Assembly: GCA_019358895.1 (NCBI GenBank)
Contig: JAHHIG010000021.1
Location: forward strand, 1-64,000
Origin: Tildeniella nuda ZEHNDER 1965/U140
GTDB lineage: Bacteria > Cyanobacteriota > Cyanobacteriia > Leptolyngbyales > Leptolyngbyaceae
DNA length: 64,000 nucleotides
Direction of reading: 5' to 3'
Made by a program: the position numbers and the translations under genes. The notes beneath the pieces were generated by a model that saw only the letters and a program-made list of their open reading frames with translations, searched no databases and was not told the origin of the DNA. Every line of letters starts with the position of its first letter. Position 1 is the stretch's first letter. This document shows, in pieces, positions 1-64,000 of the stretch.

Positions 1-295
1 GCGGCTACAGGGACAAAACCTGCCTCCACAGGTTCCAAAATCCTCGTGTTGCGGTAGTCCGCGCAGGCGGACTTTGTCTACGTAGTCGCGGTTTTAACCG
101 CCAGACACTTTTAAAACATCCTCTAAGAGCTTGTACCGTACTAAAACGAGAAGCGCTATACAGAGCGGGGGGCTTTCGTATCCATGCCAGTCTCTACCTT
201 GTGGATACCAGGAGTTATCTCCTTCGGCAGATTAGTCAAGGCTGAACCACCTGATAGATTGGTTATGTCAACATTAGAGGCTTAGGTAAGAGATT
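1..295. other. non-coding left edge with dispersed repeat
   Basis: No convincing gene is visible here. Bases about 50-105 hold a GC-rich segment with 'ccgcgcaggcggac' and 'cgcggttttaaccgc', a type of sequence that recurs in cyanobacterial spacers. The last 30 bases should contain the promoter and leader of the next gene, but no clear -35/-10 pair was found. Confidence 0.5.
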
Positions 296-565
296 ATGAA
301 TATCATTGCTTGGATTGTTTTGGGCTTAATCGCGGGTGCGATCGCTAAGGCGATTTATCCAGGTCCTCAGGGCGGCGGCATCCTTGGCACGATCGTCTTA
401 GGTATCATCGGTGCTTTTGTGGGTGGTTCATTGTTTAGCTTGATCAATACTGGTACGCTTCAGTTGGCAGCTACAAGCTTGAGTATTCCTGGCGTTTTGG
501 TTGCTGTGCTAGGCGCGATCGTTGCCATCTTTCTTTGGGGTCTTCTCACTCGCCGCACTGTCTAA
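296..565 (+). CDS. GlsB/YeaQ/YmgE family membrane protein
   Basis: An 89-residue hydrophobic protein with three predicted membrane spans (about residues 3-23, 29-50 and 60-83). The opening 'NIIAWIVLGLIAGAIAKAI' followed by a Pro-Gly-Pro-Gln-Gly-Gly loop is typical of the GlsB/YeaQ/YmgE (transglycosylase-associated) family, and the length is usual for it. Members are small inner-membrane proteins, often induced by stress; no biochemical activity is established. It is monocistronic: the next plus-strand gene starts more than 1 kb downstream. Confidence 0.9.
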   Translation: MNIIAWIVLGLIAGAIAKAIYPGPQGGGILGTIVLGIIGAFVGGSLFSLINTGTLQLAATSLSIPGVLVAVLGAIVAIFLWGLLTRRTV

Positions 566-637
566 GAGCTTGCCTTTTGAATGATGGTGCAGTTTAATTC
601 GGTGCTAGGGACTGAGAATCAAATAACGCCGATTTTC

Positions 638-707
638 GTAGGTTGGGTTGAGACGCGAAACCTAATATCGTCGGGGCGTTGGGTTCGCAAAGCTCAACCC
701 AACCTAC
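638..707. repeat. inverted-repeat element with 15-bp arms
   Basis: GTAGGTTGGGTTGAG at 638-652 is the exact reverse complement of CTCAACCCAACCTAC at 693-707, so the 70-bp unit can form a long hairpin. Similar 'ggttgggtt' inverted repeats are common in cyanobacterial spacers. No transposase is present. The rest of the 566-918 spacer shows nothing else. Confidence 0.7.
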
Positions 708-918
708 ACAGATTATTTAATCCACGCTCCTAAGCAACTTTGTCACATTGACTGTCTTGTTCAAGCTTGGTTGATTAGTCCGTTTCAAATTTGAATGGCT
801 CTTAGCCATCTATTTGCATACTCTCGTCCATTAATAGCGCCGCAAAATTTCAGGTTCGGTAAGAATGCTATGCGCTCTTACCGAACTTTTCAATCTGAAA
901 ATTTGCCTATCTTTGCTG

Positions 919-1113
919 CTATTGATCTTCGGGCAAAATCCACTGGGGCGGCTCCATACGCTTTTTCCTCACAGCGTTTTCTGCCATCTCCAGCATTTGA
1001 TCTAATGAGGTTTCGCTAATAAACTTAGCTGCTTTAGCTTTATATTCCAGGTTTGGGCATTGGTCTCCCAATACACACCCTTTTACACAGGCTTCAGCAC
1101 AATTAATCGTCAT
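919..1113 (-). CDS. small four-cysteine protein, unknown function
   Basis: A 64-residue protein. Its N-terminus has four closely spaced cysteines (C5, C9, C13, C19; C-x3-C-x3-C-x5-C) that could bind a metal or Fe-S cluster. The rest is predicted helix, ending in a Trp-Ile-Leu-Pro tail. The start is supported by GGAG seven bases upstream of the ATG ('tggagcgaaaaatg'). A plus-strand reading frame across the same bases has no ribosome-binding site and no family features, so the minus-strand gene is preferred. I do not recognise a named family. Confidence 0.6.
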   Translation of the reverse strand: MTINCAEACVKGCVLGDQCPNLEYKAKAAKFISETSLDQMLEMAENAVRKKRMEPPQWILPEDQ

Positions 1114-1601
1114 TTTTCGCTCCAGTATCGAAATAAAACGTCATTAAGCGACAACTATTGGGTTAAGAAAGATTGACAAGGCAGCTTTTGTGCCAATTGT
1201 TGTGGACAAACTTTTCTAACTTTTATTTTACCTCTGCGGCTTGCAGCAATAGTTGAGACGTAAAAAAGTGGTGCAGCAGTCTCTAAACAAGTGAAGAGGG
1301 CAGAGGGCAGAGGGCAGAGGGCAGTTTTCCTTTTGCCTTAAGACTTAAAGGCTTTCACCACACTCAAGCAAGAATCGCTGTAGTTGCCAAGGACGGCTTC
1401 TGGATGAGCAACAGCTTCTTGTGAAGAAAGTCTCTCTGCGTCGGCTCTCAATCTGAGACAGTTTCCCCGAAGCGCTCGATCGTTCCACAAAAGTGGCGTT
1501 ATGGAAGCAGAAAGTGCCTTGGCGATGCAAATCTTGCCAAAAACTTTCCTGATTCGGTCGGACGATCGTGACTAGGAAAGCATAAGTTTCTTGCAGCGAC
1601 A
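1114..1601. other. spacer with (GAGGGCA)n-type repeat
   Basis: No convincing gene. A short tandem repeat of the unit 'gagggca' lies at about 1296-1323. Short minus-strand frames at 1345-1705 lack family features and ribosome-binding sites and were not called. Confidence 0.45.
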
Positions 1602-2549
1602 ATGACTGATCTTTCTCTGTTGGCGACCGTGTTGGCTAAAGGCTTAGCCCAGCCAACTTCGATCAATGCACCACCATCAGCAGCGTTCGTAGCGTTTGAC
1701 CGCAAGTCGACACGCTCTCGTCGGAAGCATTCGTCAAAGAACGCATCTCAGCCTAAAGCACTCTTGCAGCCAAATGTGCAACCGGACTCCAGACAGGATG
1801 CCACCGAATTTTCTCAGCCCAAGTTTGGCTTGCCCAGTTCGTGTAGTCAGTTTTACTGGCAGCGCTTTGCCGCTCTGCGATCGGGCAGGCTTTACACGCG
1901 CTTACCGATCGACAGTTTCCGCGATATCTGGCTGCGGGCAACTGGAGAGCCAACCTATAACCAGTGGCGAACCCTGCTTGCGTTAGAGGCGAAAGCGGCA
2001 ACTGGCGGACAAGGCAACCGTCGCCTGTCGGTGATGGTAGGCGATTCGCTGAGCCTGTGGTTTCCAAGCGATCGTCTCCCAACGGGGCAACTCTGGCTCA
2101 ACCAGGCGATTTCTGGCGAAAACACCAGCGCGATCCTTCAGCGGTTACCTGCGTTTGCCAATGCTCGTCCTCAAGCAATTTACGTGATGGCTGGTATTAA
2201 TGACCTGAAGCAAGGCGCAACCGATAACGACATTTTGTGGAATCTCCGCCAGATTGTGCGCCGCTTACAGCAGTCACATCCACATGCCCGTATTGTTGTG
2301 CAATCCATTCTACCCACTCGAACAGCGATTGTTCCTGGTAACCGCATTGGCTGGCTTAATGAACAACTCGCCGCGATCGCCAAACAGGATGGTGCAATCT
2401 TCCTGGATCTCTACTCCCAATTTACTGATGCAGACGGTAGCTTGCGTCGTGAGCTAACCACAGATGGGTTGCATTTGAATGCAAACGGCTATGCCACCTG
2501 GCAAGCGCAATTAGCGCAAGCAGATACGTGGCTTGCCAGAGGAGGCTGA
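1602..2549 (+). CDS. SGNH/GDSL-family hydrolase
   Basis: A 315-residue protein with an SGNH esterase/lipase-like domain in its C-terminal half. Block I is GDSL at 147-150 with nucleophile Ser149; block III is GIND at 198-201; block V is D-G-L-H with Asp288 and His291, completing the catalytic triad. The first 100 residues are basic and low in complexity, followed by a helical stretch that the minimal fold does not need. SGNH enzymes hydrolyse esters of lipids, sugars or cell-wall polymers; the substrate cannot be inferred. There is no obvious signal peptide. The next gene starts about 100 bases downstream on the same strand. Confidence 0.85.
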   Translation: MTDLSLLATVLAKGLAQPTSINAPPSAAFVAFDRKSTRSRRKHSSKNASQPKALLQPNVQPDSRQDATEFSQPKFGLPSSCSQFYWQRFAALRSGRLYTRLPIDSFRDIWLRATGEPTYNQWRTLLALEAKAATGGQGNRRLSVMVGDSLSLWFPSDRLPTGQLWLNQAISGENTSAILQRLPAFANARPQAIYVMAGINDLKQGATDNDILWNLRQIVRRLQQSHPHARIVVQSILPTRTAIVPGNRIGWLNEQLAAIAKQDGAIFLDLYSQFTDADGSLRRELTTDGLHLNANGYATWQAQLAQADTWLARGG

Positions 2550-2650
2550 AGGAAAAAGCGTTGCGTGATGCAGAAACCGGGTTTTTACCTTGGAGCGCGA
2601 TACCATCTTGAAAAGAACAAACATTTTTGATGATGCGGTAGTGTGCTGTG

Positions 2651-3313
2651 ATGTATCGATCCACGATCGCGCTGACAACTTTTTGCCTCATGACAACGGT
2701 TCAGCTTGCGTGTGCCGATGCTCCGATGCCATTGGAGCAGCAGGTCAAAGTGGTTGCTGCTCGGTTGGAAGGTGTCATGTCTACTGCGGCACAGGCGAGT
2801 GTCAATCCCAAAATCTCCGATGTTCGCATGACAACGTGCCAGGTCACTTTGACAGGCAGAGACGGAGTGCAGCGTCAGGCGATCGTGCTCTATCAGGAGC
2901 AAGCGCTTGCTAACGCTTTAGCCAAACCATATCGACAGCGTTTTTTGCAGCTTAGCGCCAGTCCTGTCAGTCAGAGCGTGCAATCGCGTTCCTTCAAACC
3001 TGCTCAGGCTACGGCATGGATTAATTTCTGCAACAAAGCTGCGGTCGATCGCGTAGTAAAACCTGAAGCGATGGGTACCGCTATTTGCAGTGTCTTTCTC
3101 CGCCGCTCCGGTGACAACTATGTGGGCAATACACCAGTTGATGGTTGTCCTGCTAACGTCAGAGGCGCGGTGAGAATCAAGAACCATATTGTGCTGCGCT
3201 CCATTGGTATGGATACCTGGGATCGCGGTTTCGACGCGACAGGTAAGCAAGTTTGGGGCGCAAAAGCAGAATCGTATCAATTTCGCCGCACACAAGAGAG
3301 GAGTGAGGAGTGA
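2651..3313 (+). CDS. exported CpcT/CpeT-family protein
   Basis: About 220 residues, matching the CpcT/CpeT family: a YRQRFLQL stretch, an SRSFKP motif, a Gly-Cys-Pro segment followed by RGAVRI, and a terminal MDTWDRGFD-x6-VWGA block. True CpcT proteins attach phycocyanobilin to a beta-phycocyanin cysteine in the cytoplasm. This copy instead begins with a likely signal peptide (YRSTIALTTFCLMTTVQLACA, cut after the Ala near residue 21), so it probably works in the periplasm or lumen and may not be a lyase. A GTG three bases earlier is an alternative start; the ATG at 2651 is preferred. No phycobiliprotein genes lie nearby. Confidence 0.8.
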   Translation: MYRSTIALTTFCLMTTVQLACADAPMPLEQQVKVVAARLEGVMSTAAQASVNPKISDVRMTTCQVTLTGRDGVQRQAIVLYQEQALANALAKPYRQRFLQLSASPVSQSVQSRSFKPAQATAWINFCNKAAVDRVVKPEAMGTAICSVFLRRSGDNYVGNTPVDGCPANVRGAVRIKNHIVLRSIGMDTWDRGFDATGKQVWGAKAESYQFRRTQERSEE

Positions 3314-3508
3314 GGAGTGTTATGTTCGGAATTGCTTTCCGACTCTTTTTTGAGTACCGCCTCCTACCTTCGCGTACGGTTGGTAACGCTCGCATTGATC
3401 AAGCTCAAACTAAACAGGGTACTTTATGCTAGTGAATCGGTATCGCTAGTAGCGTGTTGGTGAGGCTTTGCGGCAGGGTACCCTTGTGCTTAATAGTGGA
3501 GTATTGGC

Positions 3509-5218
3509 ATGACTCACGGAACGAGGACGAAGCTTAAGCTGCTGGTGGTTGATGATGAGCCAGACAACCTGGATCTGCTTTATCGCACGTTTCGGCGTGA
3601 CTTTGAGGTGATTGCTGCCGAGAGCGCGATCGCGGCACTGCAAATCTTGGAGCAGCAGGGAGAAATGGCGATCATCATTTCAGACCAGCGGATGCCCGAA
3701 ATGCTGGGGACAGAATTTCTCAGCAAAACGGTCGATCGCTATCCCGATACGATTCGGATCGTGCTCACTGGCTATACCGATGTTGAAGATCTCGTAGAAG
3801 CCATCAACTCTGGCAAAGTCTTCAAGTACATCACCAAGCCATGGAACCCTGAGCAACTGAAAAGTATTGTCCAGCAAGCGGCTGAAACGTATCAGGTGCT
3901 TAAGCAGCGTACGAATGAACTCAGACGGGCACTCCGACGCGAATCGCTGTTTAACGCCATGACTACTGCGATTCGAGAATCCCTTGACTATGATAGTATC
4001 CTGCATACTGTAGCCAGGACAGTGGGACAAACATTTGGGGCAAGCCGTTGTGTGCTGCGTCCCGTTGAGGACGATTGCCTGGTACCAGAAGCCTTTATCT
4101 ACCAGGAAGGTGCTCAGGAATGTCAGGATAGGCAGCAAACTCTAAGTGACACAACTGACGATCCCCTTATGCAAATGACGTTGCAAACGCGTCAGATTCA
4201 AACAGCGCAAGGGCACGCCGGAAAGGGCTTTCAGTTCGTTGTACCCTTCATCTATCAACAAGAGTTTCTGGCGGTGCTGTCGCTCGATCGGGGGGCGATC
4301 GAGCCACCCTGGTCAACTGAAGACATTGAACTCATTCAGGGTGTTGCCGACCAGGCAGCATTAGCTCTATCGCAAGCAAAGCTCTATCAGCGTACCCAAG
4401 AGCAAGCAGAACAGATGCGGGCAGAACTCGCGGTTGCCCGTCAGATTCAAGGCAATCTGTTACGCCAAAGCCTGCCTGACCTGGATGGCATGAAAGTTCA
4501 GGCGTGCTGCTTCCCAGCGCGTGAAGTGGGTGGCGACTTTTTTGAGGTGTACGCCCATCCTCAAGGCGACATTTGGTTAGCCGTCGGCGATGTCTCTGGC
4601 AAGGGGGTGCCTGCCGCCCTGTTTATGGCAAGTGCCATTTCAGTTTTGCGGCGAGAGCTTTCTCAGGAAGTACCACCCGAACCGCATCTGGTCATGCAAA
4701 ACTTAAACCGCAGCCTTTCTGAGGACTTGGTGAGCACCAATTGCTTTATTACCATGGTACTGGCGCGCTACAGCCCGTCTACTCGCCAGCTCGTTTATGC
4801 CAATGCTGGACACATCTACCCTCTGGTATGGTCAAGCCGCAACGTCGCCGCGCAGGTTGCCGCGCAAGGATCATCCCTCGTCGAGCCGCATTATCTGAAA
4901 GTGCGCGGCGTACCGTTGGGCATTCTACCCATCTGGAAAGCTGCGGCTGGCAGTATGGAGCTGAATTCAGGTGAAGTACTGCTGCTGACCAGTGACGGTA
5001 TTACGGAAGCGACCGTTGCAACCGCTGGTAATGGCGCTGGTAATGGTGGTACAGGCACCCTTCCAACAGTGACTGCCATGCTGCAACAGGCTGGTTTATG
5101 GCAAATGCTGATGCAAGAACATGCACCGCTTGACTTGAGCCACTTACTTTCGCGGATTCGATCGCACAATACAATCCAAGAAGACGACCAGACCATACTC
5201 TCTCTGGAGGTTCTGTAG
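3509..5218 (+). CDS. response regulator with GAF and PP2C/SpoIIE phosphatase
   Basis: A 569-residue regulator with three domains. Residues 9-125 are a receiver (acidic VVDDEPD, phospho-acceptor in IIISDQRMPE, conserved Lys in YITKPW). Residues about 150-300 are a GAF domain. Residues about 320-565 are a SpoIIE/RsbU-type PP2C phosphatase with metal-binding aspartates in EVGGDFFEV and GDVSGKG, and the late LTSDGITEA motif. The stop is three bases before the next gene, an RsbW-like kinase, so the two are probably co-transcribed and form a phosphatase/kinase partner switch. The phosphorylated antagonist substrate is not in the window. Confidence 0.92.
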   Translation: MTHGTRTKLKLLVVDDEPDNLDLLYRTFRRDFEVIAAESAIAALQILEQQGEMAIIISDQRMPEMLGTEFLSKTVDRYPDTIRIVLTGYTDVEDLVEAINSGKVFKYITKPWNPEQLKSIVQQAAETYQVLKQRTNELRRALRRESLFNAMTTAIRESLDYDSILHTVARTVGQTFGASRCVLRPVEDDCLVPEAFIYQEGAQECQDRQQTLSDTTDDPLMQMTLQTRQIQTAQGHAGKGFQFVVPFIYQQEFLAVLSLDRGAIEPPWSTEDIELIQGVADQAALALSQAKLYQRTQEQAEQMRAELAVARQIQGNLLRQSLPDLDGMKVQACCFPAREVGGDFFEVYAHPQGDIWLAVGDVSGKGVPAALFMASAISVLRRELSQEVPPEPHLVMQNLNRSLSEDLVSTNCFITMVLARYSPSTRQLVYANAGHIYPLVWSSRNVAAQVAAQGSSLVEPHYLKVRGVPLGILPIWKAAAGSMELNSGEVLLLTSDGITEATVATAGNGAGNGGTGTLPTVTAMLQQAGLWQMLMQEHAPLDLSHLLSRIRSHNTIQEDDQTILSLEVL

Positions 5219-5221
5219 TTA

Positions 5222-5665
5222 ATGAGAACTGAGCTTCACGTACCCAGCGATCTAAAGTTTTTGGCAGTGGTCGAAAATTGGCTCTTGGACAGCTTAGAGG
5301 TTGAACTGGGCGATCGCGTTGACTGGACTCGACAATCCAATCGTCTGCGGCTGGTGCTGGTTGAGGCATACTCCAACGTCGTCCGTCATGCTCACAAAGA
5401 CCAACCTGCCTTACCTGTGCTCATTCGACTCGAATTGCAAGAGCGGGATATCGCCCTCGAAATTTGGGATCACGGCACTGGCTATGATGTGGCTACCTAC
5501 GCGGAGCCGACCCCGGAATTAATGCAAGAAGGTGGCTACGGCTGGCTCATCTTGAATCGCCTGATGGATCGCGTCGAGTATCAACTTCAAGTCGATGGCT
5601 TAAACTGCCTCAAAATGGAAGCCAACCTGCCAGAAGCAGCACAGCCTGCAGAAGCGGGGAAGTAA
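5222..5665 (+). CDS. RsbW-like ATP-binding anti-sigma/serine kinase
   Basis: A 147-residue single-domain GHKL ATPase of the HATPase_c_2 (RsbW/SpoIIAB) type. The N-box is LVEAYSNVVRHAH, the G1-like box is WDHGTGYD, and a G2-like GGYGWLILNRLMD stretch follows. Such proteins bind sigma factors or phosphorylate anti-sigma antagonists on serine. The gene starts three bases after the REC-GAF-PP2C phosphatase stop, which strongly suggests translational coupling and a partner-switching pair. No sigma factor or STAS-domain antagonist is adjacent. Confidence 0.85.
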   Translation: MRTELHVPSDLKFLAVVENWLLDSLEVELGDRVDWTRQSNRLRLVLVEAYSNVVRHAHKDQPALPVLIRLELQERDIALEIWDHGTGYDVATYAEPTPELMQEGGYGWLILNRLMDRVEYQLQVDGLNCLKMEANLPEAAQPAEAGK

Positions 5666-6373
5666 GTGAGTAGGAGAGGCAGAAGGCAGGAGGCAGGAGG
5701 CAGGAGGCAGGAGGCAGGAGGCAGAAGCTAATACTCCTCACACCTCACTTCCGCGAAGAGGCAGGAGGCAGGAGGCAGCAATCTCAAGGCTTAAAAGCTG
5801 CTGTTGAATGCTGACCCTGAACTCAAACCTTCCCTTCTGCCCTCTGCCCTCTGCCCTTTGCCCTCTGCCCTTTGCCCTCTGCCTTCTATCCCCTCAAATT
5901 CTAAAGATGGTCTAAGTGCAGTCGTTTGCCTGTGGAAAATCAGGTAGACTGCTCTTCTGCAAATCTATTGAGGGACTGGTTTCGTCTTCGCTCCTTTTGT
6001 CCACGATCGCGCTGCCCTAACGCGTTGAGTGCTGAACCACAGCGCCTCTACGTCTCTTGACGTAGACAGAACTCAATTAGGGTAAAGCTGCTTGGCAGTA
6101 AAGCCCAACTGCTAAACCGAGCACGATCGTCCCCAGCAGGATCTGATACGCTACTACTAAACTAACTAAGCAAATCGAACGCTATATATGGAGCCAGATG
6201 TTTAGCGTTGCTTACCTAAGCTGATTGTCAATTTGCTCACTCTAGACTTGCAATTAAGCTAATTTCGGTGCATCTTTTGAGGGCAGTGCCATGATGGCAG
6301 CCCCAGTAGGGGAGTCGGGTTTTCCGGTTCACTCGGTTTCAAGTCGCCATTTATTGGTAAGGGGTAACGGTTC
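5666..6373. other. dnaA upstream region with tandem repeats
   Basis: This 708-bp spacer has no gene. It begins with short tandem repeats: 'aggcagg' units at about 5680-5776, and 'ccctctg/ccctttg' units at about 5833-5887, roughly the complementary type. One DnaA box lies at 5931-5939. The dnaA promoter must lie to the right of it, but I cannot place it. Confidence 0.6.
5931..5939 (-). promoter_or_regulatory. DnaA box upstream of dnaA
   Basis: TGTGGAAAA is the reverse complement of TTTTCCACA, the cyanobacterial DnaA box. It lies 435 bp upstream of the dnaA start. It is single, so autoregulation of dnaA is more likely than a full origin. Confidence 0.55.
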
Positions 6374-7774
6374 GTGGTCGAAATTACGCTCGAAAATCTT
6401 TGGACGCAGGTGCTGGAACGGTTACAGATCCAGCTCAGTCGCCCCACCTTTGAAACCTGGATTAAAACGGCAGTGGCAGAACAGCTAGACGATAACTGTC
6501 TGGTCATTCGTACGCCCAATCCCTTTGCCCGTAACTGGCTCCAAAAGTACTACATCAAGACGATCGCCGAAGTCGTCCAGGAAGTGATGGGGCACCCGAT
6601 CGACATCCACATCACGATCGCTCAAGGGGATGATGCCACAACCGATAACGCCGATATGTTTTGGCCCCTCCCATCTCAGGCAAACCTGTCTGATGCACCG
6701 CCAGCCAGCCCCACGGCAGCTACCTCCAATGGCAACGGTGCGCGGAGTGATTTAAATTCTAAATATGTGTTCTCGCGCCTGGTCGTTGGCTCTAACAACC
6801 GCATGGCGCACGCAGCTTCGTTAGCAGTTGCCGAGTCGCCCGGACGCGAGTTTAATCCCCTCTTTTTATGTGGCGGAGTCGGACTGGGCAAAACGCATCT
6901 GATGCAGGCGATCGGGCACTATCGGCTCGAAATTTGCTCGACCTCACGCATTGTTTATGTTTCTACCGAACAGTTCACCAATGATCTGATTACCGCGATT
7001 CGCAAGGACAGTCGGCAGAGCTTTCAGGAACGGTATCGCGCGGTGGATGTGCTGCTGGTCGATGATATTCAGTTTATTGAAGGCAAGGAATACACTCAAG
7101 AAGAGTTTTTTCACACCTTCAACACGCTACATGAGACGGGTAAACAGGTCGTACTGGCATCCGATCGCCCCCCTAACCAGATCCCACGCCTCCAGGAACG
7201 ACTGTGTTCGCGCTTCTCAATGGGCTTAATTGCGGACATTCAGCCCCCTGACCTGGAAACACGCATGGCAATTCTGCAAAAGAAAGCCGAATACGAAAAC
7301 ATGCGCCTGCCCCGCGAGGTAATTGAATACATCGCCTCTAGCTACACCAACAACATTCGTGAACTGGAAGGGGCTTTGATTCGAGCGGTTGCCTACATCT
7401 CCATCTCAGGGCTGCCGATGACGGTAGAGAATATTGCTCCAGTTCTCAATCCACCTGTGGAGAAAGTCGAAGCATCGCCAGAAGCGGTCATCTTAGCGAT
7501 CGCCGAAGTCTTTGATGTGTCGGTCGATGACCTGAAAGGAAGTTCCCGCCGCCGCGAAATCAGCGTTGCCCGTCAAATTGGCATGTACCTGATGCGGCAC
7601 CACACTGATCTGAGCTTGCCCAAAATCGGCGAAGAGTTTGGTGGCAAAGACCACACCACTGTCATGTATAGCTGCGACAAAATCGCTCAGCTCAAAGAGA
7701 ACGATCCCAGCATGGCGCAAACCTTACGGCAATTGGGCGATCGCATCAACCTTGCCTGCCAAACGCGTAAGTAA
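6374..7774 (+). CDS. dnaA: chromosomal replication initiator DnaA
   Basis: A 466-residue protein of normal family length. Domain I (1-80) opens with [17 protein letters not shown] and carries the RPTFETWI segment. A variable linker runs to about 130. The AAA+ domain has Walker A GGVGLGKT at 167-174 and Walker B LLVDDIQF at 227-234. The C-terminal DNA-binding domain has the signature beginning DHTTVMYS at residue 426. The GTG at 6374 gives the conserved N-terminus and has purine-rich sequence upstream ('aaggggtaacgg'). DnaA binds DnaA boxes and opens the origin. dnaN is not adjacent, as is usual in cyanobacteria. Confidence 0.98.
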
Positions 7775-7934
7775 GAACGGTTGGAGTCACCAGTCCATTC
7801 AGGAACGTTGTCTATGGCGTGGCACAACGTTTCTATCGAGCACCCACTGCTGTTAGCCACTAGCACACCAACAGAAACGTTAAGGTTGTAAGGGAGGGAC
7901 TTTCCTTTTGACGATCGCTGGGGGCGTTTGAGCA

Positions 7935-8750
7935 ATGCTGACAAAAAAGCTGACACAACTAAAAACACTGTTTGCCGAGATGGAACGGGCGCTAATTGCC
8001 TATTCTGGTGGCATTGATAGCACCTTGGTTGCCAAAGTTGCCTACGATGTGTTGGGCGATCGTGCCCTTGCTGTCACCGCCGTTTCACCCTCTCTCTTGC
8101 CAGAAGATTTGGAAGAGGCGGGCATTCAGGCAGTAGACATTGGTATTGCTCACGAGTTGGTACGCACCCACGAAATGGACAATCCCAACTACACGGCAAA
8201 CCCGGTGAATCGCTGCTATTTTTGCAAAAGTGAACTGCACGATACGCTGAAACCGCTGGCGCTAGAGCGCGGCTACCCCTACGTGGTGGATGGCGTGAAC
8301 GCAGATGATCTATCCGACTACCGACCGGGCATTCAGGCAGCAAAAGAACGCGGTGCCCGATCGCCGCTTGCAGAACTTGGCATTACCAAAGCAGAAGTCC
8401 GCGAACTTGCAAGGCACTTAGGGCTTGACTGCTGGGATAAGCCTGCTCAACCATGCCTTAGTTCGCGGTTTCCCTACGGCGAGGAAATTACGATCGCCAA
8501 ATTGCAGCGCGTTGGTAGAGCCGAAGCCTCGCTCCGGCGGATGGGGATGAGAACCTTTCGAGTCCGTTCTGAAGGTGATACCGCTCGGATTGAACTTCCC
8601 GCTGAGGAGCTTAAAGAATTCGTCTTAACGACAGATTTGCCCGCTCTGGTCGAGACCTTTCAATCCTTCGGCTTTCTCTACGTCACCCTCGACCTGGAAG
8701 GATTTCGTAGTGGTAAGTTGAATCAGGTGCTTCAGTTTGCTGCTAAGTGA
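7935..8750 (+). CDS. larE: LarE family sulfur transferase
   Basis: A 271-residue PP-loop ATPase of the LarE family. The ATP-binding motif SGGIDST is at 24-30, and the PCLSSR motif (Cys174) matches the cysteine that donates sulfur in Lactiplantibacillus LarE. LarE builds the thiocarboxylate of the nickel-pincer nucleotide cofactor of lactate racemase and related enzymes. A Cys-x2-Cys pair (C94, C97 in CYFCK) is also present; three-cysteine LarE proteins are reported to carry a 4Fe-4S cluster. larA, larB and larC are not in the window. The broken Uma2 gene starts 12 bases downstream. Confidence 0.9.
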   Translation: MLTKKLTQLKTLFAEMERALIAYSGGIDSTLVAKVAYDVLGDRALAVTAVSPSLLPEDLEEAGIQAVDIGIAHELVRTHEMDNPNYTANPVNRCYFCKSELHDTLKPLALERGYPYVVDGVNADDLSDYRPGIQAAKERGARSPLAELGITKAEVRELARHLGLDCWDKPAQPCLSSRFPYGEEITIAKLQRVGRAEASLRRMGMRTFRVRSEGDTARIELPAEELKEFVLTTDLPALVETFQSFGFLYVTLDLEGFRSGKLNQVLQFAAK

Positions 8751-8762
8751 GGATAAGCTGAC

Positions 8763-9604
8763 ATGACGCGATCGCCTGCTTTGGACCAGGTCACTTATCC
8801 TGACAGCGATGGACAACCGCTGTCTGATCATACGAAGCAGTTTAACTGGATTGTCACCGTCAAGCTGGGCTGCGAAGCGCTGTTTAAGTATGATCCCAAC
8901 GTTTTTGTCGCTGGCGATTTGCTCTGGTATCCCGTCGAGGGCAGCAACACGATGAAAGCCGCTCCCGATACGATGGTGATTTTTGGTCGTCCAAAAGGCG
9001 ATCGTGGCTCTTACCAGCAATGGCAAGAAGATCACATTCCACCTCAAGTCGCTTTTGAAATTCTGGCGTTGCTGAATGCAAGTATGATTTTCCCTCATCC
9101 CCAGCCCTTCTCCCTGGGGAGAAGGGAGCTAGAATTCTTGTCCCCTCGCCCTTTGGGAGAGGGTTAGGGTGAGGGCGGATTTTGCGGTTCATACCTCGAT
9201 TCAGCAACGCCGAAATTCTCTCTCCTGGAAACACGCTCGTAAAAATGGCGAAGAAGTTCCGCTTCTATGAACGTTATGGAGTCGAGGAATATTATCTCTA
9301 CGATCCAGACAAAGGAGACTTCAGCGGTTGGCTGCGCTCTGGCGATTTCTTGGAGGTGATTGAAAACCCGATCGGATGGGTTAGTCCCCGTTTAACCGTT
9401 CGCTTTGAGCTGGTCAATGGAGAGTTAGAAATCTATCGCTCTGATGGCGAGAAGTTTGCAACCTATCTAGAACTGATAGAGCAGAACTTAGAATTGGCAG
9501 AGCAGAATCAGCAAGCCCAACAGCAGTTAGAACAGGAACGGCAGCGATCGGATAAACTGGCAGCCAAACTCAGAGAACTGGGCATCAATCCAGAGGCATT
9601 GTGA
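8763..9604 (+). pseudogene. Uma2-family nuclease gene disrupted by MITE
   Basis: Two parts of one Uma2 (PD-(D/E)XK-like restriction endonuclease fold) gene. The 5' part (8763-9064) encodes residues to VAFEIL; the 3' part resumes at 9212 with EILSPGNTLVKMAKKF and ends with the coiled tail usual in the family. Removing the 147-bp element and one copy of the 8-bp GAAATTCT duplication restores a continuous frame of about 228 residues, normal for Uma2. The insertion falls in the codons of the conserved VAFEIL strand, where the active-site Glu lies. The insert adds 155 bp, so it shifts the frame; the 5' frame stops at 9167. Uma2 proteins are very numerous in cyanobacteria and of unclear role. Confidence 0.9.
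9065..9211. mobile_element. MITE-like element, copy 1 (147 bp)
   Basis: The element has perfect 13-bp terminal inverted repeats: GGCGTTGCTGAAT at 9065-9077 and ATTCAGCAACGCC at 9199-9211. It is flanked by an 8-bp direct repeat GAAATTCT at 9057-9064 and 9212-9219, the expected target-site duplication. The interior holds palindromic 'cttctccctggggagaag' and related sequence but no transposase. It is non-autonomous and would need a transposase supplied elsewhere. Confidence 0.92.
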
Positions 9605-9630
9605 AATGAAACCACTGACTGGGTCGCGCC

Positions 9631-9957
9631 TTAAGCCTGCTGAAACATCGACCACCCGATCGCAAACAAAACCGTAGCTGCCAAACTCAAAAGCGCCAAT
9701 AAACCAGCAGGCATAAATTTGCTTGTTGACCGAAAGCGAAGGGCAAAAACAACTAGCAAGGCTAAGGCAATCAGGGCAGCTAGTGCCAATCCAAGCATAG
9801 GATTTTGTATACTAACATACCAGGCGATCGCCAATGCAGCCCCGCTGCCCAAACCTGAAATGAGCGATTGGTTGCTCTTCGCTTTGACGTAGCCGATAAT
9901 GCCGCCGATCGTGACAAGCAGTGCATAGACTAAGATCAACCAGATAATAGTTGCCAA
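9631..9957 (-). CDS. TMEM14 family membrane protein
   Basis: A 108-residue protein with four predicted membrane helices. The opening glycine-rich helix (LVTIGGIIGYVKAKSNQSLISG) and the GAALAIAWY segment match the TMEM14/UPF0136 family, also found in plastids where members are linked to fatty-acid export. A cyanobacterial function is not established. It is transcribed convergently to the broken Uma2 gene and divergently from the oxygenase at 10028. Confidence 0.85.
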   Translation of the reverse strand: MATIIWLILVYALLVTIGGIIGYVKAKSNQSLISGLGSGAALAIAWYVSIQNPMLGLALAALIALALLVVFALRFRSTSKFMPAGLLALLSLAATVLFAIGWSMFQQA

Positions 9958-10027
9958 GGTGTGCCTCCTTTTTTCCTACGTTTCACACCCTACACCCAAT
10001 TCTGGTCGTTCGTTTCTTGTCGTCACA

Positions 10028-10987
10028 ATGCTTCTTACACAGACTATTCCCGTGCTGGATTTGCGCGATTTTCAGGCAAGCGATCAGGCAAGCGATCGTC
10101 GCCAAGCCTTTGTCACTCAACTGGGCAAAGCGCTAGAAGACATTGGCTTCTTTGCCGTAACGCATCATGGGGTTGACTTAACGCTGATTCAGTCTGCCTA
10201 CGAGGTAGCTGAAGCGTTTTTTACGCTACCAGAAGCTGTGAAACGGCGCTACGAGGAGCCAACACTAAACGGTCAGCGCGGCTTTACAGCGTTTGGGCGT
10301 GAACACGCGAAAGATCATCCTGTCTCTGATCTCAAGGAGTTTTGGCACGTCGGTCGAGAACTTTCACCTGAACAGACTCTCGCTGCTCCCTATCTGCCAA
10401 ACGTCTCGCCCGTAGAAGTGCCTGCGTTTGCCACAGTGATGAATCAGCTATACGCACAACTAGATGCGTGTGCAACCGAGCTGCTGAGAGCCTGCGCCCT
10501 TTATTTAGGCGAACCAGAAAATTTGCTCAGTGACATGACGCACGATAGCGATACGATTCTTCGAGTGCTGCACTACCCACCGATCGCGCCTGATGCCCAT
10601 CCCGCGAGTCTTCGTGCTGCCGCCCATGAAGACATTAACTTACTCACACTTTTATGCGAAGCCACAGATGATGGGCTGGAATTGCTGCAACGGGATGGCA
10701 CCTGGCGATCGATTCGAGCGCTACCCGGTCAGATCATCGTCGATAGTGGCGATATGCTCCAACAACTCACGAATGGGCTACTCAAAAGCACTACTCATCG
10801 TGTAATCAACCCTGCTGATAGTAGAGCACGACGGTTTTCGATACCGTTCTTTGTACACCCTCGTGCTGAAGTCGATCTCACGCCTCTCCTAAACTGCATC
10901 GCCAGAAGCGAGGCACAAAAGTTTCCCAGCATCACCGCTGGTGAGTATCTTCAACAACGCCTGCGAGAGATTGGCTTAGCGGTGTAG
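10028..10987 (+). CDS. 2-oxoglutarate/Fe(II) oxygenase, isopenicillin N synthase family
   Basis: A 319-residue dioxygenase. The N-terminal DIOX_N part (IPVLDLRDF ... GFFAVTHHGVD) is followed by the 2OG-Fe(II) domain, with iron ligands in HEDINLLT and TTHRVINP and the 2-oxoglutarate-binding RFSIPFF. The family includes isopenicillin N synthase, plant hormone oxidases and the ethylene-forming enzyme; the substrate cannot be told. The frame extends upstream to 9959, but that would overlap the divergent TMEM14 gene start, so the ATG at 10028 is chosen; it gives the family N-terminus. Confidence 0.88.
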   Translation: MLLTQTIPVLDLRDFQASDQASDRRQAFVTQLGKALEDIGFFAVTHHGVDLTLIQSAYEVAEAFFTLPEAVKRRYEEPTLNGQRGFTAFGREHAKDHPVSDLKEFWHVGRELSPEQTLAAPYLPNVSPVEVPAFATVMNQLYAQLDACATELLRACALYLGEPENLLSDMTHDSDTILRVLHYPPIAPDAHPASLRAAAHEDINLLTLLCEATDDGLELLQRDGTWRSIRALPGQIIVDSGDMLQQLTNGLLKSTTHRVINPADSRARRFSIPFFVHPRAEVDLTPLLNCIARSEAQKFPSITAGEYLQQRLREIGLAV

Positions 10988-11510
10988 GAACAGAAGGCTA
11001 AGGGATGAGTGCTAAAGGCTAAAAGAGGAGGGCTGAAGGAAGCGGTAGCAGGAACTCAGAAATCTAACTCAAAACCTTCTCGATCGCTACGTTCCCACGC
11101 TCTACCTTTAGCCGCCTGCGGCAAAGGTTGCCATAATTGCGACTGAAAGGACGATGCCAGGAGATAGCATCAGCACTAGCATCAGGAGATCGTGGGTTGT
11201 CATCGTTGCCTCTTAAGATGAGAATGCTGCGGTGTTCAGCGTTGTGTACTGGCGCGAGTTCGATCGTAGCTTGTTTTCATCCTAGTCAACGATGCTCATC
11301 GCTTAGCTCTAAAAGCATTGAGAAATGCTGAAGATTGCGTCGATCGCTAGACGGCTTTTGGACGTAAGGTAATGAGAGCAGCGGCATTGGATAATGCACA
11401 CATAGCCAGTCTGCACAATGCTGTCCTAAAGACGGCACACTGAGCATCAGGAGTCGTATTAACGCTGAAAGTATTTTGCTTCAGCGATTGAGTCTAACCT
11501 TAAGTCAACT
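10988..11510. other. non-coding spacer
   Basis: It opens with a short 'aaggctaa'-type repeat at about 10995-11030. A 64-codon plus-strand frame at 11137 has unnatural composition and no ribosome-binding site. No RNA gene or clear promoter was recognised. Confidence 0.4.
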
Positions 11511-11864
11511 ATGAGCAACTTTTCTTTCGACGACCTCTGGCGAAAAGATTTTCTCAAGGGAATACTCTTGTGGATCGTCATTGAGATCGTCAGTTTTTTG
11601 GTGCTGCCAGGTTTAGGAGCGATTCGACCGAGTGATCGCCTGAAGTTTTGGTTTGGTCTTAGCATTCCACTAGGGATCGGTGGAGCACTGATTTTAGGCG
11701 GCAGTTCTCGCTTTATTGCCATGACGAATGAGCGGGCGGCGAGTGGTAGCAAAACGTTACTGAGTTTGCTAGGACAGTTTAGCGGCTCGATCGGTCTTGC
11801 AGGGATTCTTTTTCCTTTTGTGATGGTGGTGGGAGAGTTCTTTGCCAAGATTTTTGATCGGTGA
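11511..11864 (+). CDS. small membrane protein, unknown function
   Basis: A 117-residue protein with three predicted membrane spans (about residues 17-37, 48-68 and 83-110) between short polar loops. I do not recognise the family. The codon use looks like that of the neighbours and the DUF1802 gene follows 84 bp downstream on the same strand, separated by a 'gggagta' tandem repeat. A plausible real gene because the hydrophobic pattern is regular and the frame is unbroken. Confidence 0.65.
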   Translation: MSNFSFDDLWRKDFLKGILLWIVIEIVSFLVLPGLGAIRPSDRLKFWFGLSIPLGIGGALILGGSSRFIAMTNERAASGSKTLLSLLGQFSGSIGLAGILFPFVMVVGEFFAKIFDR

Positions 11865-11947
11865 GGGATAGGGAGTAGGGAGTAGGGAGTGGGGATAGGC
11901 AGCACTGAATTTGCACGTTAGGTAGGGAGATTGTTGAGGGTAGCGAA

Positions 11948-12547
11948 ATGGCAATCGAACCGACGCAGACGCTAATTCATGCCTTGAAAGAGTGGCAGGT
12001 GGCGGTCAAGGCGCTGGAGCAGGGTGAGACGATCGTACTGCTGCGGAAGGGCGGTATTCGTGAAACTGGCGGTAGGTTCACGATCGCGCACGATCGTGTC
12101 TTGCTGTATCCCACATATGAGCATCAGCGATCGCATCTGGTTAAACCGTACTATGCCGCTACCATCACACCTGTAGAGTCGGGTTGGCACCCTGAAACGG
12201 TTCGCATTGGCTCATGGGCAACGATCGGCGATCGGTTTCAGATCAGCGATGCAGCAGCGTTGGCGGCACTACTCCCTTTTCACATCTGGAATGAAGCGTT
12301 TGTGTCAGAACGGCTACAGTGGAAGCCGACTAAACCAATCGATGTGTTGCTGCTGCGAGTCTACACGCTGCCTCAACCGCAGATTATTGCTTATGACCAG
12401 TCGTATGGTGGCTGCACGTCGTGGCTTGAATTAACGCACACGATCGCGCTGGATGACAGTCAGCCAGTGCTAGAAGACGCGGACTATCGTGAGCGACGTG
12501 AACAGATTGAGGCGATCGCATCACAGGAGCGCCTCAATTTTTTGTGA
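11948..12547 (+). CDS. DUF1802 family protein
   Basis: A 199-residue soluble protein. The opening HALKEWQVAVKALEQGETIVLLRKGGIRE, the early ReTGGRF and FLLYPTYEHQ-like stretch (LLYPTYEHQ), and the late YGGCTSWLEL segment match DUF1802, a family widespread in cyanobacteria and some other bacteria. No activity is known. The GGIRE...F...LYPTYEHQ arrangement resembles a nucleotide- or metal-binding pocket, but this is inference. The length is normal for the family. Confidence 0.85.
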   Translation: MAIEPTQTLIHALKEWQVAVKALEQGETIVLLRKGGIRETGGRFTIAHDRVLLYPTYEHQRSHLVKPYYAATITPVESGWHPETVRIGSWATIGDRFQISDAAALAALLPFHIWNEAFVSERLQWKPTKPIDVLLLRVYTLPQPQIIAYDQSYGGCTSWLELTHTIALDDSQPVLEDADYRERREQIEAIASQERLNFL

Positions 12548-12882
12548 ACCAAGATAAAGCGCAATAAAATTTAACGAACAAAGCATTCAAACTCCACATC
12601 TGGTGCCATTATGGGATGGAGTAGGGGTGCTGTCCCTAAATAGGGTGAAGGTCAGTCGTGTGTTCCCGGTCAGTCGTGTTAACAACAGCCATCACAGTCA
12701 GCCATCAGCACAACGCAGTTTGAGCGCGTTTAGTTGAGCCTTGGACACGTTTTAGAAAGGCTTAAAGGCTGATGGCTTTGACTGGCGTTCCAAAGGGGTG
12801 CAGTAATGGCTAAATGTTCCAGTTGCGACTATCCTTAAAGCCAGCTCAAAACGCCAGATTTGTTGGACGCGGTTAGCACAAG
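12548..12882. other. non-coding spacer
   Basis: No gene, RNA or clear terminator was recognised. It contains two close copies of 'ggtcagtcgtgt' at about 12649 and 12669, and should include the promoter of the AMIN-domain gene. Confidence 0.4.
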
Positions 12883-15210
12883 ATGATGCAAAGTCAGAAA
12901 TTTGAATCAAGATCTCATCCCGAACGGCGATCGCTACCAATACAGTCAGCTTTTATAAGACGGCTGCTTGCGGCATCGATCGCGGCTCTCAATGCAGTGG
13001 CGACAGAAGCAACGGTTCTTTCTGTGCAGGCAGCGTCCTTAACCAATTGGAATTTTGATCCAGCGGTAAATCAGCTCGAAATTACCGTTAAGGATGGCAC
13101 CACTCCACGCTATTTTTTGATGGCTCAACCTGCCCGCATTGTGGTTGACCTCCCTGATACCGCTGTCGGTGCTGTCAGCGCTCAGAAAACGTATGCTGGT
13201 GCCGTGCGCCAGATTCGAGTTTCTCAGTTTGAGCCAGGGCTGACCCGCATTGTCATGGAGATTTCACCGGGCGTTTCGCTCGCGCCCGGTCAAGTCAAGC
13301 TCCAAAAGATAGGAAATGATGCGGCTCGATCGGGCAATTCCCGCTGGCTGCTGCAACCCCTGATCACCAAGTCATTCTCTGCTAATGCGGTAGCAGTCAA
13401 ACCGTTAGCACCTAATCAATCGCGTACACGTGCCATTGTTCCGATCGTGCCAGCAACTAAACCGCTGACAACGCCATCGGCTACCAGTGCATCAACCGCT
13501 GCGGCAGCCGCTAACACAAAGACACCGATCGCGCAGCCCCAGCCGCTAAAACCAACAAGCAATGTACCTTCGCCACCCGTAGCGAGCAGTAGTCAAACAC
13601 CCGCCTCAGCCATCCCTGCGACAGAAGCTAGAAACGATGAAAAGCCCTCTGTTGTCGTTCCTAGCGCCACTGCAGCTCCGTCTGTAGCACTTGCGCCTGT
13701 TCTGCCCTCCGCGCCGAATCCTAATACGCCGACGGTTACACCTCTACCCCCTGTAGGAGCGCCTCCGGTTGATCCAAACGTCGCGGTAGATACTCGCAGT
13801 GGAGTGGCGATCGCGGTACCAACGCCCACCGCGCTTTCTTCTAGTAGAGCATCGCTTCAGCCGACCTTAGCTTCTCCGCCTCAGTCTGCCGAGCCAACAC
13901 CACGATCGGTTGCTAATCCAACGCCACGATCAACAACCAAGCCAACGCCACAAGCAACCGTTAGCCTCAATAGTGCGCCTGCAACTGCCAAACCAACCCC
14001 GGCTACAGTTGCCAGCCGTGCGACACAGGCTTCTGTCGCACCAAACCTGCCAGCGTTGGACATTCCAACAACATTAGCAGCCGCGTCCTTAGCACCGACA
14101 CCAAGCGTTACGGTGCCTCCATTAAGTACTCCTGGTTCGTCGCTCAATACGGCTCCAGCCAAACCTGGGCAACCCGACGCTGCTTTAGACGCTCCACCGG
14201 ATGGAATCTCTACCAGTTCCACTTCCCAGCCAAGCGTCAGTGTGCCGCCGCCCATTCGGGTTGGTACGCCTAGCTTAGCGCCAACGATCGCACCACCAGT
14301 TATTGAAGCGGCACCGCCAACCTCTATCTTCTCTCCCAGTGGGACGGTGGTTCCACCTGTTGACGTACCGCCTCTGCAACAGACTCCTGCACCGACAACC
14401 GTACAGCCAGGAGCCGCACAAACGTTTTACGATGCCAACACGGTGAAACAGCCCTCCTCGAACGTAAACCTTGCTCCACCGCTAAATAGCGTGCCATTGC
14501 AAGCACCGCTACAGCCCGCAGCGACTGCGGTGCCATTGACCACTCCAGGCTATGATGCCACGACCATCAAACAGCCTCCAAGAAGCCCTGCCTCTGTGTC
14601 GAGCGTAGAGTTTGGTCAACCGCTGCCTGCAGGATCTCTTGCCGCTGGAGTTGGTCAACCGTTCAATGGTTTGCCAAAGGCGACCGATGGCGTTCGCCAA
14701 GCCTTTAAGCCTGCTGCTCCCAATGTTTTGTTGCCTGCTGGTACAACGCTTAACCTGCGTTATCCCGGCAACTCTACCTTGATGCTGAGCGCCGATCGCC
14801 CGCAGCAAGAAATACTCGTGCTACTGACAGAGCTGCGTGATGGCTCTGGAAACCTGCTGGCACCCGCAGGCAGTACGGTTACGGGACGGTTTGAGACCAC
14901 AGCGGCAGGCAGTCAGTTTGTCACGCAGGCGATCGTCGTCGCAGGGCGTACCGTGCCGTTAGTGGCACAGTCTGAGACGATCGATGGTTCTCGCAAGGTT
15001 GAAGGTAATAATCTGGCACTCAATTCTGGCATTGGCGTACTGGCAGGTGGTGTGCTGGGTGCGATCGGCGGTTCGGTCGGCTTGGGTGCACTTGGCGGAG
15101 CCGCTGCTGGCGCTGCAACTACGCTTCTGACTGCACCTAAACCTGCCACGATCCAACCAGATCAGGTAGTTCAGGTTCGGTTGACGCAGGATCTTCGTGG
15201 TGCAGAATAG
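12883..15210 (+). CDS. AMIN-domain envelope protein with long Pro/Thr/Ala linker
   Basis: A 775-residue exported protein. A basic N-terminus and hydrophobic stretch to about residue 45 form a probable signal. Residues about 46-145 are an AMIN domain (LTNWNFDPAVNQLEITV ... RIVVDLPDT ... VRQIRVSQFEPGLTRIVMEI), a fold that binds peptidoglycan or the outer envelope. Residues about 170-580 are low-complexity Pro/Thr/Ala/Ser sequence with TPRS-type short repeats. Residues about 610-775 (TTLNLRYPG ... LLAPAGSTVTGRFE) resemble the TrbI/VirB10-like beta domain and include a Gly/Ala helix. It probably spans or anchors in the cell wall. A terminator-like repeat lies just downstream. Confidence 0.8.
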   Translation: MMQSQKFESRSHPERRSLPIQSAFIRRLLAASIAALNAVATEATVLSVQAASLTNWNFDPAVNQLEITVKDGTTPRYFLMAQPARIVVDLPDTAVGAVSAQKTYAGAVRQIRVSQFEPGLTRIVMEISPGVSLAPGQVKLQKIGNDAARSGNSRWLLQPLITKSFSANAVAVKPLAPNQSRTRAIVPIVPATKPLTTPSATSASTAAAAANTKTPIAQPQPLKPTSNVPSPPVASSSQTPASAIPATEARNDEKPSVVVPSATAAPSVALAPVLPSAPNPNTPTVTPLPPVGAPPVDPNVAVDTRSGVAIAVPTPTALSSSRASLQPTLASPPQSAEPTPRSVANPTPRSTTKPTPQATVSLNSAPATAKPTPATVASRATQASVAPNLPALDIPTTLAAASLAPTPSVTVPPLSTPGSSLNTAPAKPGQPDAALDAPPDGISTSSTSQPSVSVPPPIRVGTPSLAPTIAPPVIEAAPPTSIFSPSGTVVPPVDVPPLQQTPAPTTVQPGAAQTFYDANTVKQPSSNVNLAPPLNSVPLQAPLQPAATAVPLTTPGYDATTIKQPPRSPASVSSVEFGQPLPAGSLAAGVGQPFNGLPKATDGVRQAFKPAAPNVLLPAGTTLNLRYPGNSTLMLSADRPQQEILVLLTELRDGSGNLLAPAGSTVTGRFETTAAGSQFVTQAIVVAGRTVPLVAQSETIDGSRKVEGNNLALNSGIGVLAGGVLGAIGGSVGLGALGGAAAGAATTLLTAPKPATIQPDQVVQVRLTQDLRGAE

Positions 15211-15232
15211 CTAACCGTGCGGCATCAAAAAG

Positions 15233-15268
15233 CACAGAGGCAGAATTCGTGTGAACCCTGCCTCTGTG
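15233..15268 (-). terminator. terminator between convergent genes
   Basis: CACAGAGGCAG at 15233-15243 pairs perfectly with CTGCCTCTGTG at 15258-15268 (11-bp stem, 14-nt loop). On the minus strand the stem is followed by a T-rich run (from 'caaaaag' on the plus strand), so it should end the DUF3172 transcript. It may also slow plus-strand transcripts. Confidence 0.7.
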
Positions 15269-15284
15269 TTGAGTCGATTTGAAT

Positions 15285-15896
15285 TTAATACTTCTCGTTC
15301 TCTGGCTTTGGCGCTCCGCCTGTACCGGGATCAGTGAGAAAGAAGTTCTTGGCAGCGTCGTTCTGGTAGATGCAGTCGATTTTGGGCGATCGCTCCAGAG
15401 CATCCGTAAAGCCGAAGGTGTTCATGCGGTTTTTACAGTCGCGTACTTGCTCAGACTTGACCAAACCTTTTTGCTCCAGTATTGACCAGTTGTTGGTACG
15501 GAGAACGCATCCGGGCTGAGTGCTGGGTTGAGAGACGTAGACGTTCAGCGGGTTCAGGGTGACAAAAACACGCGTATCCATCGTAATGGCGGCAGAACCA
15601 AACTGAGCGCAGAGTTCGGCGTTGGGCGCTCGCTGGCTCAGGTCAAAGTCGGTCACAATCTTACCCGCGCCAGAGCTGGAAACAGAGCTAAAGCCCAGAC
15701 CAACCCCAATCCCTAAGATGAAAATACCAGCGAGTACCGCTAGAGCCGTGGCGTTGAACAGAGACGCGATCGAGCCTTTCGCTGGTTTTTGCTTTGAAGC
15801 ATCTGAAGCGGGGTAGCTGTCGTAATCACGCTCATCGCGATCGATATCACGGTCATAGCTGGAGCCTGAGTTCCTGGATTTACGTTTCATAGTCAT
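15285..15896 (-). CDS. DUF3172 membrane-anchored protein
   Basis: A 203-residue protein. An acidic/basic, disordered N-terminus (Arg-Asp-rich, to about residue 40) is followed by one membrane span (ALAVLAGIFILGIGVGLGF, about 49-70) and an outside domain with four cysteines. The motif FVTLNPLNVYVSQP and the CVLRTNNWSILEQKGLV segment are typical of the cyanobacterial DUF3172 family. Function is unknown. It is convergent with the AMIN-domain gene. Confidence 0.85.
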   Translation of the reverse strand: MTMKRKSRNSGSSYDRDIDRDERDYDSYPASDASKQKPAKGSIASLFNATALAVLAGIFILGIGVGLGFSSVSSSGAGKIVTDFDLSQRAPNAELCAQFGSAAITMDTRVFVTLNPLNVYVSQPSTQPGCVLRTNNWSILEQKGLVKSEQVRDCKNRMNTFGFTDALERSPKIDCIYQNDAAKNFFLTDPGTGGAPKPENEKY

Positions 15897-16189
15897 CTGA
15901 CCCGGTTTGGAAAGCGTTAGAAGGTGCCCTTCTGTTCTCAGTATGCCGCGAATGGGGAGCAGCCTGCACAGGAAGAATGGCTATTGTCATCTGCGAGTCA
16001 CCTTAGCGTATTCTCATCCTCAGCAGCAACAAAAAGTTCATGGGTGTGCCATCCCAAGCCAAATTTACCATCCAGGGTCGAAGTCGTTGCAGGAGCAGGC
16101 AAGATGTCACAATAGTCGAGCGCCATCAATTGGTTAAGCCTGTGAGCCTTCAAACACGACTGCCGTTCAGTAAACCTGCTTCAAGCTCT

Positions 16190-16969
16190 ATGCTTCAGAC
16201 CCTTTGGAGCGATTGTCTCACTGTCTTTTGGGGCGATTGGCTTGATCTCCGCGTCCGACTCGTGCAGGTCATCGCTTCTGGGTTGGTGTCGCCATTGATC
16301 TACATTGTGGGTTTTGGTTTGGGGCTGGGGAGTGCGCTCGACTCTGCGATGAAGCCCTCGGCTGGGGATAATTATTTGCAGTTTATTTTGCCCGGTATGG
16401 TGGCGCTGTCATCAATGGTGATTAGCTTTGGCGGCACGACCTTTTCAATCTGCGGCGATCGTCTTTTCACCAAAACCTTTGAAGAAATGCTGTTGATGCC
16501 CGTGCACCCTCTGGCGCTGCATATTGGCAAGATGATGGCAGGCATTGTGCGTGGGATGCTAACCGCAGCATCGGTGATTTTGGTCGCCATTCTCTGTACT
16601 GGCAAAGTATGGAGCTTTCTGAATCCGCTGTTTCTGCTGGTGCTGCTGCTGAACTGTGCTGTCTTTTCAGCTCTGGGTGTGATCGTGGGGCTGAATGTCA
16701 AATCACTGGAAAGTGTGGGCATTTACAACAACTTCGTCATTGTGCCCATGTCGTTCCTGGGTGCAACCTTTTTTGATCCGGTGACGCTGCCGATCGCGCT
16801 CAAAGTTATTGTGTATCTTTTGCCCCTTACTTACACCAGTTTGGGGCTACGAGCGGCTGCCTACCTATCGCTCTCGCAGTTTCCCTGGTATGTCATTCCA
16901 GTGCTGCTCTTAGCCGCGATCGTGCTTTCAGCGATCGGAGCGCGTCAGTTTTCTCATCAGCAGGATTAA
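16190..16969 (+). CDS. ABC-2 type transporter permease
   Basis: A 260-residue polytopic protein with six predicted membrane spans. The GNxxxFxxPGM-like stretch (DNYLQFILPGMVALSSMV) and the late FLGATFFDPVTLPIALKVIVYLLPLTY block are typical of the NodJ/DrrB type of ABC-2 permease, which exports polysaccharides, drugs or lipids. The frame stays open upstream to 16040, but the ATG at 16190 gives the usual family start. No ATP-binding partner is adjacent, so it is an orphan subunit. A short 'aggataaa' repeat separates it from convergent sat. Confidence 0.85.
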   Translation: MLQTLWSDCLTVFWGDWLDLRVRLVQVIASGLVSPLIYIVGFGLGLGSALDSAMKPSAGDNYLQFILPGMVALSSMVISFGGTTFSICGDRLFTKTFEEMLLMPVHPLALHIGKMMAGIVRGMLTAASVILVAILCTGKVWSFLNPLFLLVLLLNCAVFSALGVIVGLNVKSLESVGIYNNFVIVPMSFLGATFFDPVTLPIALKVIVYLLPLTYTSLGLRAAAYLSLSQFPWYVIPVLLLAAIVLSAIGARQFSHQQD

Positions 16970-17059
16970 GTGAGGAGTGAGGAGGGAAGGATAAAGGATG
17001 AAGGATAAAGTATAAAAACTTAGCCTTTAGCCTTTAGCCTTCTGCCCTCTGCCTTCTAC

Positions 17060-18244
17060 CTAAATCTCATACGAAATTTCTGGAGCCTGCATCGCTCTCA
17101 ATAGCTCAGCCGCAACTTCGGGGCGAGAAAATTCTGGTGGCGGCAGTTCCCCTTTACGGAGGAGTTCGCGCACTTTGGTTCCCGACAGGTGAATGCGCTC
17201 TTCGCGGGTGCTGGGGCTGGTTTTCGTGGTTGCCATTGACTGCGTTCGCAGGCAGTAGAAGGCGTGCTCAAACTTCATCGGCGTGATGCCCAGTTCGCCG
17301 GGTTCAAATTCATCAAAGATGTACTGCGCGTCGTAAGTGCCGTAGTAGTCGCCTACGCCAGCATGATCGCGCCCAACGATGAAATGAGTACAGCCGTAGT
17401 TTTTGCGGACGAGGGCGTGGAAAATTGCCTCACGCGGTCCGGCATAGCGCATGGCAGCGGGATTAATCGCTAGAATGACCCGCTCTCTAGGAAAGTAGTG
17501 CTCCAGCATGATTTCGTAGCAGCGCATCCGCACATCGGCGGGAATGTCGTCTTCCTTCGTGGCACCGACCAATGGGTGCAAAAACAGCCCATCAACCGTT
17601 TCGAGCGCACACTTGATGATGTATTCGTGAGCGCGATGGATGGGATTGCGCGTTTGGAAACCCACGATCGACCTCCACCCTTTGCCCCGAAAGAGCGATC
17701 GCGACTCCAGCGGATCGATTTGATACGTGGGAAAGAGCGTATGAGGATTGCGCTGAAGCAGCCAGATATCGCCTGCCAGATTCACCGCACCCTGCTTGTA
17801 AACAACCGACACGCCGGGATGCTTCTCTTCGTTCGTGCGGTAGACCAGTAATGCTTCGTGTCGCTTGTCGTAGCGATATTTTTGGGTCAACTGCAAAACG
17901 CCAACAAACGTACCGTAGGGATTGTCTAAGCGGATCAGGCTCCCTTCCTTAAGCGGTGCCGCCTCTTCTTCTGACACAGGTAGCGTGATGGGGATCGACC
18001 AGGGCAAGCCGTTTGCCAGGTGCATATCGTTGACGACCCCGTTATAGTCCGCCTCATTCATAAAGCCCGTGAGGGGACTAAAGCCACCGATCGCAATCAT
18101 TTCCAGATCTGAAACCGCCCGCGCTGCCAGCGTCACTCTAGGCAAAAAGTCGGCTTTATCGAGCAATTCGGCGCGCTGGTCTGGTGTGGCGATGCGGTTA
18201 ATGAGTTGCCCACCGTGAGGCGCAATGCTGTCTGGCTGAGTCAT
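17060..18244 (-). CDS. sat: sulfate adenylyltransferase (ATP sulfurylase)
   Basis: A 394-residue enzyme making adenosine 5'-phosphosulfate from sulfate and ATP, the first step of sulfate assimilation. Active-site motifs are [11 protein letters not shown] (HxxH-type nucleotide site) and [20 protein letters not shown] and the late FEHAFYC are also conserved. The ATG at 18244 gives the family-typical [15 protein letters not shown]-terminus; an in-frame GTG at 18286 with purine-rich 'aggatgga' before it is an alternative that would add 14 residues. No APS kinase or reductase is adjacent. Confidence 0.95.
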
Positions 18245-18332
18245 GAGGATTGTAGATGGCAGGGTGTCGATCGCAGTTTTGCTCACCCATCCATCCTACT
18301 AGGCTGTGCGATCGTTTCATAAGCAATATTGC

Positions 18333-19415
18333 TCAGGTCTGCACCGCAAACGCTTCTGGATCGATATCCCAATTAACCCACCGGATGGCTTCTCTAGCAG
18401 TCGTCATGGCAGGCGGCACTCTCAGCGCATGAATGTGCCCCGTACTCGGACAGGTCATTTTGAGCAAATAAATCGGCTCGACATCAGCCTCCGCATCAAT
18501 TTTGAGCAGCGCGTATTCTTGCCAGTCATCTAACTCAATCGCCTGTAATTCCTGACAGATTCTCGCGTAACCAATGCCTTGAATCAACACTCGCCTGAGT
18601 TCGGCATTACCTTCGGTTAACAACCATTCTGATTGCCACTGATGCGGATGCACAGTGCCATATTTTTCGGGCAACGTCACACCATGATGGGAATACAAGC
18701 TGTAGCCATCCGCAAATTGAATGGCAGGTTCGCCTTCAGCGTGGAGTCGGGTTTCAGAATCAAAGCGAAGAATGCGGGGGCGATCGCATATAATTGCTGT
18801 GCCTGAAAACGGAAATATCCAGGCACATTCCTGAATCAAAGGCAGAATAATTTCCCATCCTTTACGATCTGAATATCGATTCAACGCAGAAATGCAAAAA
18901 TCTAACTCACTGGACTGTCGATAGTACACTTCCGGTTTGAAAAGCCCAGCCAACAAATTAGTTCGCTCTATAAGTTCTCTGTTTCGCAGAGAAGTTTGAT
19001 CATCATTCTTGAAGATTTTTCCTGTTAAATTGTTCACTAGATGGCTTGATATTTCTTCTCCAATATTGTTCCCTAACGAATTAATTAATTTTTCACTCAA
19101 TAAATTAGTTAAGTTATAGAAAATATTTTTGCTGATTTGAGATGCAAGATCTATTTGTTCTTGCCATGCTCCAAAAAGATTCTTATTTCCTTCTGCGATT
19201 GATATAGCAACCCTAAAAGCGGTGAAAGGGCTTTCAGAGAAAATAATTTTAGGTTTTGGTCTGTTAATGAACTTGTAAGCAGCTTCAACTGCTCTCGCCG
19301 CTTTCTCTCGATCGATCAGCTCCGTTGAAAGTGCAATCTTTCGCCACTTCTCCCGATACACCGGAATCAGCGCCTCTTGTTCCGGCGTGAGTTGAGTAAT
19401 TTCTGGCTGTGTCAT
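18333..19415 (-). CDS. DUF6745-like protein with AT-rich middle
   Basis: A 360-residue soluble protein. The N-terminus (LTPEQEALIPVYREKWRKIALST) and C-terminal half (GYARICQELQAIELDDW ... YLLKMTCPSTGHIHALRVPP ... AREAIRWVN) match proteins grouped as DUF6745. Residues about 50-150, encoded by about 18960-19260, are rich in Asn, Ile and Leu and markedly AT-rich compared with both flanks, like an inserted or fast-evolving segment. The function is unknown. It is upstream of nothing obvious, but VapBC and a small protein lie next to it on the same strand. Confidence 0.75.
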   Translation of the reverse strand: MTQPEITQLTPEQEALIPVYREKWRKIALSTELIDREKAARAVEAAYKFINRPKPKIIFSESPFTAFRVAISIAEGNKNLFGAWQEQIDLASQISKNIFYNLTNLLSEKLINSLGNNIGEEISSHLVNNLTGKIFKNDDQTSLRNRELIERTNLLAGLFKPEVYYRQSSELDFCISALNRYSDRKGWEIILPLIQECAWIFPFSGTAIICDRPRILRFDSETRLHAEGEPAIQFADGYSLYSHHGVTLPEKYGTVHPHQWQSEWLLTEGNAELRRVLIQGIGYARICQELQAIELDDWQEYALLKIDAEADVEPIYLLKMTCPSTGHIHALRVPPAMTTAREAIRWVNWDIDPEAFAVQT

Positions 19416-19436
19416 TTTAGCGATCGAAGCGTTAAC

Positions 19437-19823
19437 TCACCAAATCAATTGCACAGAATATCTTGATAGAGTTTCATCCTGGCTAACTAAAGTAGCACTT
19501 TCAATATTCGCTTGGGCAACCATTAGACGATCGAACGGATCTTTGTGATGCAATGGCAAGTGATCGAGTGCAAGGACATGAGGTAGAGAAATGGGCAAAA
19601 TCTCAATCATGTTTGCTTGTCTTTGGCTTTCTACCAATTCTGCCAAAGAGAGGCTGATTTGTAGTTTTTCTATCTGAATTTTGATTTGCATTTCCCAAAT
19701 GCTGACGACGCTAAGAAGTAGAGTATTGTTTGGATCTTGAAGCAGCGATCGCACTCGTTCAGACAGTCGAGAGGGGTTACTATCTAGCCAAATAAAGGCA
19801 TGAGTATCCAGTAATAGTTTCAC
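19437..19823 (-). CDS. VapC-like PIN-domain toxin
   Basis: A 128-residue PIN-domain ribonuclease. The first acidic site is LLDTHAFIWLD at residues 4-14, a conserved Glu is in SVVSIWEMQIK, and the later acidic cluster is HKDPFDRLMVAQA. VapC toxins cut tRNA or rRNA when freed from the antitoxin. The GTG start overlaps the antitoxin stop by four bases (GTGA), the usual coupling of type II pairs. All expected acidic residues are present, so it should be active. Confidence 0.92.
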   Translation of the reverse strand: MKLLLDTHAFIWLDSNPSRLSERVRSLLQDPNNTLLLSVVSIWEMQIKIQIEKLQISLSLAELVESQRQANMIEILPISLPHVLALDHLPLHHKDPFDRLMVAQANIESATLVSQDETLSRYSVQLIW

Positions 19824-20038
19824 TTGTCACCCAACCAAAACTCATCCGGCAGCGGTTCATCAAAATCATCACTCATTTGAATCGAACCAGCATGTAATCC
19901 CAGCACTCGCGGTTTTTGCAATGATTGAGTTGGCACCATTACCAGACAGCCATTTTCCTGGTGCACCTCAACTTCTTCGACACCTGCAAAAAACTCTTTT
20001 GGAATCGTTACACCTTGCTCAGTCACCTTGAGTTTCAT
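19820..20038 (-). CDS. VapB-like antitoxin of the VapC pair
   Basis: A 72-residue antitoxin. The N-terminus (KLKVTEQGVTIPKEFF) forms an AbrB/MazE-like swapped-hairpin DNA-binding fold, and the acidic C-terminus ending DDFDEPLPDEFWLGDK is the usual toxin-neutralising tail. The ATG at 20038 is chosen because AAAGGA lies about six bases upstream; an ATG six bases earlier would leave no room for it. It overlaps the toxin gene by four bases and should autoregulate the pair. Confidence 0.85.
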   Translation of the reverse strand: MKLKVTEQGVTIPKEFFAGVEEVEVHQENGCLVMVPTQSLQKPRVLGLHAGSIQMSDDFDEPLPDEFWLGDK

Positions 20039-20095
20039 AGACATCCTTTAAGAAAGGGACGATCGCACACCTCAAATCTACACAATCGATTGCTT

Positions 20096-20159
20096 AGAAA
20101 CCGGGTTTCTTGACGAAGAACATAAGCAAACTAGAACTGTCTATAGAAACCCGGTTTCT
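20096..20159. repeat. paired AGAAACC palindromes
   Basis: AGAAACCGGGTTTCT at 20096-20110 and AGAAACCCGGTTTCT at 20145-20159 are near-identical palindromes 34 bp apart, so each can fold and the two can pair. A single related 'agaaaccgggttttt' lies at about 2573. They resemble a REP-like cyanobacterial spacer repeat. Confidence 0.6.
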
Positions 20160-20168
20160 TTCCACGCC

Positions 20169-20462
20169 TCAATCCGCCACAGACCGCCATCCCTCTGGTT
20201 CATATTCGCGCTGAATGCGGATTATCCAGATGCCTTGGGGAATGGCGATCGCGTTGTGTTCTTCGTGCGTTAGCGTTGCCATTTCTGAAAGCACTCGCAG
20301 ATACAATGTGCCGTCCTTTTCGTACAGTTCTGCCTGCCCATCACTGATGCGGTGTTTGTGTCCCGTGACTTCGCCTTCTGCCAGCGTCAGGTGTGGCAAT
20401 AGCTGTCCTTCTAATGTTGGAGTTGGGAGCAAAATGACATCTCCCTGTCGTAGAGGCTGCAT
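20169..20462 (-). CDS. small conserved protein, unknown function
   Basis: A 97-residue soluble protein. It opens PLRQGDVILLPTPTLEG, followed by GEVTGHKHRI and ends QREYEPEGWRSVAD. GGAG at the usual distance before the ATG supports the start ('cggagagcaccatg'). The all-beta pattern and conserved His pair (GHKHR, THEEHNA) suggest a small binding domain. Proteins of this type often sit beside DUF6745-like genes, and that is the arrangement here with VapBC between; this link is inference. Confidence 0.7.
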   Translation of the reverse strand: MQPLRQGDVILLPTPTLEGQLLPHLTLAEGEVTGHKHRISDGQAELYEKDGTLYLRVLSEMATLTHEEHNAIAIPQGIWIIRIQREYEPEGWRSVAD

Positions 20463-20699
20463 GGTGCTCTCCGTTTTTAGTAGGATTACCCGTTGCGATC
20501 GCGCAAGCGCTGACTGGTCAGTTCGCGCAATATAACTCTAACCGCTGCAAAGACCTCAACCGCTTGACTTAGAGTTAATAAACACAATATCTACCGCTAA
20601 GATGGATGAATAGGCAAAAAGGCTGCCATCGGTAGTGTTTTTCTCATTGTTAGGAAAGATTCAGGTTAGGAAGGATTCAGGTTAGGAAGGCTTAGGGTT

Positions 20700-22121
20700 G
20701 TGAATTTCACTATTCAGAGTGCGTTGGTTCCGGTTGAGCAGGGGTATGAGACGGTTGATGTGCAAATTGTGGAGGGGCGCATTGCGGCGATCGCACCCAG
20801 CCTGGAACTTGTAGGAACCGCTGTGGATGGACGCGATAAGCTGCTGCTGCCCGGATTTGTAAATGCTCACACCCATTCGCCAGAAATGTGGCAACGGGGC
20901 ATCATTCCGCCAGTCCCGCTGGAGTTGTGGATTGCCGAACTATATGAATTTGAGCCGCTTGACCCAGAGCAGTTATACCTGAGTGCGTTGCAAACAGCAG
21001 TCGAAACCTTGTTCTCAGGCGGCACCAGCGTTGTCGATCATCTGGTGATGATTCCGGGACGTGAACTGGAGTCGATCGCCGCTGTCGTGCGTGCCTATCG
21101 CGAAGTGGGCATCCGTGCGTTTGTGGGTCCGTTAATGCAGGATGAACCACTGACAGCCAGCATTCCATCGGGTGGAGTTGAGCGCGAACATGTGCCGTAT
21201 CAACGATCGACGCAGGAATCGATCGCGGTGCTGCAAGAAGCCATTCTCCAGTTTCACAAGCCAGACGAAGGGGTTACGATTCTGCCTGCACCAACGGGAT
21301 TGCAGTTGAGTTCCGATGCGCTGTTTGAGGGATTCATTGAGTTGAGCGATCGCTACATGCTGCCCCTTCATACCCATTTGCTGGAAACGAAAGCCCAACA
21401 AATGTTGGCGCACGAAAAGTATGGCTGTAGCGCGGTTGAGCATTTGAAGCAGTTGGGCTTTTTGAGCGATCGTACCTCTTTGGCACACTGCGTCTGGCTG
21501 GATGACGCAGACATTGCCATCCTTGCAGAAACTCAAGCGACCGTTGTGCACAATCCGCTGAGTAATCTGCGCCTCGGTAGTGGGATTGCGCCCATGCTCA
21601 AATATCTGCGGGCAGGCGTGAATGTTGCCTTTGGCTGCGATGGGTCTGCCAGCAACGATTCGCAAGACCTGCTGGAAGCGATCAAGATCGGCTCAATTTT
21701 GCACAACGTCACCGATTTTGACTATCGCCATTGGATGACACCCCGCGAAGCCGTTGAGGTAGCCGCGATCGGGGGTGCTACGGGGTTAGGCATGGCAGAC
21801 GAGTTTGGCTCCCTCACCGTCGGCAAACAGGCAGATCTGGTGCTGTACGACCTGAAAAATCTGTCCCTGCTGCCGCGTACCGATCCGATCGGACTTCTAG
21901 TACTGGGTCGTCCCACGCAAGCAGTCGATAGCGTCTGGGTGCGGGGCGATCGCATTGTCGCCAACGGCAATGTCACCACCATCAATGTCGATGATCTGCG
22001 GCAAAATCTGTTCGATCGCAGCCAGTGGATCACAAACCGCCAATCGACCAAGATTGCTGAAGTGGAGGCACATTATCGATCGGTGATGAACCTGCCAGCG
22101 CAAATCATCGGCTACTCATAA
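20700..22121 (+). CDS. amidohydrolase, deaminase/chlorohydrolase type
   Basis: A 473-residue metal-dependent hydrolase of the TRZ/ATZ-SAH deaminase group. The metal site is NAHTHS (HxH), LPLHTHLLE, SLAHCVWLD and FGCDGSASND, in the expected order on a TIM barrel; the N- and C-terminal strands form the composite beta domain. Members deaminate or dechlorinate cyclic nucleobases and similar rings (SAH, guanine, atrazine); the substrate here is not clear. It starts with GTG at 20700 after three direct copies of 'aggttaggaaggattc'-like sequence. Confidence 0.85.
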   Translation: MNFTIQSALVPVEQGYETVDVQIVEGRIAAIAPSLELVGTAVDGRDKLLLPGFVNAHTHSPEMWQRGIIPPVPLELWIAELYEFEPLDPEQLYLSALQTAVETLFSGGTSVVDHLVMIPGRELESIAAVVRAYREVGIRAFVGPLMQDEPLTASIPSGGVEREHVPYQRSTQESIAVLQEAILQFHKPDEGVTILPAPTGLQLSSDALFEGFIELSDRYMLPLHTHLLETKAQQMLAHEKYGCSAVEHLKQLGFLSDRTSLAHCVWLDDADIAILAETQATVVHNPLSNLRLGSGIAPMLKYLRAGVNVAFGCDGSASNDSQDLLEAIKIGSILHNVTDFDYRHWMTPREAVEVAAIGGATGLGMADEFGSLTVGKQADLVLYDLKNLSLLPRTDPIGLLVLGRPTQAVDSVWVRGDRIVANGNVTTINVDDLRQNLFDRSQWITNRQSTKIAEVEAHYRSVMNLPAQIIGYS

Positions 22122-22127
22122 GGGAGG

Positions 22128-22225
22128 CAGAAGGCAAGGGATGAAGGCTAAAGGCTAAAGGCTAAAAAGCTGACTGCTGATAGCTGATAGCTGACTGCTA
22201 ATCACTGACCGCTAATCACTGCATC
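22128..22225. repeat. spacer tandem repeats
   Basis: Units of 'aaggcta' (about 22141-22165) run into 'gctgata' and 'ctgactgctaatca' units (about 22166-22220). They belong to the heptamer-type short repeats seen in many spacers of this window. Confidence 0.6.
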
Positions 22226-22243
22226 TTCAGGATTTATATCGCT

Positions 22244-23104
22244 ATGCGAGCCAAGTTACGCGATACAGAGCTTTATTTTGATATTGAGGGCGCGGGACTG
22301 ATACCGGATGGCAACCGAATGCGAGAGAAGCCTGTTGCTTTTCTGGTTCATGGTGGACCTGGAGCCGATCACACGTCTTTTAAGCCGACGCTCTCACCGC
22401 TGAGCAAGAAAATGCAACTGGTTTACTTTGACCATCGCGGGCAGGGGCGATCGGCACGGGGCGCAAAAGAAACCTACACGCTCGATAACAACGTCGAGGA
22501 TATGGAGGCACTCCGCCAACATCTTGGCTTAGACGAGATTGTTGTAATTGGCGCGTCTTACGGTGGCATGGTGGCATTGACGTATGCGAGTCGCTATCCA
22601 GAGAATGTGTCCCATCTGATTGCGATCGTCACCGTCCCCGATTACCGCTTTCTGGCACGAGCAAAGGAACTTTTGGCAGAGCGAGGCACTGAGGAACAAA
22701 AAGCGATCGCCCAACGCCTCTGGGATGGCAACTTTGAGAATGAAGCGCAGTTGCAGGAGTACTTCACCGTCATGCGATCGCTCTACTCCATCACCTACGA
22801 CCCAGACTCGCCCCAGAAAGCCTGGGATCGCGCGATCGTCTCACCTGATGCGATTAACGTGGCGTTTGGTGGCTTTCTACGCACCTACGATATTCGCAGC
22901 GAGTTACCCAAAATTACCGCTCCAACGTTAGTGATTGGTGCACGCCACGACTGGATTTGTGCGCCCGAATTTTCTGAAGAAATCGCCAGCGCTATCCCCA
23001 ACGCCGATTTACGAATTTTTGAACACAGCGGTCATTCCATCCGCGCTGACGAACCGGAGGCACTGCTGGATGCGATCGCGGGCTTCATTGTCTATAAACG
23101 GTAG
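22244..23104 (+). CDS. alpha/beta hydrolase, proline iminopeptidase-like
   Basis: A 286-residue alpha/beta hydrolase of peptidase family S33. The oxyanion motif is HGGPGADH, the nucleophile elbow GASYGG, the acid is in GARHDWICAP, and the base in EHSGHSIRAD. The HGGPG motif is typical of proline iminopeptidases and related amidases. It lacks a signal peptide, so it is cytoplasmic. A 'tgatagc' repeat block separates it from the convergent lipoprotein gene. Exact substrate unknown. Confidence 0.88.
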   Translation: MRAKLRDTELYFDIEGAGLIPDGNRMREKPVAFLVHGGPGADHTSFKPTLSPLSKKMQLVYFDHRGQGRSARGAKETYTLDNNVEDMEALRQHLGLDEIVVIGASYGGMVALTYASRYPENVSHLIAIVTVPDYRFLARAKELLAERGTEEQKAIAQRLWDGNFENEAQLQEYFTVMRSLYSITYDPDSPQKAWDRAIVSPDAINVAFGGFLRTYDIRSELPKITAPTLVIGARHDWICAPEFSEEIASAIPNADLRIFEHSGHSIRADEPEALLDAIAGFIVYKR

Positions 23105-23139
23105 CAGGCGGTCAGCGGTCAGCAGATAGTATCTTCGTC

Positions 23140-23194
23140 GAAAGCTGATAGCTGATAGCTGATAGCTGATAGCTGATAGCTGATAGCTGATAGC
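23140..23194. repeat. TGATAGC heptamer tandem array
   Basis: About seven copies of the 7-bp unit 'tgatagc' in direct tandem order, between two convergent genes. The unit is the same type as that at about 22166-22190. Confidence 0.8.
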
Positions 23195-23229
23195 TTTTCC
23201 AAAGATTTGTGGTCACCTTCAACAAGCCC

Positions 23230-23655
23230 TTACCGAAGGCGCTGTGTCACCCAAATTGGCTCACCATTTTCATCCGATTCTAAGTGCGCCAAGCGCCAGG
23301 TTTTGCCTTCTTTCTGACGTTGCAGATACACCTCAAACGGATTTTGCTGCTCTGTGATTTGCCGTGTCGGTAGCTTTGTAGTGACGTTGTAAGTGCCGCG
23401 CACCCGAAAGGCGTTCAAGTTTTCAATGATTAAAGGTTCTTGTTTCGCAATGACAACCCGCTTAATATTTAGATCAGTCGGTTGCATATTGAGCCGGAGC
23501 TGTTGATTGAGGTCTGCCTGCGTCTGGCGCATTTGTTGCTCGATCGCCCGTTCCACTAATTTGTGGCTAGGGGCGGCGATCGGCAAACCACAGGCAGTCA
23601 ACAATACAACCAGAAGCATCGCTCCAACGCTCGTCCAAATTCTCTGCATCATCAA
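23230..23655 (-). CDS. lipoprotein, unknown function
   Basis: A 141-residue protein with a signal peptide and a clean lipobox LTAC (Cys22), so it should be lipid-anchored outside the cytoplasm. The mature part starts with a charged helix (RAIEQQMRQTQADLNQQLRLN), then a beta-rich part (GTYNVTTKLPTRQITEQQNPFEVYLQRQKEGKTWRL). It looks like a cyanobacterial conserved lipoprotein; I do not know a named family. Confidence 0.75.
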   Translation of the reverse strand: MMMQRIWTSVGAMLLVVLLTACGLPIAAPSHKLVERAIEQQMRQTQADLNQQLRLNMQPTDLNIKRVVIAKQEPLIIENLNAFRVRGTYNVTTKLPTRQITEQQNPFEVYLQRQKEGKTWRLAHLESDENGEPIWVTQRLR

Positions 23656-23830
23656 CGTTCCTGCCGCAAAATCCCTCTCAGCGCTAGTATACGCCTGGAA
23701 GGGAATTGCTTTTGAGAAGAGAGGCAGGAGAGGAGGCGGAGGGGCAGAGGAGGCAAGGGGAGCAGAGGGAGCAAGAAGAACTCAAACCTTTAGCCTTTAG
23801 CCTTCATCCTTAGCTTTTCTCTCTTTCTCC

Positions 23831-26374
23831 TTACCACTGCGGATCAGTGTTCAGCAACGCTTCTGCTGCTTCTGCTACCAGGGGTTTGGAGAAGAAAAAG
23901 CCCTGACCATATTCGCATTTGAGTTCGCGTAGACTGGCGAGCTGTTCGGCGGTTTCTACGCCTTCTGCCACAATATCCATGCCTAAGTTGTGTCCCAGAA
24001 TGATAATGGTCTGGACAATTTGGGCATCTTCGCTTTCATCACCCATGCGGCTGACAAAGGAGCGATCGACCTTAATCGTATTGGTTGGGAACCGATGCAG
24101 GTAGCTTAAGGATGAATAGCCTGTGCCAAAGTCATCAATGCTGAGTTGCAGATGGAGTGCTTTGAGGCGATGGAGGAGGGCGATCGTAGACTCCACATCC
24201 GTCATTGCCATGCTTTCGGTAATTTCTAGCTTCAGGCTGTGCCCGTCCAAGCCAGTCTCTTCCAATGCTTGCTCAATGCTTTCCACCAAATCTGGCTGTG
24301 AAAACTGCTTGCCTGAAAGGTTAACGCTTACTATTAGCGGTTGCTCTCTAGGGAACTTTTCTTGCCACAGTCGCAGTTGGCGGCACGCTTCGTGAGTAAT
24401 CCACTGTCCCATTGGGATAATCAGATCGGTCTCTTCTGCCACTGGAATGAAATCGTTGGGAGGCACTAAACCCCTTTGAGGATGCTGCCAGCGCACCAAT
24501 GCTTCAAAGCCAACGATTTTCCCTGTTTGCAGCGCAATGAGCGGTTGGTAGTGCAGCCGAAATTCCTGCCGTTCGATCGCGTGACGCAAATCGGTTTCAA
24601 GCTGGAGACGCGTCATCACCTGTACGCGCATGCCTGTGACAAACACCTCATGGCGTGCTTTACCCGATGCTTTTGCCCGATGCATAGCGGTGTGAGCATC
24701 GCGCAGAATATCTTCAGGTTCGTAGTCTGAGTTTGAGCGACCCAGCACAATGCCAATGCTGGCAGTACTAAACACCTCTTGCCCATTGAGCTTAATGGGT
24801 AGTGTCATCTGTCGCTGAAGCTGATCGGCTAGATAGGTGACTTCATCAGGATCTTGCACATTGTGTCGTAGAATAGCAAATTCGTCACCGCCCACTCGTG
24901 CCAGTTGATCGGTCGGATGCAGGCAGGTTTTGAGCCGATCGGTTGTAGCCACCAACAACTGATCACCCAGACGATGCCCAAAGCTGTCGTTGATCGCCTT
25001 GAAGCTATCCAAGCCCAGAAAGAGAACCGCGATCGTGGGTGCCTCCGATCGCTTTCTCCATGTACTAAACCGCTCATTGTGCTTGATGATCCACTCAAGC
25101 TGTTTCATAAACAGCGCGCGATTAGGAAGCCCCGTCAGCGCATCGTGAAAGGCATCGTGCAGCAGACGATAAACCACAACTCCAGCAGTAGCGGCGATGA
25201 GGGCGATCGCAGCGGGTACAACAGGTACCCAACCCGCCTGTAGCAAAATGCCAAAGCAGATGCAAAGGAGACCGCCTGCGGCGGCAGTAATCATGAACAC
25301 CAGTGAGGCAGGGTGACGAAACCGCCATGCCAACACGCTGCCCAGCATCGCCCACAGCCATAGCCACAAAATTTCACCCGGTTCAGACCAATACCACAGC
25401 AAGGAGTTACCGTCCAGAACGTGACCGAGAATTTGGCTCGCCATCTGAGCATGAATCAAAACGCCGGGTGTTTTGGGGTCTTGCTGTCTGGCAGACAAAT
25501 TGTAAGGCGTTAAAAATAAATCTTTGCCGCTGGGGGCAGTGGTGCCAATCAGCACTAGCTTGTCTTTCACCCACTCTGGCTGTAGCTCCCCTTGCAGCAC
25601 CTGTGTGAGCGTCACTTGTCGTGCGACGTTGTTGGAAGAGCGGTAGTTGAGCAGCACCTGGTAGCCTCGATCGTCGAGCGCTTGATAGCTGCCAGCATGG
25701 GGATTGAGTGCTGGAAAAACCGCTTTACCAATTTGCAGAGCGTTTTGGTTCGCGCGAAACGGTCGCTTTTGGTCAGCCAGGTATTGCAGACTTAAGCGGA
25801 GCGCAAACGAATAGTATTGATCGCTCTCCGTGGTGGCAAACAGGAGATTTCGGCGCACAACCGCATCAGGGTCAACCACAAAATCGCTGAAACCAACGCG
25901 ATCGCTGGCAATTCCGGGTGGTGGCGGCACACTGCCATTATCAGCATCACCCAGCAGCATTACAGTGGTCACATTGCTAGACTGCAATTGCTTGAGCAAG
26001 GTTTCATGTCCCGGTTGCTGCGGCACGTCACGATAAAGGTCTAGCCCGATGACTTTTGGTTTGTACTGGTTGAGCTTTGCCAGCAGTTGAGCAACGACTT
26101 GGTCGGAAATGGGCCAGCGGTTTTGCGATCGAATATCGTCCTCGGTAATAGCGACGACCAGCAAGCGAGAATCAACGCCAGCATCGGGGCGCAGCCGCAC
26201 CATCTGGTCAAATGCCAGTAGCTCTAGTGATTGGAGACCACCTGCTTGACGAACGCCGAGCACTAAGCCAGTAGCCAGGACGCTAGAGAGTAAGGCAGGA
26301 TGCTTGAGAGCCAGTGTCAGCCAACGGCGACCGTTTCTGACCATCCGTTGAGGATTAACGCGGAAATCCGTCAT
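23831..26374 (-). CDS. CHASE2-GGDEF-EAL cyclic-di-GMP protein
   Basis: An 847-residue membrane sensor. After an N-terminal span, a CHASE2 sensor domain (about 55-320, with VVAITEDDIRSQNRWP and VLIGTTAPSGKDLF) faces outside. Two or three spans follow (about 330-410). The GGDEF domain has an intact RVGGDEFAI and the EAL domain an intact EALVRW, with the EITESM and DDFGTGYSS loops also intact. It can in principle make and break cyclic di-GMP in response to an outside signal. A 'gcaggaggaggcgg'-type repeat lies downstream. Confidence 0.93.
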   Translation of the reverse strand: MTDFRVNPQRMVRNGRRWLTLALKHPALLSSVLATGLVLGVRQAGGLQSLELLAFDQMVRLRPDAGVDSRLLVVAITEDDIRSQNRWPISDQVVAQLLAKLNQYKPKVIGLDLYRDVPQQPGHETLLKQLQSSNVTTVMLLGDADNGSVPPPPGIASDRVGFSDFVVDPDAVVRRNLLFATTESDQYYSFALRLSLQYLADQKRPFRANQNALQIGKAVFPALNPHAGSYQALDDRGYQVLLNYRSSNNVARQVTLTQVLQGELQPEWVKDKLVLIGTTAPSGKDLFLTPYNLSARQQDPKTPGVLIHAQMASQILGHVLDGNSLLWYWSEPGEILWLWLWAMLGSVLAWRFRHPASLVFMITAAAGGLLCICFGILLQAGWVPVVPAAIALIAATAGVVVYRLLHDAFHDALTGLPNRALFMKQLEWIIKHNERFSTWRKRSEAPTIAVLFLGLDSFKAINDSFGHRLGDQLLVATTDRLKTCLHPTDQLARVGGDEFAILRHNVQDPDEVTYLADQLQRQMTLPIKLNGQEVFSTASIGIVLGRSNSDYEPEDILRDAHTAMHRAKASGKARHEVFVTGMRVQVMTRLQLETDLRHAIERQEFRLHYQPLIALQTGKIVGFEALVRWQHPQRGLVPPNDFIPVAEETDLIIPMGQWITHEACRQLRLWQEKFPREQPLIVSVNLSGKQFSQPDLVESIEQALEETGLDGHSLKLEITESMAMTDVESTIALLHRLKALHLQLSIDDFGTGYSSLSYLHRFPTNTIKVDRSFVSRMGDESEDAQIVQTIIILGHNLGMDIVAEGVETAEQLASLRELKCEYGQGFFFSKPLVAEAAEALLNTDPQW

Positions 26375-27360
26375 GTAGGCTACAAGAACTGGGTTGGGGC
26401 AGGAAGAGACGGTAGAGCAACGTAACGAAACTGACCACTGCCTAAGATGTCTTCTTGAGCATCCTTGCTATGAGACTAACAGGAGGACTTTCAGGGCTGG
26501 AGGCTTGCCTGATTGCAGTGGCGATCGTCCTGAGAGCAGCAATGACGCTTAGAAGCTGGGCAAATCAACTAGCTCCGTGGAGACGCGAAGCGTCTCTTAG
26601 ATGTCAAGGGCTTGACGCAGCTAAAAAAGCGAAGTCTACCTGTACGGATTAACAGACAGTCGAGGCTTTGAGAATCTGCGCTGGCAGAGCCAGTCCTTTG
26701 GACTCAAGCAGCTTATAGCCCCTTGGGCATGGCTACGCTAGTGTCTCTGTAGCTGCAACATTCAGTCGCCAGGAGAAGAAGTCATGCCTTACAGACATTC
26801 GCTTCACCGCTAGCTGTGGCTTCATCCTAATCTATCTGAATGGTACCCACCTCAGACAAAGACTGCACAGTCAATTGCTGTCATTAAATGTAACTATAGA
26901 AGCCCGTCATCAATGATTTGATAGTTATACAGAGGTAAACGGCAGGTGCAGCCGTCTCTATCGTTCCCGTATCCCCTCTACTTGTTGAGCGATCGACCAT
27001 CAGACTCTAGGCAGAACGCTTATGACTGATGATCAGCAACCGCACCCCTACCCATCAAGTTGCTGCAAGTAGACTATTCTGGGTTGTCTTGCAGCTCGCT
27101 TAAGCCTGCAACGCTCTAAACCTACCAAGCTTCAATCTGTCCACCTAAATCTGCCAAAAGTAGCGCTGACTCACCTAACTGGGTGAGTCACAGGGATGAT
27201 GCTGAGTCTTTGAGTTCAGCGTAATCTGTTCATATCCTCCGGAATCGATGCAACGGCATTTGTATCTATTCTCGTTATTGCTTCTGGCGCTTACAGCCGC
27301 AGGAGTGCAAGGCAAAAAAGCCTTTTTAGTTCATCGTTTCAAATCCACAGGAGAAATACG
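26375..27360. other. long spacer, no clear gene
   Basis: Nearly 1 kb with no convincing gene. GAGACGC-gaa-GCGTCTC at about 26580-26596 is a palindromic cyanobacterial repeat, and 'gggcatggctacgct' near 26725 is another. A 41-codon frame at 27248-27373 with a hydrophobic start overlaps the next gene. No known RNA was recognised; a search against RNA families would be needed. Confidence 0.4.
27309..27327 (+). promoter_or_regulatory. leader hairpin upstream of exported protein
   Basis: AAGGC at 27309-27313 pairs with GCCTT at 27320-27324 around six A's and is followed by TTT. It has the form of a weak terminator 34 bp before the start codon at 27361, so it could act as an attenuator. Confidence 0.3.
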
Positions 27361-27900
27361 ATGCGAAACTTAATTTTCAACGCTATCTCACCGTGGTTCT
27401 CTCAGGTCGAACGCTCCCGCAGTCTCTTGGCAGGTCTCTCCTTGACCGTCGGTTTGCTTGGTGCAGGCTTGCTGCCTGCGATCGCCACTAGCGCCCAGTC
27501 AGCGCCCAGGGCACAAGCCACCAAGCAAGTATTGCCTGATGGTGTCTATTTGTATGGGCAATCTACGCAGCCCGATCAGGTGGGGCAGGGATATTTCGTG
27601 TTTGAAGCGAAGCAAGGCAATGTCGTTGGCGCACTCTACATGCCGCGATCGTCCTTTGATTGCACCTCTGGTAAGTTTCAAAATGAGCAATTGGCGCTGA
27701 CGGTGGTCAATAGCTACGATCGCACTGCTAATCCGTTTGAAATCGCGCTAGAACGCACCTCCAATGTTGCGGCTGAGGGTAACCCAGCCTTTCAAAATAT
27801 CGGACTACAAGGCTTTCAGCGTTTGAGTAAAGTGAGTGAAAACGACTACCGCATTCTGAACGTCTGCAAGGCGGATTTTCAGAAGCAAGCGAAAAAGTAA
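27361..27900 (+). CDS. exported protein, unknown function
   Basis: A 179-residue protein. Residues 1-45 form a signal peptide with a long basic lead and a Leu/Gly-rich core, cut around SAQSA. The mature part opens VLPDGVYLYGQSTQPDQVGQGYFVFE and has two cysteines far apart that may pair. The pattern (a 'G-x-Y-L-Y-G' strand, then PRSSFDCTSG) is known in other cyanobacterial hypothetical proteins. AGGAG precedes the ATG at the usual distance, and a strong terminator follows. Confidence 0.75.
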   Translation: MRNLIFNAISPWFSQVERSRSLLAGLSLTVGLLGAGLLPAIATSAQSAPRAQATKQVLPDGVYLYGQSTQPDQVGQGYFVFEAKQGNVVGALYMPRSSFDCTSGKFQNEQLALTVVNSYDRTANPFEIALERTSNVAAEGNPAFQNIGLQGFQRLSKVSENDYRILNVCKADFQKQAKK

Positions 27901-27932
27901 CTGGGGCGATGCAACCCATTACAGCCATTGAT

Positions 27933-27963
27933 AGAGGCGTTTCACCAAAGCGTCTCTTTTTTT
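27933..27963 (+). terminator. rho-independent terminator
   Basis: AGAGGCGTTT pairs with AAGCGTCTCT (10 pairs with two G-T wobbles, 5-nt loop) and is followed by seven T's. It ends the gene at 27361-27900. Confidence 0.8.
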
Positions 27964-27976
27964 GTGTAGTCGATGT

Positions 27977-30736
27977 CTACGTTTCGCGTTCGACCAGAAT
28001 GATGTTTTCAGTCACTTTCTCAAACGTATCATCGTGACTGATGACGAAAAGTTGACGGAACGTTTTGATATTGGCGATCGCTTCTGCCAGATGATCTCGT
28101 CGCGGTTTGTCCATATTGGTTGTTGGCTCGTCAAAGAACGCCACATCAATATCTGCCAGCACTTTGAGCAATGCCAGCCGTACCGCTAACGCGGCACACA
28201 TTTGCTCCCCACCAGAAAGATTGATAAAACGACGGGTGTGTGCGCCTTCCTGCACCATAATTTCGTACTCTCGTGTCCATTCCAGCCCCACATTCGGACG
28301 GTTCAGCAATTCGCGGAAGAGCCGATCTGCCTCGCGGGAAATGTTTTGGACATAGCGCTCGGTGATGCGCGGTCCAGCCTTTTTGTAAGCATCACGAGCA
28401 AACTTGACAAAGCGCTGTGTTTTCCGTTTTTGCTCCAGTGCGACTTGAGCCTGCGATCGCTTTGTCTGAACCGTTTCCAAACGAGTCAACTGCTGGTTTA
28501 ATGCATCCAGGTATTTCAACTTATCAGGCAGGCTAGCATTCAGCCCAATGCCACGTTCTTTCATTTGCTGATACGACAGTTGCACAGTTTGAAAATGGGC
28601 TGCGTCAAAGGTTTCACCCAGGCGATCGCGCGCTTCACTGACAGTTTTTGCGTCTTGCTCTAGCGTGTGGAGTTGCGCGATCGCGTCTTGCAATTGTTGA
28701 TGTCGCTCTTTGCGGCTATTTGCCAGTTTTTGATGCTCTAGATACTCCTGATGCGCCTCCCGGTGCTGTTCGCGTAACGACTGCTGTGTCTGCAACGCCT
28801 CTGATAGCTCGGCAAACGCAAGCAACTGTTGATCGAGTGCGGCGATCGCCTGCTGATCGGTTGCCAGTGATGCCTGCAATGCCTGCAATGCAGCTCGAAC
28901 GGTTGGCTCTTGCTGAAGTTCCTGCTGCTGCAAGCGACTGCGACCGCGAGGATCACCCAGGGCAGCGAGATCCTGAAGTAATCGCGTCTGCTGTTTTTGC
29001 AAAAATGGTTCGGCGGTTAGTTGGGTGTGCAGCTCTTTTAAACTGGCTTGGAGCGCGATCGCCTCTTCGTGACGCTCATCGCGATCGCTCAACAGTCGTT
29101 CCAAACTAGAGCATTCAAGCTGATGCTGGCGGGCGATTTTCAAATCTGCTTGCAGTTGCTGAAGTTGGTGTTCTAACCGGGCTTCTGACGTTTGCTCTGC
29201 TAGATCCTTGAGCATGTCTTGAAGCGCAGCCATTAACTGCTGTTGCCAATGAACGCCTTTTTGCAGGGTTGTTAGCGCCAACTCTAACGGCTCTGCCCAG
29301 AGCGGCACGGTTTGCTGCAAGTCTTTCAACGTCGCTTCGGCTGCCGCGACCTGTGTGAGATGGCGATCGCCCGTTGCCTCTGACTGTTCTAACAATTGCC
29401 GCAAGTCCGCTTCAAACTGAGCCGCCACTGCGACCCGGCTAAGCTGCTGCTGGTAGCGCTGCTGCTGCTGCTCCAGCAGCGGTATCTGCTGCACCAATGG
29501 TTCCAGCGATCGAACGCGGATGATATCCTGCTCGATTTGAGCGCTACGGGTTTGCACCTGGGCAAGTCGTTTTTCCTGTTCTTTTGCAGTGTGCTGCCAG
29601 TTCACACAGTTCTGAAGCTGCTGATTGAGAGCCTGTAGAGATTGGTCAAACTGCTGCTGCTGCTCGATTAACGGCTTCAGGTGCTCAATATCTGTTTTTG
29701 CCTGCTGGAGGCGATCGAGTTGATGGTTGAGCGTTGCCAGTTTGGTTTGGCGATCGCGCAACTGTTCCTGACTGTACTGGCGCGTTTGCTGGAGTTCTCG
29801 TTCCGATCGCTGCTGCTGTTCCAATTCTTTCAGCGTTTTTTCTGCGAGTCCAAAGGTCTGAAACGCCTCCCGCCTCGCCGTGCAGATTGTCACTGCCTGT
29901 TCGGCTTCTTGCAAGTCAACACGCAACCGTTCGACCAATGCTGTTTGCGATTGGCTGCGGACTGTCAACGTTTCTAACTGACTGTCAAGCTGTTGCATCT
30001 GCGTTGCCTGAGCGTTGAGTTGTTCCTGCTCATGCTGCAAGTGTGCCAGTGCCGTTTGTGTCTGCTCTAGCTCTGTTTGGACGCGCTCAATTTCCTCGCT
30101 CTGCTCCTGACGTTTTTGCAATAACGGTGTCAGTTCTGTTAAATCGTTGTCGTAGTGAGCAATTTCCTGCTCCAGGCTTTCTACCTGATTCTTCGCGTAC
30201 TTTTCCAGGTCGCCCAATTTTTTCCAGCTTTGCTGATATTCTTCAACCTTGAGAATTTTGTCGAAAATCGGCTTGCGTTTCTCCTTCGTCAGCAGAAAAT
30301 CGACGGTGAAGGTACCCTGTGGTACGCCGATCGTGCTGGAAAATAACTGACTCAGATCAGTCCCAGGTGCTACACCCAAATGCTCTCGCAGCCAGGGCAT
30401 GACCTCTTCTTTGATGCGACTGTAGGGCAGGCGCTCGTCAAGCTGAGGATCGTAAAGGGTATAGCTTTTGCTGGTGCAACGCTGGACTTCGTAGGTACGT
30501 CCGTCGCGGCTGGAGATAAACGCAACCCGTACTTGAGCGCTGGCAGCACCGTTGCGGATCAAATCCTCTTTGTTGTAATCGCCAGCGTAGTCAAACAGTG
30601 TCCACGCGATCGCTTCCAAAAGGCTCGTCTTCCCCGCACCATTTTCGCCACAAATAGCGTTGGTTCCCGGTTGAAAGGTGAAATGGCGATCGCTATGCGA
30701 CTTGAAGTTCTTGAGGCTAACCGAGAGAATTTCCAT
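27977..30736 (-). CDS. SbcC/Rad50-like SMC-family ATPase
   Basis: A 919-residue protein. The N-terminal ATPase half has Walker A GENGAGKT at 30-37; the C-terminal half has the ABC signature LSGGEQM and Walker B with FFDEPT. A long Gln/Leu-rich coiled coil runs between (about 170-720). SbcC/Rad50 partners an SbcD/Mre11 nuclease in DNA-end processing. The coiled coil holds no Cys-x2-Cys zinc hook, which Rad50 and SbcC usually have; all six cysteines are isolated. No sbcD is adjacent. The family is large, so RecF- or SMC-like roles remain possible. Confidence 0.85.
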   Translation of the reverse strand: MEILSVSLKNFKSHSDRHFTFQPGTNAICGENGAGKTSLLEAIAWTLFDYAGDYNKEDLIRNGAASAQVRVAFISSRDGRTYEVQRCTSKSYTLYDPQLDERLPYSRIKEEVMPWLREHLGVAPGTDLSQLFSSTIGVPQGTFTVDFLLTKEKRKPIFDKILKVEEYQQSWKKLGDLEKYAKNQVESLEQEIAHYDNDLTELTPLLQKRQEQSEEIERVQTELEQTQTALAHLQHEQEQLNAQATQMQQLDSQLETLTVRSQSQTALVERLRVDLQEAEQAVTICTARREAFQTFGLAEKTLKELEQQQRSERELQQTRQYSQEQLRDRQTKLATLNHQLDRLQQAKTDIEHLKPLIEQQQQFDQSLQALNQQLQNCVNWQHTAKEQEKRLAQVQTRSAQIEQDIIRVRSLEPLVQQIPLLEQQQQRYQQQLSRVAVAAQFEADLRQLLEQSEATGDRHLTQVAAAEATLKDLQQTVPLWAEPLELALTTLQKGVHWQQQLMAALQDMLKDLAEQTSEARLEHQLQQLQADLKIARQHQLECSSLERLLSDRDERHEEAIALQASLKELHTQLTAEPFLQKQQTRLLQDLAALGDPRGRSRLQQQELQQEPTVRAALQALQASLATDQQAIAALDQQLLAFAELSEALQTQQSLREQHREAHQEYLEHQKLANSRKERHQQLQDAIAQLHTLEQDAKTVSEARDRLGETFDAAHFQTVQLSYQQMKERGIGLNASLPDKLKYLDALNQQLTRLETVQTKRSQAQVALEQKRKTQRFVKFARDAYKKAGPRITERYVQNISREADRLFRELLNRPNVGLEWTREYEIMVQEGAHTRRFINLSGGEQMCAALAVRLALLKVLADIDVAFFDEPTTNMDKPRRDHLAEAIANIKTFRQLFVISHDDTFEKVTENIILVERET

Positions 30737-31318
30737 AGTGAAGGCGTTCAGTTAGCAGGAAGATTTTTAGAGACGATCGTGCCACATTTCTTCTATAGCC
30801 ACAGCCATGTCTGTTAGGACGGGGTGCAGGGGTAAAACCCCTGACTGGGGGCAAAACCCCCACACCCCTTTTGATCCCAACATCCTAAGCGTCTTGGCGA
30901 CAGCTATAAGCACAGCCTCTCTGAAGGAGAATCGCGCTCGAACAATTGTACTAACTATCCTGTAAAAGGAAAAGCAAGTTGCCCGTTCAGAAGCTGATCG
31001 TTGTCGTTTCACACTTCCAGGGTTTGCGCGATCGTCAGGGCAAGTTCGGGAGATGTTTTGGCAAACGCGATCGCTTCTCAACGACGTGTACTGATACTTC
31101 CCCGATTTATGTAGCAAGAAAACACGGACTGCTGTCTCTTTGCAATTGCCCAAGTTATTGCGGTTTGCCAAGCCTATGTCATTCACACGCTAGAACTCAG
31201 GCAGATCTAACCGCTCGTACTCGTCTAGTTGATCGATGTATGGCAGTCCTAAATCCTTCATGAATTGAAGTCATAGTTACAGTCGCGTTACGGACGACTA
31301 CCGTGAGTGACAACACGA
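30737..31318. other. spacer with GGGG-AAAA-CCCC hairpins
   Basis: No gene is convincing. At about 30828-30866, 'aggggtaaaaccccт'-type and 'gggggcaaaaccccc' hairpins follow each other, a common cyanobacterial dispersed repeat. A 139-codon minus-strand frame overlaps this repeat and has no family features. Confidence 0.4.
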
Positions 31319-31400
31319 TGCGGATGAAAGGACTTGAACCTTCACTTCTTACGAAACTAGAACCTAAATCTAGCGCGTCTACCAATTCCGCCACATCCGC
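31319..31400 (-). tRNA. tRNA-Leu (UAG)
   Basis: An 82-nt class II tRNA on the minus strand. The acceptor arm pairs GCGGATG with CATCCGC. The D-arm has GGTAGACGC, the anticodon stem is CTAGA/TCTAG, and the loop TTTAGGT gives anticodon UAG for leucine CUN codons. A long variable arm (TTTCGTAAGAA) and T-loop GGTTCAAGTCC are present. The discriminator is A and CCA is not encoded. Confidence 0.95.
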
Positions 31401-31578
31401 TTATCTGGCTTAACTACTATAGCAAAGCTGTGTCGCACAATCGCTAATCACCTTCAGTATCAGAGCGATCGATGGTTGTCACTCACACTGCGATCGCTCA
31501 AGTAACCTTCCCTTAACCTTAGCCCGTGACAATTTTGGAGATGAATAGCCATAAAACTACTACAGGAGTACTGCATTT

Positions 31579-31725
31579 ATGCTAAACGCCGCAGACACCG
31601 TGAAGGTGCTTCAAAGACAGACAGAGCCAGAATCGTTTGCTGACAGGACATCTAAGATCGCGTTATGCCCACCGCCACGCTGCGCCTCTGCTTACAAATT
31701 TGATGAATTCCAAATCATCGCTTAA
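31579..31725 (+). CDS. possible 48-residue small protein
   Basis: A frame of 48 codons from an ATG with CAGGAG ten bases upstream ('acaggagtactgcatttatg'), ending at TAA 31723-31725. The product is polar, with a CPPPRC motif and an acidic C-terminus (FDEFQIIA). It sits 153 bp before ahcY on the same strand. I know no family for it. The good ribosome-binding site is the main support; chance cannot be ruled out. Confidence 0.35.
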   Translation: MLNAADTVKVLQRQTEPESFADRTSKIALCPPPRCASAYKFDEFQIIA

Positions 31726-31830
31726 GGTTGTAGTGTCCCTCTCTAATGGGATGCAGCGATGCTTGAGGCTCTGCAATCGCAGCGATCGCTTGCCCTATTG
31801 CATGAGCGATCATCCTGGTTGGAATGTTAG

Positions 31831-33165
<1,335 letters not shown>

Positions 33166-33329
33166 TTGTATTGAGACGCTGCACAAAGCGATTTGTAGGT
33201 CTCATCGAAGCGAATGTTAGTGTTCTGCTCTAGCGCTGTCTAGGGCAGGATTTATTTTTAGGGGGAGTGAGGAGCCGAGGAGCCAAGAGGGTTAGGAGGA
33301 AGAATTTTGAGTTGCTAGAGCCTTTTGCG

Positions 33330-33419
<90 letters not shown>

Positions 33420-33421
33420 AG

Positions 33422-34087
33422 CTATTTCCGCGTCTTAAACAACACCTCTGGGTCTTCCAGTTCGGCGTAGTCGATGAACGATGCCGAGCGAGGTTCCGTC
33501 GTGTTGAAGCGGGCGAGTACTTCAGGATGAATTGGCTCGAGGGCACGCGATCGATGGCTCACGTAGAAGGTAAAGTTGATGCTGCCGACCCGGATACGAT
33601 CGCCATCCTTCAGTACACGTCGCTGCTGGATCCGTTCGCCATTAACAAACGAGCCGTTCATGCTGTTCAGGTCAATCAACTGAAAGCCCACGTTTTGCAT
33701 GTACAAAATCACCGCATGTCGGCGAGACATCGCACGGTCTTTCAGGGGGATCGCGGCTTCTCGATTACGCCCGATCGTCCAGACCATCTGAGGTTGAGCC
33801 AGGGTTTGCGATTCATCAGGCAAGTTAGTAATGAGAAATGCCTGTGTTCCCCGCACGACTCCCTGGATGTATTTTGGAGGCTCAGAGGGCGCTTCAGGAG
33901 TAACGGCTTCTGGTTTGCCTGCTGGCAGATCCATCATCAACGTGGCAGCTTTGGCAAACGACGCATCATCTCCGTCCGCAAAGGGATCAAACGCGTCTAA
34001 CTGAACCTCTGGAGACGGATGATCGATCGAGGTTTGCGGTGCGATCGGTGGTCGTTGACTTTCAGGTGAGCTAAGTTTTGGGTTCAT
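33422..34087 (-). CDS. FHA-domain protein
   Basis: A 221-residue protein. The first 90 residues are Pro/Ser/Asp-rich and probably disordered. Residues about 100-195 form an FHA phosphothreonine-binding domain: WTIGRNREAAIPLKDRAMSRRHA and LNSMNGSFVNGERI carry the conserved Gly-Arg, Ser-Arg-Arg-His and Asn-Gly-Ser residues. The FHA fold docks proteins that Ser/Thr kinases have phosphorylated. The gene lies downstream of mltA on the same strand, 190 bp away. Partner unknown. Confidence 0.9.
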   Translation of the reverse strand: MNPKLSSPESQRPPIAPQTSIDHPSPEVQLDAFDPFADGDDASFAKAATLMMDLPAGKPEAVTPEAPSEPPKYIQGVVRGTQAFLITNLPDESQTLAQPQMVWTIGRNREAAIPLKDRAMSRRHAVILYMQNVGFQLIDLNSMNGSFVNGERIQQRRVLKDGDRIRVGSINFTFYVSHRSRALEPIHPEVLARFNTTEPRSASFIDYAELEDPEVLFKTRK

Positions 34088-34277
34088 TCGCGCTTTCTAA
34101 CCAAGGTGTGTGACGACTTTTGGGTGTAGACTAGAATGCCCTGGAAGCCACCAGACGCTAACGGAACCTTGCTGTGCAGTGGACAGAAGCTGAACTGGCA
34201 CGAGTAAGTTGACCGTCTGTAGAAGCTTTAGCTGTAACGTCCCGACAAAAGAAAACAATCGCTTTGATGTCCGTCGT

Positions 34278-35498
34278 TCACTTGAGCAGCAAGTAATAGA
34301 GAGTTCCAGGAGCATTAATGAGTCCCGCTCGATCGCCTGCCAGTTTACCCGTGCCCATGAACAGATCGACGCGTCCTGCGCCTTTGATCGCACCGCCCGT
34401 ATCTTGATCCAGCACATAGCGGTTAACTAAACGCTTTTCCAGTTGCCCCGTCGCCATAGGGTAGGGAATCTGCGTTTGTATCAACGCCAGCGCACCGGGT
34501 GGAAAGAGCGTTTTATCGGTAGCGATCGACCGTTCTGCCGTTACTGGTACGCCTAAGCTGCCTGTCGCTGCGGCACCGTTTGTTGGCTTAAAAAAGACAA
34601 AGCGATTGTTGCGGGGAAGGTAGACATTGCGATCGGCAGGATTGTCATTGAGGTATTGAATCAGCAAAGGTAGAGTAAGGTCTTCCAGCTTAAACTTACC
34701 CGCCTTCACCAGTTCTCGACCGATCCCCGTGTAGGGATAGTCTGTCGTGCCAGCAGTACCAACCGTCATCACGCTGCCATCGGTCAGTTGGAGTCGTGCT
34801 GAGCCTTGCACCTGAATAAGAAACGCTTCCAGACGATCGCGCAGCCACACGATTTCCAAGCCCTTCAGCCACTGATTCTGAAACTGCAAACCGTCAGCGC
34901 CTTCTAACTGGAGTCGCGTAGGGTGTGGTTTCGACCAGCTTGCAAGCTCAGGCGGCAACCGAAAAAGGGGATAGCGAAACGCTGCGGTAGGACGACGACT
35001 GGCAGCATAAACAGGTTCAAAGTAGCCAGTGAACGCCACGGTGCCCTGACCATCTTTGCCTGTAGCCTGATAAAAAACAAACTCACGTTCGATCGCGTCC
35101 TGCAAGGTTTTGGCAGAAGCCGTTGTGAGCAGCAATTGTCGAAAGCGCCTCAAACTGCGATCGACCCGCTTACGAGTAATGCCCGCAGCGAGCGGTTGAC
35201 GGTACGCAGCGATCGCTCGTTCTGTTTGCAGATAGCGCAAGCTTTGATCGATTGCCAGCAGCAGCGATCGGCGGTCTGCGGGTGTGTGGAAGTCACCTGA
35301 AAGCTGGCTGGCTGCTGACTGACCGAGAGGAGCCTCTGGTAGTCTCAATAGAGGGCTAGTAGACCTGATCGGTGTTGAAATTGGAGGCTTGAAAGGGCGA
35401 TCGGCGGCTTGCGATCGTGCTGGCAACATCGCAGCCGCCATAACGATACCGATGCAAAGCATCAGCCAATGGCTAGTCGCTACTGTCCGTCTGATCAT
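34278..35498 (-). CDS. mltA: murein transglycosylase A (MltA)
   Basis: A 406-residue lytic transglycosylase with a signal peptide (cut near MLPARSQA-A). The MltA domain holds GTVAFTGYFEPVYAAS and RLQLTDGSVMTVGTAGTTDYPYTGIGRELV; the C-terminal 3D domain has the DTGGAIKG and VDLFMGTG motifs with the catalytic Asp. MltA cuts the glycan strand of murein with formation of 1,6-anhydro ends. A small conserved gene lies 22 bp upstream, so the two are probably co-transcribed. Confidence 0.93.
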   Translation of the reverse strand: MIRRTVATSHWLMLCIGIVMAAAMLPARSQAADRPFKPPISTPIRSTSPLLRLPEAPLGQSAASQLSGDFHTPADRRSLLLAIDQSLRYLQTERAIAAYRQPLAAGITRKRVDRSLRRFRQLLLTTASAKTLQDAIEREFVFYQATGKDGQGTVAFTGYFEPVYAASRRPTAAFRYPLFRLPPELASWSKPHPTRLQLEGADGLQFQNQWLKGLEIVWLRDRLEAFLIQVQGSARLQLTDGSVMTVGTAGTTDYPYTGIGRELVKAGKFKLEDLTLPLLIQYLNDNPADRNVYLPRNNRFVFFKPTNGAAATGSLGVPVTAERSIATDKTLFPPGALALIQTQIPYPMATGQLEKRLVNRYVLDQDTGGAIKGAGRVDLFMGTGKLAGDRAGLINAPGTLYYLLLK

Positions 35499-35520
35499 GC
35501 CTTCATCTTGATGCCTTTAT

Positions 35521-35871
35521 TTAGAACCGTTCCATGCTAGAGCTGAAAACTGGTTCCACGCGAATGCCCAGTACTCGTGAGGGGCGCACCACCATATACT
35601 CGCCCTGGACATTCTTAATCGGCACCGTAATGAAATCGTCAGAGCTTGCTTTGGGCACCAGTTCACTGCTGTACCACTTCTGAAATTCTTGAATCGTGGC
35701 AAACCGCACTTCTTCGCGGTGCCCACCGTCAATCAAGATGTGAACCGCATATTCGGTGGGTGTGCGAGCATATTTGCTTCGTCGATCGCCTGAAGCAGCG
35801 CCCTGATTCGGTGTACCCGCAGCACCTGCTACGGCATCACCCGGTCGTGGTTGGTTAAAGTTACCTGTCAT
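35521..35871 (-). CDS. conserved hypothetical protein upstream of mltA
   Basis: A 116-residue soluble protein. The first 35 residues are Gly/Ala/Pro-rich; the remainder (YAVHILIDGGHREEVRFATIQEFQKWYSSELVPKA ... GEYMVVRPSRVLGIRVEPVFSSSMERF) is a compact alpha/beta pattern conserved among cyanobacteria. I know no function. It precedes mltA by 22 bp on the same strand, suggesting a shared transcript. Confidence 0.8.
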   Translation of the reverse strand: MTGNFNQPRPGDAVAGAAGTPNQGAASGDRRSKYARTPTEYAVHILIDGGHREEVRFATIQEFQKWYSSELVPKASSDDFITVPIKNVQGEYMVVRPSRVLGIRVEPVFSSSMERF

Positions 35872-35959
35872 AAGTCCGTTCCCTTAAGCGTGTGAGAACC
35901 TTTCCAATTATCGATGCAGTGAGGCTAATTACACTAACATTGCCCAGAAATAGCGATTA

Positions 35960-36164
35960 GCTATCAGCAAGTAGGGAAGCAAGGGGGCTGGGGAAGCAAG
36001 GGGGGCTGGGGAAGCAAGGGGAGCAGAATTAATTCAAAACTCAAATTTCTTCTCCTTAGTCTCCCCTGCTCCCTCCGCCTCCCCTGCTCCCTCTGCCTCC
36101 CCTGCTTCCTCCGCCTCCCCTGCTCCCTCCGCCTCCCCTGCTCCCTCCGCCTCCCCTGCTCCTC
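35960..36164. repeat. spacer tandem repeats, 18-bp array
   Basis: From about 35985 the unit 'ggggctggggaagcaag' repeats three times. From 36061 to about 36164 an 18-bp unit CTCCCCTGCTCCCTCCGC repeats 5.8 times with few changes. A minus-strand frame through it reads only GGGGSR repeats and is not a gene. Confidence 0.85.
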
Positions 36165-36170
36165 ACCAAC

Positions 36171-36938
36171 TCACGGCAATAAATTAAACCGCTGGAGCTG
36201 GGTTTGCACCAGTGCGGGCAGGCTTTTGTGGAGTTGAGGTTTGTCTTTGAAGACGAGGCGATGTTGGCTGGGGAGATCGAACGGGAACTGTCCGGGCAGG
36301 TCGGAGCGTTCCATTTGAGTGAGGATGATTTGTTCGGCGCGTTTGCACTGCAAGGCATAACCCACTTCAACGCACACTTTTGGGCTAGGGATGAGCTGTG
36401 GAGGAGAGGTGTCAATTTGGGCGATCGACGTACCATCGGCAATAAACAGCAGGCTTTGACGAATTGATCGCATCATCTTGCTGCTCAAGCGTGTAGGACC
36501 ATCCGTGAGGCGATGCGATTCGACCAGCGTGAGGGGCAAGCGCGATCGTGGGTTGAGTTTCTCGACTAAGGTCTGTAGCTCTTCGCGCAGTAAATCGCTG
36601 GACTCAGGATATTCGGTCTGGTAGCAGAGGAAGATGGTTGGCTCTAAATGCGTCAGGGCATCTTGCTTGGTGAAGTAGATCTCATGGCTTTGCAGATCAA
36701 TGTTGGCGATCGCATAGCCACCGCTCCCTTCGATGTAAAACTCGACGGCTTCACCCTCCAGATAGCGCTGAAACCAAACAGCTTGTTTGACTTCCGCACT
36801 GTCTTCCAAAAAGTCTGCCCGCAACCCCGACTTCAGCAGACTATTTTTGCTTAGACGCAGATCGTGAGGACGTTTTTCTAATTCTTTAATCGGCTCATAT
36901 TCCTGGAGGTACCAGGCTTTGAGGGCGATAATAGCCAT
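36171..36938 (-). CDS. conserved protein with TIR/deoxyribosyltransferase-like C-terminus
   Basis: A 255-residue soluble protein. Residues 1-95 are an N-terminal part of unknown type (EKRPHDLRLSKNSLL, VWFQRYLEGEAVEFYIEGSGGYA). Residues about 100-255 read IFLCYQTEYPESSD, then an SIRQSLLFIADGTS strand, SPKVCVEVGYAL with Glu191, and FPFDLPSQHR. This order (first strand, 'D-x-T', 'N/K-V-x-x-E-x-G-Y-A', 'PFDL') is known from TIR-like and nucleoside-deoxyribosyltransferase-like domains, including NAD- or nucleotide-cleaving effectors. Function here is unknown; close homologues are probably housekeeping in cyanobacteria. Confidence 0.7.
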   Translation of the reverse strand: MAIIALKAWYLQEYEPIKELEKRPHDLRLSKNSLLKSGLRADFLEDSAEVKQAVWFQRYLEGEAVEFYIEGSGGYAIANIDLQSHEIYFTKQDALTHLEPTIFLCYQTEYPESSDLLREELQTLVEKLNPRSRLPLTLVESHRLTDGPTRLSSKMMRSIRQSLLFIADGTSIAQIDTSPPQLIPSPKVCVEVGYALQCKRAEQIILTQMERSDLPGQFPFDLPSQHRLVFKDKPQLHKSLPALVQTQLQRFNLLP

Positions 36939-37227
36939 TCTGCGCTCTGCCTCATGGGTTTAAACCAACCGTGCCACTAGAGCCTCTACGTTCTGAGTGA
37001 CCGTCCGTTGGCACATTGTATCTAGAGATGAACGGCTTGCATACCCTTTTCGAGGCGGCTGCGTGTCCTACGCTTGAGCCTGATAAGAATCACCCCAGAG
37101 ACAGACTTCCTTTCTGTAAATTCTTGTTACGCTCTTTCGCTAGAACAGAATAGGAACAACGTAAGGCTATAAATCGCGTCTATGCTGCCTGACAACAGTC
37201 AGACCCTCATGCTTAATGGAGCTTGCG

Positions 37228-38202
37228 ATGAATTTACTTATGGGTTGGCAGTACCTTATCCGGTTTCCATGGTCGGGCACGCTGGCAATGCTGGCGCTGA
37301 CGACCGGATTAACCGCCTGTCAGTTAGCACAACGCGATCGTGATGCGCCCTCACAGTTAGATTCTGCTGCTTCAGCAGCTCAACCACTGAAGCTAGGTGA
37401 GACATCGGGCGAGCTGGTCTTTGAAGGGCAACAGCGAACGTATCGAGTGTACACGCCGAAAACATACCGACCCGATCGCCCTCTACCGCTGGTGCTGGCA
37501 TTTCACGGTTATGGATCGCAGGGCAAAGATTTAGCGACTGGCTCTGGTTTGAATGAAGTAGCGGAGCAAAAGGGGTTTGTGGCGGTTTATCCTGACGGGA
37601 TCGATCGCCGCTGGAATCCGCTCAACAAGATGCTGACGGGCGTGGATGATGTTGGCTTTGTCCCTGCTTTGATCGCTCACATGAAGCGCAATCGGGCGAT
37701 CGACCCAGCTCGTGTGTATGCGGCTGGAGTCTCAAATGGTGGCTTTCTGGTGCAACGGCTGGCGTGCGAAACATCGTCTCCGATCGCGGCTTTTGCCTCT
37801 GTGGTTGCGACGTTGCCAAGCCAATTAAAAGGCTCCTGCAATCCCCAAGCGCCTGTACCTATGCTGATGATCAATGGCACAGACGATCAAAAGGTGCCTT
37901 GGCAGGGCGGGGACTTGGGCTACGGCTCGATTCTGTCGGTACCAGGTACGATCGACTTCTGGCAGCGTTACAACAACTGTCCATCCTCTGTACCAGTCAA
38001 ACGCGCAGTGGGCGATCGAGTTGAAATTGCCCGCTATCCAAACTGTCAGGGCGGCTCAGAAGTCGAGCTGGTGACGCTTAAGGGGATTGGGCACGTGTGG
38101 CCCAGAGGCGGCTCAGGGTCATCATCCTTGCTGAATGGCAGCGAGGAAATTTGGAGCTTTTTTCAGAGGCATCGTTTGGGGCAGGAGAGGAGAGAGGGGT
38201 GA
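37228..38202 (+). CDS. PHB-depolymerase/feruloyl-esterase-like lipoprotein
   Basis: A 324-residue esterase. A signal peptide ends in the lipobox LTAC, so the protein is lipid-anchored outside the cytoplasm. The alpha/beta hydrolase part has FHGYGSQGKD, the nucleophile in AAGVSNGGF, the acid in INGTDDQKVPW and the base in LKGIGHVWP, the layout of the LpqC/PHB depolymerase group, which acts on polyesters or feruloyl esters. GGAG at 37218-37221 supports the ATG at 37228 over the one at 37216. No PHA synthesis genes are near. Confidence 0.88.
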   Translation: MNLLMGWQYLIRFPWSGTLAMLALTTGLTACQLAQRDRDAPSQLDSAASAAQPLKLGETSGELVFEGQQRTYRVYTPKTYRPDRPLPLVLAFHGYGSQGKDLATGSGLNEVAEQKGFVAVYPDGIDRRWNPLNKMLTGVDDVGFVPALIAHMKRNRAIDPARVYAAGVSNGGFLVQRLACETSSPIAAFASVVATLPSQLKGSCNPQAPVPMLMINGTDDQKVPWQGGDLGYGSILSVPGTIDFWQRYNNCPSSVPVKRAVGDRVEIARYPNCQGGSEVELVTLKGIGHVWPRGGSGSSSLLNGSEEIWSFFQRHRLGQERREG

Positions 38203-38377
38203 GGAGAGAGGGGTATTCTTGCAAGCTTAAGGGGTAGAGCGACTACCTTCAGAGTTGAACCCTTGAGTATCAACGATAAACGTTGCCGTTCACCCGCCAC
38301 AGACAGCTTTTCGGACTCAACAAAGAGACTCGAATAGACGGCTGCAAGGGGCTTGTTATACTGCCTTTGTCGATAAC

Positions 38378-39160
38378 TCATTTAAAAGCACGTTGACTTA
38401 CAGTTCCAACTAGAGCTGCCATAGCAGCACGAGGCAGTAAACGCGGCAAAATGTTCGACTCAAAGGAGTTTTTGAAACCGGGAATGACATAATGCCGATT
38501 GTGTTCCAACGCTGACAGTCCAACGCGAACAACTTTCTGTGGTGAATGCTTTCCAGCTACAACATCACGCCCCATTGCGTTAAAAAACTCTGTGTTTGTT
38601 GCACCTGGGCACAAAGCTAACACCTTTATTCCTCGCTTTCGGTACTCAGTCCACAATGCTTCGCTGAATGAAAGGACAAATGCTTTGGTTGCTGCGTACA
38701 CGGCTTGACGGGGCAACGGGTAGAAACTTGTTGTTGAACCAATATTGATAATGCTGCCTTCACCCTTTGCCAACATTCCTGGAATGAATGCATGAGTTAA
38801 ATCGACGACAGAAACCACATTCAGCATGACTTGCTGATGGTCTTTATCAGGCAAGATCGACTCAAACGCTCCGTGGGTACTGAAGCCAGCATTATTAATG
38901 AGCACATCAACACTCAATTGTCTCGATCGCGTCTCTCTGTAAACCCGTAAGCCTTCTCCTTCACGGCTGAGATCGGCTGTAATGACTTGGACACTGATAC
39001 TATAACTATCCTGAAGTTGGGTTGCTAAAGCCTGTAGCTTGTCTTCTGAGCGTGCTACAAGAACAAGGTTCATTTTTCGTTTTGCTAATTCATGAGCAAA
39101 CGATTCTCCAATGCCGCTGGACGCGCCAGTAATCAGAGCAGTTTTTCCAACATAGTGCAT
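38378..39160 (-). CDS. short-chain dehydrogenase/reductase
   Basis: A 260-residue classical SDR. The NAD(P)-binding TGASSGIG is at 11-18, NNAG near 90, the catalytic Ser in GSTTSF and Tyr/Lys in YAATK. An ARS stretch after the second strand (VLVARSED) suggests NADPH. Substrate unknown. It is 86 bp downstream of marR on the same strand, and that gap carries two operator-like sites, so MarR probably controls it. Confidence 0.9.
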   Translation of the reverse strand: MHYVGKTALITGASSGIGESFAHELAKRKMNLVLVARSEDKLQALATQLQDSYSISVQVITADLSREGEGLRVYRETRSRQLSVDVLINNAGFSTHGAFESILPDKDHQQVMLNVVSVVDLTHAFIPGMLAKGEGSIINIGSTTSFYPLPRQAVYAATKAFVLSFSEALWTEYRKRGIKVLALCPGATNTEFFNAMGRDVVAGKHSPQKVVRVGLSALEHNRHYVIPGFKNSFESNILPRLLPRAAMAALVGTVSQRAFK

Positions 39161-39195
39161 GGTTTTTCTCCTGTGTAGATTTGAAGACTATAAAG

Positions 39196-39224
39196 TTCAC
39201 ACCTTGAAAGATTCATTTTCTGAA
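39196..39224. promoter_or_regulatory. two operator-like sites before the SDR gene
   Basis: Two TTCA-N5-TGAA inverted repeats sit in the marR-SDR gap: 39196-39208 (TTCACACCTTGAA) and 39212-39224 (TTCATTTTCTGAA), 16 bp centre to centre. The same motif with the same spacing is before marR at 39718-39730. They are probable MarR binding sites. Confidence 0.6.
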
Positions 39225-39246
39225 CTTAACAGTTAAAAAATAATGG

Positions 39247-39696
39247 TTACAAGTTCTTCAGTAGGTCAGCTTTCTGGTGATTGAGATGCACTGCTACTTT
39301 TCGCATCATCCGCAGCATCTCCTGTTGCTCTGGCTCATCTAAACCATTGAGAATTGCTCGACTGACCTTCCTATAATTCTCGATTTCCATTGCATAGATG
39401 TTCTCTCCTTCGGGTGTGAGACAAATTCTGACAATTCGCCTGTCTTCGTCAGAGCGATCGCGGCACAGACACGTTCTTCTGACTAACCTGTCCACAATTC
39501 CAGTCGTGTTGGTGATACTGAGTTTCGCTCTTTCAGCAATCTCCCGCATCATGAGCGGCTGGAACTGCCCTACTACGTTGATGACACGGCATTCCTGCTT
39601 ATTCAGGTTGACCGCTTCACCTGAACTCTCCTGCGCCACCTCAAAAAGGTCGGCAAGGATGGCAATGTATTTCGTTAACTCGTCTGCTTTGTCCAC
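39247..39696 (-). CDS. MarR-family transcriptional regulator
   Basis: A 149-residue winged-helix regulator. The helix-turn-helix runs REIAERAKLSITNTTGIVDRLV (about 51-72); the wing (RRTCLCRDRSDEDRRIVRICLTPEG) ends in the conserved DRR. The wing has an unusual Cys76-Leu-Cys78 pair, with Cys36 and Cys92 elsewhere, so thiol sensing is possible. One TTCA-N5-TGAA site lies 22 bp before the start codon and two more before the downstream SDR gene, suggesting autoregulation and control of the SDR. Confidence 0.9.
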   Translation of the reverse strand: MDKADELTKYIAILADLFEVAQESSGEAVNLNKQECRVINVVGQFQPLMMREIAERAKLSITNTTGIVDRLVRRTCLCRDRSDEDRRIVRICLTPEGENIYAMEIENYRKVSRAILNGLDEPEQQEMLRMMRKVAVHLNHQKADLLKNL

Positions 39697-39717
39697 ACTA
39701 CTTCAAAACCTAGAAAG

Positions 39718-39730
39718 TTCAAAAAATGAA
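39718..39730. promoter_or_regulatory. operator-like site before marR
   Basis: TTCAAAAAATGAA is a TTCA-N5-TGAA inverted repeat 22 bp upstream of the marR start, preceded by AAAG as in the site at 39196. See the sites before the SDR gene. Confidence 0.55.
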
Positions 39731-39849
39731 TAATTCGATTATAGGTATAGGAGTTTTTGTTGTCAACCTCGCACTGCAACTTCTTGGAGCATAACCTCTG
39801 GACATAAAATTCAACGCTTTAACCCTGCCTCACCTCACCCCCTTACTCC

Positions 39850-40692
39850 TTACCCCTCCAAAAACTCCGATCGCGCCTGCTGAGTCTCTATCAGTGAGGT
39901 TTCTAGAGACTGCCAGTCAGCTTGTTCGATCTGGGTGATGATCTGGTTGAGATGGTTGCGGTAGGCATGGAGCGATCGGGTGAGTGCGGCTTGGTTGTAC
40001 CGTGCCATCATGACTCCGAGTTCGGGGTTACCACCGCCCACACGACTCGTATCCCGAAAGCCAGAACTGGCGAGTGCGTACGCTAAGCCCAAAACGGCTG
40101 GATCAGCTTCCCCAATGCAGGCGGCGATGAGGCTGGCGCTGGTCATCACAGGTAGATGAGAAATCCAGGCAACAGCGCGATCGTGGTCGTTTGGGGTGCA
40201 GTGGTAGAGGCGAGTTTGCAACGGTCGTACCAGGTCTTCGATGAGTTGTATTGCCCGCGCTGGGGTAGCGTCAGTCGGTGTTAAAACATAGGCAGCATTG
40301 ATGAATAAATCCTGCTGTGCCGCTTCAATGCCACTTTCAGCCGTGCCTGCCATTGGGTGCCCACCGACAAAATTAGACCACAGCGGCGCGATCGTCTCCA
40401 CCACCCAGCCCTTTACCGACCCAACATCCGTGAGTACAGTATCAGTTGCTAAGTAAGGCACTAGCTCAACGACAGTTGCCTCCATCGCCGCCAGAGGCGT
40501 ACAGAGAAAAATGGCATCGACGGTTTGCATCAAGGCAAGGCTAACGCTGGCATCATCAACGGCTCCTCGCGCGATCGCCCGCTGACACGTTTGCGCCTGA
40601 CGACTCACGCCCAAAACCGTATGACCGAGCGATCGCAACCCCAGCCCTAGCGAACCGCCAATTAAGCCCAACCCGATAATGCCAATCTTCAT
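39850..40692 (-). CDS. tyrA: prephenate/arogenate dehydrogenase
   Basis: A 280-residue enzyme of tyrosine synthesis. The Rossmann motif GLGLIGGSLG is at 7-16 and a following FLCTPLAAM / LTDVGSVKG region, HPMAGTAESG and a late SSGFRDTSRVGGGNPE are characteristic of TyrA. Cyanobacterial members are usually NADP-dependent arogenate dehydrogenases; the cofactor cannot be settled here. It ends near a spacer and is not clearly in an operon. Confidence 0.93.
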   Translation of the reverse strand: MKIGIIGLGLIGGSLGLGLRSLGHTVLGVSRQAQTCQRAIARGAVDDASVSLALMQTVDAIFLCTPLAAMEATVVELVPYLATDTVLTDVGSVKGWVVETIAPLWSNFVGGHPMAGTAESGIEAAQQDLFINAAYVLTPTDATPARAIQLIEDLVRPLQTRLYHCTPNDHDRAVAWISHLPVMTSASLIAACIGEADPAVLGLAYALASSGFRDTSRVGGGNPELGVMMARYNQAALTRSLHAYRNHLNQIITQIEQADWQSLETSLIETQQARSEFLEG

Positions 40693-41170
40693 GCTGTTCT
40701 ACCTTGTTCAGCCATCAGCCAACCGTATGCCAGAATTTCCTCGCTCAGCCTTAGGAGCGTGAATTTAACGACCTGAACGTTGCGTAGGATACCGTATAAC
40801 CATGCCAGCATCCCAGAAAAGCGTAGCGTCACGCATCAACTTTCAGGCTTTGACGCGTTATGACTCACGCCTTTAGCGAAGCCATGCCGTAGCTTGCTTC
40901 TCGAAGAGTAGGCTATACGCATCCTTGCATTTTAGAGATGGACGGGAGTGACTCTGAACGCATCCTCAAGCTCAAAGCTTGCTTTGTAGATCAAAGAGCC
41001 TCCTTGCCCCTAGTTTAGGTTGCCCTTGCCACCTACCTGCACAGGCAGGGACACAAGGTCAGCATCGTCAACCCCGGCTGGGTCATACCATTTCACTAAA
41101 CTGTGGCTACGCAGGCAAGCTTCGGCTGACGACTGACCGCGACAAAAGATCGCGTTATCCTCTAGAGCTT
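40693..41170. other. non-coding spacer with dispersed repeats
   Basis: About 40810-40925 holds a palindromic, GC-rich dispersed repeat ('gcgaagccatgccgtagcttgcttctcg'-like in two parts). No gene or RNA was recognised. Confidence 0.4.
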
Positions 41171-42316
41171 CTACGCGATCGCCTGCACGTCTGCCAACCG
41201 TGAATGCTGAAGGCGATCCATCCAGCCTTCTAAATAGACCTGGTTTTGGCGCTGCTGCTCTGGATCGTCTGTATCTAACGGATGCGGCGCTAAACCCAAA
41301 ATGGTTGCTGTTGTAACGCAGAACATCGATTTCTGAAACGTTTCGCAGATTCTCACCCGCAAGTCGTCTTCGCCGCGCTGCCCACGACGATAGATGTCGT
41401 GCAAGTAGTCGGGTAGATAGTGCCGCATATCTTGCATCAGCAACGTGGGCGGAATGCCAGCACCACCGATCGGCAATGGGTCAGCATACAACGCACCGTA
41501 GTTAAAGCGGCTCTGGTCGGGCGAAATTTGGTGCGACTGTGCGTTGTACGAAACCGTGCCCGAAAACGGCGTACCGCGAAAGAAAACCGCTTCCACGTAA
41601 GGCACTGCCGTATCAGCGAGAAACGTCAAGCCTGCTGCTGCGGGAATGATTTCATGCTTTTGGTCGTGCAATGTCACTGTGTAAGTAATCGGGTTACTCG
41701 CGGCAGCAACCAGCCCTGCCTTAATATGAGCAACGATCTGTGGAATGGATTGAATCTCGCCTTGATCGTAGCGATCGGACAGCGTTAGAAACATTGCACT
41801 CATCACGTTCCAAAATTGACCAAGCCCACTGTAGTAGGCAAGTTGCCGCACGTGCTCTGGCAGAAACTCAGGAAACAAGCGGTTCAAACCCAGCAGCACC
41901 GGATTGTGCTTTATACGTGCCTGAATAGCAGGTTGCGATTGCGCTCTAAACTCCGGCGTATCCAGGTAGGCATCCAAACCGCCGCCACCGTGCCAAAACA
42001 TTGCCTTCATGCAATATTCGGCGTATTCAAAATTGATGCGATCGTGTCGCCAATGACGCAGGAGCTTTGCCAGCGAAACATCGCCATTGAAATATTTGAA
42101 AAACGGAAAAAACACCAGAAATTGATGCTCGGAAATGTAGAGCAGGTTGCGGTAATAGGCATCCAGCACAATGCCATAGCTTTTGAGAATACCAACGACC
42201 TCCATCACATTTTGGTGTGTATCCGGCAGCAGCGCACCGCCCGCCTTCAGGCGATCGATATACGGCGCTAACGGATGTGATGAAGCGGGGGGAAGTGCTT
42301 TGAGAGTGTCGGTCAT
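41171..42316 (-). CDS. chpX: CO2 hydration protein (ChpX/CupB or ChpY/CupA type)
   Basis: A 381-residue protein unique to cyanobacterial NDH-1 CO2-uptake complexes, thought to hydrate CO2 to bicarbonate on the cytoplasmic side. The segments EVVGILKSYGIVLDAYYRNLLYISEHQFLVFFPFFKYFNGD and KAMFWHGGGGLDAYL are characteristic. The length is nearer the shorter CupB/ChpX type than the longer CupA/ChpY, so I favour the constitutive system with NdhD4/NdhF4, but this needs alignment. The frame continues upstream to 42646, but the ATG at 42316 gives the true N-terminus. It follows ndhD by 47 bp. Confidence 0.88.
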   Translation of the reverse strand: MTDTLKALPPASSHPLAPYIDRLKAGGALLPDTHQNVMEVVGILKSYGIVLDAYYRNLLYISEHQFLVFFPFFKYFNGDVSLAKLLRHWRHDRINFEYAEYCMKAMFWHGGGGLDAYLDTPEFRAQSQPAIQARIKHNPVLLGLNRLFPEFLPEHVRQLAYYSGLGQFWNVMSAMFLTLSDRYDQGEIQSIPQIVAHIKAGLVAAASNPITYTVTLHDQKHEIIPAAAGLTFLADTAVPYVEAVFFRGTPFSGTVSYNAQSHQISPDQSRFNYGALYADPLPIGGAGIPPTLLMQDMRHYLPDYLHDIYRRGQRGEDDLRVRICETFQKSMFCVTTATILGLAPHPLDTDDPEQQRQNQVYLEGWMDRLQHSRLADVQAIA

Positions 42317-42363
42317 ACTGTGCAAAAAGGACGAAATTGGGGGATTGGCTCGCGGACAAGCGC

Positions 42364-43878
42364 CTACTCCATTGTCTCTGCTTTGAGCGTCGCTTTTGTC
42401 ACTATTGCTGCCTGAGCGATCGCCCGTCCGTTGACTAAAGCAGTCATTGTGGTTTCGCTGTAGTGAATCAACCAGTTCGGCTGTAAACCGAACACGACAA
42501 TCAGAACGGCTAAAAGGATTGCTGGTGCACGATCGCTCCAATACACAGGCGGCAGATCTTTCGCGGATTCTGACAAGCGCCCAAAGAAAACACGGTTGAC
42601 GAGCAGCAAAAAGTAGACGGCTGTTAACCCCGTGCCGACCATACACAGCAGCGTTTGCGCCGGGAAGATGGGAAAACTGCCCCGAAATACCAAAAATTCT
42701 GAGATGAAGCCCACCAAGCCAGGAATACCAGAGCTTGCCATGACTCCCATAATCATCAGGCTGCCAACGAGCGGCAGACCACGCTCCGGATTCAACAACC
42801 CTCGCAGCATCGTTAAATCGCGGGTACCTGTTTTTTGATACACCACGCCTACCAGCAAAAAGAGCATCGCTGCAATAAGCCCATGACTCACCATTTGACA
42901 GACGGCTGCGAGAAGACTCAGGGGCGTTGCGGCGGCAGCAGCTAAAAGGACATAGCCCATATGCCCGATCGAGCTATACGCCACCATTTTTTTCATATCT
43001 GTTTGAGCGATCGCCATAAACGCGCCGTACAGCACACTCACCGCTGCCCATGTTGCCAGCCAGGGAGCCAGAACTGCCCAAGCCTCAGGAAACAACCCCA
43101 GCCCAAACCGGAGAAGTCCATAGGTGCCCAGTTTGAGCAATACGCCTGCTAAGAGGACTGAAATAGGCGTTGACGCTTCGACGTGGGCATCGGGTAGCCA
43201 GGTATGAAACGGTACCAGCGGGATCTTAATGCCAAACCCGATGAGCAGTGCCCCTAGCAAAACAAACTGCTGTCCTAACGGCAAAACCTGTGTGAGCAGA
43301 GGCTCATAAGCAAAACTGGATGCGCCTGTCAGTAAGGTGAAGCCTAGAAACGCCGCCAGAATCAAAATGCCTGAAATGGCAGTGTAGATCAGAAACTTTG
43401 TAGCGGCATAGCCCCGGTTCGCGCCGCCCCAAATGGCAATCAGCAGATAGAGCGGAATCAGCTCGATCTCGTAGAACAGAAAAAACAGCAGCAAATTCTG
43501 CGCTAGAAAAGCGGCTGTCACACTTGCATTCAGCAATAACAGCAGGATGAAATAGAGACGAGGGCGACTGACCAATGGTGTGCCGCTGGCGATCGCAATC
43601 GCAGTCAGCAACCCATTGAGTGCGACCAACGGCAGCGACAGCCCATCCATACCCAGGTCATACGTCAAACCTAGCGGCTCAATCCACGCAAGATGCTCGC
43701 TAAACTGCATTGCCGTCTGCCCTGCATCAAACTGAGTGCCCAGCACGATCGTCCACACAAAGGCGCTACCAATGGCAATCAAAGCGATCAACCGCGCTCG
43801 TGTCGGTATTAACGGTTCTCGTCCAAAGCCAATGAGCACCGCACCCAAAAGCGGTATCCAGATCAAAGCACTGAGCAT
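42364..43878 (-). CDS. ndhD: NDH-1 subunit NdhD (CO2-uptake type)
   Basis: A 504-residue polytopic protein of the MrpD/NuoM proton-pump family, with about 14 spans. Characteristic are FYEIELIPLYLLIAIWGG, the lysine-bearing GFGIKIPLVPFHTWLPDAHVEA helix, and MKKMVAYSSIGHMG. Together with the adjacent NdhF and the CO2 hydration protein it forms the distal arm of the NDH-1MS-type complex that drives CO2 uptake. It is probably NdhD4 (or NdhD3); only alignment can decide. It lies 16 bp after ndhF. Confidence 0.9.
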   Translation of the reverse strand: MLSALIWIPLLGAVLIGFGREPLIPTRARLIALIAIGSAFVWTIVLGTQFDAGQTAMQFSEHLAWIEPLGLTYDLGMDGLSLPLVALNGLLTAIAIASGTPLVSRPRLYFILLLLLNASVTAAFLAQNLLLFFLFYEIELIPLYLLIAIWGGANRGYAATKFLIYTAISGILILAAFLGFTLLTGASSFAYEPLLTQVLPLGQQFVLLGALLIGFGIKIPLVPFHTWLPDAHVEASTPISVLLAGVLLKLGTYGLLRFGLGLFPEAWAVLAPWLATWAAVSVLYGAFMAIAQTDMKKMVAYSSIGHMGYVLLAAAAATPLSLLAAVCQMVSHGLIAAMLFLLVGVVYQKTGTRDLTMLRGLLNPERGLPLVGSLMIMGVMASSGIPGLVGFISEFLVFRGSFPIFPAQTLLCMVGTGLTAVYFLLLVNRVFFGRLSESAKDLPPVYWSDRAPAILLAVLIVVFGLQPNWLIHYSETTMTALVNGRAIAQAAIVTKATLKAETME

Positions 43879-43894
43879 CGTACCAACTCCAGAA

Positions 43895-45730
43895 TCACCA
43901 TGCGAACCAGATCAAAACCCCACCCAGGAGGCTTACTGCCACCAAAATTGTGAGCATATATGCCTGCGATTGCCCAGTGATGCTGTACTTCAGGCTTTCG
44001 CCGCTGAAGATCGACGCAATGCCCATAAAGTTGACTAGCCCATCCACAATATAGCGATCGCACCAATTGCTAAAGCGTGCCATCAGCACCACGCCATTCA
44101 CCACACTCACTTCGTACAGCCGCTCAATATAAAAGTCATAGGACAGCAGATCTTGTAGCACCCGCCAGGGCAACTGCACCGATCGCGACCACGCTTTGTG
44201 CAGATAGAGCGTGGCTCCGACACTGCACCCGGCAATGCCCGACAGCACTAACAACAGCGCCGCCGTGTGGTTAAAATACGCCCAATCAGGTAGGACGGAC
44301 AACCGCTGCATCATCAACGGCGTGAGTAACGTCACGATCGTTAACGAGACCATCGGTACTGCCATCGCCCAGCCAACCTCAGGTGCGCGACGCGTTTTCG
44401 GCTGTGGAGCACCCAAAAAGACCAGGCGAAAGACTCGCGTCAGGTTCAAGGCAGTCAAAGCATTCACCAGAAGCACAACACCGACCAGCAACGGGTCAGC
44501 CGTCCAGAAGTCGTCCAATCCTAACCGCAGCGCCCAAAAACCACCCAGCGGTAAAATACCGATCAAACCAGCAGACGCAACGATGAATGCAGTCGTGGTG
44601 ACTGGCATTCGTGACCAAAGACCGCCCATCTCCGTTAAATCCTGGTTTTGCGTGGTTGTGATGATTGAACCAACGCTCATAAACATCAGCGCTTTTGAAA
44701 CCGCGTGAGCAAACAGTAGCATGAGCGCAAAGCCCGTCCATTGGGTGCCCACTGCCACAAACACCAAGCCCAGGTACGCGCTGGTGGAATGAGACAATGC
44801 CCGTTTAATGTCGATTTGCGCGATCGCCACCAACGAGGCACCGATCGCCGTCACCGAACCAATAACCACCAGCGCGGTCAATGCTACAGGTGAAAGATTT
44901 AAGATCGGTTGCAGTTTGATCAGCACATAGGCACCGCAAGCGACCACAACGGAATTTCGCAGAATGGAAGCCGGATTAGGACCTTCCATCGCCTCATCCA
45001 GCCACAGATGCAGTGGGAACTGAGCACACTTGCCCGTCGGTCCAGCAATCAACGCAAACCCCAGCAGCGTCGCGGTTGTGGGAGACAGCGTTGCCGTCTC
45101 TGCCCATTCGTAGAGTTCAGGAAAACTCAAGCTCCCACTCAACGTTGACAGCGCCACAACGCCCATCAGCAGCAAAATATCGCCAACTCGCTTCGTCAAA
45201 AAGGCATCCCGTGCGGCTGTTACGACCAGCGGTTGCGCGTACCAAAAGCCAACCAGCAAGTAGGTGGAAAGGGTCAGCATTTCTAGTAGGCAATAGGTCA
45301 GCAGCAGCGAATTGCTGATAGCCAGTCCGCTCATGGCTCCTTCAAAGAACCCCATCAAAGCAAAAAACCGTGCCAGCGCCCAGTCTTTCTCCATGTAGCC
45401 CAACGCAAACAACTGCGCCAGCAAGCTCAAAGCTGTCACCACCTCCATCGCACCCACGCTAACGGCTGAGATATCGAGGACAAATGTCAAATCCAGGTCT
45501 ACGGTGTGCAGCCAGTGAAAGACCAATGCTTGCGGTGGCTGATTCCAGGTCGATCGAAAAAGAACGGTGCCATGTACAAACGCCACCACCGTCATCAATA
45601 AATTGAAGTAAGCGGCAGGGCGAGGACCTGTACGGCGAACGATGCCGATCGACCAGGGCAGCGTCAGGATTGCGCCTATCAAACCGTAGCAAGGTATCCA
45701 CCAACTGCTTTGGAGGAGAAATTGAGTCAT
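43895..45730 (-). CDS. ndhF: NDH-1 subunit NdhF (CO2-uptake type)
   Basis: A 611-residue antiporter-like subunit, shorter than the respiratory NdhF1 (about 660 or more). It has the NuoL core with LLEMLTLSTYLLVGFWYAQPL, the pump region GPTGKCAQFPLHLWLDEAMEGPNP and IDIKRALSHSTSAYLG. The length and order ndhF-ndhD-chp fit the CO2-uptake complexes. NdhF4 is favoured because the Chp protein is short. The gene starts at the ATG at 45730, facing the 775-bp divergent region with ccmK2. Confidence 0.9.
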   Translation of the reverse strand: MTQFLLQSSWWIPCYGLIGAILTLPWSIGIVRRTGPRPAAYFNLLMTVVAFVHGTVLFRSTWNQPPQALVFHWLHTVDLDLTFVLDISAVSVGAMEVVTALSLLAQLFALGYMEKDWALARFFALMGFFEGAMSGLAISNSLLLTYCLLEMLTLSTYLLVGFWYAQPLVVTAARDAFLTKRVGDILLLMGVVALSTLSGSLSFPELYEWAETATLSPTTATLLGFALIAGPTGKCAQFPLHLWLDEAMEGPNPASILRNSVVVACGAYVLIKLQPILNLSPVALTALVVIGSVTAIGASLVAIAQIDIKRALSHSTSAYLGLVFVAVGTQWTGFALMLLFAHAVSKALMFMSVGSIITTTQNQDLTEMGGLWSRMPVTTTAFIVASAGLIGILPLGGFWALRLGLDDFWTADPLLVGVVLLVNALTALNLTRVFRLVFLGAPQPKTRRAPEVGWAMAVPMVSLTIVTLLTPLMMQRLSVLPDWAYFNHTAALLLVLSGIAGCSVGATLYLHKAWSRSVQLPWRVLQDLLSYDFYIERLYEVSVVNGVVLMARFSNWCDRYIVDGLVNFMGIASIFSGESLKYSITGQSQAYMLTILVAVSLLGGVLIWFAW

Positions 45731-46505
45731 CTACAATACCGTGATACTAAAACCTCAGCAATCGTTCGACATTACCAAGCAATTTTTCTAGTTTCTAAAA
45801 ACTCGCATTAAACACTAGGAACTCACATTAAATAATCTCAATAAAACCAAAGAGATTTATAAACTTCAGTTAATTATCAATGCGTTAGGTTAACTAGCGT
45901 CTCTTTAGCTTAAGCCTGTTGCCCTCAAAAAGCAAAACTTCAAACAACAAAATTGCTCATGGTCTCATTAATTTCTACTTATTAATTCCTACTTATAGTT
46001 ATAGGTTAACCAGGGCTACTATAGGTGTATAGATAAAAATCTATAGATAGTATTATTTCAGTCTATGTACACAAGCGTGGTATTCTTTTGTTTCGTGTCG
46101 TTTCCAGAAGCTGCTTCTCATAATCAATGCAAGCCCTAGCAGAGTGTCATTTCCGGCAACGTGCAGATGATCAGAAGCAACTGCCGCGATCGCGTGACAA
46201 ACCGCTGGGGAGCCAAAAAGCGGCTTTAGCAAGAAAAAACGTGACGAAGCTGGATGGCAAGCTCGTTAGAAATCAGCTTTCCTAATAGCTAAAATCCGAA
46301 AATATTATTTACAGTTATATTGCCAAACGTCAAACAATCGTTCTATTCTTAGATTAAGGCACTCAAAGCTTCAAAAAAGCTTAAATAATGGCAGTTTTCG
46401 TCATCAATTTAAAGAGTACGCTTTACGAAAACCATGACTACCAAATGTTTGCATATTTATTGCTAAATGTTTGCACGGTGACTTTTGACTCTGTAGGAGA
46501 GGGGT
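45731..46505. promoter_or_regulatory. divergent ndhF/ccmK2 control region
   Basis: A 775-bp AT-rich spacer with no gene. It must hold the promoters of both CO2-uptake and carboxysome operons. Visible structure: a direct repeat ACTCrCATTAAA at 45801-45812 and 45821-45832 (20-bp period); a TATAGAT-aaaa-ATCTATA palindrome at 46028-46045; and a direct repeat AAATGTTTGCA at 46443-46453 and 46465-46475 (22-bp period), 31 bp before ccmK2. None is a certain match to the known CmpR or NdhR/CcmR sites. Confidence 0.55.
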
Positions 46506-46814
46506 ATGCCAATTGCGGTCGGAATGATTGAAACGAAGGGCTTTCCTGCGGTTGTGGAAGCTGCGGATGCGATGGTGAAAGCTGCCCGCGTGACCCTGGT
46601 AGGCTATGAAAAAATCGGTAGTGCACGTGTCACAGTAATTGTGCGTGGTGATGTTTCTGAAGTACAGGCATCGATCGCGGCAGGCGTTGCGTCAGCAGAA
46701 CGAGTGAATGGTGGTGAGGTCTTATCCACTCACATCATTGCTCGCCCTCACGAAAACTTGGAGTACGTTCTGCCGATTCGCTACACCGAAGCGATCGAGC
46801 AATTCCGGGTGTAG
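46506..46814 (+). CDS. ccmK2: carboxysome shell protein CcmK2
   Basis: A 102-residue single-BMC-domain protein that forms hexamers tiling the carboxysome facets. The body ([28 protein letters not shown]) and the C-terminal [20 protein letters not shown] match CcmK2. The central pore loop reads KIGSAR, where most CcmK2 have KIGSGR, a small difference next to the pore. 'aggagagggg' gives a strong ribosome-binding site. First gene of the ccm cluster. Confidence 0.97.
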
Positions 46815-47001
46815 TTAGGAGCAGGATGTTTCATCCTCAAGTTGCTACAGACGGACATTTGTCTCTCGTTTGAAACTGCACGCTGTGGTCTGTTCCCGCT
46901 GTTCAATCGACTCGGCGGAGCAAATCCTGACGCTGTCTCAAACAGTTGTTTAATGTCCGAACACTGACCTTTTCAGCTATTTAATTTAGGGAGTACGACT
47001 C

Positions 47002-47355
47002 ATGGCAATTGCTGTTGGAATGATCGAAACGCTTGGCTTTCCTGCTGTTGTAGAAGCTGCTGACGCGATGGTGAAAGCTGCTCGTGTAACGCTGGTCGGT
47101 TACGAAAAGATTGGTAGCGGTCGCGTTACGGTGATCGTGCGCGGTGACGTTTCGGAAGTGCAAGCTTCAGTAGCGGCGGGCGTTGACAATGTGAAGCGAG
47201 TCAGCGGCGGACAGGTGCTCTCCACTCACATCATTGCGCGTCCTCACGAGAACCTGGAGTACGTTCTGCCCATCCGCTACACCGATGAAGTGGAGCAGTT
47301 CCGGGATAGCGTCAGCGGCAGAGCGATTCATGCCGGTCCTTACACCAGACCATAA
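47002..47355 (+). CDS. ccmK1: carboxysome shell protein CcmK1
   Basis: A 117-residue single-BMC-domain hexamer protein with pore motif KIGSGR. It is nearly identical to CcmK2 over the first 95 residues but has a longer tail ([16 protein letters not shown]), as in CcmK1. The tail differs more than the body, typical of K1/K2 paralogues. 'ttagggagtacgactc' is the ribosome-binding region. ccmL begins six bases downstream. Confidence 0.95.
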
Positions 47356-47361
47356 AGCAGC

Positions 47362-47664
47362 ATGCAGATCGCAAAAGTCCGCGGCACGGTTGTCAGCACT
47401 CAGAAAGAGCCCAGCTTGAGCGGCGTGAAGTTCCTCCTCTTACAGTTTATGGATGAGGAGGGCGTTCCACTACCGCGCTATGAAGTGGCTGCCGATCAGG
47501 TGGGTGCTGGGCTGGATGAGTGGGTATTGGTGAGTTGCGGCAGTGCTGCTCGCCAGGTGGCGGGCAGTGAACATCGCCCAATTGATGCCGTAGTGGTGGG
47601 GATTATCGACACGGTCAGCGTTGACGATCGCCGCCTTTACAGCAAGAGGGATGATTACCGCTAG
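47362..47664 (+). CDS. ccmL: carboxysome vertex protein CcmL
   Basis: A 100-residue EutN/CcmL-family protein, forming the pentamers at icosahedral vertices. Its opening MQIAKVRGTVVSTQKEP and core GVKFLLLQF, VAADQVGAGLDEWVLVSCGSAAR and VVGIIDTVSV are characteristic. It begins six bases after ccmK1, so translation is probably coupled. About 264 bp without a gene follow before ccmM. Confidence 0.96.
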   Translation: MQIAKVRGTVVSTQKEPSLSGVKFLLLQFMDEEGVPLPRYEVAADQVGAGLDEWVLVSCGSAARQVAGSEHRPIDAVVVGIIDTVSVDDRRLYSKRDDYR

Positions 47665-47928
47665 TGCTCAAGCCTGAGGCTCTGGACTGCAACTCTACCA
47701 GGTTAGCTGGCAACGCTGGATAAGGCTTACCTTGAGGAATTTTCGACTGAGCAAGATTCAGTTGCTGTGGTGAATCTCTCTTCACTTGCAGCAGGCGAGA
47801 ACAGGTTGCACAGACGCAAGCTCTTGTTCGTAGTCCAGCGTTCTTAGCTTGAGTTTGCATGGCTCTCTACGCAAGATAGCGTTGTTCATAGCTGAGCTTT
47901 GGCTGAGTTTTTCACAGGAGAATTTTTT

Positions 47929-50283
47929 ATGGTAGCTCGTAGCTCTGCAGCTCCCCCGACCCCTTGGTCAAAAAGTCTGACCACACCAAGAATTGATAAA
48001 ACCGCTTACGTACACTCGTTTTCCAATATCATTGGGGATGTTCGCATTGGTGCAAATGTACTCATTGCACCTGGCACATCAATCCGTGCCGATGAAGGTA
48101 GTCCCTTTTACATTGGTAAAGGCACGAATGTACAAGACGGCGTAGTGGTTCATGGTCTGGAGCGTGGGCGTGTCATTGGTGATGACAACAATTCCTACTC
48201 TGTTTGGATTGGAGATAACGCCTCCATCACCCATATGGCGTTAATTCACGGTCCTGCCTATGTGGGCAATGACTGCTTCATCGGCTTCCGCTCCACTGTT
48301 TTTAATGCGCGGGTTGGTCAAGGCAGTATTGTGATGATGCATGCTCTGATTCAAGACGTTGAGATTCCACCTGGAAAATATGTGGCATCCGGGTCGATAA
48401 TTACCAGTCAGCAGCAAGCTGATCGCCTGCCTGAGGTGCAAGCAGACGATATTAAGTTTGCAACCCATGTATTAGGTATTAATGATGCGCTGCGATCGGG
48501 TTATCACTGCGCTGATAACGTTAGCTGTATAGCCTCTGTGAGGGATCAAATGACACGGGCGTATGAATCAAGTGAATCGATAAATTCAACGGGCGCACAT
48601 CTAAGTGCAGACGTTGTGCAGCAGGTGCGGCAGTTGCTCGCTCAAAACCTGCGAATTGGCACTGAACACGCAGATGCACGGCGGTTTCAATCGGCATCAT
48701 GGACAAGCTGTGAGCCGATTCAGGCAACACGAGAGTCAGAGGTTTTGGCTGCGTTAGAGGCATGTTTGGACGAGCATAGTCAGGAATACGTCCGCTTGAT
48801 TGGCATTGATCCGACAGCGAAGCGGCGAGTTGTAGAAACGATTATCCAGCGACCGAATACACGGACGGGTGATCAAACACGGTCGGCGCCCGCAAATTAT
48901 ACAAAGAATGCGGATCGTGCGACTGCTACAGGTCCCTCCAGTCCTTTGCACGGTAACAATGTGAGCCACAGTGCGATCGCACAGGTACGGCAATGGCTCA
49001 CTCAGGGTTACCAAATTGGGGCAGAACATGCAGACAAGCGCCGTTTCCAAACCAGTTCCTGGCAAAGCTGTGGTGCGATCGAGTCTAAGCGCGAAGCTGA
49101 TGTGATTGCAGCGGTTGAACGCTGTACGTCAGAGCATAGCAGCGATTATGTGCGCTTAGTGGGCATTGACCCTCAAGCCAAACGCCGGGTTGGTGAGCTG
49201 ATCATTCAACGACCCGGCGCTCCCTTCACGGCTTCCGCTCAGCCAGCGACTAGCAGCAGTGTGGCAGGGTATGGTGCTACTGGTAATGGTTACAGTTCTG
49301 CGTCTGCTGGTGCGAGTCTCAGTCAGGAGGCGATCGCGCAGGTACGGCAATTGCTTGCCCAGGGGCACCAGATTGGAGTCGAACATGCGGACAAGCGTCG
49401 CTTTCAGACTAGTTCCTGGCAAAGCTGTGGTGCGATCGAGTCTAAGCGCGAAGCCGATGTGATTGCAGCACTCGAACGCTGTATCGCTGACCACCAGGGC
49501 GAGTATGTACGCCTGATTGGGGTTGATTCGCAGGCAAAACGGCGTATCGCAGAGCTGATTATTCAGCGACCCGGCACTGCCACGACTGCACCTGGGCAAC
49601 CGTCCGGTGCGGCGAGATCGGGTAGCACTGGCGGTCAGGTTGGCTCTGTGGCAACGACCAATGGTCTTGGTTCGGAGGCGATCGCGCAAGTACGGCAATT
49701 GCTTGCCCAGGGGCACCAGATTGGAGTCGAACATGCGGACAAGCGCCGTTTCCAAACCAGTTCCTGGCAAAGCTGTGGAGCGATCGAGTCTAAGCGCGAA
49801 GCCGATGTGATTGCAGCACTCGAACGCTGTATCGCTGACCACCAGGGCGAGTATGTACGCCTGATTGGGGTTGATTCGCAGGCAAAACGGCGTATCGTAG
49901 AGCTGATTATTCAGCGACCCGGCGCAACTCCTGTCAGTCATGCCAGCGCGGAGAGTGGTACCAATTCCAGGTCTACCAATCCTGGCAGCAGTCACAGTTA
50001 TGCATCCGCTGCTACGAGTTTGAGCCAAGAGGCGGTAGAGCAAGTGCGAAAGGCACTGGCTCAGGGCTATCAGCTCAGCATTGAGTATGCTGACGAACGT
50101 CGCTTCAAAACTAGTTCCTGGCAGACTGGTAGTGTCATTCAAGCGAAACGCGAAGCCGAGGTGCTGGCAGCTTTAGAAACTGCTGTTGCAGAACCTAGTC
50201 GAGCCTACGTGCGTTTGGTTGGTACTGACCCCCATGCTAAGCGACGAGTGCTCGAAGCGACGATCAAGCGACCTGCTAAGTGA
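47929..50283 (+). CDS. ccmM: carboxysome scaffold CcmM with five SSUL modules
   Basis: A 784-residue protein. Residues about 20-190 are a left-handed beta-helix gamma-carbonic anhydrase with metal-binding His in VVVHG, SITH and LIHG. Cys194 and Cys200 match the redox-regulatory pair of active CcmM enzymes. Five Rubisco-small-subunit-like (SSUL) modules follow (48601-48855, 48961-49219, 49318-49575, 49666-49923, 50020-50277), joined by Ser/Thr/Gly-rich linkers, that gather Rubisco. Modules 1-4 keep the Cys pair; module 5 has none. CAGGAG before the ATG at 47929 fixes the start; the frame is open 30 bases further up. An internal ribosome-binding site for a short form is at 48540. Confidence 0.97.
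48540..48552 (+). promoter_or_regulatory. internal ribosome-binding site for short CcmM
   Basis: GAGGG at 48540-48544 lies five bases before an in-frame ATG at 48550, codon 208 of CcmM, just after the carbonic-anhydrase domain. It would give a 577-residue protein with only the five SSUL modules, as known for the short CcmM (M35) forms. Confidence 0.7.
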
Positions 50284-50436
50284 TCGCCTTGTTGGCTGAA
50301 TCGCCCTGAGGCTTTTTGGTCAGGGTGAAATGGGTGGATCAGCAAGTTGTTAGTTGTTAGTTTCAAACAGCGATGTACTCTAGCAACTATCAGCTCGTTA
50401 GCTGCTTTCTGGTTTTCAAACGAGGTTCTCCTTCTC

Positions 50437-51027
50437 ATGCATGTGCCGTCGCTACAACCTGTTAGCAGTTCTCACTTCTGTGTCAGTGGCGATGTTACGA
50501 TTCATCCAACTGCTGTCATTGCATCCGGTGTCTTGCTACAAGCAGACCCAGAAAGCCGCATTATGATTGGCGCTGGTGTCTGTCTTGGCATGGGTACGGT
50601 TCTGCATGCTCATCAGGGTACGCTTGAGGTGGAGGCGGAAGTTACCATTGGTGCAGGAGTGCTGATCATCGGCGAAGGCAAGATTGGAACCAGCGCTTGC
50701 ATTGGAGCAGCCTCAACGCTGTGGAATCATTCGATCGATCGTGGTGCGATCGTGCCACCCTTGTCGCTACTAGGCACACCCGATCACCAAACAACTGCAA
50801 CCAAGTCAGCGGTAGCTCCCGAACCTACGTCTGACTCGCTTGTGAACGTGCAAGACTTACCCAATGGGGCGGTTGATCCGACTTCAAGCCAACCAGCGGC
50901 AGAGATCCAGCTTAGTTTTAGCACCCCTGTCTATGGTCAGGCAAATTTAAACCGCCTGCTATCAACCTTGCTGCCGCACAGACAAACTTTTCTCAACAGC
51001 AGTGGGGCTGATAACAGCAAAGCTTAA
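50437..51027 (+). CDS. ccmN: carboxysome assembly protein CcmN
   Basis: A 196-residue protein. Residues about 10-120 form hexapeptide repeats of a left-handed beta helix (VSGDVTIHPTAVIASGVLLQAD ... VTIGAGVLIIGEGKIG) that bind CcmM. A Pro/Ser/Thr linker is followed by a C-terminal amphipathic peptide (YGQANLNRLLSTLLPH) that binds the CcmK shell. The ATG at 50437, with GAGG upstream, gives the family start; the frame is open 90 bases further left. It bridges the CcmM-Rubisco core and shell. Confidence 0.93.
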   Translation: MHVPSLQPVSSSHFCVSGDVTIHPTAVIASGVLLQADPESRIMIGAGVCLGMGTVLHAHQGTLEVEAEVTIGAGVLIIGEGKIGTSACIGAASTLWNHSIDRGAIVPPLSLLGTPDHQTTATKSAVAPEPTSDSLVNVQDLPNGAVDPTSSQPAAEIQLSFSTPVYGQANLNRLLSTLLPHRQTFLNSSGADNSKA

Positions 51028-51155
51028 GGATTGACCGAACAGGGACACTAAAGCTTCAACCTGGAACTTGGACAGGTCTCCTTGCCTTTGATCGTCTGCT
51101 GACTTGCAATCTGAGAGCCGACGTTACAATTTAGGAAGCAGTATCGAGGTTCAAG

Positions 51156-51911
51156 ATGGAGGGAGGTCAATACGATCCAGGCGATTTTACCGATACCGCT
51201 TTGGGTTTGGTGTCTACTCAGAGCTTCCCGGCGATCGTCGGCACGGCTGACATGATGTTGAAGTCAGCTGAGGTTGCTTTAGTTGGCTATGAAAAAATTG
51301 GTAGCGGACACTGCACAGCGATCGTGCGTGGTGGTATCGCTAACGTTCGCATTGCTGTGGCAGCTGGTGTAGAAGCAGCAGAGCAATTTGGTCAAAAGGT
51401 ATCTAGCCTAGTAATCGCTCGTCCGCTACCAAATTTAGAGGCAGTGCTGCCGATTGGCAAGTTATTAGCTGATGTTGCACAAGGATCTCAGTCCAGTAGG
51501 TTAAGCAATCAAGCGATCGGGCTACTTGAAACACGCGGTTTCCCAGCGATGGTGGGTGCGGCTGATGTCATGCTCAAGTCCGCCGATGTCCAGCTATCGG
51601 CACATGAAACGATCGGTGCAGGTTTGTGTACTGTCATTATTCGCGGTGCTGTAGCAGACGTTGCTGTGGCAGTCGAAGCCGGAATGCATGAGGCAGAACG
51701 CATTGGTGAACTGCACGCAGTGATGGTCATTCCACGACCGTTGGATGATTTGGAGCAAACGTTGCCCCTTGCAAGCTGCTGGATCGAACAACCGAAACCG
51801 TTGCGCCTGCCGATCGTCACAAAACAGACAGCAGAAGCCGACCTGATGGTATTGCCAACCTTAGAATCACTGCCCTCACCGCTTGAAGTACAGCAATTTG
51901 AGGAATCGTAA
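51156..51911 (+). CDS. ccmO: tandem-BMC shell protein CcmO
   Basis: A 251-residue protein with two BMC domains: about 14-98 ([37 protein letters not shown]) and about 122-208 (AIGLLETRGFPAMVGAADVMLKSADVQLSAHETIGAG), forming pseudohexamers. The second domain has HETIGAG at the pore instead of YEKIGSG. A non-BMC tail follows. CcmO is essential for shell closure in model species. It completes the ccmKKLMNO set, 128 bp after ccmN. Confidence 0.95.
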   Translation: MEGGQYDPGDFTDTALGLVSTQSFPAIVGTADMMLKSAEVALVGYEKIGSGHCTAIVRGGIANVRIAVAAGVEAAEQFGQKVSSLVIARPLPNLEAVLPIGKLLADVAQGSQSSRLSNQAIGLLETRGFPAMVGAADVMLKSADVQLSAHETIGAGLCTVIIRGAVADVAVAVEAGMHEAERIGELHAVMVIPRPLDDLEQTLPLASCWIEQPKPLRLPIVTKQTAEADLMVLPTLESLPSPLEVQQFEES

Positions 51912-52115
51912 AGCATCTTTGCGTAGCAGAAGCGCTACTTGTTATGCTTTTACAAACGACAGACAAATCCAATAAGTGGAGTAAAGCATCCATCCCGTGT
52001 CGATCGTTTGATTAGAAACAATCAGGTTTGAGACATCTGGTGCGGATACCCAATTTTTCGAAGCTGGAAGAACACCTGAGGAATATCTTTGCTCAACACA
52101 CAGATACAAACTTTT

Positions 52116-52224
52116 GGCGTTGCTGAATAGAGGTATGAATGGTCAAAGCCGTTCGCACCCTCGCCCTCGCCCGTTGGGAGAAGAGCTGGGGATGAGGGAA
52201 ATCATCCTTGCATTCAGCAACGCC
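52116..52224. mobile_element. MITE-like element, copy 2 (109 bp)
   Basis: The same 13-bp ends as copy 1: GGCGTTGCTGAAT at 52116-52128 and ATTCAGCAACGCC at 52212-52224. In reverse orientation its interior aligns with copy 1 ('gcaag.atgattt.ccctcatccccagc.cttctccc' and 'ttcatacctc.attcagc'), with about 38 bases missing. No clear target duplication is seen (AAACTTTT left, CGGTTTTT right), so it is older or rearranged. Confidence 0.85.
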
Positions 52225-52241
52225 CGGTTTTTTTCTAACCG

Positions 52242-53153
52242 TTATTGGCAATGCAATGGCATTGGCAAACCACTTCTTGCGCCAGCAGTTAGCTCATAAC
52301 GCTTAAAGTCAACACCACTGAACCGTTCATAACTGCTCAAGCTACGCTGTGTTCCTAGACCATAACGATCGAGGTCAAGCCCACTTGATTCCATTTCTAG
52401 GAGCTGTTTGAGCCGCTGATAAGCTACCTGGTCTAGCTGCCACCAGTTGTGGTGGTCTTCCCAGTGCCGAGGCTTGCCAAGACGCGTGTACTCGTGATAG
52501 CAAGCAATCTGATTAGGGTGAAAAATATCCCAACCGTGAGTCCAAGCTCTTACCGCTAGATTGATCTCTTCGCCCTGGAAATAAAGCAGCGGGTCGTAGG
52601 GAATGTCGCTCAGTATTTGTGAGGATGCGAACCAAAACCCCGCTGCTACAAACATGCCCAACTGGGGCTTAGTGTAACTACTCAAGCTTATACCGCTAAC
52701 CAGGCTTAAGATGCCCTGCTCGGTAAAATGGGATGCTGCTAACCGCGCTGGTGTGCCAGAGTGTAAGGCATCAGGTGGCGTATAAGCAGGAGGGTAGGCG
52801 GTGAGCAACGGCTTAGGGCTAGAACAATGTGCCAGCATGTGCAGCAAAAGCTCGTCCCAACCGGGCACAAACCGCATGTGGCTATCAATTTGCAGTGTGT
52901 AAGGTTCGCCGTCCCAAAGCAGTTGGGTTTTTGATCGCGCCCAGCACACACCACGACTGCGATCGGCATCGACTAACAAGAGGCGACAGTAGCGTAGATA
53001 CTCGATTGGAAGCGGATCGAGACCCGCTTTGCCTTGCCAGACAATGCCAAACGACAAGTTCTGTGGATTGGCGGCTTTTTCGACTGCATCCCGCACCGTC
53101 GCAATCAGTTCAGAGTCACGGTAGCTAGCAATCTGGACAAAAATTTGACACAC
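52242..53153 (-). CDS. GlcNAc-type glycosyltransferase
   Basis: A 303-residue GT-A enzyme of the PF11397 GlcNAc family, related to the transferase that modifies Skp1 in Dictyostelium. The opening IFVQIASYRDSEL, the WARSKTQLLWDGEPYTLQIDSHMRF block with the Asp-x-His metal site, and FAGFWFASSQ/YFQGEEINLAVR-like stretches (GFWFASSQILSDIPYDPLLYFQGEEIN) are typical. It is probably cytoplasmic. The stop lies 18 bases from the right end of MITE copy 2. Acceptor unknown. Confidence 0.85.
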   Translation of the reverse strand: MCQIFVQIASYRDSELIATVRDAVEKAANPQNLSFGIVWQGKAGLDPLPIEYLRYCRLLLVDADRSRGVCWARSKTQLLWDGEPYTLQIDSHMRFVPGWDELLLHMLAHCSSPKPLLTAYPPAYTPPDALHSGTPARLAASHFTEQGILSLVSGISLSSYTKPQLGMFVAAGFWFASSQILSDIPYDPLLYFQGEEINLAVRAWTHGWDIFHPNQIACYHEYTRLGKPRHWEDHHNWWQLDQVAYQRLKQLLEMESSGLDLDRYGLGTQRSLSSYERFSGVDFKRYELTAGARSGLPMPLHCQ

Positions 53154-53545
53154 GGTGCAGATACTACAACGAAATCAGGTTTTGAATCACGCCTTGCACC
53201 GCTGCGTTGAAAACATAGGTCTTTGATTGCCCTGGAAAACTAGAGCCTTGAGCCAGCACAAGGCAGAGTTAAACGTAATTCATCATTACTATAATGGCTA
53301 ATTTGATAGCAACGGTAAGCCGTTTTTGTATTCTTAGCCTGTCTCTTATCTACAATCCGAAATCTGCTTGCTGTGTACGTACGCTAGAGAAAAGGATAGA
53401 AGACTCTATCTCTTACAGGAGTTCTATCAAGGGGGAAAGGCAAGACTGTAGCGAGGTGAGAATCTAGAGCTACTGTGCTTCAGAAAGAAGTCAATCTGAC
53501 TAACATCACACGCTACGTAAGCGTTAACCCCCAAGTGTCGTTCAA
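53154..53545. other. non-coding spacer
   Basis: No gene or RNA recognised. It separates two minus-strand genes. Confidence 0.4.
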
Positions 53546-53839
53546 CTAAATGATACCGGGACCTTGACCTTCCTTAGGCTCTTCTTCAACGTCATTTTTT
53601 CGTGCGTCACCGGGAGTTTCATAGTACATTTCCGGTTCGACAGCATAGTTGTTTAGTAAACCCTCTTTGTCTACGGTGTAGCCGCCTTCGGTTTGTACAC
53701 TGTCAGAGCCATCGTCAGTTGGATGAGTTTTGAAATCCCCACCTTCTCGCTCTTTACGTGCAGCGGTTTCAGCGGGAATGATGCCTCTATCGTAAGAGTC
53801 TGACTCTACGCGATCGGACGTATCCTTAGGGTTACTCAT
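53546..53839 (-). CDS. small acidic protein, unknown function
   Basis: A 97-residue hydrophilic, probably disordered protein rich in Asp, Glu and Gly (SNPKDTSDRVESDSYDRGIIPAETAARKEREGG). The ATG at 53839 is chosen because GAGG lies eight bases upstream ('tgaggaaacgcatatg'); the open frame runs further left to 53971. The strongly charged, low-complexity make-up resembles desiccation- or stress-linked small proteins, but I recognise no family. Confidence 0.65.
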   Translation of the reverse strand: MSNPKDTSDRVESDSYDRGIIPAETAARKEREGGDFKTHPTDDGSDSVQTEGGYTVDKEGLLNNYAVEPEMYYETPGDARKNDVEEEPKEGQGPGII

Positions 53840-54070
53840 ATGCGTTTCCTCAAATATTAAAGAACTGACACTCAAACTAACTCTCTCATAAGTGTATAAC
53901 CCACTACCGTTAGTATTGGATCGGCAAACAAAAATTTGCCTCTTATGGGAGATGCTGTTGTCCAGAATCAACGTATTCTTTCATGTACTGGAGCCAGGAA
54001 CTGACTGAGCTAGGGCAGTGCGGTAGGCTTCAGAAGTGATCAGGTCATTCGCTATCAGCCTAGACCCCCT

Positions 54071-55177
54071 ATGAAAATTGCCCTCGTTCATGACTACCTG
54101 CGCGAATATGGCGAGGCAGAGCGAGTCTTGAGAGTGCTCCATCAGATGTACCCTGAAGCTCCTATTTACACTGCTTTTATTGACCATAAGCGACTGGGCG
54201 ACGCGATCGCCACTTTTGCAGATTGGGATATTCGTACCACCCCATTGCAGCAGTTACCGGGCATCAACAGTCACTATCAGGCGTTTAGACCGCTTTTACC
54301 TTACTGCTGGGAAGCCTTGGACTTATCTGCTTATGATCTGGTACTGTCATCGTCAGGGCAGTACCTCAGCAAAGCTGTCCTGACTCGTTCCGAAACGCTG
54401 CATGTCAGCTATTGCCACACACCACCCCGCGAGCTTTGGGATTTTCCTCAAACCAATGGCGATCGCAGTTGGTATCGGCGATGGATAGAAACGCATCTAC
54501 GGCAGTACGATTTTTATGCTTCACAACGAGTCGATCGCTTTGTGACGAATTCTGACGTTGTGGCGCGGCGCATTCGCAAGTTCTATCGCCGATCGGCAGC
54601 AGTCATTCCGCCACCCGTCAAAATCCAGGGCAGTGGTGAAGCTGGCAATGGCTACTATTTATACATTGGTTCATTGACCCAGGAGCAGCAGGTAGATCTA
54701 GCGATAGCAGCTTGTAATCGGCTCGATCGTCCCCTTTGGGTCGCTGGCTCTGGTAGCGATAGAGAACGACTCCAGCACCTCGCAGGCACGCAGGTTCGGT
54801 TTCTGGGCGATGTCTCCGAAGAAGCAATGGTCGAGCTTTATGCTCATGCGAAGGCAGTGATTGTTCCTTGCCAGAATGCCGATTTTGGGTTCGTTCCCGT
54901 CGAAGCAATGGGACACGGCATTCCTGTCATTGCCTCGGCATTAAGCGGCATACGCGAGGTAATCTTGAACGATCGCACAGGCTTGTTGTTTGGTCAGCCC
55001 ACAGTAGAAAGCTTGTGCCATGCGATCGTTCAGTTTGAAGGGCGGCGCTTTTCTTCTCAGGCGTGCATCGAGCGGGCACGTGAATTTGCCGAACCCGTTT
55101 TCATCTCGAAGCTAGAATGGTTCATTGCTCAGGCGATCGACGACCATAAAGCCCACTCTACTCAAGAGCCTCTCTAA
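54071..55177 (+). CDS. family 4 glycosyltransferase
   Basis: A 368-residue GT-B fold glycosyltransferase. The N-terminal half starts KIALVHDYLREYGEAERVLRVLHQMYPEAPIYTA, with SYCHTPPRELWDF; the C-terminal half has YYLYIGSLTQEQQVDLAI, WVAGSGSDRERLQ, and the nucleotide-sugar site DFGFVPVEAMGHGIPVIAS. It probably builds a polysaccharide or lipid-linked sugar. It lies alone on the plus strand between minus-strand and plus-strand neighbours; a second glycosyltransferase is at 52242. Confidence 0.9.
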   Translation: MKIALVHDYLREYGEAERVLRVLHQMYPEAPIYTAFIDHKRLGDAIATFADWDIRTTPLQQLPGINSHYQAFRPLLPYCWEALDLSAYDLVLSSSGQYLSKAVLTRSETLHVSYCHTPPRELWDFPQTNGDRSWYRRWIETHLRQYDFYASQRVDRFVTNSDVVARRIRKFYRRSAAVIPPPVKIQGSGEAGNGYYLYIGSLTQEQQVDLAIAACNRLDRPLWVAGSGSDRERLQHLAGTQVRFLGDVSEEAMVELYAHAKAVIVPCQNADFGFVPVEAMGHGIPVIASALSGIREVILNDRTGLLFGQPTVESLCHAIVQFEGRRFSSQACIERAREFAEPVFISKLEWFIAQAIDDHKAHSTQEPL

Positions 55178-55607
55178 ACATTCAGCGTTGAAACTACAAT
55201 AATGGCGCTCTCAAAATCTTTGTAAGTAAAGACCCAAGCCTTTAGAAGTCGGCGATCGACAGTTGGCTAATCACTAACCGCTAAACACTGTATGAAGATT
55301 CCATGTCTGTAGGTTCATCCCTCATCGGGTGATGTTATCTTCAGACAGTCCGGGGCATACTATAAGTCATAGGCATCTCAAGAGCAACCTTGCGATACCC
55401 AAGCTTGAAATGAGTTTTTCTTGACATCGTGTTGACTACTGCCTCTGAGGCGCTAATATGCATTAGGGATGATTCTCTGACTTTAGTTCCAGGAATGAGT
55501 CGCCAGCAGTGATTGACTAAGAGAGATACATTTAGCTTACGACTTACAGTTATTTGTCCTGAGAGAGTTAGTTACTCTCCATTTGAAACGCAAGCCCTTG
55601 TACAACC
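55178..55607. promoter_or_regulatory. spacer with a possible promoter and leader hairpin
   Basis: TTGACT at 55432-55437 and TAATAT at 55454-55459, 16 bp apart, are a possible sigma-70 promoter, giving a leader of about 140 nt. GAGAGT-tagtt-ACTCTC at 55563-55579 is a hairpin near the start of the small gene at 55608. Nothing else is seen. Confidence 0.4.
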
Positions 55608-55844
55608 ATGCTACGACCAGAACCCCGCCAGCTTGATAGCCTGAACCGTCTATCCGCTCATGCAGAGCGAAATACGAAGCCCTCAGGTAATCAAGGTAAT
55701 CAGAACCGCTTCTCTGCTGAGCCTTCTGATACCGCTGCTTTGGTGGAAAGTTTGATGCCTCAAGGTATTAGCTCTAGCAAGCAGGCTGTAATTGAGCGTC
55801 TGATTGAGATGTGGGTTGCCAAAGCTGAGCTTGACGTTGCTTAG
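55608..55844 (+). CDS. small protein, unknown function
   Basis: A 78-residue protein, polar in the first half (Arg/Asn/Gln/Ser-rich) and helical in the second (TAALVESLMPQGISSSKQAVIERLIEMWVAKAELDV). It has no clear ribosome-binding site, but a possible promoter lies 150-180 bp upstream, and a 117-bp tandem duplication plus a terminator follow on the same strand. I recognise no family. A gene is likely because the second half looks like a compact helical domain. Confidence 0.5.
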   Translation: MLRPEPRQLDSLNRLSAHAERNTKPSGNQGNQNRFSAEPSDTAALVESLMPQGISSSKQAVIERLIEMWVAKAELDVA

Positions 55845-55852
55845 CTAAGGGC

Positions 55853-56086
55853 GGTGTTCAGCGCAGCCTATTCCAGCCACGCTTGTAGAGCTGTATTGGT
55901 TTTGAGAGCCAGCGCAGTCTACATTATGCTTTAGCCTTAGCGACTTTTGACTTACGCCAGCGCTTTTTAGGTGTTCAGCGCAGCCTATTCCAGCCACGCT
56001 TATAGAGCTGTATTGGTTTTGAGAGCAAGCGCAGTCTGCATTATGCTTTAGCCTTAGCGACTTTTGACTTACGCCAGCGCTTTTTA
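55853..56086. repeat. 117-bp tandem duplication
   Basis: Two direct copies, 55853-55969 and 55970-56086, match at all but about three positions. Each begins GGTGTTCAGCGCAGCC and ends GCGCTTTTTA. The period is exactly 117 bp. It contains no plausible gene over 30 codons. On the minus strand each copy reads a basic run 'KKRWRKSKVAKAKA' and a stop. Confidence 0.9.
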
Positions 56087-56111
56087 ACTGACGGCAATTT
56101 ATTTCCAGTAG

Positions 56112-56142
56112 ACCTCATCTACAATAGAGTATGAGGTTTTTT
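56112..56142 (+). terminator. rho-independent terminator
   Basis: ACCTCAT at 56112-56118 pairs with ATGAGGT at 56131-56137 (7-bp stem, 12-nt loop) and leads into six T's (56137-56142). It ends plus-strand transcription that crosses the tandem duplication. Confidence 0.75.
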
Positions 56143-56314
56143 CAGTGTTCACGTTTTAGACTGAGGACTTGCGGTCGTAAGAATGATGCGTCGGCAGTAA
56201 GGGTAGCCTTGAAGACATCATTGAGGACATTGCGAAACCAGCTGAGATTGCACTGTAGTTTTAGCTGTATGTGTTCCTTGAGCAACACCCTGCATTTGTG
56301 GGGCGGTTTACAAC

Positions 56315-57001
56315 ATGATGAGTGAACGATCGCTGCAGCGGCTTCGAGACCTGATTCAGCGAATTGTCGAGGCAGAGACTGACGACTTCTTTGAACTCGC
56401 TAAGATTGCGGGACTTAACCCCTCTAAAGACTTTTCTACAGCAAACTTAAGTGGTCTTGATCTCCGCTCTGCCCAACTGGAAAGAGCGAACTTCATAGCT
56501 ACTAATCTTTCGCAAGCAAACCTAGCCAACGCAAACTTAGCAGAAGCCAGCCTCATTAACGCGAACTTAGCAGGCGCGACGCTCATTAATGCCAATTTGA
56601 ACGGTGCTAACCTCGTAAGCGCTGACATGATGAACGCTAACCTGGTAAGAGCACAATTGCTGAGTGCCAACCTCACAGGCGCAAACTTGACCAAAGCGAA
56701 CCTGAACCACGTTGATTTAAGGCGTGCTGTGTTAATTGGGTGCAAGCTCGACTATGCCACCTTACATTTAGCGTCCTTAAACCATGTGGATTTGCGCCGC
56801 TCTAGCCTGACCAGCGCTGACTTCACAGGTGCCAATCTTTATGGCACGAACCTCAGCAATGCTGATCTGCGCTGGGCAAATTTGATTGATGTCAATCTAG
56901 CGGGTGCAACCTTCGAGAAGACGTTTCTGGGTGGCAATCAAGGGTTGACTAAGGATGTTGTAGCAGATTTAAAGCGACGTGGTGCGATCTTCGAGAGTTA
57001 G
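56315..57001 (+). CDS. pentapeptide-repeat protein
   Basis: A 228-residue protein. An N-terminal helical part (LIQRIVEAETDDFFELAKIAGLNP) leads into about 30 A(N/D)LxX pentapeptide repeats (about 40-200), which fold as a right-handed quadrilateral beta-helix. Pentapeptide proteins often mimic DNA or act as scaffolds; function here is unknown. Two ATGs (56315, 56318) are possible starts. Plus-strand frames between the terminator and this gene are not convincing. Confidence 0.9.
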   Translation: MMSERSLQRLRDLIQRIVEAETDDFFELAKIAGLNPSKDFSTANLSGLDLRSAQLERANFIATNLSQANLANANLAEASLINANLAGATLINANLNGANLVSADMMNANLVRAQLLSANLTGANLTKANLNHVDLRRAVLIGCKLDYATLHLASLNHVDLRRSSLTSADFTGANLYGTNLSNADLRWANLIDVNLAGATFEKTFLGGNQGLTKDVVADLKRRGAIFES

Positions 57002-57161
57002 CTGACAGCCGCTTAGGTTTTGCAAAAACATCTTGGGTGGAGGGGGCTTAAGCCCCTTGTTGGAGAGATGGAGCCTTAAAGTCTTCTGACGCAGGGCATC
57101 TCTGGCACAATCATCTCTGGCACAATGGAGTTGAGGCAAATGATGTTAAGAGGCTGCGAAC

Positions 57162-57785
57162 ATGAGGTATCTGTTTGAACTGAGTGCGGAGCAGTATGTC
57201 TACCTTGAAAATTTGGGCGACCAAGCGCGTGTGACAACTAGCAGCAGCAGCTCAGGACAGCAGCAGCAGTCAAGTAGTAGTTTACAAACAGGAACCTGGA
57301 CTGTACCACCAGAAGCCTTTCGAGCGGCGATCGGGGTTGTGGTTAGGCTGCACACCGCTCAGGGCGAACGTTTTTTACACATTCAGGGTGGTCGCTTGAG
57401 CCTTTTGTCTGACGCTTCTCCTTTGGCTGAGGCTCAATCCATCCCAGTACAAGCGGTTGCTCATGTGCCTGAAACCTCACTGCCCTCAATGCCACCGATG
57501 CAGCCGATGGCACCAATGACGATGGACAATATGCAGATGGGGCAAAACGCGATGTCGATGCAAATGGGCAATATGCGATTGAGCATGACCCCGATCGCAC
57601 GATCGCAAGACAATCGATCGCAAGACAATCGATCGCAAGACAATCGATCGCAAGACAATTCACCAGCCAGTCAATCAGGCGCATCTGGAGCACCCGCTGT
57701 GCAGCGAAAATTTTGTAGCCAGTGTGGTGTGGGGTTTCAGCCGAGCGATCGTTTTTGTGCAAACTGCGGACATCGGCTTGACTAA
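57162..57785 (+). CDS. zinc-ribbon protein with low-complexity centre
   Basis: A 207-residue protein. Residues 1-95 (RYLFELSAEQYVYLENLGDQARVTT ... WTVPPEAFRAAIGVVVRLHTAQGERFLHIQGG) are a beta-rich N-terminal part with a Ser/Gln stretch in a loop. Residues about 95-180 are Met/Pro- and Ser/Gln/Asn-rich, including four RSQDN-type pentamers. Residues 180-207 are a zinc ribbon with two CxxC pairs (FCSQCG, FCANCG). It may bind nucleic acid or protein; I know no function. Confidence 0.8.
   Translation: MRYLFELSAEQYVYLENLGDQARVTTSSSSSGQQQQSSSSLQTGTWTVPPEAFRAAIGVVVRLHTAQGERFLHIQGGRLSLLSDASPLAEAQSIPVQAVAHVPETSLPSMPPMQPMAPMTMDNMQMGQNAMSMQMGNMRLSMTPIARSQDNRSQDNRSQDNRSQDNSPASQSGASGAPAVQRKFCSQCGVGFQPSDRFCANCGHRLD
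57600..57659 (+). repeat. four-copy 15-bp repeat containing HIP1-like core
   Basis: CGATCGCAAGACAAT repeats exactly four times in tandem inside the zinc-ribbon gene. Because 15 is a multiple of three it adds the peptide RSQDN without a frameshift. The unit holds CGATCGC, seven of the eight bases of HIP1. Confidence 0.9.
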
Positions 57786-57813
57786 ACGATAGCGACCGGG
57801 TAAGTCGCGTTAG

Positions 57814-60132
57814 TCAAACAGGGTATGCTTCACTGTCGGCTAACGGCAACGTAAACCAAAATTGAGAGCCTTTGCCGGGGCAACTAGTGACACCGACTTG
57901 TCCACCGTGCGCCGTGATGATTTGCTTGCAGCGATGTAACCCTAGCCCAATGCCAGTCAGATGCTGGTTGTCGATGCCCCGAATGTAGAGATGGAAGAGG
58001 CGATCGCGTTGGTCTTGACTCATGCCCCTGCCGTTATCGGCGATTGTGCAATGGATCATACTCGATGGGTTTAGGGATGCTGATCCGGCGATCGCGGCGC
58101 TCACCGTCAGCGTTAAACCGGGTGCATTGTGCTTCACAGCGTTGAGCAGCAGGTGCTCAAACACCTCCTGCAGTTGAGATGAGTCTGCATAAATGGGTGG
58201 CAGATCTGACGATATTTGATCGTTGAAAGTGATCTGGTTTTCGGTCAGCAGCGAGTCTAGTTTTGCGCGCGCGCGGTTCATCACCGTGTGGAGGTGAAGC
58301 GGCTGGCGTTGCAGCACGGTAGTGGACGTATCATTGGAATGTCCTTCTAGCAGTGCATGCAGTAGATTGAGCTGGTGATCACAGCTTTGAATCATGCGAT
58401 CGACTTTCACGCAAGGCACAGGCATCGCTGAGCAATCATTGTTTTTACTTCTTAAACTTTTCAGCACCATCAACATCCCTTGCACTGGGGTTCGCAAATC
58501 GTGAGCGACCGCGTGCAGCAGCACATCTTTGACTTGATTGAGGCTTTGCAACTCTTGCATTCGCTGTTGTAGCTCAGCAGTGCGCTCCTGCACTTGTCCT
58601 TCTAAGCTGGCAGTCAGGGTTTGAAGGTGCTGATAGAGTTGTCCCTGCTGAAGCGCAATTTCAACCTGAATAGCGAGTTGTTCGAGAAGATTGATTTCTA
58701 GAGGCTGCCAGTGACGCGGTTCAGAGCACTGATTGACTATAAGGATGCCGAACATTTGACCGCACACCATGATGGGTATGCAGATGCTTGCCTTGACCTG
58801 GCAATAACGGTGGTATTCAGCGATTAGGGGCGGGTGTTCTACCTGGTCAATGTCGTCGATCGCGCGAATTGGCTTTGCACCACAGGGGCGATCGGACGAC
58901 TCTTGCTTAAAGAGCAACTCTACTTCTTGAGCGACCCTCTGATCCGACATCCAGCCCCGTACAGAAGTCCAGTGAGGATCGACGGATTCTGCCACTGACA
59001 GACTGTGCCCGGACATATCCAGGCGCGTGATGAACACCCGATCGGCTTGCAATAGCTGCCTAACTTCAGCCACTGCGGTATTGAGAATCTCTTCTAAATC
59101 GAGCGATCGCCGAATCCGCTGTGCCGTTTGAGCCAGTAAGCGTTCACGTTCCGCTGCAAACCCCAGTTGTATTTCTGCCTGCCGCTGCTCGGCAATGCTT
59201 GCTGTCAGCATCAGCGCGATGCCCATCGTGACACCAACAAATGCCTGGAGCAGAAAAATTGCCTGCTCTACGTTGCCATTGGCATCCATCAAGAGCGGAC
59301 CTTTGGACTGCGCTAAGCCCCAAAACGCGAAACAAGAAACGACAAAGCCACTCAGCACCGTACCTTGTTGCCCAAACCGTAACGCTGCCCAAACCATCAG
59401 GGCAATGGGCAAGTATTCTAGCGGATAGCGAGCTACACCTGGCTCCATTGGAGCAAAGAACACAAACCCACTCAACGTCAACAGCAACGCGACCCACAAC
59501 AATGCCTCAAGGATGCGCCAATGAGCGCTTTGGTTCTGCTGCCCTTGCTGCCTTAAAACGGTTGAGGCGCGTGTCCGCAGCGAAAGATTGCTGAATGAAG
59601 CGTGACTGAGCCAAACCAGTAGAAGTGGAGTGGTAATCAGAATGCCAATACCATCACCAAGCTCGATCGACCACCAATGAAAGCCAAATTCACGCCAGGG
59701 ACGAAGACCTGTAATACACGCATTCAGAGTACTGATGGTAGCGTTGGGCATTGGAGACAGAACAACTGCCAGTGCCAGAAAGCTCAAGGTATCCCGAAGA
59801 CTATTGAAAGCTGGAGACCAGCCTGCCCGTTGGAGTAGCGCTTTGCCCACGATCGCGCTGAGCGTAGTACCGATCGCCGCGACGATCGCCACAAGCCACC
59901 CGGCACCAATCGATAGAGCAAACAAAAAACTTCCCAGGCTCACGCCTACCCAGGCAGTCTTGTTGCTCAACAGCAACACACTCAAAGCAACGCCCGCTGG
60001 AAACCAGATCGGTGATGCTTCCAAACTCGGGTGCATCACCAAAACCGTTAACCTGCCCGATAGGAAGCAGGCTAATGTAATGAAAGCAAGCTTGAGCAAG
60101 GATGTGCCCATTTGCACTAAACTAAGCTCCAC
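57814..60132 (-). CDS. MASE1-GAF histidine kinase
   Basis: A 772-residue membrane sensor kinase. The N-terminal MASE1 region (about 10-310) has eight or so spans with PIWFPAGVALSVLLL and conserved W/PLL stretches. A GAF domain (about 340-500) and coiled coil (QERTAELQQRMQELQ) follow. The HisKA box is VAHDLRTPVQG with the phospho-acceptor His; the HATPase has N box HLLLNAVKHNAP, DNGRGM and GIGLGLHRCKQIITAHGG. The regulator partner is not adjacent. It is convergent with the zinc-ribbon gene, stops 29 bp apart. Confidence 0.92.
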   Translation of the reverse strand: MELSLVQMGTSLLKLAFITLACFLSGRLTVLVMHPSLEASPIWFPAGVALSVLLLSNKTAWVGVSLGSFLFALSIGAGWLVAIVAAIGTTLSAIVGKALLQRAGWSPAFNSLRDTLSFLALAVVLSPMPNATISTLNACITGLRPWREFGFHWWSIELGDGIGILITTPLLLVWLSHASFSNLSLRTRASTVLRQQGQQNQSAHWRILEALLWVALLLTLSGFVFFAPMEPGVARYPLEYLPIALMVWAALRFGQQGTVLSGFVVSCFAFWGLAQSKGPLLMDANGNVEQAIFLLQAFVGVTMGIALMLTASIAEQRQAEIQLGFAAERERLLAQTAQRIRRSLDLEEILNTAVAEVRQLLQADRVFITRLDMSGHSLSVAESVDPHWTSVRGWMSDQRVAQEVELLFKQESSDRPCGAKPIRAIDDIDQVEHPPLIAEYHRYCQVKASICIPIMVCGQMFGILIVNQCSEPRHWQPLEINLLEQLAIQVEIALQQGQLYQHLQTLTASLEGQVQERTAELQQRMQELQSLNQVKDVLLHAVAHDLRTPVQGMLMVLKSLRSKNNDCSAMPVPCVKVDRMIQSCDHQLNLLHALLEGHSNDTSTTVLQRQPLHLHTVMNRARAKLDSLLTENQITFNDQISSDLPPIYADSSQLQEVFEHLLLNAVKHNAPGLTLTVSAAIAGSASLNPSSMIHCTIADNGRGMSQDQRDRLFHLYIRGIDNQHLTGIGLGLHRCKQIITAHGGQVGVTSCPGKGSQFWFTLPLADSEAYPV

Positions 60133-60603
60133 ACGCAGAGCAGCGATCGCGACATTGACAGCAGGCTTGCTTTGCGTCTCATCATTCTCCTCACTCTCTT
60201 CGGACAGTATCCAGCTTTAGATTGGCGCGTCAGACCATTGGGTGGCTTCCCCCATGTGGATGAGCAAACTGAGAAGGAAGAGAGGGGAACCATTATTTTC
60301 CTGTTTCTGCTGTTGGTTCAACGTGAACACCGTAAAGGAGTGAGGGGCGATCGTTGTGGCGAGTGGACGTAGCGGGGAAACCTACGGCAGTGTAGAGCTA
60401 CGAACAGACTGCCAGAAACGGAGCATTCTAGCAAGCTAAGGCTCTTGCGTGGAATCAATAGTTTGCCTATAACGCTGCTAGATGCGTCTTTCAACAGATT
60501 GCATTGTGTTTGTGTTTGGCAGAGGATTACAGTAGCTTACGAAGTCGTCTTGCACCTGAAACCGTTAGATACCACGTTCCAAGCGCCCCACAGGAGATCC
60601 ACG
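60133..60603. other. non-coding spacer
   Basis: No gene is convincing. Plus-strand frames at 60172 and 60445 lack a family match; the latter is only the upstream extension of the GST frame. No terminator is clear. Confidence 0.4.
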
Positions 60604-61395
60604 ATGTTAGAGCTATACCAGTTTGAGCTATCCCATTACTGTGAGAAAGTGCGGTTTATCCTTGATTACAAAGGGCTGGCATACCGCAAGTTTGAGGTTA
60701 CACCTGGCATGGGTCAGATTGATTTGTATCGGATGTCTGGGCAACGACAGGTGCCTGTTCTAAAGGATGGTAGCGAGATCATCGCCGACTCCACTGCGAT
60801 CGCCGAATACCTGGAACGACAGTATCCGGATAAACCGTTGATACCGACCGATCCCAAGCTGCGTGGTTTGACGCTACTGATTGAGCAGTGGGCAGATGAG
60901 TCGATCGGCTTAAATGCCCGCAAAGTCATGATTGATGCTCTAAACCATAGCCAGAACTTTCGCACAGCGTTTTTGCCAAGCTCAGTGCCCGATGTTGTCA
61001 AGAATTTGATTGGTGCGGTTCCCAATGAACTGCTCAGCGCGTTGGGGCAAGGTGTTGGACTTGGATCAGACACGATCAAAACGGCAACTGAAGCGGTGAA
61101 ACGCGATCTAGCATCGCTTTGCTTCTTGCTGTATGACCAACCCTACCTGGTGACTGACCACCCCACACTGGCAGATTTTGCGGTGGCTGGGTTAAGCATG
61201 TACCTGAAGTTTCCCGCTGGCAACTACCTCGAAATTCCAGATGCGCTGAAAGACAGGGGCGTTCCCGGCATTGGGGATGTGGGCATTTTCGAGCCGTTCT
61301 TTAGCTGGCGCGATCGCCTTTACGCTGATTATCGCAAGCCACTTGTAGGTTCTCCTAGTGGTAGCGGCTCACCCAACACGATCAATATTGATTGA
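60604..61395 (+). CDS. glutathione S-transferase family protein
   Basis: A 263-residue GST-like protein. The thioredoxin-fold N-terminal part opens LELYQFELSHYCEKVRFILDYKGL, with glutathione-site QVPVLKDGSEI and STAIAEYLERQYP; the helical C-terminal part has a long insert around residues 110-170 and a DFAVAGLSMYLKFP block. AGGAG before the ATG at 60604 and the family N-terminus fix the start; the frame is open 159 bases further upstream. Substrate unknown. A perfect inverted repeat lies just downstream. Confidence 0.88.
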   Translation: MLELYQFELSHYCEKVRFILDYKGLAYRKFEVTPGMGQIDLYRMSGQRQVPVLKDGSEIIADSTAIAEYLERQYPDKPLIPTDPKLRGLTLLIEQWADESIGLNARKVMIDALNHSQNFRTAFLPSSVPDVVKNLIGAVPNELLSALGQGVGLGSDTIKTATEAVKRDLASLCFLLYDQPYLVTDHPTLADFAVAGLSMYLKFPAGNYLEIPDALKDRGVPGIGDVGIFEPFFSWRDRLYADYRKPLVGSPSGSGSPNTINID

Positions 61396-61408
61396 GGCTA
61401 CTTTGACT

Positions 61409-61435
61409 GTAGGGACGTTACCTGCACGTCCCTAC
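61409..61435 (+). terminator. GTAGGGACGT hairpin after the GST gene
   Basis: GTAGGGACGT at 61409-61418 pairs perfectly with ACGTCCCTAC at 61426-61435 (7-nt loop). It resembles a repeat common in cyanobacterial spacers. No T-run follows, so termination is only possible. Confidence 0.45.
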
Positions 61436-61500
61436 GACGTTCAGCGAGAGCAAGCGGATAATGTTAACTTACATTAAGCAGTTATTTAAGTTGATTGGTT

Positions 61501-62049
61501 ATGTCTCGTCGCTTTTTGCTTAAGCTTCTGGTTACGGTTTGCCTTTCTCTGTTTACGGTTTTCAGTCCCGCGATCGCAGCCAACGCCCTCGGTGGAGCAC
61601 AACTGCCCCTTAATCAAGTCGCTCCTGCTTTTACGCTGCCCACCAACACAGGAGCTGGCACGGTTTCACTGGCTGACTACCGGGGAAAGTGGGTGGTGGT
61701 CTACTTCTATCCCAAAGATTTTACGTCTGGTTGCACATTGGAGGCACGGCGTTTTCAGCAAGATTTGCCCAAGTACAGCGATCGCAACACGCAGATTCTA
61801 GGCGTTAGCGTTGATTCAGTTGCATCCCATGCTGAATTTTGCGATTCCGAAGGGCTAAAATTTCCGCTGCTGGCAGATACAGACGGTTCTGTTAGTAAAG
61901 CTTATGGCTCGTGGATGGGTGTTGTTGCCCTCCGTCATACCTACATTGTTGACCCTGACGGTGTGCTTCGAGCGACATTTACTGGCGTTAACCCTGCCAT
62001 CCACAGTACAGAAGTACTTGCTAAACTGAGCGAACTTCAAGCAGCGTAA
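61501..62049 (+). CDS. exported peroxiredoxin, PrxQ/BCP-like
   Basis: A 182-residue peroxiredoxin with a signal peptide (MSRRFLLKLLVTVCLSLFTVFSPAIA, cut near AIA-AN), so it probably works in the lumen or periplasm. Active site: YFYPKDFTSGC with peroxidatic Cys78. PrxQ enzymes usually have the resolving Cys five residues on; here position 83 is Arg, and the only later Cys is Cys114, in the AEFCDSEGL segment. It may be a 1-Cys form or use another partner. Start ATG at 61501. Confidence 0.88.
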   Translation: MSRRFLLKLLVTVCLSLFTVFSPAIAANALGGAQLPLNQVAPAFTLPTNTGAGTVSLADYRGKWVVVYFYPKDFTSGCTLEARRFQQDLPKYSDRNTQILGVSVDSVASHAEFCDSEGLKFPLLADTDGSVSKAYGSWMGVVALRHTYIVDPDGVLRATFTGVNPAIHSTEVLAKLSELQAA

Positions 62050-62073
62050 CGCCAGCGTCAAATCTGAACGCTA

Positions 62074-64000
62074 TCAGGCACTAAAGTAAGCAGCGGCGGG
62101 ATGATACGCCACGATCGCGGTGGTAGATTGCTCTGGATACAACTGTTCGCTTTCGTCCATGTGGAGATTGATGCGTTTGGCATCCAGCAAATCCAGCAGC
62201 GTGTATTGATCTTGCATATTGGGGCAGGCAGGATAGCCGAAGCTGTAGCGTGACCCTCGATAGCGTTGCGCCAACACATCGCGGATATTGTCCGGCTCTT
62301 CGCTACCAAAACCTAACTCACGACGAATGCGGGCATGAACCCATTCTGCCAATGCTTCTGCCATTTGCACCGCGATGCCGTGGAAGTAGAGATAGTCAGT
62401 ATAGCTGTTGCCGTCAAAGAGCTTTTTGGCGTACTCCGTTGCCACTTCGCCCATTGTGACTGCCTGCATGGGGAAAACGTCGAAGGAGTGGGGAGTGGGG
62501 AGTGGGGAGTCGGGAGTCGGGAGGTCTTTTGGTAGGTAGTAGTCGGCAATGCAGTAGCGGCGGAGGGATTTTTGGCGGGGGAAGGTGAAGGTGGCGAGGG
62601 GGGATAGGGAGTGGGGAGTGGGGAGTGGGGAGTGGGGAGTGTAGAGGTGAACGCTATTACCATCTGCCTGCGCGGGGAAGTAGCCGTAGATGGCTTGAGG
62701 ATGGAGCAGGTTCTCATTGACAATGCGGTGTTTCCATTGCTCCAGGATGGGGTAGACCGTTTCTTGCAGGAATTGGTCGTACTCTTCGCGGGATTGATCG
62801 CGGGGTTTGCGGAACTGCCACTGTCCCGCGATCAATGCCTGTAAATCCAAATACCAGAAGAGTTCGTCCCAGGGAATATCGGCTGGCTGGATCACCTTCG
62901 TGCCCCAGAAGGGGGGTGTGGGACGAGGGATGTCGGGGGCGATCGCGTCGGAACGAAGAGTGTCTTCGATGGAGGGAGTAGAGAGTAGGGAGTGGGGAGT
63001 GGGGTCAGAGTTTTGAATTGCTTCCCCTGCTTCCCCTGCTTCCCCTGCTCCCTCTGCTCCCTCTGCCTTCTGCCCTCTGCCTTCTGCCTCTTCTCCCAAA
63101 AAGCCTTTCACATCGTCCCACACCCCTGCTGCCTTCGCGGGCATGAGTTTGTCCATGAAGTGCAGGTCGGAGAAAGCATCTTTGCCGTAGATGACCTGAC
63201 CGTTATAGGCATTCTGGCAGTCTTCGTAGACGAACTTGGGCGTGAGGGCGGCACCGCCGAGAATGACGGGCACGGTAATGCCGCGATCGTTGAAGACCTG
63301 GAGATTCTCTTTCATGAAGGCAGTCGATTTGACCAGCAGACCGCTCATGGCGATGCAGTCGGGCTTGTGCTGCTCGTATGCCTCAATGATGGCATCCACA
63401 GACTGTTTGATGCCCAGGTTAACTACGCGGTAGCCGTTGTTGGACAGGATGATATCGACCAAATTTTTGCCGATGTCGTGTACGTCGCCTTTGACGGTGG
63501 CAATCACGAAGATGCCTTTTGCCTGCCCGGAGTCCTCTTTTTCCATGAAGGGTTCCAGGAAAGCAACGGCAGCTTTCATCGTTTCGGCGGATTGCAGCAC
63601 GAACGGTAGCTGCATTTGCCCAGAGCCGAAGAGTTCGCCGACAACCTTCATGCCATCCAGCAAAAAGGTGTTGATGATTTGGAGCGGTGGATATTGCGCG
63701 ATCGCCTGCTTGAGCAGGTCTTCTAGCCCCATGCGTTCGCCGTCAATGATGTGCTGTTTCAGGCGTTCTTCGAGGGGCAGATCGGCGATCGCGGTACGAG
63801 ACGATCGCGCTTCCTTTGCCGATACGCCTTCAAACAGCTTGGTCAGTTCTGCCAGCGGATCGTAGACGCACACATCGCCGTCAAACCGTCGGCGATCGTA
63901 AATCAGATCCAGGCAAACGGTTTGATGTGCGGCATCGATCTTCGCTAAGGGGAGAATTTTGCTGGCGCTGACGATCGCACCATCCATACCCGCCTCGGTG
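62074..64000 (-). CDS. metH: methionine synthase MetH, C-terminal part
   Basis: The gene enters from the right edge. The visible product (about 637 residues) holds the B12-binding cap ([21 protein letters not shown]), the cobalamin domain with DVHDIGKNL (His ligand) and the C-terminal AdoMet activation domain ending [19 protein letters not shown]. MetH moves methyl from methyltetrahydrofolate to homocysteine, the ahcY product. Three Ser/Thr/Pro/His or Glu/Gly low-complexity insertions (see findings) are encoded by spacer-type repeats in the correct frame. It should be full length to its left; the N-terminal homocysteine and folate domains lie outside the window. Confidence 0.95.

Follow-up and report, generated by a model that had tools for sequence, protein, structure and literature searches.

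A probable IS1-family MITE in a Uma2 gene of Tildeniella nuda and an interior repeat common to several MITE families of its genome

What entered a Uma2 gene of the cyanobacterium Tildeniella nuda, what could have moved it there, and where else does its interior occur? The locus lies in a stretch of 64,000 nucleotides that was analysed as a whole and is called the window below (strain ZEHNDER 1965/U140, GCA_019358895.1, contig JAHHIG010000021.1, positions 1-64,000, forward strand; 51.5% G+C). The window corresponds to C8:1-64000 of a draft genome of 6.08 Mb in 38 contigs. A preliminary description made from the letters had seen here a recent, non-autonomous mobile element and had proposed three comparisons: with other copies of its 13-bp ends and 8-bp duplications in the genome, with transposases having the same ends, and with the Uma2 locus of relatives lacking the element.

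We found it very probable that the element is an IS1-family MITE, that an IS1-type transposase moved it from elsewhere in the cell into the Uma2 gene, and that its interior is of non-IS1 type and common to other MITE families. For a MITE to break a Uma2 gene is in itself ordinary. What goes beyond the original finding is that one core of triplex-type motifs is common to several MITE families of one genome, as observed in this genome and in a limited survey. The preliminary description had missed both the IS1 family and the separate, shared interior repeat; the IS1 family and a likely driver of the MITE can now be named.

The insertion and the empty site in relatives

The features of the interrupted locus are as follows.

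8763-9064, + strand: 5' part of the interrupted Uma2 gene (ORF 8763-9167; 97% protein match, query 1-105)
9057-9064, + strand: left copy of the target duplication, GAAATTCT
9065-9211, + strand: probable IS1-family MITE, 147 bp (nearest paralogue L011, C11:308351-308497, 1 base different)
9065-9087, + strand: left terminal repeat, GGCGTTGCTGAATGCAAGTATGA (22/26 bases shared with the right end of the resident IS1)
9189-9211, - strand: right terminal repeat, GGCGTTGCTGAATCGAGGTATGA, as read on that strand (21/26 bases identical to the same IS1 end)
9212-9219, + strand: right copy of the target duplication, GAAATTCT
9220-9604, + strand: 3' part of the interrupted Uma2 gene (96% protein match, query 93-228)

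As expected of a MITE, the element is short, has terminal inverted repeats and is flanked by a target-site duplication, the two copies of GAAATTCT being identical. Its 147 bp held no transposase coding sequence and no gene, and promoters and terminators were looked for in it and not found. The outermost sequences were GGCGTTGCTGAAT...ATTCAGCAACGCC, perfect over 13 bp, while the arms continued to pair to 29 nt at 83%. A search of phage records returned no match, an Rfam search returned nothing near the gathering score, and the 13-mer end was not found in the papers searched. The preliminary description had thus placed the element, its 13-bp ends and the 8-bp copies exactly, though the end homology reaches further than it had said. 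It had also equated the duplication with the codons of a conserved VAFEIL strand; of that strand, it takes in only E, I and two bases of the L codon.

Joining the flanks without one copy of the duplication restored an open frame of 228 codons, as had been claimed, and the encoded protein scored above the cut-off for Pfam Uma2 PF05685 (59.6 bits with a cut-off of 27; 3.6e-16). In the window, the 5' frame enters the element and meets a stop at 9165-9167; insert and duplication together add 155 bp, so the frame is also shifted. The split frame and the early stop bear out part of the claimed inactivation; from the broken frame we would conclude that Uma2 activity was lost as well. The genome has about 11 further Uma2-type matches, so the loss of one copy may cost little.

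In the seven relatives compared at this locus, i.e., five congeners (G002-G006) and two further genomes (G014 and G019), the best matches of the joined-flank protein were 77-88% identical. The orthologue stands between a larE-like gene and a gene of a 108-aa membrane protein in the five congeners, as in the window, and adjoins larE in G014 and G019. The insert was absent in all seven relatives, with DNA uninterrupted across the FEIL segment. The gene was intact or nearly so, the G002 orthologue having one in-frame TAG.

Both halves of the gene are open (134 and 140 codons), as they would be if the insert were old and tolerated and the half-genes worked as separate products, the gene not being truly inactivated. 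We consider this highly improbable. The nearest paralogue of the element differs by 1 base of 147, which also agrees with the earlier dating of the event as recent, and the duplication copies are identical. The listed 3' ORF starts at a TTG within the element. The break lies in the conserved FEIL segment, and a weak match of the joined-flank protein to solved Uma2-type structures covers residues 93-142, mostly downstream of the break, so that the 5' product would be without part of the conserved domain. A young insertion that breaks the gene remains the preferred reading; with a likely transposase in the same genome, an insertion that is young and precisely readable lends itself to a clean test of whether IS1 moves MITEs in cyanobacteria.

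Family copies and a candidate IS1 partner

The exact 13-mer end occurred 34 times in the genome, compared to 0 for the reversed control, and 25 elements had two ends (24 MITE-sized and one IS), i.e., dispersed copies as expected of a MITE. Exact 8-bp duplications flanked 16 of the 25; duplications of 7, 9 and 13 bp were seen once each, and six elements had none, L022 among them, where 13 bp match in all but one position. Matches between 600 mispaired flanks reached 5 bp at most. Given these three results, the family pattern cannot be ascribed to chance. The copies with 8-bp duplications support the claim that the element is mobile, and the lack of a transposase in its 147 bp the claim that it is non-autonomous. 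The "known target length" holds in that the duplications were mostly of 8 bp; it is not a fixed length.

Duplications made by IS1 elements are about 8-9 bp, occasionally longer, and variable, and arise at A+T-rich sites. Besides the lengths observed here, the composition agrees: the 8-bp target sites had 33% G+C compared to 51.5% in the window. Insertions with a clear duplication fell inside an open frame of at least 120 codons in 5/18 cases, compared to 77% of random window positions (a rough comparison, in which 5/18 had less than 1 kb of flank). The Uma2 insertion therefore belongs to a minority class. The Uma2 copy differed from L011 by 1 base of 147, from L026 by 2, and from L027 and L030 by 4 each; differences this small indicate a young subfamily. 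The window also holds a second copy of the family.

52116-52224, + strand: second family copy, 109 bp, interior and core shortened, no target duplication

Several copies were themselves involved in nesting. L103 is an IS1-type MITE nested in the core of another MITE, and an IS110-like element lies inside an IS1-type MITE at L018 (the end of contig C21), L001 and L002. An IS110 driver was rejected, as the IS110-like frame beside the copy at the C21 end (its family recognised by eye) interrupts the MITE. A ~127-bp MITE end is common to contigs C5, C6 and C21, which is where the assembly is broken; this end is therefore present at least twice.

The family end signature is GGCGTTGCTGAATNNANRTATGA. 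A degenerate 752-bp IS1-type element in genome G081 carries two perfect 23-bp ends of this signature, and a protein assembled from parts of this element and of a further copy (L041) served as the query for a transposase. One intact relative was found in the T. nuda genome itself, a 757-bp IS at C2:10486-11242 with ends GGCGTTGCAGAAT and GGCGTTGCTGGAT and its own 8-bp duplication, AAATTCCA. Its transposase is encoded in one uninterrupted frame (L093:627-1316) and belongs to the IS1 family (NCBIfam transpos_IS1 NF033558, 259 bits with a cut-off of 100; Pfam DDE_Tnp_IS1 PF03400, 6.5e-26). The Uma2 copy has GGCGTTGCTGAAT at both ends, identical in 12/13 bases to either end of the resident IS, while the MITE subfamily of L094, L095 and L103 has exactly the two different 13-bp ends of that IS (13/13 for L094). 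The search for a transposase with the same ends thus led to one with nearly the same ends. An intact resident IS1 with such ends and an 8-bp duplication of its own makes the 147-bp element most probably an IS1-family MITE. Its likeness to the IS1 family (PF03400, NF033558) lies in the terminal repeats of the resident copy, the transposase family and duplications of 8 bp or somewhat more; it differs in having no transposase, about 24 bp per end in common with the IS, and a foreign, G-rich interior.

In a survey of the 23-bp end in other cyanobacteria (134 ends), 12 ends abutted an IS1 transposase coding sequence and 53 had 8-bp duplications, with interiors that varied widely. What lies between the ends at L040, L047, L058, L059 and other loci of these cyanobacteria is a different hairpin repeat, CCCCCTAAATCCCCC.., here too with 8-bp duplications. 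Many relatives have two overlapping frames meeting near residues 108-113, as in frameshift-expressed IS1; the resident IS1 transposase has a single frame. In the T. nuda genome, half of a MITE is joined directly to a 3' fragment of IS1 at C30:263776-263970, a hybrid indicating that recombination between IS1 and MITE occurs.

We propose that an IS1-type transposase supplied in trans, its most likely source being the resident IS at C2:10486-11242 or one closely related to it, would have recognised a MITE copy already present by its ~23-bp ends. By the chemistry general to DDE transposases, the MITE ends would be joined to target DNA cut at GAAATTCT with an 8-bp stagger, and the host would then repair the gaps, giving the 8-bp duplication; the insert would then split the Uma2 frame and add the early stop. 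This pairing of transposase and MITE is suggested by the sequences of their ends. Since the resident IS differs in 1/13 bases at each end, a now-lost IS1 with GGCGTTGCTGAAT ends could also have been the driver, and the presence of the end signature in many cyanobacteria (among the matches listed) would allow for import of the transposase or of the MITE.

The same 1/13 differences leave some room for the MITE having been moved by a transposase from outside the IS1 family, e.g., ISL3 or IS6 with their GG-starting ends and 8-bp duplications, its IS1 likeness being incidental. For example, a 187-nt MITE of Microcystis aeruginosa PCC 7806 is also cyanobacterial, also interrupts a gene and also has 8-nt duplications, which are therefore not unique to IS1; it differs in its GGCTCTTCG ends and is attributed to an ISL3-family transposase (PMC11448079). 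Conversely, several genomes have the 23-bp signature directly beside IS1 transposase coding sequence, one MITE subfamily has both asymmetric ends of the resident IS1, and that IS1 itself made an 8-bp duplication. The 13-bp and near-13-bp duplications likewise fit the variable duplications of IS1. Overall, we see a driver of another family as very unlikely and retain the IS1-type transposase. IS982 was also considered and rejected, as the resident IS982 has ACGTGAGTTCGACGA ends and a 7-bp duplication.

Nezha, a MITE of Anabaena/Nostoc, has terminal and direct repeats; its strains were not among the matches listed in our scan of genome contigs for the 23-bp signature. It has been attributed to ISNpu3-like elements (Zhou et al. 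2008, as cited in PMC3049150 and PMC10969869) and, going by that description, resembles the present element in being short, non-autonomous, cyanobacterial and ascribed to an IS whose ends match its own.

The core shared by several MITE families

Between its ends, the 147-bp element consists of an inverted pair of G-rich motifs of the intrastrand-triplex type.

9092-9126, - strand: first core half, a variant of the triplex-type motif with a 10-nt stem, CCCTTCTCCC..GGGAGAAGGG..GGGATGAGGG
9143-9175, + strand: second core half, an exact match to the TM_ECO intrastrand-triplex consensus (PMC4666352)

The TM_ECO consensus, CCCTCNCCCN3-6GGGNGAGGGN3GGGNGAGGG, describes repeats that are numerous in cyanobacteria and Enterobacter and that form inverted pairs in E. 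coli too, where mobility genes were never found around their sites (PMC4666352). The dispersal of such repeats is unexplained in the literature. In the T. nuda genome, by contrast, a repeat reported as unlinked to mobile elements mostly sits inside mobile-element ends: the majority of classified copies lay within MITEs, many with target duplications. The shared core therefore connects two literatures, on intrastrand-triplex repeats and on MITEs. That the interior descends from an internally deleted IS1 was not supported, the longest string shared with IS1 being 10 bp, within the range of shuffles (mean 8.1, max 12). We found no covariation in the core (term 0.48; two-sided change in 1/42 pairs) because the stems are nearly invariant, and we make no claim of selection on structure.

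Among 75 readable core copies in the genome, 22 had IS1-type ends, 23 had ACGCGATGTGC ends (the ACG family) and 4 had TTATATACTT ends (the TAT family); in 12 the ends were mixed or recognised only in part, two of these copies being IS1/ACG chimeras, and 14 were unassigned. The same core is thus present in at least two other MITE families with different ends. Duplications were of 6-7 bp in 23/33 two-ended ACG elements and of 8 bp in 5/7 TAT elements, which implies more than one transposition system.

The two chimeras suggest that ends can be swapped around the core. In L010 (C9:262789) the left end is IS1-type and the right end ACG-type, in L099 (C37:122862-123005) the arrangement is reversed, and neither has a duplication. 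In congeners, the genes on either side of each locus are direct neighbours, separated by a short spacer in place of the element, so that reciprocal recombination between loci far apart is unlikely. A better fit would be conversion, or a nested insertion and a later deletion between the two cores; at L021, an ACG element sits in an IS1-type MITE that lacks its right part. The chimeras may also be misassemblies of a repeat.

We tentatively suggest, from this genome and a limited survey and with somewhat less than even confidence, that the triplex-motif pair could be an exchangeable module inside unrelated MITE families (IS1-type with 8 bp, ACGCGATGTGC with 6-7 bp, TTATATACTT with 8 bp duplications), passed on by conversion or by nested insertion and deletion and travelling with different transposases. 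If so, widespread triplex motifs could have spread without a transposase of their own. It is also quite possible, though again short of an even chance, that different IS ends captured a common palindromic repeat independently, or converged on G-rich hairpins, with no exchange between families. The linkers between the hairpins differ by scaffold. The core without IS1, ACG or TAT ends was also found in distant bacteria, in Pseudanabaena and Enterobacter plasmids, so that separate captures could have happened. On the other hand, in each chimera a single core has an IS1-type end on one side and a ACGCGATGTGC-type end on the other, at loci whose flanking genes are adjacent in relatives; this suggests at least two events of exchange, or of nested insertion with deletion.

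The other families also deserve a brief description. The ACGCGATGTGC-end family comprised 33 two-ended copies (loci L151-L209 and L326-L355), and the resident IS982, with ACGT(G/C)AGTTCGACGA ends and its 7-bp duplication, is a possible partner of it. MITEs with GG(C/T)(A/G)TTTATATACTT ends, 8-bp duplications and the same core occurred at L153, L165, L175, L185, L191, L194 and L195; no autonomous partner of these was identified.

Other repeats were observed in the window as well. Arrays of G-rich heptamers (GGGGAGT-like) lie at 62485-62662 and 11858-11912; G-rich quadruplex repeats have been reported for Nostoc (PMC4692102). Two adjacent 117-bp copies, 97% identical, occupy positions 55853-56086.
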